Below, one piece after another: positions 1 to 46,831 of a DNA stretch of 46,831 nucleotides. The stretch is taken from contig DATJXN010000110.1 in the NCBI GenBank assembly GCA_035500095.1, forward strand, positions 1-46,831. The letters are read 5' to 3'. The stretch's first letter is position 1, and every line of letters begins with the position of its first letter. This DNA comes from Candidatus Binataceae bacterium (GTDB lineage Bacteria > Desulfobacterota > Binatia > Binatales > Binataceae). The notes below the pieces were generated by a model. It did not search any database, had not been told where the DNA came from, and was given only the letters and a program-made list of their open reading frames with translations. Made by a program: the position numbers and the translations under genes.

Positions 1-388
1 TTTGCCGACTGGGTCGCACCGAGAGCAAGGAGTTCCCAGACTACTCCCCTCCTCGCACACGCATGAAGCGGGGCCTTGGCGCAGTCCCGTGACCGCCCGG
101 GAAGTTAGCGGACAAAGAGTGCGCCTGCTCTCGCTATCTTATCGAGAACGCGCCGTCGATCAAAAGTTCTGTGCCGGGCTATGTTGTCCTAAAGGTCAGG
201 TTGCCAGATGCTCACATGACGATGGCGCGGGATCGACGCGACTAGAGAGATAAGCCGCACAATGTGAACACCGCCCGGGCTCGGGCACTGAAGACTACGG
301 AACGTGACCACGAAACGCTCGACAGGTCACGCGCACGGTCAGCAGTTGAAAAAGAGGAGAGGAGCAAACCTGCTCTGTTGAGCTGACA
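1..388. other. No gene recognised
   Basis: I see no convincing coding frame, RNA gene or repeat in this stretch. An open frame covers bases 2-253 on the plus strand, but its translation is arginine- and serine-rich with no recognisable motif. An AG-rich run near 351-364 resembles a ribosome binding site but lies about 25 bases before the next start codon. Base composition is less GC-rich than the metabolic genes that follow. Confidence 0.5.
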
Positions 389-595
389 ATGCCCAAATTT
401 CTGATAGGCAGAATAGTCGTTATCCTGCTTTCCTCGCTGATCTTTTACTTCGCAATCGCCGGGCTGAAGTCTGGCGAGATACGATCGCGAGGGTACATGT
501 TCAAACGCGACAAGAATCCTTTCGGCTATTGGTTCACCGTTTTGACCAGCCTGGTGGGGCCAGCGGCCATCATCTACCTGCTGCTGACCAGATGA
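389..595 (+). CDS. Small two-helix membrane protein of unknown function
   Basis: This 68-residue protein has two hydrophobic segments, about residues 4-25 and 47-67. Between them is a short polar loop containing the stretch SRGYMFKRD followed by NPFGYW. The pattern of two helices and a charged conserved-looking loop suggests a real small inner-membrane protein, but I do not recognise the family and cannot assign a function. The start is the first ATG of the frame; the bases just before it give only a weak Shine-Dalgarno match. It points towards the SDR gene on the opposite strand, about 50 bases away, and has no evident operon partner in the window. Confidence 0.6.
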   Translation: MPKFLIGRIVVILLSSLIFYFAIAGLKSGEIRSRGYMFKRDKNPFGYWFTVLTSLVGPAAIIYLLLTR

Positions 596-648
596 TGTAC
601 CAGCCCGTGGGACCGATGAATAGTGTGCAACCGGCTCAGTCAGAGCCG

Positions 649-1440
649 CTAACGGATAGAAAAGCCACCGTCTATGAGGAAGTCCGCGCCGGTCATGTTG
701 TCCGACGCCGATGACGCGAGGAAAATCACTGCGCCCTTCAGCTCTTCCGCTTCGGCGAAGCGTCCGCGCGGCGTCCGCTGGACCATCTCCTTCAGCAGCC
801 ACTGGTAATCGGCGCCCGTGCGAATCCATTCGGTCATGTCGGTCGAGACCCATCCGGGCGCGAGCGCGTTGACCTGGATATTGTGCGGGCCAAGCTCGAT
901 CGCGAGCGAGCGGGTGAGCTGCGCAAGCCCGCCCTTGCTGACCGCGTAGGATGGAAAGACGCCGCTCCCGAAAGCGGAGGCGAGACTCGTCACATTAATG
1001 ATCTTGCCCCCCTTGCCGCGCTTGATCATCGATTGGGCCGCGTACTTGCAAAAAAAGAAGGCCGTGTTGAGATTGACCGCAAGCACGCCGTCCCAGTCCT
1101 CTTCCGAGGTATCGACCACGCTGGTGAGCGTCGCGTAGGCGGCGTTGTTGACCATGATATCGACCGGGCCGAGTTTGCGCTCGACTTCGTCGAAAGCGGG
1201 CTTGAGTTCGCTCCGCTGCTTGAGATCGACCTGGAGCGCCAGCGCAGGCACGCCGAGTGCCTGCAGTTCATTGAGCGTCGAGCGGCTCTTTTCCTCGTCG
1301 CGCGCGAGGATCGCGACCGCAGCTCCGGCTTCGGCGAGCCCCAACGCGAGTCCGCGCCCGATTCCGCGATTGCCGCCGGTGACGATCGAGACCTTGCCGC
1401 TCAGATCGAACATCTTCGGAAATGCTTTGGGAAACGCCAT
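649..1440 (-). CDS. SDR-family NAD(P)-dependent oxidoreductase
   Basis: A classical short-chain dehydrogenase of 263 residues, expected to be cytosolic and to oxidise or reduce an alcohol/ketone with NAD(P)H. The cofactor motif TGGNRGIG is at residues 21-28, the NNA motif near 98-100, and the active-site set is Ser152, Tyr165 and Lys169 (YAVSK). The C-terminus has the usual SDR ending with an I/L-DGG motif. The frame is open further upstream, but the ATG at 1440 is preceded by GGAGGG at good spacing and gives the normal family length, so I chose it. It is divergent from the flavoprotein gene starting at 1628, with a 187-base shared upstream region, so the two may be co-regulated in one catabolic pathway. 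The substrate cannot be told from sequence. Confidence 0.9.
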   Translation of the reverse strand: MAFPKAFPKMFDLSGKVSIVTGGNRGIGRGLALGLAEAGAAVAILARDEEKSRSTLNELQALGVPALALQVDLKQRSELKPAFDEVERKLGPVDIMVNNAAYATLTSVVDTSEEDWDGVLAVNLNTAFFFCKYAAQSMIKRGKGGKIINVTSLASAFGSGVFPSYAVSKGGLAQLTRSLAIELGPHNIQVNALAPGWVSTDMTEWIRTGADYQWLLKEMVQRTPRGRFAEAEELKGAVIFLASSASDNMTGADFLIDGGFSIR

Positions 1441-1520
1441 CGCCCGAACCCTCCGGCAATAACTATTGATTGATGTCCGCGCGAGCTGCTTTGCGCCCGC
1501 CCAGCGCCGCTTCGCGTCCG

Positions 1521-1550
1521 TTGGACGCAGCCGCTGCGGGTCTTTATATT
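1521..1550 (+). promoter_or_regulatory. Candidate sigma-70 promoter for the flavoprotein gene
   Basis: TTGGAC at 1521-1526 and TATATT at 1545-1550 are separated by 18 bases, a reasonable housekeeping promoter about 80 bases before the start at 1628. The -10 box matches consensus at five of six positions, the -35 box at only three. It lies in the divergent region between the SDR and flavoprotein genes. This is inference from sequence only. Confidence 0.35.
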
Positions 1551-1627
1551 GGCCTGTCGGAGTTGGCCAAGTCGAGCGCCGCGCGGCGCACGGACGCGGC
1601 GCGAAATCAGCAAGGGGATGAATCACG

Positions 1628-3058
1628 ATGGGGCTTAGAACGGCGGAGCAATACAAGGAATCGCTGCGCGACGGGCGCGCCGTCTATCTGCGCGGCGCGA
1701 AGGTCGCCGACGTGACCAAGGATCCCGTGATCGGAATCGCGGTCGATCACGCCTGTATCGACTACCGGATGGCCGAGGATCCGAAGTACCGCGGGCTCGC
1801 CGTGATGCACGACGGCTCCGGCGAATACAGCCGCTACTTCCATCTGCCGCGCAATTCCGACGATCTGCTCAAGCGCAGCGAACTCATCGCGGCCTCGACC
1901 CGCGAAGGCGCGACCCTGGTCGTGCTGATCAAGGAGATCGGCACCGACGCGCTCTACGCGCTGCATATCGTGGGCGAGCGGATGGCGGCCGCGGGCAAGC
2001 CCGAATACCGCGAGCGCATCGCGAAGTACCATCGCTATTGCCGCGACAACGATCTCGCGGTCGCGGTGGCGCAGACCGACGTCAAGGGTGACCGCTCGCT
2101 CGGGCCCACCGCGCAGGAGCATCCCGACTACTACGTGCGCGTGGTCGAGGAGCGGCCTGACGGCATCGTGGTCCGCGGCGCCAAGGTCCACACCTCGGTC
2201 TCGACCAACACCAACGAAGTGATCGTGCTGCCGACGCGCGCGATGAAGGCCGAGGACAAGCCCTACGCGGTTGCCTTTGCGCTGCCGATCAACACGCCGG
2301 GGCTGAAGCTCATCGCGAGTCCGCACGGCTCGAGCCACAAGAACCAGTTCGAACATCCGTTGAGCGCCGGGCACAAGATGATGGAGACGCTGACGGTATT
2401 CGACGACGTCTTCGTGCCGAAGGATCGCGTCTTCCTCTGCGGCGAAATCGACTTCGCGGGGCTGCTGGCGCTGACCTTCGTCCGGTACCATCGCTTCACC
2501 GCAGTCTCGTACAAGCTGCCGCTGCTCGAACTGATGGCGGGTGCCGGCTACGCGATAGCGGAGGCCAACGGCGTGCTGCGCGCGGCCCACGTGCGTGACA
2601 AGCTGACCCATCTGGCGGCCTATCACGCGACCGTGCGCGGCCTTATCGAGCACGCGGCCAACTCCTGCACGATCGAGGACGGCCTCGCGGTGCCCAACAC
2701 GCTGCTCACCAACATCGCCAAGTACCACTTCGCGCACAACTACCATCAGGCGGTGCAGATCGTGCAGGACCTCGCCGGCGGATTACTGGTGACCGCGCCC
2801 GCCGCCGAAGACCTGACCAGCGAGGCAACCCGCGCTTACGTGCTGAAGTACATGGGCGGCGCCAAGGGCTTCGACGCGGAGAAGCGCCTGCGGCTGCTCA
2901 ATCTGATCGGCGATCTGACGGCGTCGGACTTCGGCGGCTACCAGGAGGTGCTGGCGGTGCATGCCGAGGGCGGTTTCGAGGCGGAGAAACTCCAGGCTTA
3001 CCGCGAGTATGATTTCAAGACCGTCGCGGCTTACGCGCGCAAGCTCGCGGGGGTGTGA
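1628..3058 (+). CDS. Flavoprotein of the 4-hydroxyphenylacetate 3-hydroxylase / 4-hydroxybutyryl-CoA dehydratase superfamily
   Basis: This 476-residue protein has the acyl-CoA-dehydrogenase-like fold sequence of the HpaB/AbfD superfamily. Recognisable stretches are TDVKGDRS (150-157), DGIVVRGAK (178-186), RVFLCGEIDFAG (267-278) and YHR (287-289). The middle resembles 4-hydroxybutyryl-CoA dehydratase more than HpaB. However, the cysteines that bind the [4Fe-4S] cluster in that enzyme (Cys99, Cys103 and Cys299 of the clostridial protein, from memory) seem replaced: Val99 and Glu103 fall in the first pair and Tyr295 at the third, while the ligand histidine is kept as His288. It is therefore probably not a true dehydratase and may be an FADH2-dependent hydroxylase or another CoA-linked flavoenzyme. 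The start ATG follows AAGGGG. It neighbours SDR and VOC genes. Confidence 0.8.
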   Translation: MGLRTAEQYKESLRDGRAVYLRGAKVADVTKDPVIGIAVDHACIDYRMAEDPKYRGLAVMHDGSGEYSRYFHLPRNSDDLLKRSELIAASTREGATLVVLIKEIGTDALYALHIVGERMAAAGKPEYRERIAKYHRYCRDNDLAVAVAQTDVKGDRSLGPTAQEHPDYYVRVVEERPDGIVVRGAKVHTSVSTNTNEVIVLPTRAMKAEDKPYAVAFALPINTPGLKLIASPHGSSHKNQFEHPLSAGHKMMETLTVFDDVFVPKDRVFLCGEIDFAGLLALTFVRYHRFTAVSYKLPLLELMAGAGYAIAEANGVLRAAHVRDKLTHLAAYHATVRGLIEHAANSCTIEDGLAVPNTLLTNIAKYHFAHNYHQAVQIVQDLAGGLLVTAPAAEDLTSEATRAYVLKYMGGAKGFDAEKRLRLLNLIGDLTASDFGGYQEVLAVHAEGGFEAEKLQAYREYDFKTVAAYARKLAGV

Positions 3059-3070
3059 AACGGCGCCCTT

Positions 3071-3523
3071 CTAGGTCTGGATCAGCTCGACGACCGTTCC
3101 GTCCGGGTCCGTCATGCAGACGAAGCCGGCCTCGCTGCCCTCCGCGTGGAACATCTGCGGCTCGGAGAGAAACCTGACGCCCCGGGCTTTAAGCTCCTGG
3201 TAGTCGGCGAGCAGCGTCTTTGTGCGGAGCGCGATCCGGCAGTATCCGATATTGAACAGATCCGGGTACGGGCGGCCGTGGCTCGGCGGGACCTTCCATT
3301 CGATAAGGTCGAGGCGCGTCGCATGCTTGTCGTCGCCGAGCATCATCAGCACGGCGCGCCCGCGACAACCCTTGCCGGCGCCCAATCCGCGCGCCAACTG
3401 CTCGTCGCCGAATTCACCGAAGTCGCGAACCACCCGGAAGCCGAGAATCTCGTAGAAATCGAGCGAGCGCTCGAAATTGGTGACGTTGAGGTTGATGTGG
3501 AAGATCGACCTGGTGTTCGGCAT
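3071..3523 (-). CDS. VOC-family (glyoxalase/extradiol-dioxygenase fold) protein
   Basis: A 150-residue single vicinal-oxygen-chelate domain. It opens with FHINLNVTNFERSLDFYE, the first metal-side strand and helix of the fold, and ends with TDPDGTVVELIQ, the classic last strand whose Glu is a usual metal ligand. Such proteins are cytosolic metal enzymes (lyases, isomerases, ring-cleavage dioxygenases) or ligand-binding proteins, so the reaction is not predictable. The ATG at 3523 is preceded by GGAGGGG. It is convergent with the flavoprotein gene, only 12 bases away, and is followed upstream on the same strand by a second VOC gene and an SDR gene, suggesting one catabolic transcription unit from 4962 to 3071. 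Confidence 0.85.
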   Translation of the reverse strand: MPNTRSIFHINLNVTNFERSLDFYEILGFRVVRDFGEFGDEQLARGLGAGKGCRGRAVLMMLGDDKHATRLDLIEWKVPPSHGRPYPDLFNIGYCRIALRTKTLLADYQELKARGVRFLSEPQMFHAEGSEAGFVCMTDPDGTVVELIQT

Positions 3524-3674
3524 CTACGCATCCCCTCCACCATACGCGCGCTTTAAGGCAGCCTCGACGATACGCCCGGCGCGATGTTCGCGGCGCCGGC
3601 GTCGGCCGTCACGATGGCCGTCGCCAGGCGCGCCGCCAGCAGGCTGAATCTCGGGAGCTGCGCGCGAGCGCGGC

Positions 3675-4067
3675 TCAGGCGTCGCTCTTGCGCAGCTCGA
3701 CCGTGTTGCCGTCGGGGTCGAGCACCCAGATCTGGCGGCCGAGACGGCGCTGGTCTTCCGCTTTCAACTGCGCGCGCATCGCGTCGCCGTCGAGGAATGG
3801 CACGCCCATCTTCTTGAGCTCGGCTTTGGTCGCGTCGAGATCCTCGACCTCGATCGCGATATGGGGACCGGTCGGATCGGGCCCCTGGCGCTTCTCGCTG
3901 ACGATCAGGTGAATCTGGCCGCTGCCGATCCCGTACCACATGCCCTTGAAGCTGAAATCGGGACGCGGGATGGGCTTTAGGCCGAGCACCTTCTCGTAAA
4001 AGGCGCGGCTTTTATCGACGTCGGCGATCCTGAAGGCTGAGTGGGACAAGTCAACCGGCTTGTGCAT
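3675..4067 (-). CDS. VOC-family protein
   Basis: A 130-residue single VOC domain. It starts with SHSAFRIADVDKSRAFYEKV, typical of the first beta-alpha unit, and ends with LDPDGNTVELRKS, the final strand with the conserved Glu. The residues GPHIAIEVEDL in the middle hold the second-half metal histidine position. The ATG at 4067 follows GGGAGG at good spacing. It lies between another VOC gene and an SDR gene on the same strand with short gaps, so all three are probably cotranscribed. It differs clearly from the neighbouring VOC protein and is not a recent duplicate. The substrate is unknown. Confidence 0.85.
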   Translation of the reverse strand: MHKPVDLSHSAFRIADVDKSRAFYEKVLGLKPIPRPDFSFKGMWYGIGSGQIHLIVSEKRQGPDPTGPHIAIEVEDLDATKAELKKMGVPFLDGDAMRAQLKAEDQRRLGRQIWVLDPDGNTVELRKSDA

Positions 4068-4146
4068 CTGGACCTCCCGTGGCGGCGCCGGATTTGCGCA
4101 CGAACTCTTCGCGTTGCGCCGCTCGCGATACGCTCGTAACCCACTT

Positions 4147-4962
4147 CTAGTGAATTTCCGCGCCGCCTGCCACCACTATCGAAGTGCCGGTGACGTTGTC
4201 GGCGCGGGCCAGGTAAACCACCGCCTCGCCGATATCGGCGGGCGTCTGCTCGCGCCCGAGATAGCACATCGTGCCCACCGTGTTGTCGAACAGCGACTCG
4301 GCGTTGCCGCCCCACGCCTTGCTCAGGTACTGGTTGAGCACGTCGGTCCACATCGCAGTGCGCAGCAGCCCCGGGCATACGGCGTTGACGCGGATATTGG
4401 CCGGGCCGAGCTCCTCGGCCAGCGCCTGCGTGAGCGCCATCACGGCGAACTTGCTCGCGCAGTACGCTGAGAGGCCGCCGCGCGAGGTCTTGCCGGCAAT
4501 CGACGCGATATTGACGATCGCGCCTTCCTTCTTGCGCAAAAGATGGGGGATCGCGGCCTTGGAGCACAGAAAGGGCCCCTTGGCGTTGACCGCCATCACG
4601 CGGTCCCACGCCTCCTCGGAAAACTCGGCCACCGGGCCGGCGGCGATGATGCCCGCGTTGTTGACCAGGACGTCGATCGAGCCCAGCGCCTTCACGGTCT
4701 CGGCAGCCATCCGCTCGCAGTCGGCAAGGCGCGTCACGTCCGCGAGGATCGCCGCAGCCTTGACGCCGCGGGAGTTTACCTCGTCGACCGCGCTTTGAAG
4801 CTCGCCATGCGCGGCCAGGTTATAGGTCAACGCCGGATCGCGGGGATTCCCGAGATCGACCAGCGCGACGTTGGCGCCGGCCTCGGCGAGTTTGAGCGCG
4901 ATACCGCGCCCGATCCCGCGCGCCGCTCCGGTGACGATAGCGTTTTTGCCCTTGAGTTCCAT
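4147..4962 (-). CDS. SDR-family NAD(P)-dependent oxidoreductase
   Basis: A 271-residue classical SDR. The cofactor motif TGAARGIG is at residues 11-18, NNAG at 101-104, and the catalytic residues are Ser154, Tyr167 and Lys171 (YCASK). Residues 38-60 form a longer loop than in the first SDR of the window, near the nucleotide ribose-binding Asp36. The end carries the VVAGGAEIH tail in the usual position. The ATG at 4962 is preceded by GGAGGG. It is the first gene of a probable three-gene unit with two VOC proteins and is divergent from the LLM oxidoreductase at 5117. Together with the first SDR it may carry out successive dehydrogenation steps in a side-chain or ring catabolic route, but the substrates cannot be read from sequence. 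Confidence 0.9.
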   Translation of the reverse strand: MELKGKNAIVTGAARGIGRGIALKLAEAGANVALVDLGNPRDPALTYNLAAHGELQSAVDEVNSRGVKAAAILADVTRLADCERMAAETVKALGSIDVLVNNAGIIAAGPVAEFSEEAWDRVMAVNAKGPFLCSKAAIPHLLRKKEGAIVNIASIAGKTSRGGLSAYCASKFAVMALTQALAEELGPANIRVNAVCPGLLRTAMWTDVLNQYLSKAWGGNAESLFDNTVGTMCYLGREQTPADIGEAVVYLARADNVTGTSIVVAGGAEIH

Positions 4963-5116
4963 CGCGCCTGCCCTCCTTTCCGCTATTTAGCACGCCCGGC
5001 TCCCAACGCGGCAAACCCACCGATCCCGCGCCGTGCAAAGGCTCGCGCGCTGAGCTATATCAGGAACCTGCGTCGAACGAATTTCGCTCCGGACAAACGC
5101 AAGAGGAATACAGCAG

Positions 5117-5998
5117 ATGGACATCGGCTTTCTGATGGCGGCGACGGCGGAGTGCGGCGACCTTGCCGAGATCGCGCGCGCCGCCGAGCAATCGGGTTAC
5201 GAATCGCTCTGGATGGCGGAGCATCCGGTGATTCCGATCGGCATGAAGACGCAGTTCCCCTTCACGCCCGACGGAAAACTTCCCGACCATTATGCGCGAT
5301 GGGCCGATCCGTTCATCGCGCTCGCTGTTGCCGCGGCCGTGACCAAAAGGATCAAACTCGGCACCGGCGTCTGTCTCGTCCCGGAACGCGAGACGCTGAT
5401 CACGGCCAAGATGGCGGCGAGCCTCGACCTCGTCTCGGGCGGACGGTTTTTGCTGGGGGTCGGCGCGGGATGGCTCCGCGAGGAGACCGAAGCGATGGGC
5501 GCGAACTTCGGCCTGCGCTGGAAGCGCACGCGCGAAGGAGTCGAAGCGATGCGCGTCCTGTGGACCAAACGCGAAGCTTCCTACCAGGGCGAAATGGTCA
5601 GGTTTGCGCCGCTGCGCTCGGAGCCCAAGCCGGTGCAGAAGGCGGGCCCCCCGGTGCTGCTGGGAGCGCATGGCCCAAAGGCGCTCGAGCGCGTGGCGCG
5701 CACGTACGACGGATGGATGCCGCTGGTAGCGAGCGCCGAGGAGCTTAAGGCGAGCGTCGCGGAATTGCGCCGCCTCGCGGCCGAGCGCGGGCGCGACCCC
5801 GGCTCGATCGCGATCTCGCCGCTGGTCGATCCGGGCGAGAATGGTCCGTCGGCGGATGAAATCAAACGCTATCGCGACGCAGGCGCGAGCCGTCTTATCT
5901 TAATCTCGCAGAAGGCGCTTGCGGAGGTCGCGGACGGCAAGGCGCTCGAATGGATGCGGCGATGGGCGCCGGCGGTCGAACGCGCGCGAGCGATCTGA
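5117..5998 (+). CDS. LLM-class (luciferase-like) flavin/F420-dependent oxidoreductase
   Basis: A 293-residue luciferase-like monooxygenase-fold protein. It has the usual opening (MDIGFLMA...DLAEIARAAE), the ESLWMAEH segment whose His is a conserved active-site position, IKLGTGVCLVPER in the flavin region, and DLVSGGRFLLGVGAGW, the most typical motif of the group. The family oxidises or reduces small organic substrates with FMNH2 or coenzyme F420. The overall sequence looks like the F420-type subgroup, but cofactor choice is inference. The ATG follows AGAGGA about 10 bases upstream. It is divergent from the SDR-VOC-VOC unit and convergent with the VOC gene at 6093, consistent with membership in the same catabolic island. 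Confidence 0.85.
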   Translation: MDIGFLMAATAECGDLAEIARAAEQSGYESLWMAEHPVIPIGMKTQFPFTPDGKLPDHYARWADPFIALAVAAAVTKRIKLGTGVCLVPERETLITAKMAASLDLVSGGRFLLGVGAGWLREETEAMGANFGLRWKRTREGVEAMRVLWTKREASYQGEMVRFAPLRSEPKPVQKAGPPVLLGAHGPKALERVARTYDGWMPLVASAEELKASVAELRRLAAERGRDPGSIAISPLVDPGENGPSADEIKRYRDAGASRLILISQKALAEVADGKALEWMRRWAPAVERARAI

Positions 5999-6092
5999 AA
6001 AGAACACCGACCTGAAAACGCATCCCCGCCTGAAGGCGCACTGAGGATCGCTTCGCGCGCGCGGTCGCTTTCGACGACCCATGTCGCCCGCT

Positions 6093-6629
6093 TTACGAGC
6101 GGGCGTGAGCGGAGTGGCGCCGGCTCTTTTCGCGCGTCCACTCGGCGAGTTCGTCGTGGGCGTCGCGCTGGTACTTCCGGAGCGTCGGATGAGCCTCCGG
6201 CAGCGTCGGCGTGGTCAGCTCGAGGCGGATCCCGTTGGGGTCGAAGAAATAGATCGACTTGATGAAGTGATGGTCGGTCGGCCCCAGCACGTCGATACCG
6301 GCCGCGGTGAGCCGCGCCTGTGCGGCCTCCAGTTCGGCGAGCGAGCCGACGCGCAGCGCGAGATGGTTCACCCACTCGGGCGTGTTGGGCGACGGCGCCG
6401 CGCTCTGATTGTCGCCGAGGTCGAAGAACGCGACGCACGAGCCGTCGGTCATGCGAAAGAAGATGTGCGCGTGCGGGCAGAATTCCCGGGTGCTCGGTAC
6501 GCGGTCCTGGCGGATGACGTGGACCAGCGGCAGGCCGAGGAGGTCCTCGTAGAAATGCCGGGTCTCCTCCGCGTCGCGGCATCGATAGGCGAAGTGATGC
6601 AGTCCGTTGATCGGAACGAACGAAGGCAT
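6093..6629 (-). CDS. VOC-family protein, extradiol-dioxygenase-like
   Basis: A 178-residue VOC-domain protein. The opening INGLHHFAYRCRDAEETRHFYED carries the first metal His, the centre has NHLALRV with the second His, and YFFDPNGIRLELTTP near residue 135 is the last strand with the Glu ligand. All three expected metal ligands are therefore visible, which favours an active metal enzyme. A basic and hydrophilic C-terminal tail of about 35 residues follows the domain. The ATG at 6629 has a very strong AGGAGGTGA Shine-Dalgarno. It is convergent with the LLM oxidoreductase. It could be a ring-cleavage dioxygenase or lyase of the neighbouring catabolic pathway; the substrate is unknown. Confidence 0.85.
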   Translation of the reverse strand: MPSFVPINGLHHFAYRCRDAEETRHFYEDLLGLPLVHVIRQDRVPSTREFCPHAHIFFRMTDGSCVAFFDLGDNQSAAPSPNTPEWVNHLALRVGSLAELEAAQARLTAAGIDVLGPTDHHFIKSIYFFDPNGIRLELTTPTLPEAHPTLRKYQRDAHDELAEWTREKSRRHSAHARS

Positions 6630-6809
6630 GCCGTCACCTCCTGACCGTAACTATCTGCGCGTAACTATCAGTCGGGGCCGTCTGGAACGCAAGCAGCCTT
6701 CAGGAGTGGCGACAGGACAGACTTGCGTCGGATGACGCTGCGTCCTATAGGAAATCTGGATGATGGGTCGGCAAGGGGACCGCGCAACAAATTGCAGGAG
6801 GAGGCGCCG

Positions 6810-7412
6810 ATGGCTCCAAAATGGCAGGCAAAGGGTGATTATTTCGAGACGTGTAACTGCCAGACCTTGTGCCCATGCATATTTCTGAGCCCTCCAACCG
6901 AGGGAAACTGCACTGTTCTTGTCGGCTGGCATATCCAATCCGGCAAATTCGGAGATGCTTCTCTTGATGGATTAAACGTCGCCGCGTTCTTTTATTCGCC
7001 CGGACCGATGCACCAGGGGAACTGGAGCGCCGCCCTGTACCTGGATTCTCGAGCCTCGTCCGAACAAAGCGACGCCCTCCTCAAAATCTTCTCCGGACAG
7101 GCAGGTGGGGTGCCCGCGGCTCTCCATCCGCTGATCGGAAAGGTGCTGGGTGTTAAGAGCGCTGAAATCGCCTACAACGCAAACGGCCGAAAACGCCACA
7201 TGACGATCCAAGGCGTCGGCGAATCGGAGATCGAAGCGCTCGAGGGGGCCGGCGGGGCGGATGTGACGATCAGCAATCATCCGCTCGGGATCGCTCCGGG
7301 CCATCCGAGCATCGTCTCACGTTCAAAGCAGCTCAAGTTTCGCGACCATGGCTATACGCTCGATCTCAGCGGCAGAACCGGACAGTTTTCTCCGTTCACC
7401 TATGAAGGCTGA
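6810..7412 (+). CDS. DUF1326 domain-containing protein
   Basis: A 200-residue protein of the DUF1326 family, of unknown biochemical role. The hallmark is the N-terminal cysteine cluster: Cys15, Cys17, Cys21 and Cys23 in the stretch ETCNCQTLCPC, likely a metal or thiol site. The rest is beta-rich, with motifs such as NHPLGIAPGHPS and KQLKFRDHGY. No signal peptide is seen, so it is probably cytosolic. The open frame extends upstream, but the ATG at 6810 is preceded by AGGAGGAGG and starts just before the conserved domain. The next gene, 63 bases downstream, is a DUF2182 membrane protein. These two families commonly occur together, which supports a shared, perhaps metal-related, function. Confidence 0.9.
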   Translation: MAPKWQAKGDYFETCNCQTLCPCIFLSPPTEGNCTVLVGWHIQSGKFGDASLDGLNVAAFFYSPGPMHQGNWSAALYLDSRASSEQSDALLKIFSGQAGGVPAALHPLIGKVLGVKSAEIAYNANGRKRHMTIQGVGESEIEALEGAGGADVTISNHPLGIAPGHPSIVSRSKQLKFRDHGYTLDLSGRTGQFSPFTYEG

Positions 7413-7475
7413 GCCGTAAGCTTCTCCGGCGCGGCGGCTCGGGAGAACTCGGGTCGCGCCGAACCAGGCGCAGTA

Positions 7476-8294
7476 ATGACTCCGGACGGCTCGCACGCGA
7501 CCTCTCGATACCAAACCGGCGCGCCGCCGCAACTTCCCTCACGCGAGCGCCTAACCGTGTGGGCCGGCATATTGTCCGTTACGGCCGTCTCCTGGTTTGT
7601 GCTCGTTCGCATGCCGATGCCGTATGGGGGTATTAGCAACGGGACTATGACCGGCATGACCGCGGTCGCGAGTGGCGGAGGCGCTCCGTGGTCGCTTCGC
7701 GACGCTGAACTCGTCTTCGTCATGTGGACGGTCATGATGGCGGCGATGATGTTGCCGAGCGCGGGCCCGACGCTAGAGATGCATGCGCGAATCGCGCGCG
7801 GCCGCGGCGCTGGGCAGAGCCGGCGCACTTGGCTTTTTGCGTTGGGCTACCTGCTCGCCTGGACAGGTTTCGCCGCAGCCATAGCCGCGGTGCAGTATCT
7901 TCTGGAGCGTTCGGGGATCATCGGTGACGCGATGCGGATGGGACCGTTGGCCGGAGGGCTACTGCTGATCGCCGCGGGCATCTACCAGATTACTCCACTG
8001 AAGCAGGCGTGCCTGACGAAGTGTCGCACGCCGCTCGGCTTTTTCATGACGCAATGGCGCGCCGGCGACCGTGGCGCGATTCTGATGGGTTTGAACCACG
8101 GGATGTTCTGCGTCGGATGTTGTTGGCTGCTCATGGCGCTGATGTTTGTGGGCGGCGTTATGAACCTCGCATGGGCGGCGGCGCTCGCTATCTTTGTCCT
8201 GCTCGAAAAGGCGGCGCGTTGGGGCGGCGCCGTGTCCCGCGTTTGCGGCTTGATTATGGTGGTGGCGGGACTTGCGCTCGCCGCCCTCGAATGA
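7476..8294 (+). CDS. DUF2182 predicted metal-binding integral membrane protein
   Basis: A 272-residue polytopic inner-membrane protein of the DUF2182 family. The signature pieces are MWTVMMAAMMLPSAGP (first conserved helix, Met-rich), PLKQACLTKCRTPLGF, and MGLNHGMFCVGCCWLLM followed by FVGGVMNLAW and FVLLEKAA. The conserved Met, Cys and His residues suggest metal binding; transport or assembly of a metal site is often proposed, but function is unproven. About six or seven hydrophobic helices are visible. The ATG at 7476 has only a weak upstream GG-rich match. It follows the DUF1326 gene on the same strand. Its stop codon sits right at the broken end of a TonB-receptor gene on the opposite strand, suggesting that arrival of this pair truncated the receptor. 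Confidence 0.9.
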   Translation: MTPDGSHATSRYQTGAPPQLPSRERLTVWAGILSVTAVSWFVLVRMPMPYGGISNGTMTGMTAVASGGGAPWSLRDAELVFVMWTVMMAAMMLPSAGPTLEMHARIARGRGAGQSRRTWLFALGYLLAWTGFAAAIAAVQYLLERSGIIGDAMRMGPLAGGLLLIAAGIYQITPLKQACLTKCRTPLGFFMTQWRAGDRGAILMGLNHGMFCVGCCWLLMALMFVGGVMNLAWAAALAIFVLLEKAARWGGAVSRVCGLIMVVAGLALAALE

Positions 8295-9564
8295 GGAGTC
8301 TCGGGAACCGGCACGCCGGAAGCGACGCCTTGATAAATGAGATCGCCGATCGGGTCAGGATAAAATGTCTGGGTATTGTAGTGCGCCGAGTAGGCCAATT
8401 GATAATCCCAGTCCGAACCCCAGGTTCCGTTGAGGGCTAGAACGCCGAAGTAGTCCTGCTGATTCAACCCGGAATTGATGGCGCTCGACGGATAGGCAGC
8501 GGGATTTATGTGCTTAAGCTGGTACTGAGGCGTCTGGTTCGCCTGATTCGGGAACTGGTTGAACGCAAGCGTCATTCCGTAGATAAGGCTGAGCTTCATT
8601 GTCGGCACCGGGGTGTAGGTCAGGTAGGCGAAGCTCTGTCCGTGAGTCACCGCGTCGTGGATGGGATCGGGTGCTGGCACTGCTGAGCTGAAGCCAAGGT
8701 TGGATTGCTGGAAGAGGCCGGTCAGGTAATAGCTGAAATTACCGTCGCATCCGCCGAGTTCGAAGCTTCCCTGCGCCGTATCGCGCTGCCCGCCGAAGAT
8801 TGTCACGCTGTTATGCGTATCATCGCAGCCATTCCTGGTGCGAATGTCGGTGATTCCCGAGGAGTGGTATCCGTAACGCGCCGGCAGCACTCCGTCGATT
8901 AGAGTGACGCTCCGGACCAAATAGGAGTTCAGCAGCTGAGTGAAGGTCGGATCGGTATTCAGATCGAGGGGCAGCATGATTCCGTTCGTCTGGTACTGGA
9001 TGCCCATGTGCTCGCCGCGAATGTGAATCTCCTGGTTTTGATCCAGCGCCACGCCGGGCATTTGCAGGACCACTTCATTCAGTGCAGTTGCCTGGCCTTG
9101 GGGCAGATTTGTGATGTCATGCTCCGTGAGCGTGTACTTGTTCGTTCCGGTTGATGAGAGACTGTTCTGTGCGCCGATGCGGCTCGCGGTCACCGGAAAG
9201 CTCAACGCCTGGCAGGATTCCTGTGTAATCTCCACGCCGCTCTGGCGACTTTGCGGTAGCATGAGCAGTACGGTCGCGGGCCTGAAGCCGGTACTTTGCG
9301 CGGTTATCGAATAGGTCCCGGCGCGTGGTTGTTTGAACTTGAACAGACCGTGATCGTCGCTCGTCGTCGCTCCGATGATTCTTCCAGCGTCGGACTGGAG
9401 GGTGATGGTCGAACCCGCCAGCGGCCTTCCAAGAGAGTCCTTCACGAAGCCGGAAACGAACTGGCGGGCGGGTGGTGTGAGTTCTGCGCTGCGCAGGGCG
9501 CAGCGCGGAAGAGGATGGCCACAAAAAGGAGCGCAGCGAAAATCCGAAGCGGAAAAAAAGCCAT
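8295..9564 (-). pseudogene. TonB-dependent-receptor-like outer membrane protein, truncated and frameshifted
   Basis: The start at 9564 encodes a clear signal peptide (MAFFPLRIFAALLF then a cleavage-like APCAAQ). Within about 90 bases the signal-peptide frame runs into a stop, and the mature protein continues in the next frame with FVSGFVKDSLGRPLAG, a carboxypeptidase-regulatory-like (CarboxypepD_reg) domain. A plug-like domain follows (LNEVVLQMPGVALDQNQEIHIRGEH near 9020-9080), then the first strands of a beta-barrel. Homology ends near 8300, where the frame becomes the antisense of the DUF2182 gene, so most of the barrel is missing. A one-base shift near 9470-9490 plus loss of the 3' end indicates a dead gene. 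Originally it would have been an outer-membrane receptor or assembly-type protein. Confidence 0.8.
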
Positions 9565-9876
9565 TGGCGTTACCCCGTGCCCAGACCGCCCACAAACAAG
9601 GTCCGCGACGAGCGCCCTACGGCCGGCACCAATGCCTGCCGCCATCAGTCACGCGGGTGGCTTTCCGACACCTCTAACGGCTGGTCTGGAAGAGGTCAAG
9701 TCGATTCCGGGATTCCAGTTCCAGCCGCAAGCGGCCGGAGTACGGACGACTGCACTTCGCGACGCTGTAGAACGCGACCGGCTACCTGCGCATGCATGCG
9801 TTGCTCCGCCGCAATCGATGCGGGTTGGAGCGTTGCCACCGCTCAGTTAAGCGCCAATTCACCGGGTTTTGAGCAG
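9565..9876. other. Intergenic, nothing recognised
   Basis: This 312-base gap between the broken receptor gene and the DUF5985 operon holds no convincing gene. The overlapping open frames have no family motifs and unusual composition. I see no clear terminator or repeat; a short palindromic run of GCAT units near 9789-9800 is the only local structure. Confidence 0.4.
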
Positions 9877-10188
9877 CTATTTGCGTCGTTCGACAGATAT
9901 CGTCCGTTGATCCCTCTCGAGTTCTTCTTCGTACGCTTCGCTGCGAGAGTTTTTCGTGAAGACAGCCCCTATGATCAATGTGAAGCCGACTAGTCGAAGG
10001 AGGTACGCGAAGATGTGGTTCTCCTCCACGCCGAACAGCGCAATGATCGCGGTGTTGAGCGCGAACAACCAGAATGCGCCGGCGAATAGCCCAAAGAAGA
10101 TGTCGCGGGTGCGATTCCAGAAACGCAGGAAGAACAGCCCCGCTACGGCGAACCCCATCGTGGTAAGTCCCGAAATGAATCCGTTCAT
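9877..10188 (-). CDS. DUF5985-like small membrane protein (second copy)
   Basis: A 103-residue protein with three hydrophobic helices (about residues 5-24, 32-53 and 62-80) and a strongly charged C-terminal tail (EEELERDQR). FLRFWNRTRDIFF between helices one and two resembles the pattern in the upstream neighbour (NYLKDRNPLLFW), so the two are probably divergent paralogues of the DUF5985 type. The ATG at 10188 overlaps the stop of the preceding gene (ATGA), so translational coupling decides the start over a possible start six codons upstream. It is the last gene of an HTH-DUF5985-DUF5985 operon. Function is unknown; a small membrane sensor or complex subunit are both possible. Confidence 0.75.
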   Translation of the reverse strand: MNGFISGLTTMGFAVAGLFFLRFWNRTRDIFFGLFAGAFWLFALNTAIIALFGVEENHIFAYLLRLVGFTLIIGAVFTKNSRSEAYEEELERDQRTISVERRK

Positions 10189-10451
10189 GGGCGGTCTGCT
10201 TCCCAAATGAAGCCGTAGAGCAGAACCGAGATTGACGCGAGAGCGGAAAAACCGCGCGCCAAGCGCAGGTCGATTGTGGGAAAAAAGACAAAATCAGCGA
10301 CCAGCAACAGATTGTTGGCAGCGAGTCCGACAAAACACAGGGTACTCCAGAAGAGCAGCGGATTCCGATCCTTCAGGTAGTTACGCAGCAGCAGAACCAT
10401 GCAGAAAATGCTGGCAGCGCTGCATAGCAGATATACCGTTGGGGCTAACAT
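10185..10451 (-). CDS. DUF5985-like small membrane protein (first copy)
   Basis: An 88-residue, three-helix membrane protein: helices at about residues 3-22, 31-54 and 65-83, with a polar RNYLKDRNPLLFW loop after the first helix. It starts with an ATG at 10451, about 9 bases after the HTH gene's stop; a GAGGAGGT site overlaps the end of that gene. Its stop overlaps the start of the next gene, so the pair is made together and the products may form a complex in the inner membrane. I recognise the family only as DUF5985-type and know no biochemical role. Codon and base use are less GC-rich than in the flanking metabolic genes, consistent with an acquired operon. Confidence 0.75.
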   Translation of the reverse strand: MLAPTVYLLCSAASIFCMVLLLRNYLKDRNPLLFWSTLCFVGLAANNLLLVADFVFFPTIDLRLARGFSALASISVLLYGFIWEADRP

Positions 10452-10460
10452 CCTGTGCTA

Positions 10461-10838
10461 CTACCTCCTCAATTTGAAACCTCTGGCAAAGCTTTGCGCG
10501 CTTGGCTCTGGCGTTCTGAAAATTTCATTGATCAGCTTGATCCGGTTTTGGGCGTACGCGGCAGCCACCCGCTCAACAAGCCGCTCCAGTTCAGATACGG
10601 CGGGGTGATAGCGAAATACGTTTCGTGCGGTCTCAAGAACCAGTCCCTTCTTCACGAAGTCGGGCAGGATCGCTTGCACAAGTGTTTCGCTGGCACGCAA
10701 TTCGCGCGTGAGATCGGCGACACTCCAAGCTCGATCGTTCTCGCGCCGCATGAGAAAGAGAAGTTCCAGCGCCCATACGGAACTGAACGAGCTTCGGACG
10801 AATTTGAGTGTTTCGGCAGAGATCGTATCGCCTGACAT
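10461..10838 (-). CDS. Small winged-helix-like DNA-binding protein
   Basis: A 125-residue soluble protein with a likely winged helix-turn-helix at about residues 16-75: VWALELLFLM as the first helix, then SVADLTRELRASETLVQAILPDFVKKGLVLE as the HTH and start of the wing. The C-terminal 50 residues are helical and end in basic FKLRR. It resembles small regulators that sit in front of the membrane-protein genes they control. The ATG at 10838 has a poor Shine-Dalgarno match. Its stop codon lies inside the strong ribosome site of the next gene, so it is the first gene of a tight three-gene operon with two DUF5985-like proteins. An autoregulator of that operon is the simplest hypothesis. Confidence 0.75.
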   Translation of the reverse strand: MSGDTISAETLKFVRSSFSSVWALELLFLMRRENDRAWSVADLTRELRASETLVQAILPDFVKKGLVLETARNVFRYHPAVSELERLVERVAAAYAQNRIKLINEIFRTPEPSAQSFARGFKLRR

Positions 10839-10952
10839 ATGCGATTGACCCGTCCCAACATCTCTCCCGTTTACAGAAAACAGGCTGTCGACAAGGTCTG
10901 AGCGAGGGCGCTCCCCCCCGGGCCCCCACGCGCGATCGTCTTTGCGTCGCGT

Positions 10953-12122
10953 CTAGTCGAAGGCGCTGAGGCCCGTGATATCGCGGCCCAGCACCAGCGT
11001 CTGCACGTCGAAGGCGCCTTCGTAGGTGTTGACGGTCTCGAGGTTCAGCATGTGGCGGATGACCGGGTATTCGGTCACGATTCCGTTGGCGCCCAGCATG
11101 TCGCGCGCCATCCGCGCGACCTCCAGCGCCATCCCGACGTTATTGCGCTTGGCGAACGAGACCTGCTCGGGCCGCATCTTGTTGGCGTCCTTGAGCTGGC
11201 CCAGGCGCAGACAGATGAGCTGCGCCTTGGTGATCTCGGTCAGCATCGCGACCAGCTTGTTCTGCACCAGCTGGTAGCCGGCGAGCGGACGCGTGAATTG
11301 CTTGCGCGCCTTCGTATAGTCGAGCGCGCAATGGTAGCAGGTGCGCGCGGCGCCGATCGCGCCCCATGAAATTCCGTAGCGCGCCTGCGTCAGACACGAG
11401 AGCGGCGCGCGCAGTCCGCGCGCCGCGGGCAGCCGCGCCCCGTCGTCCAGCCGCACGTCGTCGAAGATCAGTTCCGAGGTCACCGAGGCGCGCATCGAGA
11501 ACTTGCCGTGGATGTCCCTGGTGGCGAAGCCGGACTTGCCGCGCTCTACCAGGAAGCCGGTGATGCCCTCGGGAACCTTGGCATAGACCACCGCGACGTC
11601 TGCGATCGAGCCGTTGGTGATCCATCGCTTGGTTCCGTTGAGCACCCATCCGTCGCCATCGCGATGCGCGCGCGTCTCCATCCCGCCCGGGTCGGAGCCG
11701 TGGTCGGGTTCGGTCAGCCCGAAGCATCCGATGAGCTTGCCCTTGGCCATCTCGGGCAGGTAGCGGAGCTTTTGCGCCTCGGAGCCCCAGGCGTAAATCG
11801 AATACATCGCGAGCGCGCTTTGCACCGATGCAAACGAGCGCAGCCCCGAATCGCCAGCCTCCAGTTCCTGCATGATGAGGCCGTAAGCGATGTTGTTCAT
11901 TCCGGCGCATCCGTAGCCCTTCAGGTTGGCGCCGAAGAAGCCAAGCTCGGCCATCTGCGGCACTATTTCCTTGGGGAAAGTTTCGCTGGCAAAGTTGCGC
12001 TCGATAGTCGGCAGTACTTCGCGCTGTACGAATTGCCGCACCGTGTCGCGGACCATCCGTTCCTCGGGCCCGAGCATCTCGTCAAGGTCAAGGAAATCCA
12101 AATCTTTCAATGAATCCGCCAT
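10953..12122 (-). CDS. gcdH: Acyl-CoA dehydrogenase, glutaryl-CoA dehydrogenase type
   Basis: A 389-residue FAD-dependent acyl-CoA dehydrogenase. FGLTEPDHGSDPGG near residues 135-150 is the flavin-binding segment, followed by WITNG. The end has NTYEGAFDVQTLVLGRDITG, in which Glu368 aligns with the catalytic base of glutaryl-CoA dehydrogenase, and the N-terminal DEMLGPEERMVRD pattern is also typical of that enzyme. It would convert glutaryl-CoA to crotonyl-CoA in lysine, tryptophan or aromatic breakdown, passing electrons to ETF. Other short dicarboxyl-CoA substrates remain possible. The ATG at 12122 follows AGGAG. It is divergent from a LysR-type regulator, an arrangement also known for gcdH genes, with a candidate operator between them. 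Confidence 0.85.
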   Translation of the reverse strand: MADSLKDLDFLDLDEMLGPEERMVRDTVRQFVQREVLPTIERNFASETFPKEIVPQMAELGFFGANLKGYGCAGMNNIAYGLIMQELEAGDSGLRSFASVQSALAMYSIYAWGSEAQKLRYLPEMAKGKLIGCFGLTEPDHGSDPGGMETRAHRDGDGWVLNGTKRWITNGSIADVAVVYAKVPEGITGFLVERGKSGFATRDIHGKFSMRASVTSELIFDDVRLDDGARLPAARGLRAPLSCLTQARYGISWGAIGAARTCYHCALDYTKARKQFTRPLAGYQLVQNKLVAMLTEITKAQLICLRLGQLKDANKMRPEQVSFAKRNNVGMALEVARMARDMLGANGIVTEYPVIRHMLNLETVNTYEGAFDVQTLVLGRDITGLSAFD

Positions 12123-12199
12123 CTTATGACTCCTGAGGAAACGTAGGGGCGAGGCCCTAAGAGAAATCGCGGCAGGTCGACGGCCGTATTGCCTCAGCT

Positions 12200-12220
12200 A
12201 TAAGTATCAATTAGCCTTAT
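12200..12220. promoter_or_regulatory. Candidate LysR-type operator
   Basis: ATAAG at 12200-12204 and CTTAT at 12216-12220 form an inverted repeat separated by 11 bases, the T-N11-A layout of LysR-family binding boxes. It lies 18 bases before the LysR start and about 80 bases from the divergent dehydrogenase gene, so it could serve autoregulation and activation. Another CTTATGA occurs at 12124-12130 next to the dehydrogenase start. Binding is inferred from position and symmetry. Confidence 0.45.
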
Positions 12221-12237
12221 GCAAGACCCCAATTCGT

Positions 12238-13284
12238 ATGCACATCGAGACACTAAAAGTCTTTTGCGACATCATCGAGAGCGGAAGCGTTTCTTATGCC
12301 GCTTCACAAAACTTCGTCACCCAGTCGGCGGTCAGTCAGCAGGTCCGCAGTCTGGAGGAGAAGTATGAGTGTCGATTGTTAGAACGGGCGCGCGCGGGTG
12401 TCAAACCGACTCCGGCCGGGCAGATTCTTTACAACTCGAGCAAGGAAATCGTGCGCCGGTTCATGGAACTGGAGAACCGGCTGCGCGAGATCGGATCGGT
12501 CGTGGCGGGATCGATCCGGGTCGGCACCGTTTACAGCGTCGGATTGCATGAACTGCCGCCCTACCTGACCGAATTCCTGCGCACCTATCCCCAGGTGAAC
12601 GTGCATCTGGAGTACCTGCGCTCCAATAAGATCTATGAGGACCTGATCGAGGGTAAGATCGACCTCGGCGTGGTGGCCTATCCAGCCAAGCGCAGCCAGA
12701 TCGTCACGATCGCCTTTCGCTACGACGAACTGGTGCTGGTGGTGCCGCCCGATGACCCGCTGGCCAAGCTTAACAAGGTCAGCGTGAGCGCGCTTGCTGG
12801 CCTGAAATTCGTCGGTTACGAGCGGGACATCGCAACCCGCAAAGCGTCGGACCGCATCCTGCGCGAGCACGGAGTCAAGCCGCATTACACGATGGAGTTC
12901 GACAATATCGAGACCATCAAGCGTGCGGTTGAAATCGGACAGGGTGTCGCGATCGTGCCACTATCGACGGTCGAACACGAAACCGCTCGCGGCTCGCTCA
13001 AGATGCTCGAGTTTGCCGAAGGCACCTTCACGCGGCCGCTCGCGATCATCTACAAGCGCGGGCGGGAACTTTCGCCGGCAGTGCGGAAATTCGTCGAGGT
13101 CCTGACCTCGGCCAAAATTCAATCGCCCGGCACGCGCACCGAGAAGGGCGACGGCGGCAACGGCCGCAGCGAAGCTCGCGCCGAACGTCCGGATAAATCC
13201 GAGCGCCAGGACAGGTCAGACAGGGCCGACAAGGGCGAAAAACCCGACCGGGCCGAGAAGGCCGAACGGGCCGAACGCGCATAA
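12238..13284 (+). CDS. LysR-family transcriptional regulator with charged C-terminal tail
   Basis: A 348-residue LysR-type regulator. Residues 1-60 form the winged helix-turn-helix (LKVFCDIIESGSVSYAA, then SAVSQQVRSLEEKYECRLLER). Residues 90-290 form the periplasmic-binding-like co-inducer domain (GSIRVGTVYSVG, IDLGVVAYPA, VEIGQGVAIVPLS). Normal family members end near residue 295. Here about 50 extra residues follow (298-348), made almost only of Asp, Glu, Lys, Arg, Gly and Ala with DKxE/ERA repeats, likely disordered. The ATG at 12238 has no clear Shine-Dalgarno. Divergence from the glutaryl-CoA-dehydrogenase-like gene suggests it controls that gene. The ligand is unknown; a C5 dicarboxylate or its CoA precursor would fit. 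Confidence 0.9.
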   Translation: MHIETLKVFCDIIESGSVSYAASQNFVTQSAVSQQVRSLEEKYECRLLERARAGVKPTPAGQILYNSSKEIVRRFMELENRLREIGSVVAGSIRVGTVYSVGLHELPPYLTEFLRTYPQVNVHLEYLRSNKIYEDLIEGKIDLGVVAYPAKRSQIVTIAFRYDELVLVVPPDDPLAKLNKVSVSALAGLKFVGYERDIATRKASDRILREHGVKPHYTMEFDNIETIKRAVEIGQGVAIVPLSTVEHETARGSLKMLEFAEGTFTRPLAIIYKRGRELSPAVRKFVEVLTSAKIQSPGTRTEKGDGGNGRSEARAERPDKSERQDRSDRADKGEKPDRAEKAERAERA

Positions 13285-13320
13285 AACGCAAGCGCGCCAA
13301 GCGCGAAGCCCTTAAAACTC

Positions 13321-13671
13321 CTACGACAGCAGCGCCCGCAGACCCTCGCGATCGAATCCGGCTACGATCTCGCCGTCCGCCACCACCAGCGGGCGCTTGA
13401 TAAGGTTCGGCTCCCTGGCCATCAGCGCCAAGGCTTCTGCCGCCGTCAACTTCCTGTCCTTTAGCCCCATCGCCTTGAACGCCGGGCTCTTCGGATTGAG
13501 GAAATCGCGCGGATCGCGTCCCGCGAACAGAGCCTTCAGCTCGGAGGGGCCGAGCGGCTCTTTCGCGTAATCGCGCTCGTCGAGCTCCACCCGAAGTTCG
13601 TCACGCAAGAAACCTCTTGCGTTTCGGCAGGTGGTTCAGGTGGACTTCCAGAGCAGGCGCGCCCGCTTCAT
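13321..13671 (-). CDS. ArsC/Spx-family protein with in-frame UGA, probable selenoprotein
   Basis: The cysteine-only frame begins at 13608 and lacks the family's N-terminus. Read upstream in the same frame, the sequence continues through one TGA (13638-13636) to an ATG at 13671, giving 116 residues, the normal ArsC-family length. The N-terminus becomes LLWKST-U-TTCRNARGFL: the UGA is residue 12 at the first cysteine of the CxxC motif and Cys15 is the second. The rest fits the family, with KEPLGPSEL, LNPKSPAFKAMG and LIKRPLVV. A hairpin with a GGUU loop follows the UGA (separate entry). An AGGA lies about 9 bases before the ATG. By family it is a cytosolic thiol/selenol reductase related to arsenate reductase; the natural substrate is unknown. 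The alternative is a nonsense mutation of a TGC or TGT codon. No sel genes lie in this window. Confidence 0.8.
13603..13622 (-). promoter_or_regulatory. Probable bacterial SECIS element
   Basis: On the minus strand, inside the coding sequence, ACGCAAGA pairs perfectly with TCTTGCGT around the loop GGTT, an 8-bp stem. The loop begins 22 bases after the UGA codon. A short stem with G and U in the apical loop about 20 bases after the UGA is what SelB recognises in bacterial selenoprotein mRNAs; the E. coli fdhF element has a GGU loop at nearly the same distance. Binding by SelB is inferred, not shown. Confidence 0.75.
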
Positions 13672-13789
13672 TTAGGCTATTCCTCGCTCACTTCGCGTAA
13701 TTCGGTCTAATACGTGTACATTTTTGCAGGCTCCAGCCACTCGCTCCAGCCGCCGGAACGCTGCGACTCAATTTCGCCCGGGCCGGTAT

Positions 13790-14428
13790 CTATTCGATAC
13801 TGGTGCCCGGCAACGGCGGGGCAGCGACGCCGCCGCTGATCCCCTTGCCCGAACTGACCGGGCCCGCGCCGCGATCAGCCGGCTGAGCCGCAGCGGCCCC
13901 TGTCGTCGACGTCCCCGCGATAGGCGCGCTGCCGACCCCGGCGGTATTGGCCGCGGACACGGTTCGGTCGGCCGGCATCGGCTGGGCCGTCGAATTCGTT
14001 GCCGGCGGCGCGAACGAAGCCGTCGTCGCAGGCTGCGTCGAGGTGGTCGGCCCGCTGAAGTGAATCGGCTTCTGCCCCGCGACCATGTCGGGCGTAAGTA
14101 CGTAGTCGCCGCCAAGCGAGCTGCGCCAGATAGTGTTGGCGGTCTGCGTGTTGCCGCCGGTCAGCAGATAGCTCGCTCCGCCGGTGATTCCGCCCAGGAT
14201 TCCGAAGACCAGCTTGGCAGGCACGTAGAGAACGTTGCCAGCCACGGTGCCGGCGCCGATTCCGACGCCTTTCCAGTTGACGTCGCCGTTAGACGGCTGC
14301 GGCACCTGCGCCTGGCTTGCCTGCTGATTGCCGACTCCGATACTGCTGCCGTTCGAAGTTTGAGCTTTCGCGGGCAGCGCGATCGCTATCGCCGCGACCG
14401 TCACCAACAAACATGCAACCTTTCTCAT
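13790..14428 (-). CDS. Exported protein with conserved glycine-rich domain and low-complexity tail
   Basis: A 212-residue protein with a signal peptide (MRKVACLLVTVAAIAIALPAKA, cleavage before QT). Residues about 48-122 form a conserved-looking domain: VNWKGVGIGAGTVAGNVLYVP, a glycine-rich hydrophobic hairpin (LVFGILGGITGGASYLLTGGN), then IWRSSLGGDYVLTPDMVAG and PIHFSG. The last 90 residues are Ala/Pro/Thr/Ser-rich and probably disordered. I have a sense of similar exported proteins in related bacteria, often with the IWxxSLGGDYVLTPD stretch, but know no function. The glycine-rich hairpin could insert in a membrane. It precedes the ArsC-family gene on the same strand by about 118 bases and follows the CinA-like gene by 41. 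Confidence 0.7.
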   Translation of the reverse strand: MRKVACLLVTVAAIAIALPAKAQTSNGSSIGVGNQQASQAQVPQPSNGDVNWKGVGIGAGTVAGNVLYVPAKLVFGILGGITGGASYLLTGGNTQTANTIWRSSLGGDYVLTPDMVAGQKPIHFSGPTTSTQPATTASFAPPATNSTAQPMPADRTVSAANTAGVGSAPIAGTSTTGAAAAQPADRGAGPVSSGKGISGGVAAPPLPGTSIE

Positions 14429-14469
14429 CTCCCTTTTCCTCCTCCTCCCCCACAGACTGAACGAAAAGA

Positions 14470-15201
14470 CTATTCGGTCCTCACCACCACCTCACCGGGC
14501 AAAAGGCTCATCAAATGAGCAAAGGCCCGCTCCAGGTAATCGCGGTCCTTGGATTCGAGCGTCAGCTTTACCCGGTAGTCCGGATCTCCAATCCTTGGAT
14601 AAGAGCCCATCAGAAGATCGGGGTAACGCGCAAGACACTGGTTGAGATACTCGGCAATCACGCCCTCGGTGGCCGAAGTATAGATAGTGCGCAGATGATA
14701 CGGGTCGGTCGCGAACCCGCCCAGCAGCGCGGTCAGCTTGGCTTCGAAGATTTGCGGGATGCCCGGCAGGATATAAACGTTTTCGAGCTGGATGGTCGGA
14801 AAGCGCAGGTCGCCCGCCGCGTTGAGCACAGCGCCCTCGGGCACCGCCGCCATCTTGAGCGCGGCGGGCGTGAGGCGGTCGGCCATGTGCGTGCGGATGA
14901 GGCGTTCGAGTTCGGGATGCATCACGAGCTTGCGGCCGAAGGCCGCCGCTACGCCGTCCATCGTGACGTCGTCGTGAGTCGGGCCGACGCCGCCCGAGGT
15001 CAGGACGACGTCGAAGCGGCGGGCGCAGTATCCGACCTCTTCGGCGATGAGCGCGACGTCGTCCGGGATGACCGCGATGCGCTGCAGGGCGACGCCTACG
15101 GCGCGCAACTGGCGCGCGGCAAAGTACGCGTTGGAGTCCTGGGTCTTGCCCGACAGGACTTCATTCCCCACCACCACAAGGGCGCACGTTCGCTCTCGCA
15201 T
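14470..15201 (-). CDS. CinA-like molybdopterin-binding-domain protein
   Basis: A 243-residue protein consisting of the MoaB/CinA N-terminal domain. It starts with CALVVVGNEVLSGKTQDSN, the family opening, and has TSGGVGPTHDDVT at about residues 78-90, the molybdopterin/nucleotide-binding motif. It lacks the separate C-terminal PncC deamidase domain of full CinA, so it belongs to the short form whose role (pyrophosphatase or cofactor-related) is not settled. The family opening supports the ATG at 15201; a GTG at 15228 in the same frame also has a GGGAAGGGG site, so the longer form is possible. It lies directly downstream of rpoH on the same strand, about 96 bases away, and could be transcribed with it. 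Confidence 0.85.
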   Translation of the reverse strand: MRERTCALVVVGNEVLSGKTQDSNAYFAARQLRAVGVALQRIAVIPDDVALIAEEVGYCARRFDVVLTSGGVGPTHDDVTMDGVAAAFGRKLVMHPELERLIRTHMADRLTPAALKMAAVPEGAVLNAAGDLRFPTIQLENVYILPGIPQIFEAKLTALLGGFATDPYHLRTIYTSATEGVIAEYLNQCLARYPDLLMGSYPRIGDPDYRVKLTLESKDRDYLERAFAHLMSLLPGEVVVRTE

Positions 15202-15297
15202 AAGGCCTTGGCCGCCCGCGCCGCCCACCCCCTTCCCGCCGCCATTATCGCGTCCCGACAGGGGCTCGGCAACGGGGGTGCGGGGCGCGCCCCCGCT

Positions 15298-16488
15298 TCA
15301 GGACCCCGTCTGCTCGATATCGGGCGACTGCGCCTTGAGGAACAGTTTCAGCCGTTTTTTAAGCCGCGCCTCGATCTGACGCACGCGCTCGCGGCTGATC
15401 CCGAACCGCGCGCCGACCTCCTGCAGGGTCGGCGGATCCTCGGAAAGCAGCCGGCTCCGGAAAATTTCGAGCTCCTTGTCCTTGAGCGTGCTTGCGAACT
15501 GGTCGATTTTCTCGTGCGCGAAGCTGCGCCATTCGTCGTGCGCGGCCGCCTCCTCGGGCGTGTCGCCAGTGTCGGGAATAACGTCGAGCAATTCGATCGG
15601 TTCGTCCTCGCGCACCGGCTGATTGAGCGAAACTTCGCTGTGCGCCATCCGCTCCTGCATCTCGCGCACCTCGCTCTCCTTGACGCCCAGGCGCTGTGCG
15701 AGCAGCAGCGGCTGCGGGGTGAAGCCCTCGGTCTCGAGCCGTTCGGTCTCCTTGCGGAGATTGAAGAAGAGCTTGCGCTGAGCCTGCGTGGTGCCGATCT
15801 TGACCAGCCGCCAGTTGTTGATCAGAAAGCGGTAGATGTACGCGCGGACCCACCACACCGCATATGACGGGAAGCGGATGCCGCGGTACGGATCGAAATT
15901 GCGCACCGCCTCCATCAGGCCGACGTTGCCTTCCTGGATAAGGTCGAGCAGGTTGCGCGAGGCGTGCGCGAATTCGCTCGCGATTTTGACCACCAGGCGC
16001 AAATTGGCGGTGACCAGCCGGTAGGCGTCAGCGGGGTCGTGGAGCTTCGTGTAGCGCTTGGCGATCTCGATTTCTTCTTCGCGGCTGAGCAGCGGAAAGC
16101 GCCGTATCTCGGCGAGGTAGCGGCCGAGCGGGTCGTACGCGACCAGCGCGCCGCCTTCGCCGGCCGGGCCTTCCCCAGTTTCATCCGCAGCGTCTTTTCC
16201 GGCGCTCGCGCCGGCCTCGTGGCTCGCGTCCGCGCGGGAGAATCCGTGGGGAAGCTCGCCGAACTCGCCGATTTCCTCGGCCATCGGCGCCGCGCCCGGG
16301 CCTTCGTCATCAACGATTTCAGCGTCCAGCGGCGCATCGCGTCGCGCCGTTTCCTCCGATGCGTCCGCGCCGCCGCGGCGGCGGCGCGTGGCGCGGGCGG
16401 CGGGCCGGACCGGATCTGCGCCGGACCCGATCGCCGGGTCGCCTCCGGGATCGATCTTGGGTTTGCGGGGGCCTGATTTGCGCGCCAC
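15298..16488 (-). CDS. rpoH: RNA polymerase sigma-32 (heat-shock) factor
   Basis: A 396-residue sigma factor. Region 2 is obvious: [31 protein letters not shown], then WWVRAYIYRFLINNWRLVKIGT. The stretch QRKLFFNLRKE matches the RpoH box that separates sigma-32 from other sigma-70 proteins. Region 4.2 at the end reads LQEVGARFGISRERVRQIEARLKKRL. The first 125 residues are an extra acidic and Ala-rich extension with no homology I know; E. coli RpoH is only about 284 residues. Translation appears to start at GTG 16488, preceded by GGAG. It would direct RNA polymerase to heat-shock promoters. It is followed by cinA-like and preceded on the same strand by rpoZ. Confidence 0.9.
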   Translation of the reverse strand: MARKSGPRKPKIDPGGDPAIGSGADPVRPAARATRRRRGGADASEETARRDAPLDAEIVDDEGPGAAPMAEEIGEFGELPHGFSRADASHEAGASAGKDAADETGEGPAGEGGALVAYDPLGRYLAEIRRFPLLSREEEIEIAKRYTKLHDPADAYRLVTANLRLVVKIASEFAHASRNLLDLIQEGNVGLMEAVRNFDPYRGIRFPSYAVWWVRAYIYRFLINNWRLVKIGTTQAQRKLFFNLRKETERLETEGFTPQPLLLAQRLGVKESEVREMQERMAHSEVSLNQPVREDEPIELLDVIPDTGDTPEEAAAHDEWRSFAHEKIDQFASTLKDKELEIFRSRLLSEDPPTLQEVGARFGISRERVRQIEARLKKRLKLFLKAQSPDIEQTGS

Positions 16489-16644
16489 CGGATACTCCGC
16501 GGGTGGTCTGGATCGGAATTCCGCGCGCGCGCGGCTATCGCGCGCGAGACGGGAGGTGCGTCGTCTGCCGTTCCTCCGGCGCCTGGTCCACCGGCCTTGC
16601 GAGACGGTGGTCCGGCGTCCGTCGAACGGGTGTCAGCCGTCCGT

Positions 16645-16842
16645 TCAGGACTCTTGGGGCCGCTCTATCGAAACCTTGGCCGCGGCAATCTCGCGCAGAG
16701 CCGTGACCACTTCCTTGTTGTCAGTCTCCACCAGCGGACGGGCGCCCTTGAGCAGTTGCTTGGCGCGCTTGGCGGCTCCCAGCACGAGTTCGAAGCGGTT
16801 GGGAATCTTTTCCAGACAATCTTCGACTGTAATTCTGGCCAT
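16645..16842 (-). CDS. rpoZ: RNA polymerase omega subunit
   Basis: A 65-residue protein starting [20 protein letters not shown], the signature opening of omega, followed by [12 protein letters not shown] and [16 protein letters not shown]. It helps assemble RNA polymerase by binding the beta-prime subunit. The frame is open far upstream, but the conserved Met at 16842 is clearly the family start; GGAAG lies about 13 bases before it. It sits between the dihydropyrimidinase-like gene and rpoH, all on the minus strand. The usual neighbours gmk and spoT are not present here. Confidence 0.92.
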
Positions 16843-16963
16843 CGTGATGATCTTCCGGTGGAAACGCGGTCTTGTCAACGTATCGCGCAAGGAGCGCGGA
16901 GCACCGCGCGGCGCCGTCGATGGAGCGTCAGCATAGCGCGGCGTCAGGACGCCGGCGCGGTCC

Positions 16964-18391
16964 CTACGCTGCCGGACGGCGCAGCACGACCGGATCGACC
17001 TTGCGCGCAATAAGTTGTCCGTAGCCCAGTTTGGCCAGGAGCTTGCCGTTTTCGACAATCGGCTTCCCGCGCAATATCGTCGTAACCGGCCATCCTTCGA
17101 CCTGCCATCCTTCCCACGGACTGTAGTCGCTCACGTGAAAGTCCTCGCGGGCGAGCTTTTTTTTGATCGACGGATCGATCAGCACCACATCGGCGTCGCT
17201 GCCCACGGCAATTACCCCTTTGCGCGGATAAAGCCCGAGGATGCGCGCGGCGTTGGCCGAGGTCACGTCAACAAACCGCTCGAGCGTCATCCCGCGCCTC
17301 ACCACGCCCTCGGTGTAAACGATTCCCATCCGCGCCTCGGCACCCAGGTTGCCGCCGGTCACGTTGTCGATCCGCTTGCCGGAGAGCTTGTGCTGGAGCG
17401 AGGTCGGAAATTCGTCGGTCGCGGTGGTCGATACCGCGTCGTTGATCAATCCGTCCCACAACGCCTTGTTGTCATCGCGCCCCTTGAGCGACGGATAAGT
17501 GTGATAGCAAAAGCCGCGCGGCGTCTTGTAGTCGTCGGCAGAAAAGCAGGCATAGTGATGCAGCGTCTCGCAATAGACGGGCAGGTTGCGGCCACGGGCC
17601 TCGGCCACCGCCTCGACCCCTTCGCGCGCCGAAGTGTGGACGAAATAGACTCCCGCTCCGCTCGCGCGGGCCAGGCGGATTACACGGTCGAAGGCCAGCT
17701 CCTCGGAGAGCTTGGTATGGACCAGGTTCATGTTCCAACCTTCGGTCCTGCCCTCGGCGGCGAATCTTTCGTAGTTGAACTGGACCAGGTCGTCGTCCTC
17801 GGCGTGCACCACCATGATGCCGTCGTGCCGCGCGACTTTCTCCATCGCAAGCTGCACGCGCCCCATATCGAGGCGGACCCTGACGCGCTTGGGATGCGGC
17901 GGCATCACGTCCGTGGTGAAAACCTTGAAGCTCGGAAATCCCTGGCTGATTACGTCGCCGATCTGATCAAATACGCTCAGCGGAAGCGCGCCCAGCAGGC
18001 CGACATGGAATGAGTAATCGACATATGATTGCCCCTTCCATCGCGCCGCTCGCGTTTCGATCCCTTTGACGATATCCATCCCGGGTTCGATGAAGCAGAA
18101 ATCCAGATGAGTGGTAGTGCCTCCGAAGGCCATGCCGCGAGTGTCTTCTTCGGGGCCGAGCGTGCTCACGCCGGCGTCGGGATTGGTGAGATCGTAGATG
18201 TCGAGATGGGCGTGAGGTTCGATCCCGCCGGGGACGACGATTTTGCCGATGGCGTCGATCGTGCGTCCGGCCTGAGGTGCGTGCTCGTCGGTTCCGATGA
18301 AGGCGATCTTTTCGCCCTGCACGCCGACGCTCCATCTGCCGGCCCCCTGCGAAGTAACCACTTCACCGCCGCGAATCAGTAAGTCCAGCAT
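16964..18391 (-). CDS. Dihydropyrimidinase/hydantoinase-family amidohydrolase
   Basis: A 475-residue cyclic amidohydrolase. The binuclear metal site is complete: His60 and His62 (PHAHLD), Lys156 (SFKVFTT, expected to be carbamylated), His196 (VVHAED), His252 (VHTSARE) and Asp326 (TATDEFP). These enzymes open hydantoin or dihydropyrimidine rings in the cytosol. The segment after the last His ([19 protein letters not shown]) differs from typical bacterial hydantoinases, so another cyclic amide substrate is possible. The ATG at 18391 follows GGAGG. Its neighbours (a Usp-like protein upstream, rpoZ downstream) do not define a pathway, though an M20 peptidase/amidase family gene, which could act on carbamoyl or dipeptide products, lies at 20884 on the other strand. 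Confidence 0.88.
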
Positions 18392-18523
18392 CGGACGCCT
18401 CCATGACAGGGCCGCGGATTTTGACGGGGGTCCGCATTTGACGTACCCGCACCTGTTGAGCGGCCTTACCGCGAGGAACCGGTGACGATCGATTCGGATT
18501 ACTAGGACATCACGGGCGAAAAC

Positions 18524-19336
18524 TCAATGCGCGCCCTGTACGACGATTACGCAGCGGTCGCCGTCCGGAACCTCGTCGAGCGGCAGTCCGATCTCGTCGG
18601 CGAATCGCTTGCCCACGATCAGCAGGCGCCCGGGACTCTGGCGGAACAATTGCTGCCGGCTGCGCCGGGTGAGCACGTCGCTGCGAAAAAGGCTCCCCAG
18701 GCGCGCCCGCGCGTCGCGCATCATGTCGACCAGTGCGGCGTCCGGCTGCGTGGCGCTGATCGCGAGCTCGTCATGGGCGATCAGCAGCGCGCGCAGCCGC
18801 GATCGATTGTGGCGCGCGATGCGCGCGCCCAGGTCGAGCGCCGCGCGGCCGTCCGGCCCCGTGTCGATCGCCGCGAAAACGCGCTCGAACGGACGGTCGG
18901 TGCCCTGGATGAAGGCGCCGACCTTGATTGGCGCCTTCTTCGCCTCGACGAAGACCTCGCGCACGACCCCGCCCAACGTGTCGCTGCCCGACGCCGCGCG
19001 ATGATATCCCACGAGAATCCACTCCACCTCGGCCGAGCGGGCCGCCGCGATGATGTCGCGCGCGGGCGCGCTCGAGTGCATCGTCTGCGCTTCGACGGTC
19101 ACGCCGCGCGATCGCGCGTAGGCGATCGCAGAAGTTAGCGCGGGCGGCGATGGCGGCGCTTGCGCCTCGGCCGCGCCGGCGCCTTTGGCGCCCCCGCCTT
19201 CGCTTACCAGCGCGAGCACGCGCGGGGGCGGCTCGCTGTCGGGATCAGCGGCCGCAAGCGCAATCGCCATCAGCGGCGCGACCCCTTCCGGATTCGCAAC
19301 CGCCACCATAACTCCACCCTTGGGCGTGGTCGTCAT
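18524..19336 (-). CDS. Universal-stress-protein-like tandem domain protein
   Basis: A 270-residue soluble protein that looks like two Usp-type nucleotide-binding half domains. The first runs about 8-135 with GGVMVAVANPEGV, then IIAAARSAEVEWILVGYHRA. The second runs about 150-270 with RVFAAIDTGPDGRAALDLGARIARHN and a last strand RCVIVVQG. The classical G-x2-G-x9-G-S/T ATP motif is not clear, so nucleotide binding is uncertain. The universal-stress-like domain also occurs as the tail of transporters, but no membrane part is present here. AGGAG directly abuts the ATG at 19336, which is too close; the in-frame ATG at 19309, after AAGGGTGGAG, could be the true start. The conserved part begins at either. 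Confidence 0.6.
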   Translation of the reverse strand: MTTTPKGGVMVAVANPEGVAPLMAIALAAADPDSEPPPRVLALVSEGGGAKGAGAAEAQAPPSPPALTSAIAYARSRGVTVEAQTMHSSAPARDIIAAARSAEVEWILVGYHRAASGSDTLGGVVREVFVEAKKAPIKVGAFIQGTDRPFERVFAAIDTGPDGRAALDLGARIARHNRSRLRALLIAHDELAISATQPDAALVDMMRDARARLGSLFRSDVLTRRSRQQLFRQSPGRLLIVGKRFADEIGLPLDEVPDGDRCVIVVQGAH

Positions 19337-19504
19337 CTCCTAAGAAACCTCAATCAGAGTGACGGGCCCTCTCCGTCCGGTCAAATGCCGCTCCATGGAA
19401 CTGCCAACATCGACTGCGCGCGCGTGTGCACGGCCGCGGACGCGCGCTTGAGCGGCCGCATTTGCTGTCTCTGATGATCGGAGTGTGACAGGCTTAAATG
19501 AGTG

Positions 19505-19510
19505 AAGGAG
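19505..19510 (+). promoter_or_regulatory. Ribosome binding site that favours a TTG start
   Basis: AAGGAG at 19505-19510 lies 9 bases before a TTG at 19520. The alternative GTG at 19502 has no Shine-Dalgarno and would overlap this site. Starting at TTG also gives a standard signal peptide. Confidence 0.6.
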
Positions 19511-19519
19511 TCACCTTGT

Positions 19520-20788
19520 TTGCGGAGGAATCCTGTACGACGGCTTGCCGCTGGCGCCGCAGCGCTTTTGCTTTTATTGACGTCGGGAGCTGCGCGCGCG
19601 GACGAAAGAGCGCTCGCGCGCGTCGTGCTGATGCCCGATCTCATTCCGAGCGTGATGATACAACTGGTGCCGATGACGATTGAGCTTCCTACGGGCGAGC
19701 TTCCCGCCGGCCGAACGGGTGCGCGAGCTTCAAGAATCAAGATCGAGGGCCTGGTTTATTGCGGCGGTGACGGAAAAGGGGGAGCGTGGGCGATCGGCGC
19801 CGCTTACCCTGCCGCCGGGGCAGCGGAACCGAATACGGCCAGACCGAATATGCTCGCGACCCCCGATTGTCAGGCTCCGCTGCCTGCGATCGCGCAAAGG
19901 CTCGCGCACGCCGCCGACGCGCCGGCGTGGGTTGAAATTATAAAGGCGCGCGTCACCTGGACGCCGTGGATGCTGCGTTTCGCGGTCGCAGACACCGCGG
20001 ACGCGGGTAATAACGCAGCCGCTGCACCCCAGTTGAGCGGCCTTGGACAATTGAAGAGCTTTTCGACGTCGAACCTTCACATCCTGCCGCCACCCGGCGA
20101 ACAGAACCGGTTCGACATCGCGATCGGATTTTCGGACTCCTCGATCGTCGCGGCCCTCTTTCCCGCCGGACGCACGAGCAATCCTATGCCGTATCTTAAG
20201 GGCGATCCGGTGCTCGCGGCCGAGATGGCCGACGCTCCTGCGCGCGCCAACGCCGTCACCGACGCCCAGTACGGATTTATCAACGCGCTGCTCCGCCTGT
20301 ACGCGCCGTCCTTCGATATTCCGCTGCAGCTCCAGGGGATCACGCAGCGCGGGATAACGCAGCGATTGACCGCGAGAAATCTCCGCGCCGAGGGCGGCGA
20401 CAACACGATGACGCTTAACGGGCAGCTCGACTTCGGAAACGTCAGCTACAGCGCCGCCGTCCACTGCGAAGGCGACGACCTGGCGATCCGGCAGGTGACG
20501 CTGGTCCCACCACCAATCAGATGCGACAACGCCGATCCGATCGCGCAGCTCCAATGCCAGGGGCAGCAGGCGGCAGGCGGAGCGTTCGGGCCGATGCTCA
20601 CCAGCATCTACCAGGGCCAGCGCTTTCACTACTCGACCGTCGATCGCCCGCTGCGCTTCACGCTCGGCGACGCGGAGTTTGCGGCGCGATTCGAGGCGCT
20701 CCGATCGAGCTCGCGCGGTTCGACTTTCAACGAAGATGGCAACATCATGATCGAACGGATCGATCGCGCTGCGGCTTCGCTCCGCTGA
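19520..20788 (+). CDS. Exported protein of unknown function
   Basis: A 422-residue protein with a typical Sec signal peptide from the TTG start: basic RRNPVRR, a Leu/Ala core and cleavage after ARA. The mature part (about 395 residues) shows only four cysteines, perhaps disulphides, and no enzyme motif I recognise. It contains recurring stretches ending in Gln/Thr-rich loops (LQGITQRGITQRLTARNL), a possible short internal repeat. PIAQLQCQGQQAAGG near residue 340 resembles patterns in small periplasmic proteins. It is likely periplasmic or outer-membrane associated. It is transcribed alone, divergent from the Usp-like gene and 95 bases before the M20 peptidase gene. I cannot name a family. Confidence 0.7.
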   Translation: MRRNPVRRLAAGAAALLLLLTSGAARADERALARVVLMPDLIPSVMIQLVPMTIELPTGELPAGRTGARASRIKIEGLVYCGGDGKGGAWAIGAAYPAAGAAEPNTARPNMLATPDCQAPLPAIAQRLAHAADAPAWVEIIKARVTWTPWMLRFAVADTADAGNNAAAAPQLSGLGQLKSFSTSNLHILPPPGEQNRFDIAIGFSDSSIVAALFPAGRTSNPMPYLKGDPVLAAEMADAPARANAVTDAQYGFINALLRLYAPSFDIPLQLQGITQRGITQRLTARNLRAEGGDNTMTLNGQLDFGNVSYSAAVHCEGDDLAIRQVTLVPPPIRCDNADPIAQLQCQGQQAAGGAFGPMLTSIYQGQRFHYSTVDRPLRFTLGDAEFAARFEALRSSSRGSTFNEDGNIMIERIDRAAASLR

Positions 20789-20883
20789 CGCGCCGGCGCT
20801 CGCGCCGTTGAGGAGAGTCCTTTCCGCCGCGCGCGCCGGCGAGCTTTTGCCCGCGACTCTCCGGATGGGTAGGCTTGTCTCCC

Positions 20884-22293
20884 ATGGACAATACGGCCAT
20901 CCAGAGCTACGTCGAACGGCTGTGGGATCAATCGATCCTGCCCGAGCTGACCGAATACGTGCGTATCCCGAACAAGTCGCCGGCCTTTGATCCGGAATGG
21001 CGCGCGCACGGCTACATGGAACAGGTGGTCGCACGCTTCTCCGACTGGGCGCGCCGTCAGCCGATCAAGGGCCTTGAGTTGGAAGTGATACGGCTCGAGG
21101 GCCGCACGCCGCTCCTGTTCATCGATATTCCGGGAGCCTCAGACGACTGCGTGCTGCTCTATGGCCACATGGACAAGCAGCCGGAGATGACCGGATGGAA
21201 CCCGGGCCTCGGGCCGTGGACACCGGTGCTTGAGGACGACCGCCTGTACGGGCGCGGCGCCGCGGACGACGGTTATTCGATGTTCGCATGCCTGGCCGCG
21301 ATCGGCGCGCTTGGAGCTCAATCGATTCCGCATGGGCGCTGCGCCATCATGATCGAGGCGTGCGAGGAAAGCGGCAGCTACGACCTACCGGCTTACGTCG
21401 ATCACCTGAGCAACCGCATCGGCAAACCGAGCCTCGTCATCGCGCTCGACTCCGGCTGCGCCAACTACGAACAGTTGTGGTGCACCACTTCGCTGCGCGG
21501 GCTTGCGGGCGGAACGCTCAAGGTCGAAGTGCTCACCGAGGGCGTTCATTCGGGCGATGCCGGCGGCGTCGTCCCCGACAGCTTCCGCATCGTGCGCCGC
21601 CTGCTCAGCCGGATCGAAGATGAAGCGACGGGCAACATCCTGCCCGCGGATTTTCACGTTGAGATTCCCGCGGCGCGCCGGCAACAGGCAGCCGCCGCCG
21701 GCGCCGCGCTCGGCGAGAGTCTCTACACCAGGTTTCCGTTCGTCCCGGGAACGCGCCCGCTCACAATGGATCCGACGGAACTGATTTTGGATCGCACGTG
21801 GCGGCCCGCGCTCTCGATCATCGGCGCCGACGGTCTGCCGGCTCCGGCCGCGGCGGGCAACGTGATGCGGCCGACGACCACGCTCAAGCTGTCGCTGCGG
21901 CTGCCGCCGACCAGCGACGGCGCGGCGGCGACGCGCAAGCTGCAAAGCCTGATGGAGCAAGAGCCGCCCCACGGCGCGCGTGTGAGCTTCGAGAGCAACT
22001 GGGCGGCGAGCGGATGGAACGCGCCGGCGCTGGCGCCGTGGCTCGAGCAGTCGCTGGAGCAGGCGTCGCAAACCTGTTTCGGCAAGCCGGCCGCATACAT
22101 GGGCGAGGGCGGCACGATTCCGTTCACCAATATGCTGGGCGAGCGCTTTCCCGACGCCCAGTTCCTGGTCACCGGCGTGCTCGGACCACATACGAACGCT
22201 CACGGCCCCAACGAGTTTCTTCACATCCCCACGGGCAAGCGGGTCACCTGCTGCGTGGCCCGGGTGATCGCGGATCATTTTCGCCGCCGCTAG
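20884..22293 (+). CDS. M20-family metallopeptidase (dipeptidase/deacylase type)
   Basis: A 469-residue peptidase of the M20/ArgE/CPG2 family. The two-zinc site is complete: His95 and Asp97 (YGHMDKQP), bridging Asp128 (GRGAADDG), catalytic Glu161 and Glu162 (EACEESGS), Asp189 (IALDSG) and a C-terminal His (AHGPNEFLHIP). The lid domain at about 205-380 has GVHSGDAGG, as in carnosinase-like dipeptidases, which this resembles most by length and layout. It would cleave dipeptides or N-acyl/N-carbamoyl amino acids in the cytosol. The ATG at 20884 is chosen over the TTG three codons earlier because it fits the family, although its ribosome site is weak. It follows the exported protein gene and ends 64 bases before the photolyase start. 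Confidence 0.9.
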   Translation: MDNTAIQSYVERLWDQSILPELTEYVRIPNKSPAFDPEWRAHGYMEQVVARFSDWARRQPIKGLELEVIRLEGRTPLLFIDIPGASDDCVLLYGHMDKQPEMTGWNPGLGPWTPVLEDDRLYGRGAADDGYSMFACLAAIGALGAQSIPHGRCAIMIEACEESGSYDLPAYVDHLSNRIGKPSLVIALDSGCANYEQLWCTTSLRGLAGGTLKVEVLTEGVHSGDAGGVVPDSFRIVRRLLSRIEDEATGNILPADFHVEIPAARRQQAAAAGAALGESLYTRFPFVPGTRPLTMDPTELILDRTWRPALSIIGADGLPAPAAAGNVMRPTTTLKLSLRLPPTSDGAAATRKLQSLMEQEPPHGARVSFESNWAASGWNAPALAPWLEQSLEQASQTCFGKPAAYMGEGGTIPFTNMLGERFPDAQFLVTGVLGPHTNAHGPNEFLHIPTGKRVTCCVARVIADHFRRR

Positions 22294-22357
22294 ATTCGCC
22301 GGCGATCCGCGCATCACCGTCAGGCGTCCGGGCGATCCGGATCCGCAGGGACGATGC

Positions 22358-23665
22358 GTGATTTACTGGATGCAGCGCGCGCAGCGGGCGATCGACAACC
22401 CTGCGCTCGCCGTGGCGATCCGCGCCGGCAACGAACTCGGCAAACCCGTCCTGGTCTTCTTCTGCCTGCTCTCGCGCCATCCGGCCGCCAACCTGCGCCA
22501 CTACGCCTTCATGCTCGAAGGCCTCGAGGACACGGTCGAGCGGCTTCGGCGGATGCGAATCGGATTCGCGATCCGGGCAAGCGGCGGCGCAAGCCCGCTT
22601 CGCGCCTTCGCGCGGCTTTGCGCGGAGGCGCGTCCGGCGCTCGTCGTGACCGACGAGAATCCGCTCGGCCGTTCAAACCGATGGCGCGTCGCAGCCGCGC
22701 GCACGGTCGAGGTTCCGCTCCTGAGCGTGGACGCAGACGTAATCGTGCCGAGCGCGCTGCTCGGCAGGGAGCATTACGCGGCGCGAACGATCAGGCCGCG
22801 AATTCTCGCCGAGCTCGATCGCTTTCTGCAGCCGGTTCACACGCCGGCGGTGCGGGTTGCATGGCGCACGCCCGCCGGATTGCGCACGCTGGCCGCATCG
22901 ACACAACTGCTCGACGAGTTGAAGCTTGATCGGTCGGTGGGCGTGGCGAGCGGCTTTCGCGGCGGCAGCGGCGAAGCGATACGGCGCATGCGCCGCTTCA
23001 TCCGTGACGGCCTTCGCAGCTATACGCAGACCCGCAATTGTCCCGAACTCGACGGCACGAGCGGCCTCTCGCCGTATCTGCACTTCGGCCATCTTGGTCC
23101 ACATACGCTTGCCCTGGCGGTCCGCGAAGCCGACGCGCCGCATGCGATTCGCGACGCCTTTCTGGAGCAGTTGATCGTGCGCCGCGAACTCGCGATCAAT
23201 TTCGTGCGCTTCAATCCGAATTACGACCGCCTCGAAGCGGGCGAGCCCTGGGCGCTCGCCACATTGAAGAGGCATGCGCGCGACCGCCGCCCTCATCTAT
23301 ATTCGGCGGCGCAACTCGAACGGGCCGAGACCCACGATCCGCTCTGGAATGCGGCGCAGACGCAGATGGCGGTCTCGGGCTGGATGCACGGATACCTGCG
23401 CATGTACTGGGCCAAGAAAATTCTCGAGTGGAGCCCGACGCCGGCAGCCGCCTACGAGGCCGCGGTCCATCTCAACGACAAGTACGAACTCGACGGCCGC
23501 GATCCCAACGGTTACGCGGGCATCGCCTGGGCGATCGCCGGCAAACACGACCGCGCATGGGGGCCGGAGCGGCCGATCTATGGCCTGGTGCGCTACATGT
23601 CGTATGCGAGCACGTCGCGCAAATTCGACAGCCGCCGCTATATCGCCGGATGGGCACACCGCTGA
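22358..23665 (+). CDS. Class II cyclobutane pyrimidine dimer photolyase
   Basis: A 435-residue DNA photolyase, light-driven repair of UV dimers with FAD. Class II features are YWMQRAQRAIDNPAL at the very start, NLRHYAFMLEGLEDT, and the C-terminal FAD domain with LSPYLHFGHLG, FLEQLIVRRELAINF, WMHGYLRMYWAKKI and LNDKYELDGRDPNGYAG. The GTG at 22358 follows GCAGGGA and is the only standard start in the open frame. However, the reading frame before it (DPRITVRRPG... about 18 codons) still looks like the family's N-terminal strand region, and contains no ATG, GTG or TTG. The native start may have been lost or be a rare codon such as ATC or ATT. It lies between the M20 peptidase and TPP-lyase genes without obvious coupling. 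Confidence 0.9.
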   Translation: MIYWMQRAQRAIDNPALAVAIRAGNELGKPVLVFFCLLSRHPAANLRHYAFMLEGLEDTVERLRRMRIGFAIRASGGASPLRAFARLCAEARPALVVTDENPLGRSNRWRVAAARTVEVPLLSVDADVIVPSALLGREHYAARTIRPRILAELDRFLQPVHTPAVRVAWRTPAGLRTLAASTQLLDELKLDRSVGVASGFRGGSGEAIRRMRRFIRDGLRSYTQTRNCPELDGTSGLSPYLHFGHLGPHTLALAVREADAPHAIRDAFLEQLIVRRELAINFVRFNPNYDRLEAGEPWALATLKRHARDRRPHLYSAAQLERAETHDPLWNAAQTQMAVSGWMHGYLRMYWAKKILEWSPTPAAAYEAAVHLNDKYELDGRDPNGYAGIAWAIAGKHDRAWGPERPIYGLVRYMSYASTSRKFDSRRYIAGWAHR

Positions 23666-23846
23666 GGCGATATCGCTGGGGCGCACCGGGACTCGGATTA
23701 CGGCAAGGTTTGCCGCGCTTGCTGCGAGGCGGTATATCAATCGATGCGATTTGCGTCCGGCAACTTGCCTCGCGCACGCCCGAGACCCCGCTCCATTCCA
23801 TCGTGAAAGTGAAAGGTATGCCGAAAATCCCCGCAGGAGAGTGACC

Positions 23847-25568
23847 ATGGCCGGAGCTGTTGAGAGATTGACCGAAGGCGCAGCGCCCGCGGCCGACGCG
23901 AGCCCGAAAATTTCCGGCGGCAACCTGGTGGCCAAGGCGCTCAAGAACGAAGGCGTCGAAGCCATCTTCACCCTCTGCGGCGGCCATATCATCGACATCT
24001 ATGACGGCTGCCTGAACGAGGGCATCAAGATCGTCGACGTCCGCCACGAACAGGTCGCCGCCCACGCCGCCGACGGCTACTGGCGCGTCACCGGCAAGAC
24101 CGGATGCGCGGTGGTCACGGCGGGACCGGGGACGACCGACGCCGTGACCGGCGTCGCCAACGCGTTTCGCGCGGAGAGCGCGATGCTGCTGATCGGCGGT
24201 CAAGGCCCGCTCACGCAGCATCGCATGGGCTCGCTGCAGGACCTGCCGCACGTGGACATGATGCAGCCGATCACCAAGTTCGCGGCGACGGTATCTTCCA
24301 CCGAGCGAATCGCCGATATGGTGAGCATGGCGTTTCGCGAATGCTACAACGGCGCGCCGGGACCGTCGTTCCTGGAAATCCCGCGCGACGTGCTGGACGC
24401 GCGCGTCGACGCCACCCGGGCGCGCATCCCGGTCGCCGGCCGCTATCGCGCGTCCACCAAAACCGCCGGCGATCCGCGCGAGGTCGAGCGCCTCGCCGAC
24501 ATCCTGGTGAAATCCGAGCGCCCGTGCGTCCTGCTCGGCACTCAGGTCTGGAGTTGCCGGGCAGGCGCCGCGGCGATCGAGTTCTGCCGGCGGCTTAACA
24601 TCCCGGCCTACATGAACGGCGCGGCGCGCGGCACGTTCGCGCCCGGCGACCCGCATCACTTCCATCAGACCCGCGGCTACGCCTTCGAGAAGGCCGACGC
24701 GATCGTGATCGTCGGCACGCCCTTCGACTTCCGGATGGGTTACGGGCGGAGGCTCCGCGCGGAGGCGACCGTGGTGCAAATCGATCTCGACTACCGCACC
24801 GTCGGCAAGAACCGCGACGTCTCGCTGGGCCTCGTCGGCGACGCCGGCGCGATCCTTGCCGCCGTCACCCAGGCCGCGAGCGGCCGCGTTGACAGCGGCG
24901 CGCGACGGCGCGACCCGTGGCTGCGCGAACTGCGCGAGCAGGAAAACAAGAGCGCCGAGGCGATGCGCCCGCGGTTGCTCTCCGACGCGAGCCCGATTCA
25001 TCCGTTGCGCCTCGCGCACGAAATCAACCAGTTCCTGACCGAGAACACGATCTTCATCGGCGACGGCGGCGACGTCGTGACCTTTTCCGCCGGCGCGATC
25101 CAGCCCAAGTCGCCGGGCCATTGGATGGATCCCGGCCCGCTCGGCACGCTCGGCGTGGGCACGCCGTTCGCAATGGCGGCCAAGCTCGCGCGGCCCGACA
25201 AGGAAGTCGTGTGCCTCTTCGGCGACGGCGCGTTCGGGCTGACGGGCTGGGACTTCGAGACCTGCGTGCGCTACGGCCTGCCGTTCATCGGCGTCGTCGG
25301 CAACAACTCACACATGAACCAGATTCGCTACGGGCAGACGGCGAAGTACGGCAAGGCGCGCGGCGAGGTCGCAAATTACCTCGGCGACGTGCATTTCGAG
25401 CGGTTCGCCGCGATGTTCGGCGGCTATGGCGAAGAAGTGCACGAAGCGAAGGAAATCGGGCCGGCGCTCAGGCGCGCACGCGAATCCGGCAAATGCGCGC
25501 TTATCAATGTGTGGATCGATCCCGAGGTTTACGCGCCGGGAACGATGAACCAGACGATGTACAAGTGA
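23847..25568 (+). CDS. Thiamine-diphosphate-dependent lyase (oxalyl-CoA decarboxylase / 2-hydroxyacyl-CoA lyase type)
   Basis: A 573-residue three-domain TPP enzyme. Glu68 (RHEQ) is the catalytic glutamate that activates the cofactor. The middle domain is at about 210-340. The pyrophosphate domain has GDGAFG and ends GVVGNN, the GDG-x25-NN metal/TPP motif. The ATG follows CAGGAGAG. Its stop overlaps the region of the next gene (TGATG), which encodes a formyl-CoA:oxalate CoA-transferase, so the natural partner reaction is oxalyl-CoA decarboxylation to formyl-CoA and CO2. Its sequence is not close to E. coli or Oxalobacter oxalyl-CoA decarboxylase as I recall them, and looks nearer to acetolactate synthase or 2-hydroxyacyl-CoA lyase, so a formyl-CoA-forming or formyl-CoA-using lyase is an alternative. 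Confidence 0.85.
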
Positions 25569-25579
25569 TGAGGAAAGAG

Positions 25580-26812
25580 ATGGACAAGGCGCTCTCGGAT
25601 GTGCGGGTTTTGGACATGACGCACGTGCAGTCGGGCCCGAGCTGCACGCAGATCCTGGCGTGGCTCGGCGCCGACGTGATCAAGGTCGAGATGCCGGGCC
25701 GCGGCGATATCACGCGTGGACAGCTTCGCGATCTTCCCGGCGTTGACAGCCTCTATTTCACGATGCTCAACTGCAACAAACGCAGTGTCACGCTGAATAT
25801 CAAGTCGGCGAAGGGCAAGCGCATCCTGGACGAACTGATTAAACGCGCGGACGTGCTGGTTGAAAATTTCGGCCCCGGCGCGCTCGACCGCGAAGGCTTC
25901 ACCTGGGAGCGCCTCCAAAAGCTCAACCCGCGCATTATCTTCGCTTCGATCAAGGGTTTCGGCGCCGGCCCGTTCGAAGATTGCAAGGCCTATGAGACGA
26001 TCGCGCAGGCGATGGGCGGCGCGATGAGCACCACCGGCTTCGAGGACGGCCCGCCGACGAGCACCGGCGCGCAAATCGGCGACTCCGGCACCGGAATGCA
26101 CATGGTGGCCGCGATCGTGGCCGCACTCTACCAGCGCACACGGACCGGGCGCGGCCAGCGCGTCGAAGTCGCGATGCAGGATGCGGTGCTCAATCTGTGC
26201 CGCGTGAAGCTGCGCGACCAGCAGCGGATCAGGCGCGGACCGCTCGCCGAGTATCCCAACCGCAGCTTCGGCGACGAGGTGCCGCGTTCCGGCAACGCGT
26301 CAGGCGGCGGCCAACCCGGCGCCGCGCTGCGCTGCGCGCCGGGCGGTGCGAATGACTATTGCTACGTGATTATCCAGCCCCAGGTGTGGCCGGCGCTCGC
26401 GCGTATCGCCGGCCGCCCCGAACTCGCGGACGATCCCGCGTATGCGACGCCCGAGGCTCGGATCAAGCATCTCGACGAGGTGTTCGGCGTGATCGAGCAA
26501 TGGACGATGCGCCACACCAAGCACGAAGTGATGCGGACCCTGATGGAGGCCGACGTTCCGTGCGGGCCGATTCTCTCGATGAAGGATTTGATCGAGGATC
26601 CGGCGCTCGCCCAGCGCGGGATGGTCGCCGACGTCGAACATCCGGAGCGCGGCTCGTTCAAGACCGTAGGCTGTCCGCTGATCCTGTCCGAAAGCCCGGT
26701 CGCAATTGCCGCCTCGCCGCTTTTGGGCGAGCACACCGCGAGCATTCTGCGCGAGGTCATGGGCTACGACGACGCCGAGCTTGAGCGCCTGCGGGCCGAA
26801 GGCGTCGTCTGA
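25580..26812 (+). CDS. frc: Formyl-CoA:oxalate CoA-transferase (CaiB/BaiF family)
   Basis: A 410-residue class III CoA-transferase very similar to Frc of E. coli and Oxalobacter as I know them. Matching stretches are [14 protein letters not shown]-type [25 protein letters not shown], and [18 protein letters not shown]. Asp168 (GDSGTGMH) aligns with the catalytic Asp169. The glycine loop near the active site is GGGQ (GGGGQ in Frc). It transfers CoA from formyl-CoA to oxalate, or another acid if the partner differs. I chose ATG 25580, preceded by AGGA at good spacing; ATG 25568 overlaps the previous stop and is possible. The coupling to the TPP lyase gene indicates one operon for oxalate breakdown. 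The active loop and acid specificity remain inference. Confidence 0.93.
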
Positions 26813-26846
26813 TCGACTCGGCCGGATCGCGCGGTTCGGGGGCGCG

Positions 26847-27500
26847 TTAACCCGGCTTTTCCTGCGCGCCGGCGGGCTCGAGCCCAAGGTGATTGCGCGT
26901 GAGGCTCGCGAGCGCGCGTGCAGCGGGATCGGCACTCCTTTCGAGATGTTCTACCGCGCCGATTCGATCCTCGAGCGGCCGGTTCTGTCCCATCTTGAAC
27001 TTGCCTTCGATTCGCTCGATCTCGACCTCGAATCCGACGATGGCCTTGAGCATCGACGCCCTGAAGTCGGCGGGCATCGTGCCGGGCCATGGCTCGCTCA
27101 GCCCGGCTTCGTATATGCCGACCAGCCTGTCCACCAGCGCGGAGAGCCGCTCCGTGTCATGGATCGCGCGGGCGATGCCGTAAACGTGCACGGTCGCATA
27201 GTTCCAGGTCGGAACCGCGGGCGACGTCGCATACCAGCTCGGCGAAACGTAGGCATGCGGCCCGTCGAACATCGCGAGACAGCGCTGGCGGCCGTCGAAC
27301 GAGCGCCATTGCGGATTGGCGCGCGCGACGTGGCCAAGCAGGGTTCCGTGCTTGCCGGTTGCGCGGTCGAGGATCATCGGCAGCCGCGTTGCGGTCGGCT
27401 CTTCGGCGGCGATCGTCACTAGCGTCCCAAAGCTGTAGGTTTCGATGAACTGGTGGAGCGTCGAGGCGTCGGTAACCTCGAACGTCTTCGGTATGTACAT
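26847..27500 (-). CDS. PaiB-family FMN-binding protein
   Basis: A 217-residue protein of the PaiB / FMN-binding split-barrel family. It begins MYIPKTFEV with the HQFIETYSFGTLVT start of the flavin barrel. It contains GHVARANPQW, FDGPHAYVSPSWY and VPTWNYATVHVYG, all characteristic of the family; the last has the conserved Trp-Asn. PaiB was described as a negative regulator of sporulation and degradative enzymes in Bacillus, but in other bacteria its role is unclear and a small flavin reductase or stress protein is equally likely. The ATG at 27500 follows GGGAGA, supporting it over the longer frame. It is convergent with the CoA-transferase gene, with only 34 bases between the stop codons. Confidence 0.88.
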   Translation of the reverse strand: MYIPKTFEVTDASTLHQFIETYSFGTLVTIAAEEPTATRLPMILDRATGKHGTLLGHVARANPQWRSFDGRQRCLAMFDGPHAYVSPSWYATSPAVPTWNYATVHVYGIARAIHDTERLSALVDRLVGIYEAGLSEPWPGTMPADFRASMLKAIVGFEVEIERIEGKFKMGQNRPLEDRIGAVEHLERSADPAARALASLTRNHLGLEPAGAQEKPG

Positions 27501-27584
27501 CCGCGCTTCTCCCGGCCGGAGCCTCGGCACCAGTAAACTAGGGAGAGCGACAATCTTCAATCAGCAACCGTTCGGTCAACAAAT

Positions 27585-28988
27585 TCAATGAGGATGGCTG
27601 CCGTTTGGGGCCCGCTCCGGCCCGTTACTGTCGCGCGCCGGGTAGCGGCGCGGTAGCACCGCCCAGAAGACACTGCCCTTGCTGTGCTCGCTCGACACCC
27701 CGACCGTGCCGCCCTGCGCCTCGACGATCTGCCGCGTCAGAGCGAGGCCGAGGCCGGTGCCCTGATGCCGTTTGCTGGAGGAGGAATCGAGTTGATGAAA
27801 CTCGGTGAACAGCCTCGGCAAATCTTCGGCGCGGATACCTTCGCCACTGTCCTCGACCTCGAGGCGCAGCCATGCCTCGCCCTCAGGGCGCATCCGGATC
27901 GTGATGTGCGCGCCATCGCCGCTGAACTTGATCGCGTTCGAAAGATAGTTGTAGAGGACCTGCCGCAGTTTTCCTGAATCGAGAACGACACCGCCGAGAT
28001 CCGGCGCGACTTCAGCGTCGACCCGGATGTTCTTTTGCGCAGCTATAGCGCGCAGCACGCTGCGCACTTCCTCGACCAGCAGCGCAGGATCGATCGGCTC
28101 CGGCACGAATTCCATCTTGCCCGATTCGACCTTGGCGAGGTCGAGCGCATTGTTGATGACGCTCAGCAGGTGGCGCGCGCTGGAGAGGATATCGGCAAGG
28201 CTCTGTTTGTATTCAGCCGAGCCCGGCGCAATGTGTCCAGCGTACAGCAACTGGCTGAAACCGATAATGCCGTTAAGCGGCGTGCGCAATTCGTGCGACA
28301 TGTTGGCGACGAAGACCGATTTAAGCCTGGACCCCTCAAGGGCCTCGTCGCGCGCACGCGCCAGTTCGAGCTGCACGCGCTTGCGATCCGAAATGTCGCG
28401 GATGGCGCTCGAGATCAGCATCCCTGCATCGGTGCGCAGCGGACACAAGCTGATTTCGACCGGGAATTCGCTGCCCTCCTTGCGCCGGCCGAACAACTCG
28501 AGCCCGCTGCCCATCGCTCGCGCCCGCGGCTCCTTGACGTAGTTCATGCGCTCGCTTACGTGGCGTCCGCGAAAGCGCTCCGGCATCAGCAACTCCATCG
28601 GTTTGCCGACCATCTCCTCCCGCTGATAGCCGAAGAGTCTCTCGGTCTGTCCGTTCACCAGCGCGATGTTTCCTTTCGCATCCACGATCACCATCGCGTC
28701 CGGAGCCGATTCCAACAAACCTCGAAAAATGGCCTCGGCCCGCTTGCGCTCGGCGACCTCAGGTTCGAGCTCGCGGTTGGTATCTGCGAGTCTCCTGCCG
28801 GTCGCAAATGCAAACACTCTTGGCATCAATGGCACCAGCACGACCAGACAGATTGCCGCGGCAAACGCCGATATCGCATCGGCCGCTTCCGGCCAGAGCA
28901 AGGACCGGTCCCACGACAGCCACTGGTCATGCGCGAAGCGAAGGCCCGAAGCTTGCGCGGCCAGCACATATAGAAAAGCACCCGGCAT
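27585..28988 (-). CDS. PAS-domain sensor histidine kinase with shortened membrane part
   Basis: A 467-residue sensor kinase. Residues 35-62 form a hydrophobic segment, followed by a coiled linker and a PAS domain (about 86-200, IFRGLLESAPDAMVIVD to ISDRKR). The kinase core has the H-box at His232 (NMSHELRTPLNG), N-box NYLSNAIKFS, G1 DSGEGI and G2 GTGLGL. The start QWLSWDRSLLWPEAADAIS...VVLVPLMP resembles the last part of the ethylene-receptor-like multi-helix domain seen in many such kinases, but the upstream helices are missing. The ATG at 28988 has GGAG, so a shortened protein is probably made. No response regulator is adjacent. It lies 217 bases downstream of copD, so response to metal or redox stress is possible but unproven. 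Confidence 0.85.
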   Translation of the reverse strand: MPGAFLYVLAAQASGLRFAHDQWLSWDRSLLWPEAADAISAFAAAICLVVLVPLMPRVFAFATGRRLADTNRELEPEVAERKRAEAIFRGLLESAPDAMVIVDAKGNIALVNGQTERLFGYQREEMVGKPMELLMPERFRGRHVSERMNYVKEPRARAMGSGLELFGRRKEGSEFPVEISLCPLRTDAGMLISSAIRDISDRKRVQLELARARDEALEGSRLKSVFVANMSHELRTPLNGIIGFSQLLYAGHIAPGSAEYKQSLADILSSARHLLSVINNALDLAKVESGKMEFVPEPIDPALLVEEVRSVLRAIAAQKNIRVDAEVAPDLGGVVLDSGKLRQVLYNYLSNAIKFSGDGAHITIRMRPEGEAWLRLEVEDSGEGIRAEDLPRLFTEFHQLDSSSSKRHQGTGLGLALTRQIVEAQGGTVGVSSEHSKGSVFWAVLPRRYPARDSNGPERAPNGSHPH

Positions 28989-29205
28989 GCTCGCTCCGTA
29001 TTCAGTACACCGACAGTTTCTGATTGGTACAGTGTACGCGACACCGAAGCGAGCCCGGCCGAGCCGCTTGCGCCTGCAGGAACGTGGACGCGAAAGGTTG
29101 GCGCGATTGGCTTGTTGCTGGCGGATAATCTGCAGTCAGGGCAAGCGCTGCGCATCGTGCGCACGCTACGGAAGTTCAAACCAAGAGCGCGCGCAGCAAG
29201 TCCCC

Positions 29206-30075
29206 TCAATGCGCCGGCGGAGTGTTGGCGAGCAGCGCCGCCAGACCTAGAACGCCGACCAAAAGGATACACTCGATGCCCACATTCCGCAGAAGGCTCG
29301 CCTGCGCTGATGTCTCAGAAACCGCGGGCATCACCCAGTAGCGGTTGTACGCGCCGATCATCAGTACGAGCATCGCCGCACAGACCTTATCCACCAGGGT
29401 CCGTCCGTATGCCGCTTCGATTAGACGGTGCGGGTCGGCGCCGAGCGAATAGTAAGCCGTGTACAGACCGCTCAGTATGAGTATTGTCACCGTCCATCCT
29501 GCGACGCCCGAAACCCGCGGCGCAGTCCGCAATACCCACTCCGATCCAAGCTTGCCGCGTACAGCGCCCACCCAGAGCCCGAGGATCGCTCCGATCCAAA
29601 GCGCTGCCGCGACTTCATGCGCGAAGTACACGACGACCGCGAGCGCGCCGCGGTCGATCGCGTGGCCAGAAAGGCTCCCAAGCAAGAGCAGACCGCACGC
29701 GGCGAGGCCCAGGGCCGCCGTCTTCAGCGGTCCGCGCCCGCGCGTCCACGCGATCGCGGGCAAGCTCAGGCTGAGGGGAAAGCTCCAGAGCCAGACCTTT
29801 CCAAAATGCGTCTCGCGAAGCACGTCCGGAACAAAAGGCAGCGCCGCGCGCAGCGACAGGTCCCCCATGTTCGCGGTGCCGATCAGCAGAGCGAGCGGCG
29901 AGGACACGACCGCCATGAGCGCGAGCACGCGCCATAGCGGCGTGAGCGCGTTGGCGACTTCTTCAGACTGGGCCTCCGGCGCCAACAGCACGGCAAACGC
30001 GGCCGTGCCGAAGATCAGGACCTCCGCCACCAGCAACGGCCACGCGACGAGCGCCCGCTCCCCGATCTGCGTCAT
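29206..30075 (-). CDS. copD: CopD-family copper resistance membrane protein
   Basis: A 289-residue integral membrane protein with about eight hydrophobic helices. Recognisable CopD features are THFGKVWLWSF, SLSGHAID, YFAHEVAAALWIGAILGLWVG and GRTLVDKVCAAMLVLMIGAYNR, containing conserved His, Trp and Lys residues. CopD works with the periplasmic CopC in copper uptake or tolerance. The ATG at 30075 overlaps the copC stop (ATGA), so the two are translationally coupled and the longer upstream frame is not used. It is the last gene of an operon that also has an outer-membrane-type protein and two further small exported proteins. Confidence 0.88.
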   Translation of the reverse strand: MTQIGERALVAWPLLVAEVLIFGTAAFAVLLAPEAQSEEVANALTPLWRVLALMAVVSSPLALLIGTANMGDLSLRAALPFVPDVLRETHFGKVWLWSFPLSLSLPAIAWTRGRGPLKTAALGLAACGLLLLGSLSGHAIDRGALAVVVYFAHEVAAALWIGAILGLWVGAVRGKLGSEWVLRTAPRVSGVAGWTVTILILSGLYTAYYSLGADPHRLIEAAYGRTLVDKVCAAMLVLMIGAYNRYWVMPAVSETSAQASLLRNVGIECILLVGVLGLAALLANTPPAH

Positions 30076-30455
30076 CCGCCGCCTCCCGCAACTGTAAAGA
30101 CGTATGAGCCTTCCGTGTGGTGCGAGTCGATGCAGACGACCGCCCATTTCACCGTGTAATCGCCCGGCTTGAGCGCGGCGAGTTTGACCGACAGGGTCAG
30201 TGCGCTCGGATCAACCTGCGGTTGACCGACGGCTTCGGACTTGCCCTCGGCGTCCAGCACGTCGAGCTTGGCGAACAACTTCTCGATCGGCGCGTCGAAT
30301 TTGATCGTGATCGCGGAGGGCGGCGAAGAGAGGCGCTGGCCGGCCGACGGCGTCTCCTCCTGCGGAAACGAATGCGCCAGCGCCGCCAAAGGGCCGGCCG
30401 CGCCTGCGGCCAGCAGCAGGCAGACGCCGATGATCCACAGCGTGAGCGTGTTCAT
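30072..30455 (-). CDS. copC: CopC-domain periplasmic copper-binding protein
   Basis: A 127-residue protein with a signal peptide; cleavage after ALA leaves His28 at the mature N-terminus, the Cu(II) ligand of CopC proteins. The domain has IEKLFAKLDV in the early strands and ends VVCIDSHHTEGSYVFTV, with the usual Asp and His copper ligands. The ATG at 30455 overlaps the stop of the preceding gene and the copC stop overlaps copD, giving a chain of coupled genes. The frame is open a few codons upstream (to 30482), but coupling decides the start. It is expected to deliver or hold copper in the periplasm. Confidence 0.9.
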   Translation of the reverse strand: MNTLTLWIIGVCLLLAAGAAGPLAALAHSFPQEETPSAGQRLSSPPSAITIKFDAPIEKLFAKLDVLDAEGKSEAVGQPQVDPSALTLSVKLAALKPGDYTVKWAVVCIDSHHTEGSYVFTVAGGGG

Positions 30456-31368
30456 CCCGGGAAGCCTCGATTGATCGTCCAATTGCCGATCCTGGGAAAT
30501 ATCGAATCGTAGAATATGTCGAGAAGACCGATCGCCACGGCGTGAGTGCCCGGCACCGACGCGTGGTTGAGCGCGAGTTGCGTGCCGAAGCTCAGCTCGA
30601 AATGGTAGCCCACATAGGCGATTCCGGGCGTTGCCACGATATTGGGAAAAGTCTGCTGCGAGGGACCCGTGATCAACTGCGAGTAGTTGAACTCGGTAAA
30701 AAGAAAGAGGTTTCTAAACGGCTGTTCAGCCCGATGTCGCGGACGGAATTGCTCAGGTATGGCAGTGAATATTCGACCACCCCGTCGGCGAACATCAGAT
30801 GGCTTGTATGACCGCCCAGTGCCGGCAAATAAGCGAAGTCTCCCTGAAGTCCGAACGGTCTCAGATACCTGAGTCCCGTTACATTGGGCAAATCGCCCAT
30901 CCCCTTCTCCCACAGGAAGAGTGGCCCCAGACTCGTATGACTCTGCTCCTCAACCGCGGGAGTGCCCGTGGGCAGTTGCAAAAGCGGACCGGCCGAGAGC
31001 AGAAATTCGTGCGCGGCTGAGACGAAAAACGCCCATTTCGCGAAAAGCTCGAGGTTGTCGAAGCCGCGCTCATCCGGCGTATTCTTCGGCCACTGATAGT
31101 GCCAGGCGTTGTCGAGCCCGACGCTGAAGCGCGGCATTTCGTTGTCATCCAGGTAGAGCACCTTCTCCAATGAGTATCCGAGTGTGAAGTCGTGGCGGTC
31201 GCTGGCCTTGGTCCATGAAGGTTGGGCGATATCAAACTCATTGGCCGGCGTAGGGTCTTCCGCGATTAGCGGCTCGAGAAAAACATAGTCTCCCACAACG
31301 CCGTGCGCGAATGCCGCGGTGGGTATCGCAATAGCCAGAACCAGCAAGAGAACGCATCCGTATTTCAT
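30452..31368 (-). pseudogene. Exported beta-rich protein of the copC-copD operon, with an apparent frameshift
   Basis: The gene starts at ATG 31368 after GGAGAAGG and encodes a signal peptide (MKYGCVLLLVLAIAIPTAAFA, then HG). The mature protein is rich in aromatic-ended strands (FSVGLDNAWHYQW, ELFAKWAFFVSAAHEFLLS, YVGYHFELSFGTQLAL), typical of an outer-membrane barrel or porin-like protein. Near 30718-30730 the frame shifts by one base: upstream it reads VRDIGLNS, while the continuation PFRNLFLFTEFNYS is in the next frame. That second frame ends at 30452, overlapping the copC start exactly, so it is clearly the real C-terminus. About 300 residues in total. Either a genuine broken gene or a one-base sequence error. 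I do not recognise a named family; likely metal-handling by context. Confidence 0.75.
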
Positions 31369-31553
31369 AGCCTTCTCCGGTAAGTGCGTCCGACCGGCTG
31401 CAGGGCATCCCAACGACGCGCTCGAGCGTCGCGTCGCCGCTGTGCGACGCCATGCTCGCAAAACCTGAATATCCGATTCGTCCGCTTAGGCGCGGGTTTT
31501 TGCCGGCGGCGGATCAGGAGCGTCAGCCGCTCGCACGCGCAGCGCCATCGTCG

Positions 31554-31799
31554 TCACGGCATCGTGCCCGCGCTCCGGCAAAACTGCGTTACGGCAGGAG
31601 AGCCCGGAAAAATCGCCGCCACCGCCGCCGGCGAGTGGCTGAAACTTTGCCCGGGATGGCAGATGTCCAGGGTGAACATCGTCTCGGAACTATGCACCAC
31701 TATCCCAGGGGTCAGCGGCATCCCGCCGAGCAGGATCGCCAGCGCCACTAGCGCAGCCGCGGCGCGGTCAGGACGCCGCGAGTCCGTTGCCGATCTCAA
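31554..31799 (-). CDS. Small exported protein of the metal operon
   Basis: An 81-residue protein, probably starting at TTG 31799, which overlaps the stop of the DUF2318-like gene (TTGA). It has a hydrophobic segment (AAAALVALAILLGGMPL) that could be a signal peptide or anchor. The mature part has the stretch FTLDICHPGQSFSHS and a second Cys near the end (QFCRSAG). The Cys/His content and the position in a copper operon suggest metal binding, but I do not recognise the family. The start codon is unusual and the case rests on coupling and context. Confidence 0.5.
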   Translation of the reverse strand: MRSATDSRRPDRAAAALVALAILLGGMPLTPGIVVHSSETMFTLDICHPGQSFSHSPAAVAAIFPGSPAVTQFCRSAGTMP

Positions 31800-32248
31800 A
31801 ACAGCGCCGCGCCCGACTTGAGATCGGACACTTTGATTTCGACCCGCGACGAATCTTCATGATGCGCCAGGCTGACCGGCACGCACGAGGCTTCGCCCCT
31901 GGTCATGTGATTGATCGGATAGCGGTTGCCGCAGAGCCTGCAGATCAGCATTCCGTGCGATACTTTGTAGCCCTGGCGGAACTTATAGCACTGGCGGCAG
32001 GCGTCGAAGACCGCGCGGACCTTGCCGTCATCGCCCTGCGCGAGAAGAAAGCGCAGCCGCTGACCGGCCTGGTCGCGGTAGCAGAAAAGGTGCGCTTCGC
32101 CATCGGCCAGCCGCGCCATCGAGACCGTCAGCATCTCCGCGCCTCGAAGTTCGATACAGCGGGAGTGCAGGATCGGCATCGCGGCCGCGATCGCGACCGC
32201 CGCGGCCGCTATTCCGATGACGAGTTTTTTTACACCGATTGTGCGCAT
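31796..32248 (-). CDS. DUF2318-like exported metal/Fe-S-type protein
   Basis: A 150-residue protein with an N-terminal hydrophobic anchor or signal (about residues 8-24). Cys84 and Cys87 (CRQCY) and Cys103 and Cys106 (CRLCG) form two CxxC pairs separated by a GY-containing loop, the pattern of the DUF2318 family, predicted to bind metal. FDACRQCYKFRQGY and LICRLCGNRYPI are the most typical parts. A further Cys lies near residue 121 in the region EASCVPVSL. The ATG at 32248 has a weak ribosome site. It is the first gene of the unit leading to copC and copD, and is divergent from the FAH-family gene at 32403. A role in metal transfer or reduction in the periplasm is inference. Confidence 0.8.
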   Translation of the reverse strand: MRTIGVKKLVIGIAAAAVAIAAAMPILHSRCIELRGAEMLTVSMARLADGEAHLFCYRDQAGQRLRFLLAQGDDGKVRAVFDACRQCYKFRQGYKVSHGMLICRLCGNRYPINHMTRGEASCVPVSLAHHEDSSRVEIKVSDLKSGAALF

Positions 32249-32402
32249 CGCCCGGTTTCATCAAGCGTTCATCACGGCGCCAATAAATGCAAGCTACGAC
32301 CATGACCTCCGCCCGTTTGGGGTCAGCGCCGCCGTTTGCACTATACTGCCGTGACGAAACGCGCCCGCAGCGCGGCTATCCTGCAAGGAGAACTCACTAT
32401 CA

Positions 32403-33344
32403 ATGCGCCTGGTCACATTCGAAGACGAGCCCCGACACCTTCGCCTCGGCGCCCTCGCCGAAGGTCTCGTAGTCGACCTCAACGCCGCCTGTCGCGCGCT
32501 GATGGAGGAGCGCGGTGAGCGCCGCGCCAGCGAGCTTGCGCTCCAGGCCGTGCCGCCCGAGATGGTCGCCTTTCTCGAGGCCGGCGAGCGCGCGATGAAC
32601 GCCGCCCGGGAGGCGCTCGCGCTGGTCGCGCGGCTTGGCGCCGACGGCGCGCGAGAGCGCGGGCTTGCCCGCCGCGCCGAGTCGGTCCGGTTGCGCGCGC
32701 CCGTGCCGCGCCCGACCAAACTCATCCTGGTGGGACTCAATTACCGCGACCACGCCGAAGAGGCCGGCTTCAAGATTCCCGAGGTTCCGACGTTCTTCTC
32801 CAAGTATGCCAACTGCGTGATCGGGCCAGGCGACGCGGTAAGGATTCCCAAAGTCTCCCCGATGATCGACTACGAGGGCGAGCTCGCCTTCATTATCGGG
32901 CGCGCCGGCCGCGATATCCCGCCCGAGCGCGCGATGGAGTACGTGGCCGGCTACACGATCATGAACGACGTAAGCTGCCGCGATTACCAGATGAAGACCG
33001 GGCAGTGGATGATCGGCAAGACCTTCGACACTTTCGCGCCGATGGGGCCGTACCTTGTGACGCGCGACGAGATTCCCGATCCGCACAACCTCGAGATCTC
33101 GCTCTACTTAAACGGCCAGCGCATGCAGCACTCGAACACGCGCAACCTGATTTTCAAGACCGAGCATGTCGTCTCGTATCTCTCGCAGGTCTTCACCTTC
33201 GAGCCGGGCGACGTGATCTCGACCGGCACGCCGGCCGGCGTCGGCTACACGCGCAAGCCGCCGGTCTTCATGAAGCCGGGCGACCGGGTACGGGTCGAGG
33301 TCGAGGGCCTGGGCGCGCTGGAAAACCCGGTCGAGGCGGCTTAG
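32403..33344 (+). CDS. Fumarylacetoacetate hydrolase (FAH) family protein
   Basis: A 313-residue FAH-superfamily enzyme. The metal site reads IDYEGELAFIIG with Glu158 and Glu160, plus Asp189 (YTIMNDVSCRD). GLNYRDHAEE at about 111-120 and NCVIGPGDAVRIP at about 137-149 are also typical, and GTPAGVG near 278-284 ends the active-site loop. Such enzymes hydrolyse, decarboxylate or hydrate small beta-dicarbonyl acids, for example in the lower meta-cleavage pathway or as acylpyruvases. An AGGAG lies about 12 bases before the ATG, a little far. It is 69 bases before a class III aminotransferase on the same strand. The catechol 2,3-dioxygenase fragment at the window end would fit a meta-cleavage route but is not linked to it. 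Confidence 0.9.
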   Translation: MRLVTFEDEPRHLRLGALAEGLVVDLNAACRALMEERGERRASELALQAVPPEMVAFLEAGERAMNAAREALALVARLGADGARERGLARRAESVRLRAPVPRPTKLILVGLNYRDHAEEAGFKIPEVPTFFSKYANCVIGPGDAVRIPKVSPMIDYEGELAFIIGRAGRDIPPERAMEYVAGYTIMNDVSCRDYQMKTGQWMIGKTFDTFAPMGPYLVTRDEIPDPHNLEISLYLNGQRMQHSNTRNLIFKTEHVVSYLSQVFTFEPGDVISTGTPAGVGYTRKPPVFMKPGDRVRVEVEGLGALENPVEAA

Positions 33345-33413
33345 CGGCCGGCCGGGCCGCCGCCGAAACCCGCGCCGCCGAGCAATCTTCAGTTCGATAC
33401 GGGAGGTCTCCGC

Positions 33414-34676
33414 ATGAACTCGATCGAACAACTCTATCGTACGCGGACCCCTGGCTCGGCCGCTCTCGGAGAGCGCGCGGCACGCGTGATGCCCGGCGGC
33501 GACACGCGCAGCGTAACCTTCCATCGTCCGTACCCGCTGGCGATCGTGCGCGGGGCAGGGCCGTTTCTCTGGGACGTCGACGGCAACCGCTACATCGATC
33601 TGCTCGGCAATTATACGAGCCTCGTGCACGGCAACGCCTATCCGCCGATCGTCGAGGCGATCGCGCGTGCGGGCGCGAACGGCACGGCGTGGCCGGCGCG
33701 CAATGCGGCGCAGGTCGAACTTGCGGAGCTCATCTGCGAGCGCGTCGCTTCGGTCGAGCGGGTGCGATTCTGCAATTCGGGCAGCGAGGCCGGAATGCTC
33801 GCCGCGCAGCTTGCCCGCCACGTGACCGGCCGCACGCAGCTGCTGATGGCGCGGCAGGGCTATCACGGATCCTACGACGACCTATCCTCCGAATGGGCCG
33901 GCGAGGGCGGGCGCACGATGCTCGCGGAATACGGAGACGCCGCGTCGTTCGAGGCGATGCTCGCGCGGCACGGGGGCGACATCGCTGCGGTCTTCCTCGA
34001 GCCCGTACTCGGTTCGAGCGGAATCATCGCGCCACCGCCCGACTTTCTGCCCCGTGTGGCCGGCGCTGCGGCGCGCGCAGGCGCGCTGTTCGTGGCCGAC
34101 GAAGTGATAACGCTGCGGCTCGGAGTGGGCGGCGTGCAGGCGGCGGCGGGAGTCGCGCCCGACCTCACCATGATGGGCAAGATCGTCGGCGGCGGCTTGC
34201 CGGTGGGCGCGCTCGGCGGGCGCGCGGATCTGATGGCGCATTTCGATCCCGCGACGCCGCACGCGATGCATCATTCGGGCACCTTCAACGGCAACCCGCT
34301 GACCTGCACCGCCGGGGTGGTTTCGCTGCGCGAGTTGACCGCCGAGCGGATCGCCGCGATGGACCGGATGGCCAGCGGGATTCAGGCGGAACTGGAACGC
34401 GCAGCGGCAACGCTGGGTCTCCCGTTCGGCATCCGCCGGTCGGGCTCGCTGATGAACGCCGCCTTCGAAGGCGCGGGGGCGGGTGAGGTGCACGCTCGCG
34501 CGGCGCGAATGATGGAGGACTTTCATCTGGCAGCGCTGAACCGGGGACTGTTTTTCGCGCCGCGCGGACTTATCGCGCTCTCGACGGTGATGACCCCCGA
34601 AGTCGCCACCGAGCTTTGCGATCGCGCTGCCGCCGCGCTCGGCGACCTGGCCAGGGAAGAATCCCGGATGGCGTAA
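33414..34676 (+). CDS. Class III PLP-dependent aminotransferase, glutamate-1-semialdehyde-aminomutase-like
   Basis: A 420-residue class III aminotransferase. The start PGGDTRSV is close to glutamate-1-semialdehyde aminomutases. NSGSEAGMLAAQLAR at about 121-135 binds the phosphate, Asp229 (VADEV) contacts the pyridine, and Lys256 (MMGKIVGGG) is the expected Schiff-base lysine. The GSA aminomutase signature DEVxxGFR is altered to DEVITLRLG, and a catabolic context is more likely than haem synthesis, so it may be an amino acid or amine aminotransferase with this architecture. The ATG follows GGAGG. It is directly downstream of the FAH-family gene on the same strand. The substrate is unknown. Confidence 0.88.
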   Translation: MNSIEQLYRTRTPGSAALGERAARVMPGGDTRSVTFHRPYPLAIVRGAGPFLWDVDGNRYIDLLGNYTSLVHGNAYPPIVEAIARAGANGTAWPARNAAQVELAELICERVASVERVRFCNSGSEAGMLAAQLARHVTGRTQLLMARQGYHGSYDDLSSEWAGEGGRTMLAEYGDAASFEAMLARHGGDIAAVFLEPVLGSSGIIAPPPDFLPRVAGAAARAGALFVADEVITLRLGVGGVQAAAGVAPDLTMMGKIVGGGLPVGALGGRADLMAHFDPATPHAMHHSGTFNGNPLTCTAGVVSLRELTAERIAAMDRMASGIQAELERAAATLGLPFGIRRSGSLMNAAFEGAGAGEVHARAARMMEDFHLAALNRGLFFAPRGLIALSTVMTPEVATELCDRAAAALGDLAREESRMA

Positions 34677-34740
34677 CGACGCAGCCGAAGCAGGCCGGCG
34701 CGCCGCGCAATGCGCCGCGGCGCGCGTCCAAGGGGAGAAA

Positions 34741-35478
34741 ATGGCCACGATACGAGTCTCGATCATCAACGAGAGCAAGCTGGTCACTCCTGCCGAAGTT
34801 CACACCGTGGCAGCAGCGCTGCAGCGCCAGGTGAGCGAGCACTTCGCGCCCGCCTGGGGCGTCGACGCGACGATAAGCTTCGTTGCACCCGGCACGAAGC
34901 CGCTCTCCGGAAGTTGGTGGCTGGTCATCCTCGACGACACCGGCTAGGCGGGCACGCTCGGTTACCACGATTTGACTGATGAAGCGATGCCGCTCGGCAA
35001 AGTGTTCGTGAAGACCGCGCGCGACGCCGGGGTCGAATGGACGGTCACCGCGAGCCACGAACTGATGGAGTTGCTGGCGGATCCGTCGATCAATCTCTCC
35101 GTGTGCACGACGGAAAACAGCCGCCTGATGCTTTACGCCTATGAAATCTGCGACCCCTGTCAGGCCGACGAGTTCGGCTGTGCGATCGACGGCGTGACGG
35201 TCTCGGACTTTCTCTTCCCGACCTGGTTCGAGACTTTCCATCGCAGCGGCGGCGCGGTTCCGTTCGATTACTGCGGGCGCATCGGCGCGCCGTTTGTCCT
35301 CTTGCCGGGCGGCTATGCCAGCGTGCTCGACACCACCAATCCGGCCGCCGGCTGGACGGAAAAAAGGGGACCGGCCGCGACGATCGCGGGCGCGCGCTTC
35401 GCCGGGCGGCCCGCGGTCAAGGGTTCGCGCCGCGAGCGGCGCGGCGCGGCGCGGCCGGATGGATCGCGAGCGAGTTGA
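34741..35478 (+). pseudogene. Protein with premature TAG stop, unknown family
   Basis: The frame from ATG 34741 (after GGGGAG) encodes 68 residues ending in VILDDTG, then a TAG at 34945-34947, and continues in the same frame with AGTLGYHDLT and further to 35478. Both halves look like one protein of about 245 residues. The second half has VEWTVTASHELMELLADP, with a HExxE motif, and CDPCQADEFGC. A single change of CAG to TAG would explain the stop, as related proteins plausibly have Gln or another residue there. I recognise it only as a putative metal-dependent protein of unknown function. The tail is Arg/Ala-rich. It is followed at once by a broken phosphoesterase gene, so this pair seems to be decaying together. 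Confidence 0.7.
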
Positions 35479-36894
35479 AAAGCGCGCTCGCGGGAGGCGC
35501 CACGGCGGCGGTTACCGCGGCCGCACCCGCGGGAGCGGCAGCTGCGCGAGGAGGCGCGGCGGCCGCAACATGGCCGCCTCCGCTCGCGACTCCGCGCCTG
35601 CTGCGGCAGGCCGACGCAGCGGGGAAATCGATCCTGCATATCGAAAGGCCAGGCGCGCAAAGCAAACCCGTGCCGGACGAGATCAAAGCGATACTGGACA
35701 AGCTAGAGGCCGCCAGCGGGAACGCTCTGCCGCGCGCCCAGTCGGTTATCGCCGCGCTCAAGGCCGCGCTCGATCAAACCGCACCCAGCAAACTCGTCGA
35801 CACGCTCAAGAGCGCGCAGCCGCACCAGTTGCAGCTTTCGCTGCTGGCGGCGGCGATGACCTCCGAGGCGCCGCCGGCGCGGCCGATGAGCGCGATCGAC
35901 GCGACCGACTTCTATCAGTACGGGAACTTCATCCGGGATGGCTCGGGACGTTCTTCCATCTGCTGGAATCGCGGCCGCTGCCGTTCCCCACCCATATCGC
36001 GCGCAACATCAGCCCGATCGTGCGGATCGGCAACGCGGTGACGATCGCGATCGCCGGCGACTGGGGCACCGGCAACCCCTCCTCGCGCAGCATCGCCCAG
36101 CGCATCGCCGACCTCAGGCCCGACCATACGATCCATCTGGGCGACATCTACTACGCCGGCGCCGAAAGCGAGGTGCGCAACAAGTTCCTCGCGCTCTGGC
36201 CGGCGGGTGTCAACGCCAACGCGCCGTCATTCGCGCTCAACGGAAATCACGAGATGTACTCGAGCGGCGTGAGCTACTTCCAGATCGCGCTTGCCGATCC
36301 GCGGTTCAAAGCGCAGCAGGGGCTGAGCTACTTTTCTCTGCAGAACGATCACTGGACCATAATCGCGATCGACACCGCCTATTACGCGCACGACCTCTAC
36401 CTCAACGGCTTCATCGACACCGACGTTCAGCTCCCGTGGCTCGCGACCCTGACGCGCGCCGCGCGCCAGGCCGGCCGCCGCGTCATCCTGCTCACCCATC
36501 ACGCCGGCATCGACGTCGAACCGGCGGGCGCCGGCGTCAAGATCACCGTCGCGGATTGTGGAACCAGGTGCTCCAGGCGACCGACGGCGGCCCCGATTAC
36601 TGGTACTGGGGACACGTCCACGCCGGCTACGCGCTGGCGCCGTTTCCGATCGGCGGCGGGCGCAATCTGATGGCGCGATGCGTCGGGCACTGCGGCGTGC
36701 CGTGGCTGCCGTTTGCCGCCGAGACCGGGCTCGGCGCCGCCGGCTTCACGCTGGAGTGGGCCGAGAACCGCAACGCCAAGGACGTCGAAGAGCCGGCGCG
36801 CGCGCTCAACGGATTCCTGATGCTGCGGCTTAGCGGCGATCAGCTCGTCGAGGAATTTCGCGACGAAAACGGCAATCTACGCTGGCGCCGCTAG
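35475..36894 (+). pseudogene. Calcineurin-like metallophosphoesterase, two frameshifts
   Basis: A probable TTG start at 35475 overlaps the previous stop. The first 155 codons are an Ala-rich leader and helical region, ending FYQYGNFIRDG. Near 35936-35946 the frame shifts to LGTFFHLLESRPLP, and the phosphoesterase domain follows: GDWGTGN, HLGDIYYAG, LNGNHEMYSSG, and LTHHAG. Near 36554-36560 it shifts again to reach WNQVLQATDGG, then YWGHVHAGY, the last metal motif, and an ordinary end at 36894. All five motifs of a calcineurin-like phosphoesterase are present but spread over three frames. The first shift could be loss of one copy of a GGCT repeat; the second, loss of one T. About 470 residues originally; the substrate is unknown. 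Confidence 0.85.
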
Positions 36895-36930
36895 TGTGAC
36901 GTCCCGCAAATAACTTGCATATCCAGAAAA

Positions 36931-37105
36931 GCGTCAAGGTGTCATTCCGAGACCGGGACTCCTCGCTGCGCTCGGAATGACCGCCTCGAGATAGCGTCAG
37001 GGTGTCATTCCGAGGGAGTCAGCGACCGAGGAATCCCGGATCGTTATTCGTTCCTTCGTGGAAGGCGAGATTCCTCGCTGCGCTCGGTAATGACCGCCTC
37101 GAGAT
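36931..37105. repeat. Tandem pair of palindromic intergenic repeats
   Basis: Two related units lie side by side: 36931-36993 and 36994-37105. Each begins GCGTCA(A/G)GGTGTCATTCCGAG and ends AATGACCGCCTCGAGAT. In the first, GTCATTCCGAG (36941-36951) pairs perfectly with CTCGGAATGAC (36971-36981). In the second the same arms (37004-37014 and 37083-37094) differ by one inserted T, and an inner pair CGAGGAATC/GATTCCTCG (37027-37035, 37069-37077) extends the stem. It fits a REP- or MITE-like dispersed element and could also end transcription from the phosphoesterase gene. Confidence 0.85.
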
Positions 37106-37151
37106 CCTGGGCTCAATCTTATTTCCGGGACACCATGCCAGCCGCTCATGC

Positions 37152-37349
37152 CTATGCGGCGGCCTCGTCGTCGCACTTTTTGCAGTCGAGTTCGACGCCG
37201 AGCCGGCTCTGACGTCCCTCTGCGGTCGTCACCCACGGACGCTGCTGCCAGGGCGGCTGATGGCGCACGTGCTGCGTGTGTCCGCACTCGAGGTCCGCGA
37301 CCCAGTCGGCCTGCTCGTCCAGATGAAACCCGATGATCTTCCGTTTCAT
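37152..37349 (-). CDS. DUF3565 domain-containing small protein
   Basis: A 65-residue protein of the DUF3565 family. It reads MKRKIIGFHLDEQADWVADL, then CGHTQHVRH, PPWQQRPWV and GRQSRLGVELDCKKC. His, Cys and CxxC (CKKC) residues suggest a zinc-ribbon-like fold, but no function is established to my knowledge. GGAG lies just before the ATG at 37349. Its stop is close to the palindromic repeats on one side, and its start lies 23 bases downstream of the DNA polymerase stop on the same strand, so the two may be cotranscribed. Confidence 0.85.
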   Translation of the reverse strand: MKRKIIGFHLDEQADWVADLECGHTQHVRHQPPWQQRPWVTTAEGRQSRLGVELDCKKCDDEAAA

Positions 37350-37372
37350 CGCTCCGGCATCTCAGGCGGATC

Positions 37373-39697
37373 CTATTTGCCGGCTTTCTCGGTCACGGCC
37401 TCGTCGAACATCGACTGCTGCTCCGGCTGTTCGGTCGCGCTTTCGACTTCGGCAGGGCTGAAGAGACCGGGCCTCTCGGCATAGGGCCTGAACTTGGCGT
37501 AAAGCTCGGCGAGCTTGGCCTGGTAGTATTCGACGTTTTCGTCGGGATTGGCCGGGTCGTATTCTGCGGCCAGGCGCGCCGCCGCGCTCACTTTGACCCG
37601 GGTTCCGCGGCCCGCAACGTAATAGGAAATCTGGTCGCCGCTCAAGTACGGGCGCGGGGCCTTGAGCGCCAGTTCGTAGGCCGCCGAGACGTTGCGCCGC
37701 TTGCCGCCGATCTTGTCACGGTAGGTTTCGGGCGAGTCCTGCAGCGTCTCGGTCTTCATCAGGTCGCCGATACCGAAGGCGTGGCGCGCCAGGCGATCGC
37801 GCCAGCCCTCGTAGAGCTCCGGGATTTCGCCGGCGCGCTGCTCCAGCATCAGGCGGAACATCTCCTCCATGAAGCGGCGCTGGAACCGCTCGAGGCCGCG
37901 CGAGCGCAGCCCCGAGCCGCGAATCGTCATCTCGCCCGATTCCTCGAGCAGCACGTAGTTCTTCATCTTGTAGGAGAACATCGCGGGATAGCAGCCGTCG
38001 ATCTCGAGCCGCACGCCCTCGGGCATCGCGGCGCCGATCCGCTCGATCAGGCTCTGCGCGGCGGCGGCCTCATCGACGCCCGGCGGCGCGACGAAATAGA
38101 TGCCGTCGGTATCGACCTCGATCACCTGCGCGCCGGCGTCCTCGAGCGCGGCGACCGCGGCCTGGATAAGCTCCCGTCCGCGACGAGTGACGGCATTGGC
38201 CTGGAAGAAGTCGTTGAAATGGCCGAGCGAAAAGCCGAGGTAGCCGTAAAACGAATTGATGAGGATTTTGAAGGTCTGCTGGAGCGCCTCGAGGTTGCGC
38301 CGCGCGGCGCCGTCGAGTTCGCGCACCGCCGCCTTGGCCTGGATGCGGAAGCTCCGCAAGTCGCCCAGCGCTTTCAGGAACACGCCGAGCCGGTCGCCCG
38401 CCGGCGCGTGCCCGTAATGCAGCATCAGCGACGGGTACAGCGACGTCACGTCGCAATGCAGCACGCGGCGCGCGACGCCGCAGCGCCGGACCTCGGTGTA
38501 CCCGCCCATCACTTCGCTCGGGGCCTGCGGCGAGGGAATCGAATGGCGCGCGGCCAGGTAGGCGCGCATCAGCAGCGCGTCTATCCGGGTTGCGTTCCCG
38601 CGCAGCATCACGTTCTGGAAGGAGTAGGGGAAAATCTGCGCCTGCACGAAATAGCTCGGCGCGAGCAGCCCCGCGAGCGCAGCGGTCTCGCGCACGTCGC
38701 CCACCGCGTAGGCGAAAAGCTCTTCTGGCCGATGGTCGAAGCAGTCGCTCACGCGCGCGGCGTCGATATAGACGCGGTCGGCGGCGGCCACGTGAAAATG
38801 CTGCGCCAGCTCCTTCAGCCCGAAGCCCTCGAGCTCGCGGCTCGCGATATCGTAGTGCTGAGCGAGGATCCAGGTATCGACGATGCTGCGGCCGCGGATG
38901 TCGTAGCGGCGGTAGGCGATCGAGCGCTCGGCGATCTGCAGGCGCGAGGCGCGCGCGCTCATCTCGCTGCGGTCGCGGCCGAGCGCGAGCTTCACCCGAT
39001 GGCGCCGGGCGCGCGCTTCGAGATACTCGAGATCGAAACGGAAGAGATTATGGCCCTCGATAACGTCGGGGTCGCGCGCGGCGACGATCCGCACCAACTC
39101 TTCGAGCATCGTGCACTCGTCCATCTCGTCGCCGCGCAATACGCGTTCGTAGCCGGCCGAATCGCGGAGCGCGATCGCGATCACGCGGTCGCCCTCCCGC
39201 GCCGCGGTCGGAAACTCGAAGCCCGGACTGATGTAGGTTTCGATATCGAGCTGCATCCGGCGCAGATCGTCGAATTCCATCCCGATGAAAAACGCGGAGC
39301 CGCTCAGGATGAGGTGCTGCTCGACCGGGTCCGTAAGCACCAGGTAGGGAGCGTCGGAAACGCCGAGCGATTTGCCGGTGAGGTTGCGCAGATGGCGCCG
39401 CGCGGCTTCCAGCGCGTCGAGGCGCTCGAATGTCGCAAGCCATCGCAGACGGAAATTGCCCTCAAGCGGTTCGACCCGGTACGGGGCGCGAAGGCCGTTG
39501 AGCATCCCCGGTTCCGCCAGCAGGGCGAAGAGCCTGAGCGGGCGGCGCTCACGCGTCAGATCGGCGCCGAATCGGCGGTAGATTTCGACCTCGCCCGGCG
39601 GAACAACCTCGACCGCGACGATCCCGCGTTCCGCGGGATCGCCGAAGAGCAGCCGGTTGTCGTAAAACTGCCGGCAGATCTCCTGGTAGTGGTTCAT
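37373..39697 (-). CDS. Family B DNA polymerase (PolB-type, with 3'-5' exonuclease)
   Basis: A 774-residue DNA polymerase. The exonuclease motifs are DIE at 151-153 (ExoI), HNLFRFD near 216-222 (ExoII) and YAVGD near 330-334 (ExoIII), so proofreading residues are kept. Polymerase motif A is CDVTSLYPS (Asp416), motif B KILINSFYG (477-485), and motif C EVDTDG (Asp529, Asp531). The protein is similar in length to E. coli Pol II (783 residues) and shares its architecture, but the motif sequences look like a separate bacterial group. The C-terminus has QQSMFDE, which resembles a beta-clamp-binding motif. Likely a repair or translesion polymerase. The start ATG at 39697 is preceded by GGAAG. It is followed by DUF3565 on the same strand. 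Confidence 0.92.
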   Translation of the reverse strand: MNHYQEICRQFYDNRLLFGDPAERGIVAVEVVPPGEVEIYRRFGADLTRERRPLRLFALLAEPGMLNGLRAPYRVEPLEGNFRLRWLATFERLDALEAARRHLRNLTGKSLGVSDAPYLVLTDPVEQHLILSGSAFFIGMEFDDLRRMQLDIETYISPGFEFPTAAREGDRVIAIALRDSAGYERVLRGDEMDECTMLEELVRIVAARDPDVIEGHNLFRFDLEYLEARARRHRVKLALGRDRSEMSARASRLQIAERSIAYRRYDIRGRSIVDTWILAQHYDIASRELEGFGLKELAQHFHVAAADRVYIDAARVSDCFDHRPEELFAYAVGDVRETAALAGLLAPSYFVQAQIFPYSFQNVMLRGNATRIDALLMRAYLAARHSIPSPQAPSEVMGGYTEVRRCGVARRVLHCDVTSLYPSLMLHYGHAPAGDRLGVFLKALGDLRSFRIQAKAAVRELDGAARRNLEALQQTFKILINSFYGYLGFSLGHFNDFFQANAVTRRGRELIQAAVAALEDAGAQVIEVDTDGIYFVAPPGVDEAAAAQSLIERIGAAMPEGVRLEIDGCYPAMFSYKMKNYVLLEESGEMTIRGSGLRSRGLERFQRRFMEEMFRLMLEQRAGEIPELYEGWRDRLARHAFGIGDLMKTETLQDSPETYRDKIGGKRRNVSAAYELALKAPRPYLSGDQISYYVAGRGTRVKVSAAARLAAEYDPANPDENVEYYQAKLAELYAKFRPYAERPGLFSPAEVESATEQPEQQSMFDEAVTEKAGK

Positions 39698-39867
39698 CGC
39701 AGCTTCCGGAGGCGAATTGTGGCGCGCCAGCGGGCGATATCACAACCGCGCCGTCCGCTCACCGCCATTGATTCCGCGGTTGCCATACCCGTGGCAATCG
39801 ATCAAAGAGGATCATGCAAAGAGGATTGTGCGAAACGGATCGCGAAGTTTCCCGGCGGAGGCACATT

Positions 39868-40293
39868 ATGGGCCGCGGTAGTATCAGTCATTTGGCGCTA
39901 ACAGCCAGCGATTTGGTCCGCTCGACGGAGTTTTTCGACAAGGTTCTGGGCTTCATGGGCTATACGCGGGTCGAGGTGCGCGAGGAAAATCAGCAGTTGA
40001 TGAAGACCCGGCTGAACGCATGGACGAGCCCCAATGGCTCCGTCACGCTACGCCCGGCGAAGGGAGATTCCGCGCGCAAGAGGCATGACCGCGACGCGCC
40101 GGGCCTGAACCATATTGCGTTCAATGCAGACGATCGGGCCGACGTCGAGCGCATGCACAGCCTGCTCAGGGAGATGGGCGCGCAGATCCTCGATCCGCCG
40201 GCCGAGTATCCGTATTTCCGGGGATATTTCGCGGTTTACTTTGCCGATCCCGACGGGGTGAAGTTCGAATTCGTTCACTGGCCGCGATCCTGA
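39868..40293 (+). CDS. VOC-family protein
   Basis: A 141-residue VOC-domain protein. It begins SISHLALTASDLVRSTEFFDKVL, with the first metal His, has GLNHIAFNADD with the second, and ends FADPDGVKFEFVHWP, with the Glu. All expected ligands are visible. GGAGG precedes the ATG at 39868, so I prefer it to the upstream in-frame start. It is transcribed away from the polymerase gene and converges with the antiporter gene. It resembles glyoxalase/bleomycin-resistance proteins; the substrate is unknown. Confidence 0.85.
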   Translation: MGRGSISHLALTASDLVRSTEFFDKVLGFMGYTRVEVREENQQLMKTRLNAWTSPNGSVTLRPAKGDSARKRHDRDAPGLNHIAFNADDRADVERMHSLLREMGAQILDPPAEYPYFRGYFAVYFADPDGVKFEFVHWPRS

Positions 40294-40313
40294 GAGACTC
40301 GCGGTCCAAGCGG

Positions 40314-41333
40314 TCACAGAGCGCGGAGCCATAGCAGGCCCGCGATGAACCCGGCGTAGGCCGCGCCTCCCACTACCAGGGTCGGCGTTCCCAATACGCC
40401 GTCGCGGAGGTTGGCGTAAAGGAGCGCAGCCGAAAGAACCGCGATCGCGCCGGCCAGCAGTTCCGGCGGGCTCAGATGCCAGGGCGTGAAGACGAGGCCG
40501 AGTGCGACCGGGATGCAGCTCTGAAAGACCATCGCGCCCGTAATGTTGGCCAGCGCAAGATTGTCCTTGCCCTGACGAATCCAGACGACGGCGTTGTATT
40601 TTTCGGGCAATTCGGTGGCGAGCGGGCTCAGGATGAGCGAAAGCACGCCGGCGCTCAGGCTGGCGTGTTGTGAAAGAAAAACGATCTGATCGACGAACAC
40701 GTACGCACCGAGCAGAATCGCGATCACACCGAGCAGCACCTGGATCACGGTGGTGCGGCCACCCGGGTCGCGCGGATTACCTCCAAACAGGCGCTCCAGG
40801 TGCAGCCCGTACTCGACCGAAGTTCCAGCGTCGCGTCTGAGCCTAAGGATCACCAGCGCATAGCTCGCATACACCGCGAGCAGCATCGCACCGACGATGT
40901 AGCGGGCGGCCGGGGGCAGCCTGGTCATCCCGAGGAGCAACGTCGCGATGAATACCGGCATGAAGAATGCTAGGTCACGCCGGGCGTCAATTCGCGGAAT
41001 GTGGAGCGCGCTCCGCCCGCGGCGGCCGCGGAAGCCAAGCGCGGCTACTCCCATCACGAACAGCGCAATAGTCGAAAGCATCAGCGGCGCCCCGACGATC
41101 GCACCGACTCCGACTTCGCTATGAGCCCCCGGCATACCGCGGCTCATGAGCAGCGCGACCGCGGGAATCAGCGTCTCGGGCAGGGCGGTACCGACAGCGG
41201 CGAGCAGGCTCCCGACAGCGGCCTCGGAGAGGCTCAGGTGATGGCCCGCCCATTCGACCCCGTTGGTGAACATCTCGGAGCCCGCGAGGATGACGGCGAA
41301 GCTCGCCAGCAGGATAACGATATGAATCGACAA
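40314..41333 (-). CDS. Sodium/calcium-exchanger-family membrane transporter
   Basis: A 339-residue membrane protein of the CaCA cation antiporter superfamily, with two homologous halves. The first alpha-repeat is GSLLAAVGTALPET (residues 41-54, with Glu53), the second is LSPLATELPEKYNAV near residue 235, both with the Pro-Glu needed for cation binding. About ten helices are visible. It would exchange calcium or another cation for sodium or protons. The start is TTG 41333, with GAAGGTGG upstream; no ATG lies near the family start. It is convergent with the VOC gene and transcribed away from rpoD. Confidence 0.88.
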   Translation of the reverse strand: MSIHIVILLASFAVILAGSEMFTNGVEWAGHHLSLSEAAVGSLLAAVGTALPETLIPAVALLMSRGMPGAHSEVGVGAIVGAPLMLSTIALFVMGVAALGFRGRRGRSALHIPRIDARRDLAFFMPVFIATLLLGMTRLPPAARYIVGAMLLAVYASYALVILRLRRDAGTSVEYGLHLERLFGGNPRDPGGRTTVIQVLLGVIAILLGAYVFVDQIVFLSQHASLSAGVLSLILSPLATELPEKYNAVVWIRQGKDNLALANITGAMVFQSCIPVALGLVFTPWHLSPPELLAGAIAVLSAALLYANLRDGVLGTPTLVVGGAAYAGFIAGLLWLRAL

Positions 41334-41730
41334 CCGATGCCACCTTCACAAGCAAGACCGAGGCCGGACCGCGCCGCGCGGCCCACCATCTTATGAACTT
41401 TGAAGCAAGCCGTCACGCCAGGCAAACGGCGCGCGGGAGCACGCTTCCCCGATGCGCGAGGACGAAATAGTTGCTAAATTGGATTGGTGGGGTCGGTATG
41501 GGGTGGATAGCCTACAAGCAGATCAAGGCAAAAGAGCCTGCTTTGACTTGCCTGGCGACGATCCATATAATGGGGTGCTTTGCCACAGACGGTCCCGCTT
41601 ATTCAATTTGATCTTCCTGAAGCGGCGCGCAAGGGGTGCTCGCCGGGTTTTCCCCCGCGTGCCGCAGGCTCCCATATCGATCGACCCGCCCGCGACAGCC
41701 GGGTAAGACGGCAGAACGGACACTAGCAGT
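41334..41730. other. Upstream region of rpoD; no gene recognised
   Basis: No convincing gene lies between the antiporter start and the rpoD start. An open frame at 41452-41706 has no recognisable motif and overlaps the rpoD promoter, so I reject it. The only clear signal is the rpoD promoter near 41543-41571, implying a 5' leader of about 150 bases. Confidence 0.6.
41543..41571 (+). promoter_or_regulatory. Near-consensus sigma-70 promoter of rpoD
   Basis: TTGACT (41543-41548) and TATAAT (41566-41571) are separated by 17 bases: -35 matches five of six positions, -10 all six, and the spacing is ideal. It points at rpoD, with start of transcription expected near 41578 and a leader of about 150 bases. 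The low GC content here stands out in this GC-rich region. Confidence 0.8.
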
Positions 41731-43476
41731 ATGAAGCAAAAGTACGAAGGGAAGGATCTTCAAGGCCTGGTGGACCTCGGCCGCGAGCAGGGCTACCTGA
41801 CTTTCGATCAGGTCAATGATTTCCTGCCTCAGGACGTGGCCTCGCCCACCGATTTGCGCGCCGCGCTCGAGAGCTTCGAGGACATGGACATAAAAGTTCT
41901 CGAAGAGGTCCCCACCGAGGGGGCCGAGGGCGAGGTCGAGGCGGAACCCGAGAAAGAGGCCGAAGAAGAGACCACCGAGGCAGCGGGCGATTCGTCCGAC
42001 CCAGTACGCCTTTATCTCAAGGAGATGGGCAACTTCCAGCTGCTCTCGCGCGAGCAGGAGGTTGAAATCGCCAAGCGGATCGAGGCCGGCGAGCAGGAGG
42101 TCGAAGAAGAGGTCCTCAAGTCGCCCGTAACGCTGGATTTTTTGATCGACCTCGGCGAGCGCATCGAAGCGGGCGAGGCCGACCTGCGCGACATCTTCGA
42201 GGAAAGCGAAGAACCGGCGGATCCGGATGAAGAGCGCGGGCCCGAAGCCAACGAGAAGCTGCTCAAGAAGCTCCACGACTCGACAAAAAAACTGAAGGAC
42301 CTGCGAAGCAAGCTCGAAGACCTGGAAGAGGAGTTGCGCGAGCGCCCGGGCCCGCGGCGCAAGCCGAAGCTCGAGCGCAACTACCAGCGTACGCGCGAGC
42401 GGGTCAAGGCCGCATTGATCGCGATGGGGCTCTCGCGCCACGTGCGCGACGCAGTGATCGCCGAGATGCGCCATCAGCTCGACCAGTTCCGCCAGGCCCA
42501 TCAGATCGTTCAGCACTACGAGGAGGCGACTGGCCGCTCCAAGACCCAGCTCATCAGGGAAGCCGCCGAAGCCGAGGATCGCCGCCACGTGCTCAAGGTC
42601 AACGGCACCCGCGAGAACCTGCTCGACATCGCGGCGCGCATCCGCGAGGCGCAGCGCACGATGAAGGCAGTCGAACGGCGGGTCAAGACCAGCGGCGACG
42701 AGTTCAGCCGCTCGATCGAGGTCATCGCCGCCGGGCAGCACAAGAGCCGACGCGCCAAGAAGGAGTTGACCGAGGCCAACCTGCGCCTGGTCGTGAGCCT
42801 GGCCAAGCGCTACACCAACCGCGGCCTGGGCTTTCTCGATCTGATCCAGGAAGGCAACATCGGCCTGATGCGCGCGGTGGACAAGTTCGAGTACCAGCGC
42901 GGCTACAAATTTTCGACTTACGCGACGTGGTGGATACGCCAGTCGATGTCGCGCGCGATCGCCGACCAGGGGCGCACCATCCGCATCCCGGTGCACATGG
43001 TCGAGACCATCAACAAGCTGCTGCGGGTCACGCGGCTGCTCGTCCAGCGGCTGGGCCGCGAGCCGGGCCCCGAAGAGATCGCCGAGCAGATGGAGATGCC
43101 GCTCGACAAGGTCCAGAAGGTGCTCAAGATCGTCAAGGAGCCGATTTCGCTGGAGACTCCGATCGGCGACGAAGAGGAGAGCTCGCTCGGCGATTTTGTC
43201 GAGGACGAGTTGGCGCCCTCGCCGGTCGAGGCCGCGATCCAGGGCAACCTCGGCGAGCAGACGCGCAAGGTGCTGGCAACGCTGACGCCGCGCGAAGAGC
43301 AGATTCTGCGTATGCGCTTCGGCATCGGGCAGAAGACCGACTACACCCTGGAAGAAGTCGGCAAGCAGTTTGCGGTAACGCGCGAACGGATCCGGCAAAT
43401 CGAGGCCAAGGCGCTGCGCAAGCTGCGCCAGACCGGGCGCTCGCGCAACCTCGAAGGCTTCATGGAGCGCGAGTAG
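41731..43476 (+). CDS. rpoD: RNA polymerase primary sigma factor (sigma-70)
   Basis: A 581-residue primary sigma factor. Region 1.1 is at the start ([21 protein letters not shown]). An acidic linker rich in Glu follows at about 68-90. Region 1.2 is [22 protein letters not shown] non-conserved helical insert comes next. Region 2 is complete: [38 protein letters not shown] and [14 protein letters not shown]. Region 3 has [13 protein letters not shown], and region 4.2 ends [22 protein letters not shown]. All parts of a housekeeping sigma are present. The ATG at 41731 has a weak ribosome site. It is not next to dnaG as in many bacteria, and is driven by its own strong promoter at 41543. Confidence 0.97.
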
Positions 43477-43492
43477 CCGCGCTCAACGCGGC
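43476..43492. terminator. GC hairpin between convergent gene ends
   Basis: GCCGCG (43476-43481) and CGCGGC (43487-43492) form a 6-bp stem with a 5-base loop, directly after the rpoD stop and at the end of the convergent membrane-protein gene. It has no T-run, so intrinsic termination is only possible. Confidence 0.3.
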
Positions 43493-45099
43493 CGGCGCGG
43501 TCCATATACCGCGAGCGAGTTGCCCTTCCATATCAGCTCATGACCGTCCAGCGCGCGCTGGATATCGGGCCACCATACCAGCATGTTGCTGTAGCCGGGG
43601 CTGATCACGACGACGATGCGCTGCGCGCCGTCTATCTGGCGCATCAGGCGGGCGAGCTGATCCGGCATCAGCTCACCCGGCGTGAAATGGTTGGCGAAGG
43701 GCGGCTCGAACAGGGGCGATAGCACCGGCGCGGATCCCATCGCGGTGAGCACCAGCGCGCGACGGCTGGCATCCTCACCGCCGACCGCGCGCTTGACTTG
43801 TTCCCACTCCCGCACCTCTTCGGCTGACGCCCACATCCCGGCCGTCACCGGGCTGCGCGACGTGCTGCGCCATTGCCCATTGATCTGCGCGAAATGCGAG
43901 ACGTTACCGAGCAGCGCCATAGCGGCAAGCAGACCCGCGATTCGCGCCGACAGAAGATCGCGGACGCTGGTCGCAGCGGCGCCCATCACCAGGATGTAGC
44001 AATAGTAGCGCCAGCTGACCTCGGAGCCGAAAAAGACCGTGACGAAGGTCACATGCAGGACGGCGCAGGTCAGAACGAATTCGGCGGAGCCGGTAAGGAC
44101 GAACTGGTCGGCGGCGCCGGCGATGTCGCGCGCGCGCGGCGCCAACGCCAGGCTCCGTAAGGCCCTCAGCCCCGCGACGATCAACCAAAGGCTTGCAGCG
44201 ATCCAAAAGCCGACCACGGTGAAGACGTAAAAGGGGAGTCCGAGTTGCGGTTGATACCAGAAATCACGGCCGACCCCGCGAAAAAGCCCGGAGGCTTGAT
44301 TATGATGCGCCGCCATCCCGGCGAGCGGCAGGATGGTCTTCGCCAGCGCAAGCGGACCATAGACTGCGCACAGGATGAGTATCACGATACCGCCGGTGAT
44401 TGCCGCGGGCGCAATCACGTGCAGGATCCGCGGCCAATCAACTGACCAACCCTGCAGCCGACTCCCGCGATCGTCGGGCCCCCGGCTCTCCCACAGCAGT
44501 CCGAGCAGCAGCACGAAGCCATAGAGGTACGCCATGCTGGGATTGACGAAGCAGGACGCCGTCGCCAGCGCGAGCGCGCGCGAGCGCCTTTGCGCCGCCT
44601 GTTCGGCGAGCGCGTTGGAGAGCAGCGCGGCCTCCAGGGCATAGGTCAGCGTGAAGGTCGGAAACGCAAACGGCATCGCGAACATCAGCAATCCGATGCC
44701 GGGCGCGCCCAGGCGCAGCGCCGCCGCCATCCGCGCCATCCCGATCGCGACCATGAGCGCGCAGATGACCATGATCGCTTCGTTCGACTGCGCCGTCGCG
44801 CCAAAGAGCGCAAACCACGCCTGCGCCAGCATTATCGGCAGGAGTCCCCAATGGTAGCCGAAATCGATTGCCGGACGGCTGCCGTGTCCGACCAGGTATG
44901 CGATCGAGAGGAAATCGCCCCGGTCGGCAAAGGCGTTGGCGTCAAAACCCATATCTGTAGGCAGACGAAAGAGCGCGCACGCCAGCATTTCCGCGCCGAA
45001 CAGGAGGCAAAGCCTCAACGCGCTGCGGCGGCCTTCCGGAGCGCGCGGCAGCGGCGCCGCGCTCGCCGACGGGGATGCCTGCTCGGGCGCGCTAGCCAA
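43483..45099 (-). CDS. Polytopic membrane protein of unknown function
   Basis: A 538-residue protein with about ten hydrophobic helices in residues 25-400 and a soluble C-terminal part (about 410-538). The layout resembles membrane glycosyltransferases or O-antigen-ligase-like proteins. FDANAFADRGDFLSIAYLVGHGSRPAIDFGYHWGLLPIML near the start recalls membrane proteins whose first periplasmic loop carries acidic residues. No catalytic motif is firm enough to name. The last part has IVVVISPGYSNML and ends in basic residues. The start is TTG 45099, overlapping the CoA-transferase stop by eight bases, so coupling is likely although functions differ. An alternative internal ATG would remove part of the first helix. 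Confidence 0.6.
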   Translation of the reverse strand: MASAPEQASPSASAAPLPRAPEGRRSALRLCLLFGAEMLACALFRLPTDMGFDANAFADRGDFLSIAYLVGHGSRPAIDFGYHWGLLPIMLAQAWFALFGATAQSNEAIMVICALMVAIGMARMAAALRLGAPGIGLLMFAMPFAFPTFTLTYALEAALLSNALAEQAAQRRSRALALATASCFVNPSMAYLYGFVLLLGLLWESRGPDDRGSRLQGWSVDWPRILHVIAPAAITGGIVILILCAVYGPLALAKTILPLAGMAAHHNQASGLFRGVGRDFWYQPQLGLPFYVFTVVGFWIAASLWLIVAGLRALRSLALAPRARDIAGAADQFVLTGSAEFVLTCAVLHVTFVTVFFGSEVSWRYYCYILVMGAAATSVRDLLSARIAGLLAAMALLGNVSHFAQINGQWRSTSRSPVTAGMWASAEEVREWEQVKRAVGGEDASRRALVLTAMGSAPVLSPLFEPPFANHFTPGELMPDQLARLMRQIDGAQRIVVVISPGYSNMLVWWPDIQRALDGHELIWKGNSLAVYGPRRPR

Positions 45100-46276
45100 T
45101 CGCCCGGGCCTCGCGCAGACGGGTTAGCTCCTCGGCGCTGAAGCCGCGCGCCGCAAGGACCTCGGCCGTATGCTCGCCGACGAGCGGCGGCCGCGTGATG
45201 CGGCCCGGCGTTTCGGAGAGTTTTACTCCGAGTCCGGTCGTCATGAACTCGCCGCGGACCGGATGCGGCAGTCGCAGCAGCATCTCTCGCGCCGCGATCT
45301 GCGGATGGTTGAACATTTCCTCCAGCGTCATGATCGGACCGGAGGGGATGCCCGCGCGATTGAGCAAGTCGATCCAGTAGGCCGCCGTGTTGGAGGCGAG
45401 CGCGCGATTGATCTCCACGGTCAGGGCCGCGCGGTTCTTTATCCGATGGCCGAGCGAGGAAAAGCGCGGATCGTCTTTAAGCTCGGGCCGCCCGATCGCG
45501 TCGGCCAGCGCCCGCCACATTGCCTCGTTGCCGCAGGCGATGTTGAAAGGGCGGTCGGAGGCGGCGTGGACGCCGTGCGGCGATGCGAGCGGATGATGGT
45601 TGCCGGCGGGGCCGGGCGCGCGCCCGGTATCGAAGTAGATTCCCGCCGACCAGGTGAGCACGCTGACGATCGCCTCGAGCAGCGAAGTATCGACGCGCTG
45701 ACCGCGGCCGCAGCGATGGCGCGCCTCGAGCGCGAGGAGGATTCCCTGCGCGGCGAAGATTCCGCCCAGCAGATCGCAAATCGCAATCCCGACCCGCATC
45801 GGCCCGCTCTCCTCGGTCCCGGTGACGCTCATCAGGCCCGAGAAGCCTTGCGCGATCTGGTCGAAGCCCGGAGTATCGCGCATCGGTCCGCTCGCGCCGA
45901 AGCCCGAGATTGAGCATGCGATGATCCGCGGATTGCGCGCGGCAAGCGTCTCGTAGCCGAGGCCCATCGCCTCCATCACGCCGGGGCGAAAATTGTCGAT
46001 CACCACGTCGGCCTGGCCGGCAAGACGAAGCATCACGTCTCGGCCCGCGCTCTGGCGCAAATCGATCTGCACGCTCTTCTTCGAACGGTTCGTGCTCATG
46101 AAAAAATAGCTGTCCTTGCCGGTATAGCCGCCCATCTCGGCACGCGCGCCTTCGACCGGCTCGATCTTGATGACCTCGGCCCCGTAGTCGCCGAGTACCT
46201 GCGTGCAGAACGGGCCAGCCAGGTAGCGGGTGAGATCGATGACCGTGATTCCGGCAAGCGGGGGAGAATCGGGCAT
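45092..46276 (-). CDS. CaiB/BaiF-family CoA-transferase
   Basis: A 394-residue class III CoA-transferase. It has VIDLTRYLAGPFCTQVLGDYGAEVIKIE, the family opening, FRPGVMEAMGLGYE, and ISGFGASGPMRDTPGFDQIAQGFSGLMSVTG. Asp168 (AICDLLGG) is the expected catalytic aspartate. It transfers CoA between a donor acyl-CoA and a carboxylic acid acceptor and is usually found in anaerobic or catabolic pathways. It is clearly distinct from the frc-type protein in this window: the frc signatures are absent. The ATG at 46276 follows AGGAGGTT. It is divergent from the catechol 2,3-dioxygenase gene, with 205 bases between, and could act in the same aromatic pathway. Confidence 0.9.
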   Translation of the reverse strand: MPDSPPLAGITVIDLTRYLAGPFCTQVLGDYGAEVIKIEPVEGARAEMGGYTGKDSYFFMSTNRSKKSVQIDLRQSAGRDVMLRLAGQADVVIDNFRPGVMEAMGLGYETLAARNPRIIACSISGFGASGPMRDTPGFDQIAQGFSGLMSVTGTEESGPMRVGIAICDLLGGIFAAQGILLALEARHRCGRGQRVDTSLLEAIVSVLTWSAGIYFDTGRAPGPAGNHHPLASPHGVHAASDRPFNIACGNEAMWRALADAIGRPELKDDPRFSSLGHRIKNRAALTVEINRALASNTAAYWIDLLNRAGIPSGPIMTLEEMFNHPQIAAREMLLRLPHPVRGEFMTTGLGVKLSETPGRITRPPLVGEHTAEVLAARGFSAEELTRLREARAIG

Positions 46277-46481
46277 CGCGCTTGGAACCTCCTGTCGGCA
46301 ACCGATGGGCGCAGCCGATCGGAATCGACGGCAGCGTGCAACCATCCAATCGATGCGATGACCATATATCGGATGGAGCGGCCCGGCGAAACGAGGGCCC
46401 CAGGGCCGGCTCGATCGTGGATGACAACGGGGCGACGCCGGTGTTAGCATCGGGCCATCTCGCCCACGGAGGACCCCTATC

Positions 46482-46831
46482 GTGGCAGTCATGCGCATCG
46501 GGCACGTCTCGGTTCGAGTAACCGACATCGAAAAGGCGCGCGACCATTACTCCAACGTGATCGGACTCATCGAGACTCATCGCGAAAGCGGCGGAACGAC
46601 GTACTACAAGGCATGGGATGAATGGGACCGCTACAGCGTGATTCTGACTCCCTCCGATCATGCCGGGGCCAACTACATCGCATACAAGGTGGAACGCGAC
46701 TCCGAACTCGACACCTTCAGCGACGCGATCGCGGACTGGGGCATCGAGGTCGAGGAACTGGCGCCCGGTGCAATCCCGTTCGTGGGCCGCGCGATCCGTT
46801 TCTCCCTGCCGAGCAGTCATCGGATGGTACT
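46482..46831 (+). CDS. Catechol 2,3-dioxygenase (extradiol), N-terminal part, cut by window end
   Basis: The frame is open to the last base. It encodes MRIGHVSVRVTDIEKARDHYS, NVIGLIETHRE, TYYKAWDEWDRYSVIL and RAIRFSLPSSHRMVL. This matches the N-terminal domain of XylE-type catechol 2,3-dioxygenases, as I know them, in order and spacing. The second domain, which holds the iron ligands, lies beyond the window. The gene would open a catechol ring next to the hydroxyls in meta-cleavage. GGAGG at 46468-46472 is 9 bases before GTG 46482, better than for the ATG at 46491, so GTG is chosen. It is divergent from the CoA-transferase gene. Confidence 0.85.
   Translation, partial: MAVMRIGHVSVRVTDIEKARDHYSNVIGLIETHRESGGTTYYKAWDEWDRYSVILTPSDHAGANYIAYKVERDSELDTFSDAIADWGIEVEELAPGAIPFVGRAIRFSLPSSHRMV

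Follow-up and report, generated by a model that had tools for sequence, protein, structure and literature searches.

A probable UxxC selenoprotein of the ArsC/Spx family in a Candidatus Binataceae bacterium and the probable replacement of its selenocysteine by cysteine in relatives

Our analysis of a 46,831-nucleotide stretch of DNA from a Candidatus Binataceae bacterium (the window, by which we mean the whole of that stretch) indicates, with a probability that we put at about 95%, that positions 13671-13321 of the minus strand encode a functional selenoprotein of the ArsC/Spx family (PF03960), in which a UGA codon is read as selenocysteine (Sec). The reading frame, the conservation of TGA or TGC at codon 12, the hairpin, the decoding genes and the predicted fold were all computed. 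Automatic annotation would shorten such a gene to a 95-residue fragment or label it a pseudogene; with the TGA taken as a stop, only a TTG-started fragment of that length is left (13608-13321).

The gene and its product

Translated through the TGA, the minus-strand frame (Table 1) gives the protein MKRARLLWKSTUTTCRNARGFLRDELRVEL...RALLS*. The initial annotation had proposed that extension through a single TGA would yield 116 residues and that the UGA would fall at the first Cys of a CxxC motif, and both proposals are borne out: the full-length translation matches PF03960 over residues 9-113 (E 2.9e-16, 60 bits against the Pfam cut-off of 24), and in alignments to Spx structures U12 and C15 coincide with the two cysteines of the Spx CxxC, the TGA taking the place of the first. 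A consensus scan of the region for terminators found two against 0.7 expected.

Table 1. Positions of the gene and its local elements in the window.
Feature	Position	Strand	Description
ArsC/Spx-family gene, probable selenoprotein	13321..13671	minus	116 codons; TGA = probable Sec12; motif U12-T-T-C15; stop TAG
UGA codon 12, probably read as selenocysteine	13636..13638	minus	first redox Cys of CxxC; sole in-frame TGA
SECIS-type apical hairpin, ACGCAAGA-GGTT-TCTTGCGT	13603..13622	minus	8-bp perfect stem, GGTT loop
Possible ribosome-binding site GAGGAAT	13680..13686 (approximate)	minus	upstream of ATG; read from sequence
Terminator-like stem-loop with T-rich tail	13293..13305	minus	just 3' of gene; consensus scan, weak

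The AlphaFold prediction (nine sequences, pLDDT 94.5) sets U12 just before a helix spanning residues 13-25, and the best fold match in the PDB is Spx (1z3e, E 4e-9, TM 0.85); other matches include YffB and E. coli ArsC. Fold and residues together place the protein with the Spx/YffB-type ArsC-fold proteins. Of the functions that such a protein could have, we regard that of a thiol-disulfide (or peroxide/sulfenate) reductase as rather likely, with Sec as the nucleophile and Cys15 as the resolving thiol.

Two other functions were considered for the selenoprotein, and we judge both to be improbable, to a similar degree. The first is that of a true glutaredoxin-dependent arsenate reductase, which PF03960 membership and the E. 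coli ArsC structures among the fold matches would favour. Against it, the TIGR00014 (arsC) model gives 40 bits and does not reach its cut-off of 106, and the comparison with an annotated arsC finds N59 in place of Arg60, F106 in place of Arg107 and C15 where arsC has Ser, only Arg94 being kept (as R93); these three arginines we take to be the arsenate-binding ones of true ArsC. Titles of PDB entries list R60 and C12 as mutated in E. coli ArsC structures. Additionally, we saw no arsenic genes in its immediate neighbourhood. Because two of the three arsenate-binding arginines are absent, thiol-disulfide reduction is the likelier activity, and by its residues the protein is probably not an arsenate reductase and resembles proteins of the Spx/YffB type. 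The second is that of an Spx-like redox switch that binds RNA polymerase. Spx is the closest solved fold, U12xxC15 matches the CxxC switch of Spx, and among the NCBIfam models TIGR01617 (Spx/MgsR) matches best. However, at 64.3 bits the match stays below the TIGR01617 cut-off of 75 (an Acidobacteria relative with TGA, P0002, lies just above it at 76.2), the protein ends at 116 residues and has no counterpart of the C-terminal extension found in the annotated Spx with which it was compared, and a selenol would seem to fit catalysis better than a slow switch.

Codon 12 among relatives

The bacterial family to which the source genome belongs also contains Candidatus Binatus. Of 41 genomes from this family, 40 have an orthologue, those outside the source genome being 57-86% identical to the protein of the window. 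Named relatives include Candidatus Binatus soli (70% identical) and MAGs labelled Deltaproteobacteria, one of them 87% identical, and these names suggest that the family belongs with Binatus. Many relatives share the gene neighbourhood, which supports orthology: a molybdopterin-binding/FAD-synthase-like protein, a hypothetical protein, the selenoprotein gene, a convergent LysR regulator and an acyl-CoA dehydrogenase. The hypothetical protein (13790-14428, minus strand) begins with a signal-like segment and matches no Pfam family, and a conserved stretch of it adjoins the selenoprotein gene in most of the relatives checked. The source genome also carries a second ArsC-family paralogue, free of TGA, as a 108-residue open frame that is 37% identical (G000:C122:16037-16321, L013); TGA-free paralogues are likewise present in many genomes of the family.

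When each locus in the family was read, codon 12 proved to be TGA in 28 of the 40 orthologues and TGC or TGT in the other 12. The initial annotation had argued that the position of the TGA was unlikely to be due to chance and had suggested a search for homologues with UGA or a Cys codon there; both forms exist, and these counts show that the position is not due to chance. The upstream frame, whose conservation it had also proposed to check, is conserved in the family homologues, pN/pS among TGA forms being 0.25 over the nine codons before the TGA and 0.27-0.36 after it, values that point to purifying selection on both halves as one protein. Beyond the family, one in-frame TGA is present in 13 of 15 matches from the class, counted by its presence in the frame and not by its codon position, and a locus from another family in the wider phylum sample (L077, about 1480-1827) has the TGA in the context WQKUTTCRKA. 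Three Acidobacteria loci (L065-L067, position 3001 onwards) have it at the same codon, in KPTUTSCRKARG.

These data bear directly on the reading of the gene as a pseudogene or as a sequencing error, in which mutation or misreading would have made a TGA out of a Cys codon. A single base separates TGA from TGC and TGT, and relatives with Cys forms exist, but the same TGA stands in 28 separately assembled genomes of the family, single in-frame TGAs recur in the class matches outside it, and selection acts on both sides of the codon; its recurrence in 27 genomes besides the source genome makes an error of sequencing very unlikely, and we give the whole reading hardly any weight.

About six changes between Sec and Cys are required on the tree of the proteins, and one Sec form (G009) is nested in a tight clade with three Cys forms (G003, G004 and G008), which fits a recent replacement of Sec by Cys. 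Since TGA forms are widely spread, the exchange would have run in the direction from Sec to Cys. A tree-based test of independent pairs had only two supported independent Sec/Cys contrasts to work with, too few for significance. The family offers a series of natural orthologues with Sec or Cys, in which the SECIS hairpin is correspondingly present or absent, for the study of why Sec is retained or lost.

The hairpin and the decoding of UGA

The predicted SECIS-type hairpin, to which the initial annotation does not refer, begins 13 nt after the UGA and its loop 21 nt after it, an arrangement that agrees with the criterion for bacterial selenoproteins of a SECIS-type stem-loop soon after the UGA with a G in the apical loop. 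Of the 31 TGA forms tested, 30 have a stem of 5 bp or more closed by a loop of 3-5 nt that contains GT, as against 3 of 18 Cys forms (Fisher p 8e-9, uncorrected for relatedness); in one TGA form, L033, the stem has a mismatch. In the window, a GT-tetraloop stem of this length arises in about 0.9% of synonymous shuffles, and the folding energy on its own is modestly low for the peptide (p about 0.1 against such shuffles), so that what supports the hairpin is the particular form it takes and the fact that it is conserved, rather than its free energy. Four TGA forms of one clade build the same hairpin from other base pairs (GCGCGGG/CCTGCGC in three, GCGCGCA/TGTGCGC in the fourth), and the Acidobacteria relatives have GCAAGA-GGTC-TCTTGC.

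Codon choice tells a similar story. The peptide is similar in TGA and Cys forms, with R[ND]ARxFLR in most. In 22 of 28 TGA forms its Ala-Arg is spelled GCA-AGA, codons that are rare here (5.9% of Ala and 3.3% of Arg codons, respectively), whereas each of the two is found at its position in only one of 12 Cys forms, in which the hairpin is mostly lost and common codons are used instead. Similar amino acids encoded by different codons are what would be expected if RNA structure, and not the protein, fixed the codons. A hairpin tied to the TGA in this way also contradicts a pseudogene or an error. Neither the source genome nor any of the control genomes gave a match to the Rfam family RF00031 (SECIS_1), and because controls were equally without match, this result speaks neither for nor against the hairpin; all Rfam families run against positions 13200-13900 gave only weak matches under the gathering scores, none of them matching the hairpin.

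The claim that the decoding machinery must lie elsewhere in the genome, to be checked by searching for selA, selB, selC and selD, was confirmed by a family-by-family search of the source genome (3.62 Mb, 95% complete). It contains tRNA-Sec (68.6 bits, above the Rfam cut-off, anticodon TCA), SelA (561 bits against a cut-off of 268), SelB (377 against 242) and SelD (385 against 125), with selD adjoining selB on the same contig (G000 contig C9). SelD itself has one in-frame TGA, in the motif KAAGUAGK, at the place expected for a Sec-containing SelD, and thus appears to be a selenoprotein in its own right. This TGA lies at L048 9346-9348 on the minus strand of that contig and is followed by a predicted stem-loop. 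With these four components the Sec system of the genome is complete, and the in-frame TGA of SelD brings its likely clients to no fewer than two; a complete Sec system is thereby documented in Binatus-type bacteria. The one formate dehydrogenase above its family cut-off in the genome has no in-frame TGA. Among the TGA genomes of the family, 27 of 28 have tRNA-Sec, SelB or both at strict thresholds, the exception (G038) being 53% complete. The two near-complete family genomes (96-97%) that lack both tRNA-Sec and SelB, G004 and G008, have TGC at codon 12; the remaining genomes with Cys forms retain at least part of the machinery.

A genome-wide reading of UGA as some other residue, or general read-through, could also account for frames that stay open across TGA in both the selenoprotein gene and SelD. 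Yet four of the nine main window genes checked end in TGA, which is therefore a normal stop here, the full set of SelA, SelB, SelD and tRNA-Sec is present, and across the 40 family orthologues TGA alternates only with Cys codons, with no Trp or Gly, so we consider an altered code every bit as implausible as a pseudogene. We reject a pseudogene, an error of sequencing and an altered code alike, on the conservation of the TGA, selection, the hairpin, normal TGA stops and the machinery.

We infer Sec incorporation itself, as well as the reaction, the substrate and the reductant, from this body of evidence. In the selenoprotein reading, SelB would bind the hairpin just downstream of the UGA and deliver Sec-tRNA(Sec) to the ribosome, and codon 12 would be decoded as Sec instead of stop. 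Sec12, placed at the N-terminal end of helix 1 in a thioredoxin-like fold, would most likely be the nucleophile and may attack an oxidised substrate such as a disulfide, a sulfenate, a peroxide or similar. Cys15 could then resolve the selenenyl intermediate as an Se-S bond, which glutathione or thioredoxin may reduce.

Relation to known proteins

ArsC-like selenoproteins had been said to occur in marine metagenomes, and a table entry of the Global Ocean Sampling survey does list Arsenate reductase 2 selenoproteins (cd03032) with UxxC (PMC2398784). Judged by that table entry and not by sequence, the ocean set is like the present proteins in being of ArsC/Spx type with UxxC; it consists of marine metagenome reads, whereas the present proteins come from Binatus-type and related bacteria. 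Reviews also list a UxxC family that is arsenate reductase-like, as COG1393 in one (PMC9312934) and as NF041106, ArsC family (seleno)protein, in another (PMC13188914). The window protein shares with NF041106 the character of an ArsC-family selenoprotein with UxxC, but at 18.3 bits it lies far under the cut-off of 85, and four relatives give 20-34 bits or no match. The lineage thus falls outside this NCBIfam selenoprotein model, and no current one reaches its cut-off on the window protein. None of the papers searched links Binatota to selenoproteins, or Candidatus Binatus to selenium; one Binatota paper, on sponge methanotrophs, has a single mention of selenocysteine.

Compared with Spx (1z3e) and YffB-type (1rw1) proteins, the fold is common, an Arg-Pro is matched at R93-P94 and the length is that of YffB; Spx has its CxxC at the positions of U12 and C15, whereas the window protein has Sec for Cys at position 12 and is without the Spx C-terminal extension. 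With ArsC of the E. coli type (TIGR00014) it shares the thioredoxin-like fold, a catalytic Cys12 that aligns with U12 and the equivalent of Arg94, but not Arg60 and Arg107, and ArsC is without its second redox Cys. We tentatively suggest, as a possibility somewhat short of an even chance, that these proteins form a selenoprotein family that has so far not been described as one. Its members would be redox enzymes of the Spx/YffB type with UxxC, ancestrally Sec-containing in the class, which occupy one syntenic place in the Candidatus Binatus family and would repeatedly have been converted to Cys with decay of the SECIS element, also where a genome has lost the Sec machinery. UxxC selenoproteins of the ArsC/Spx-like kind are already known, and the lineage is a good new example of them and not a new kind of system.
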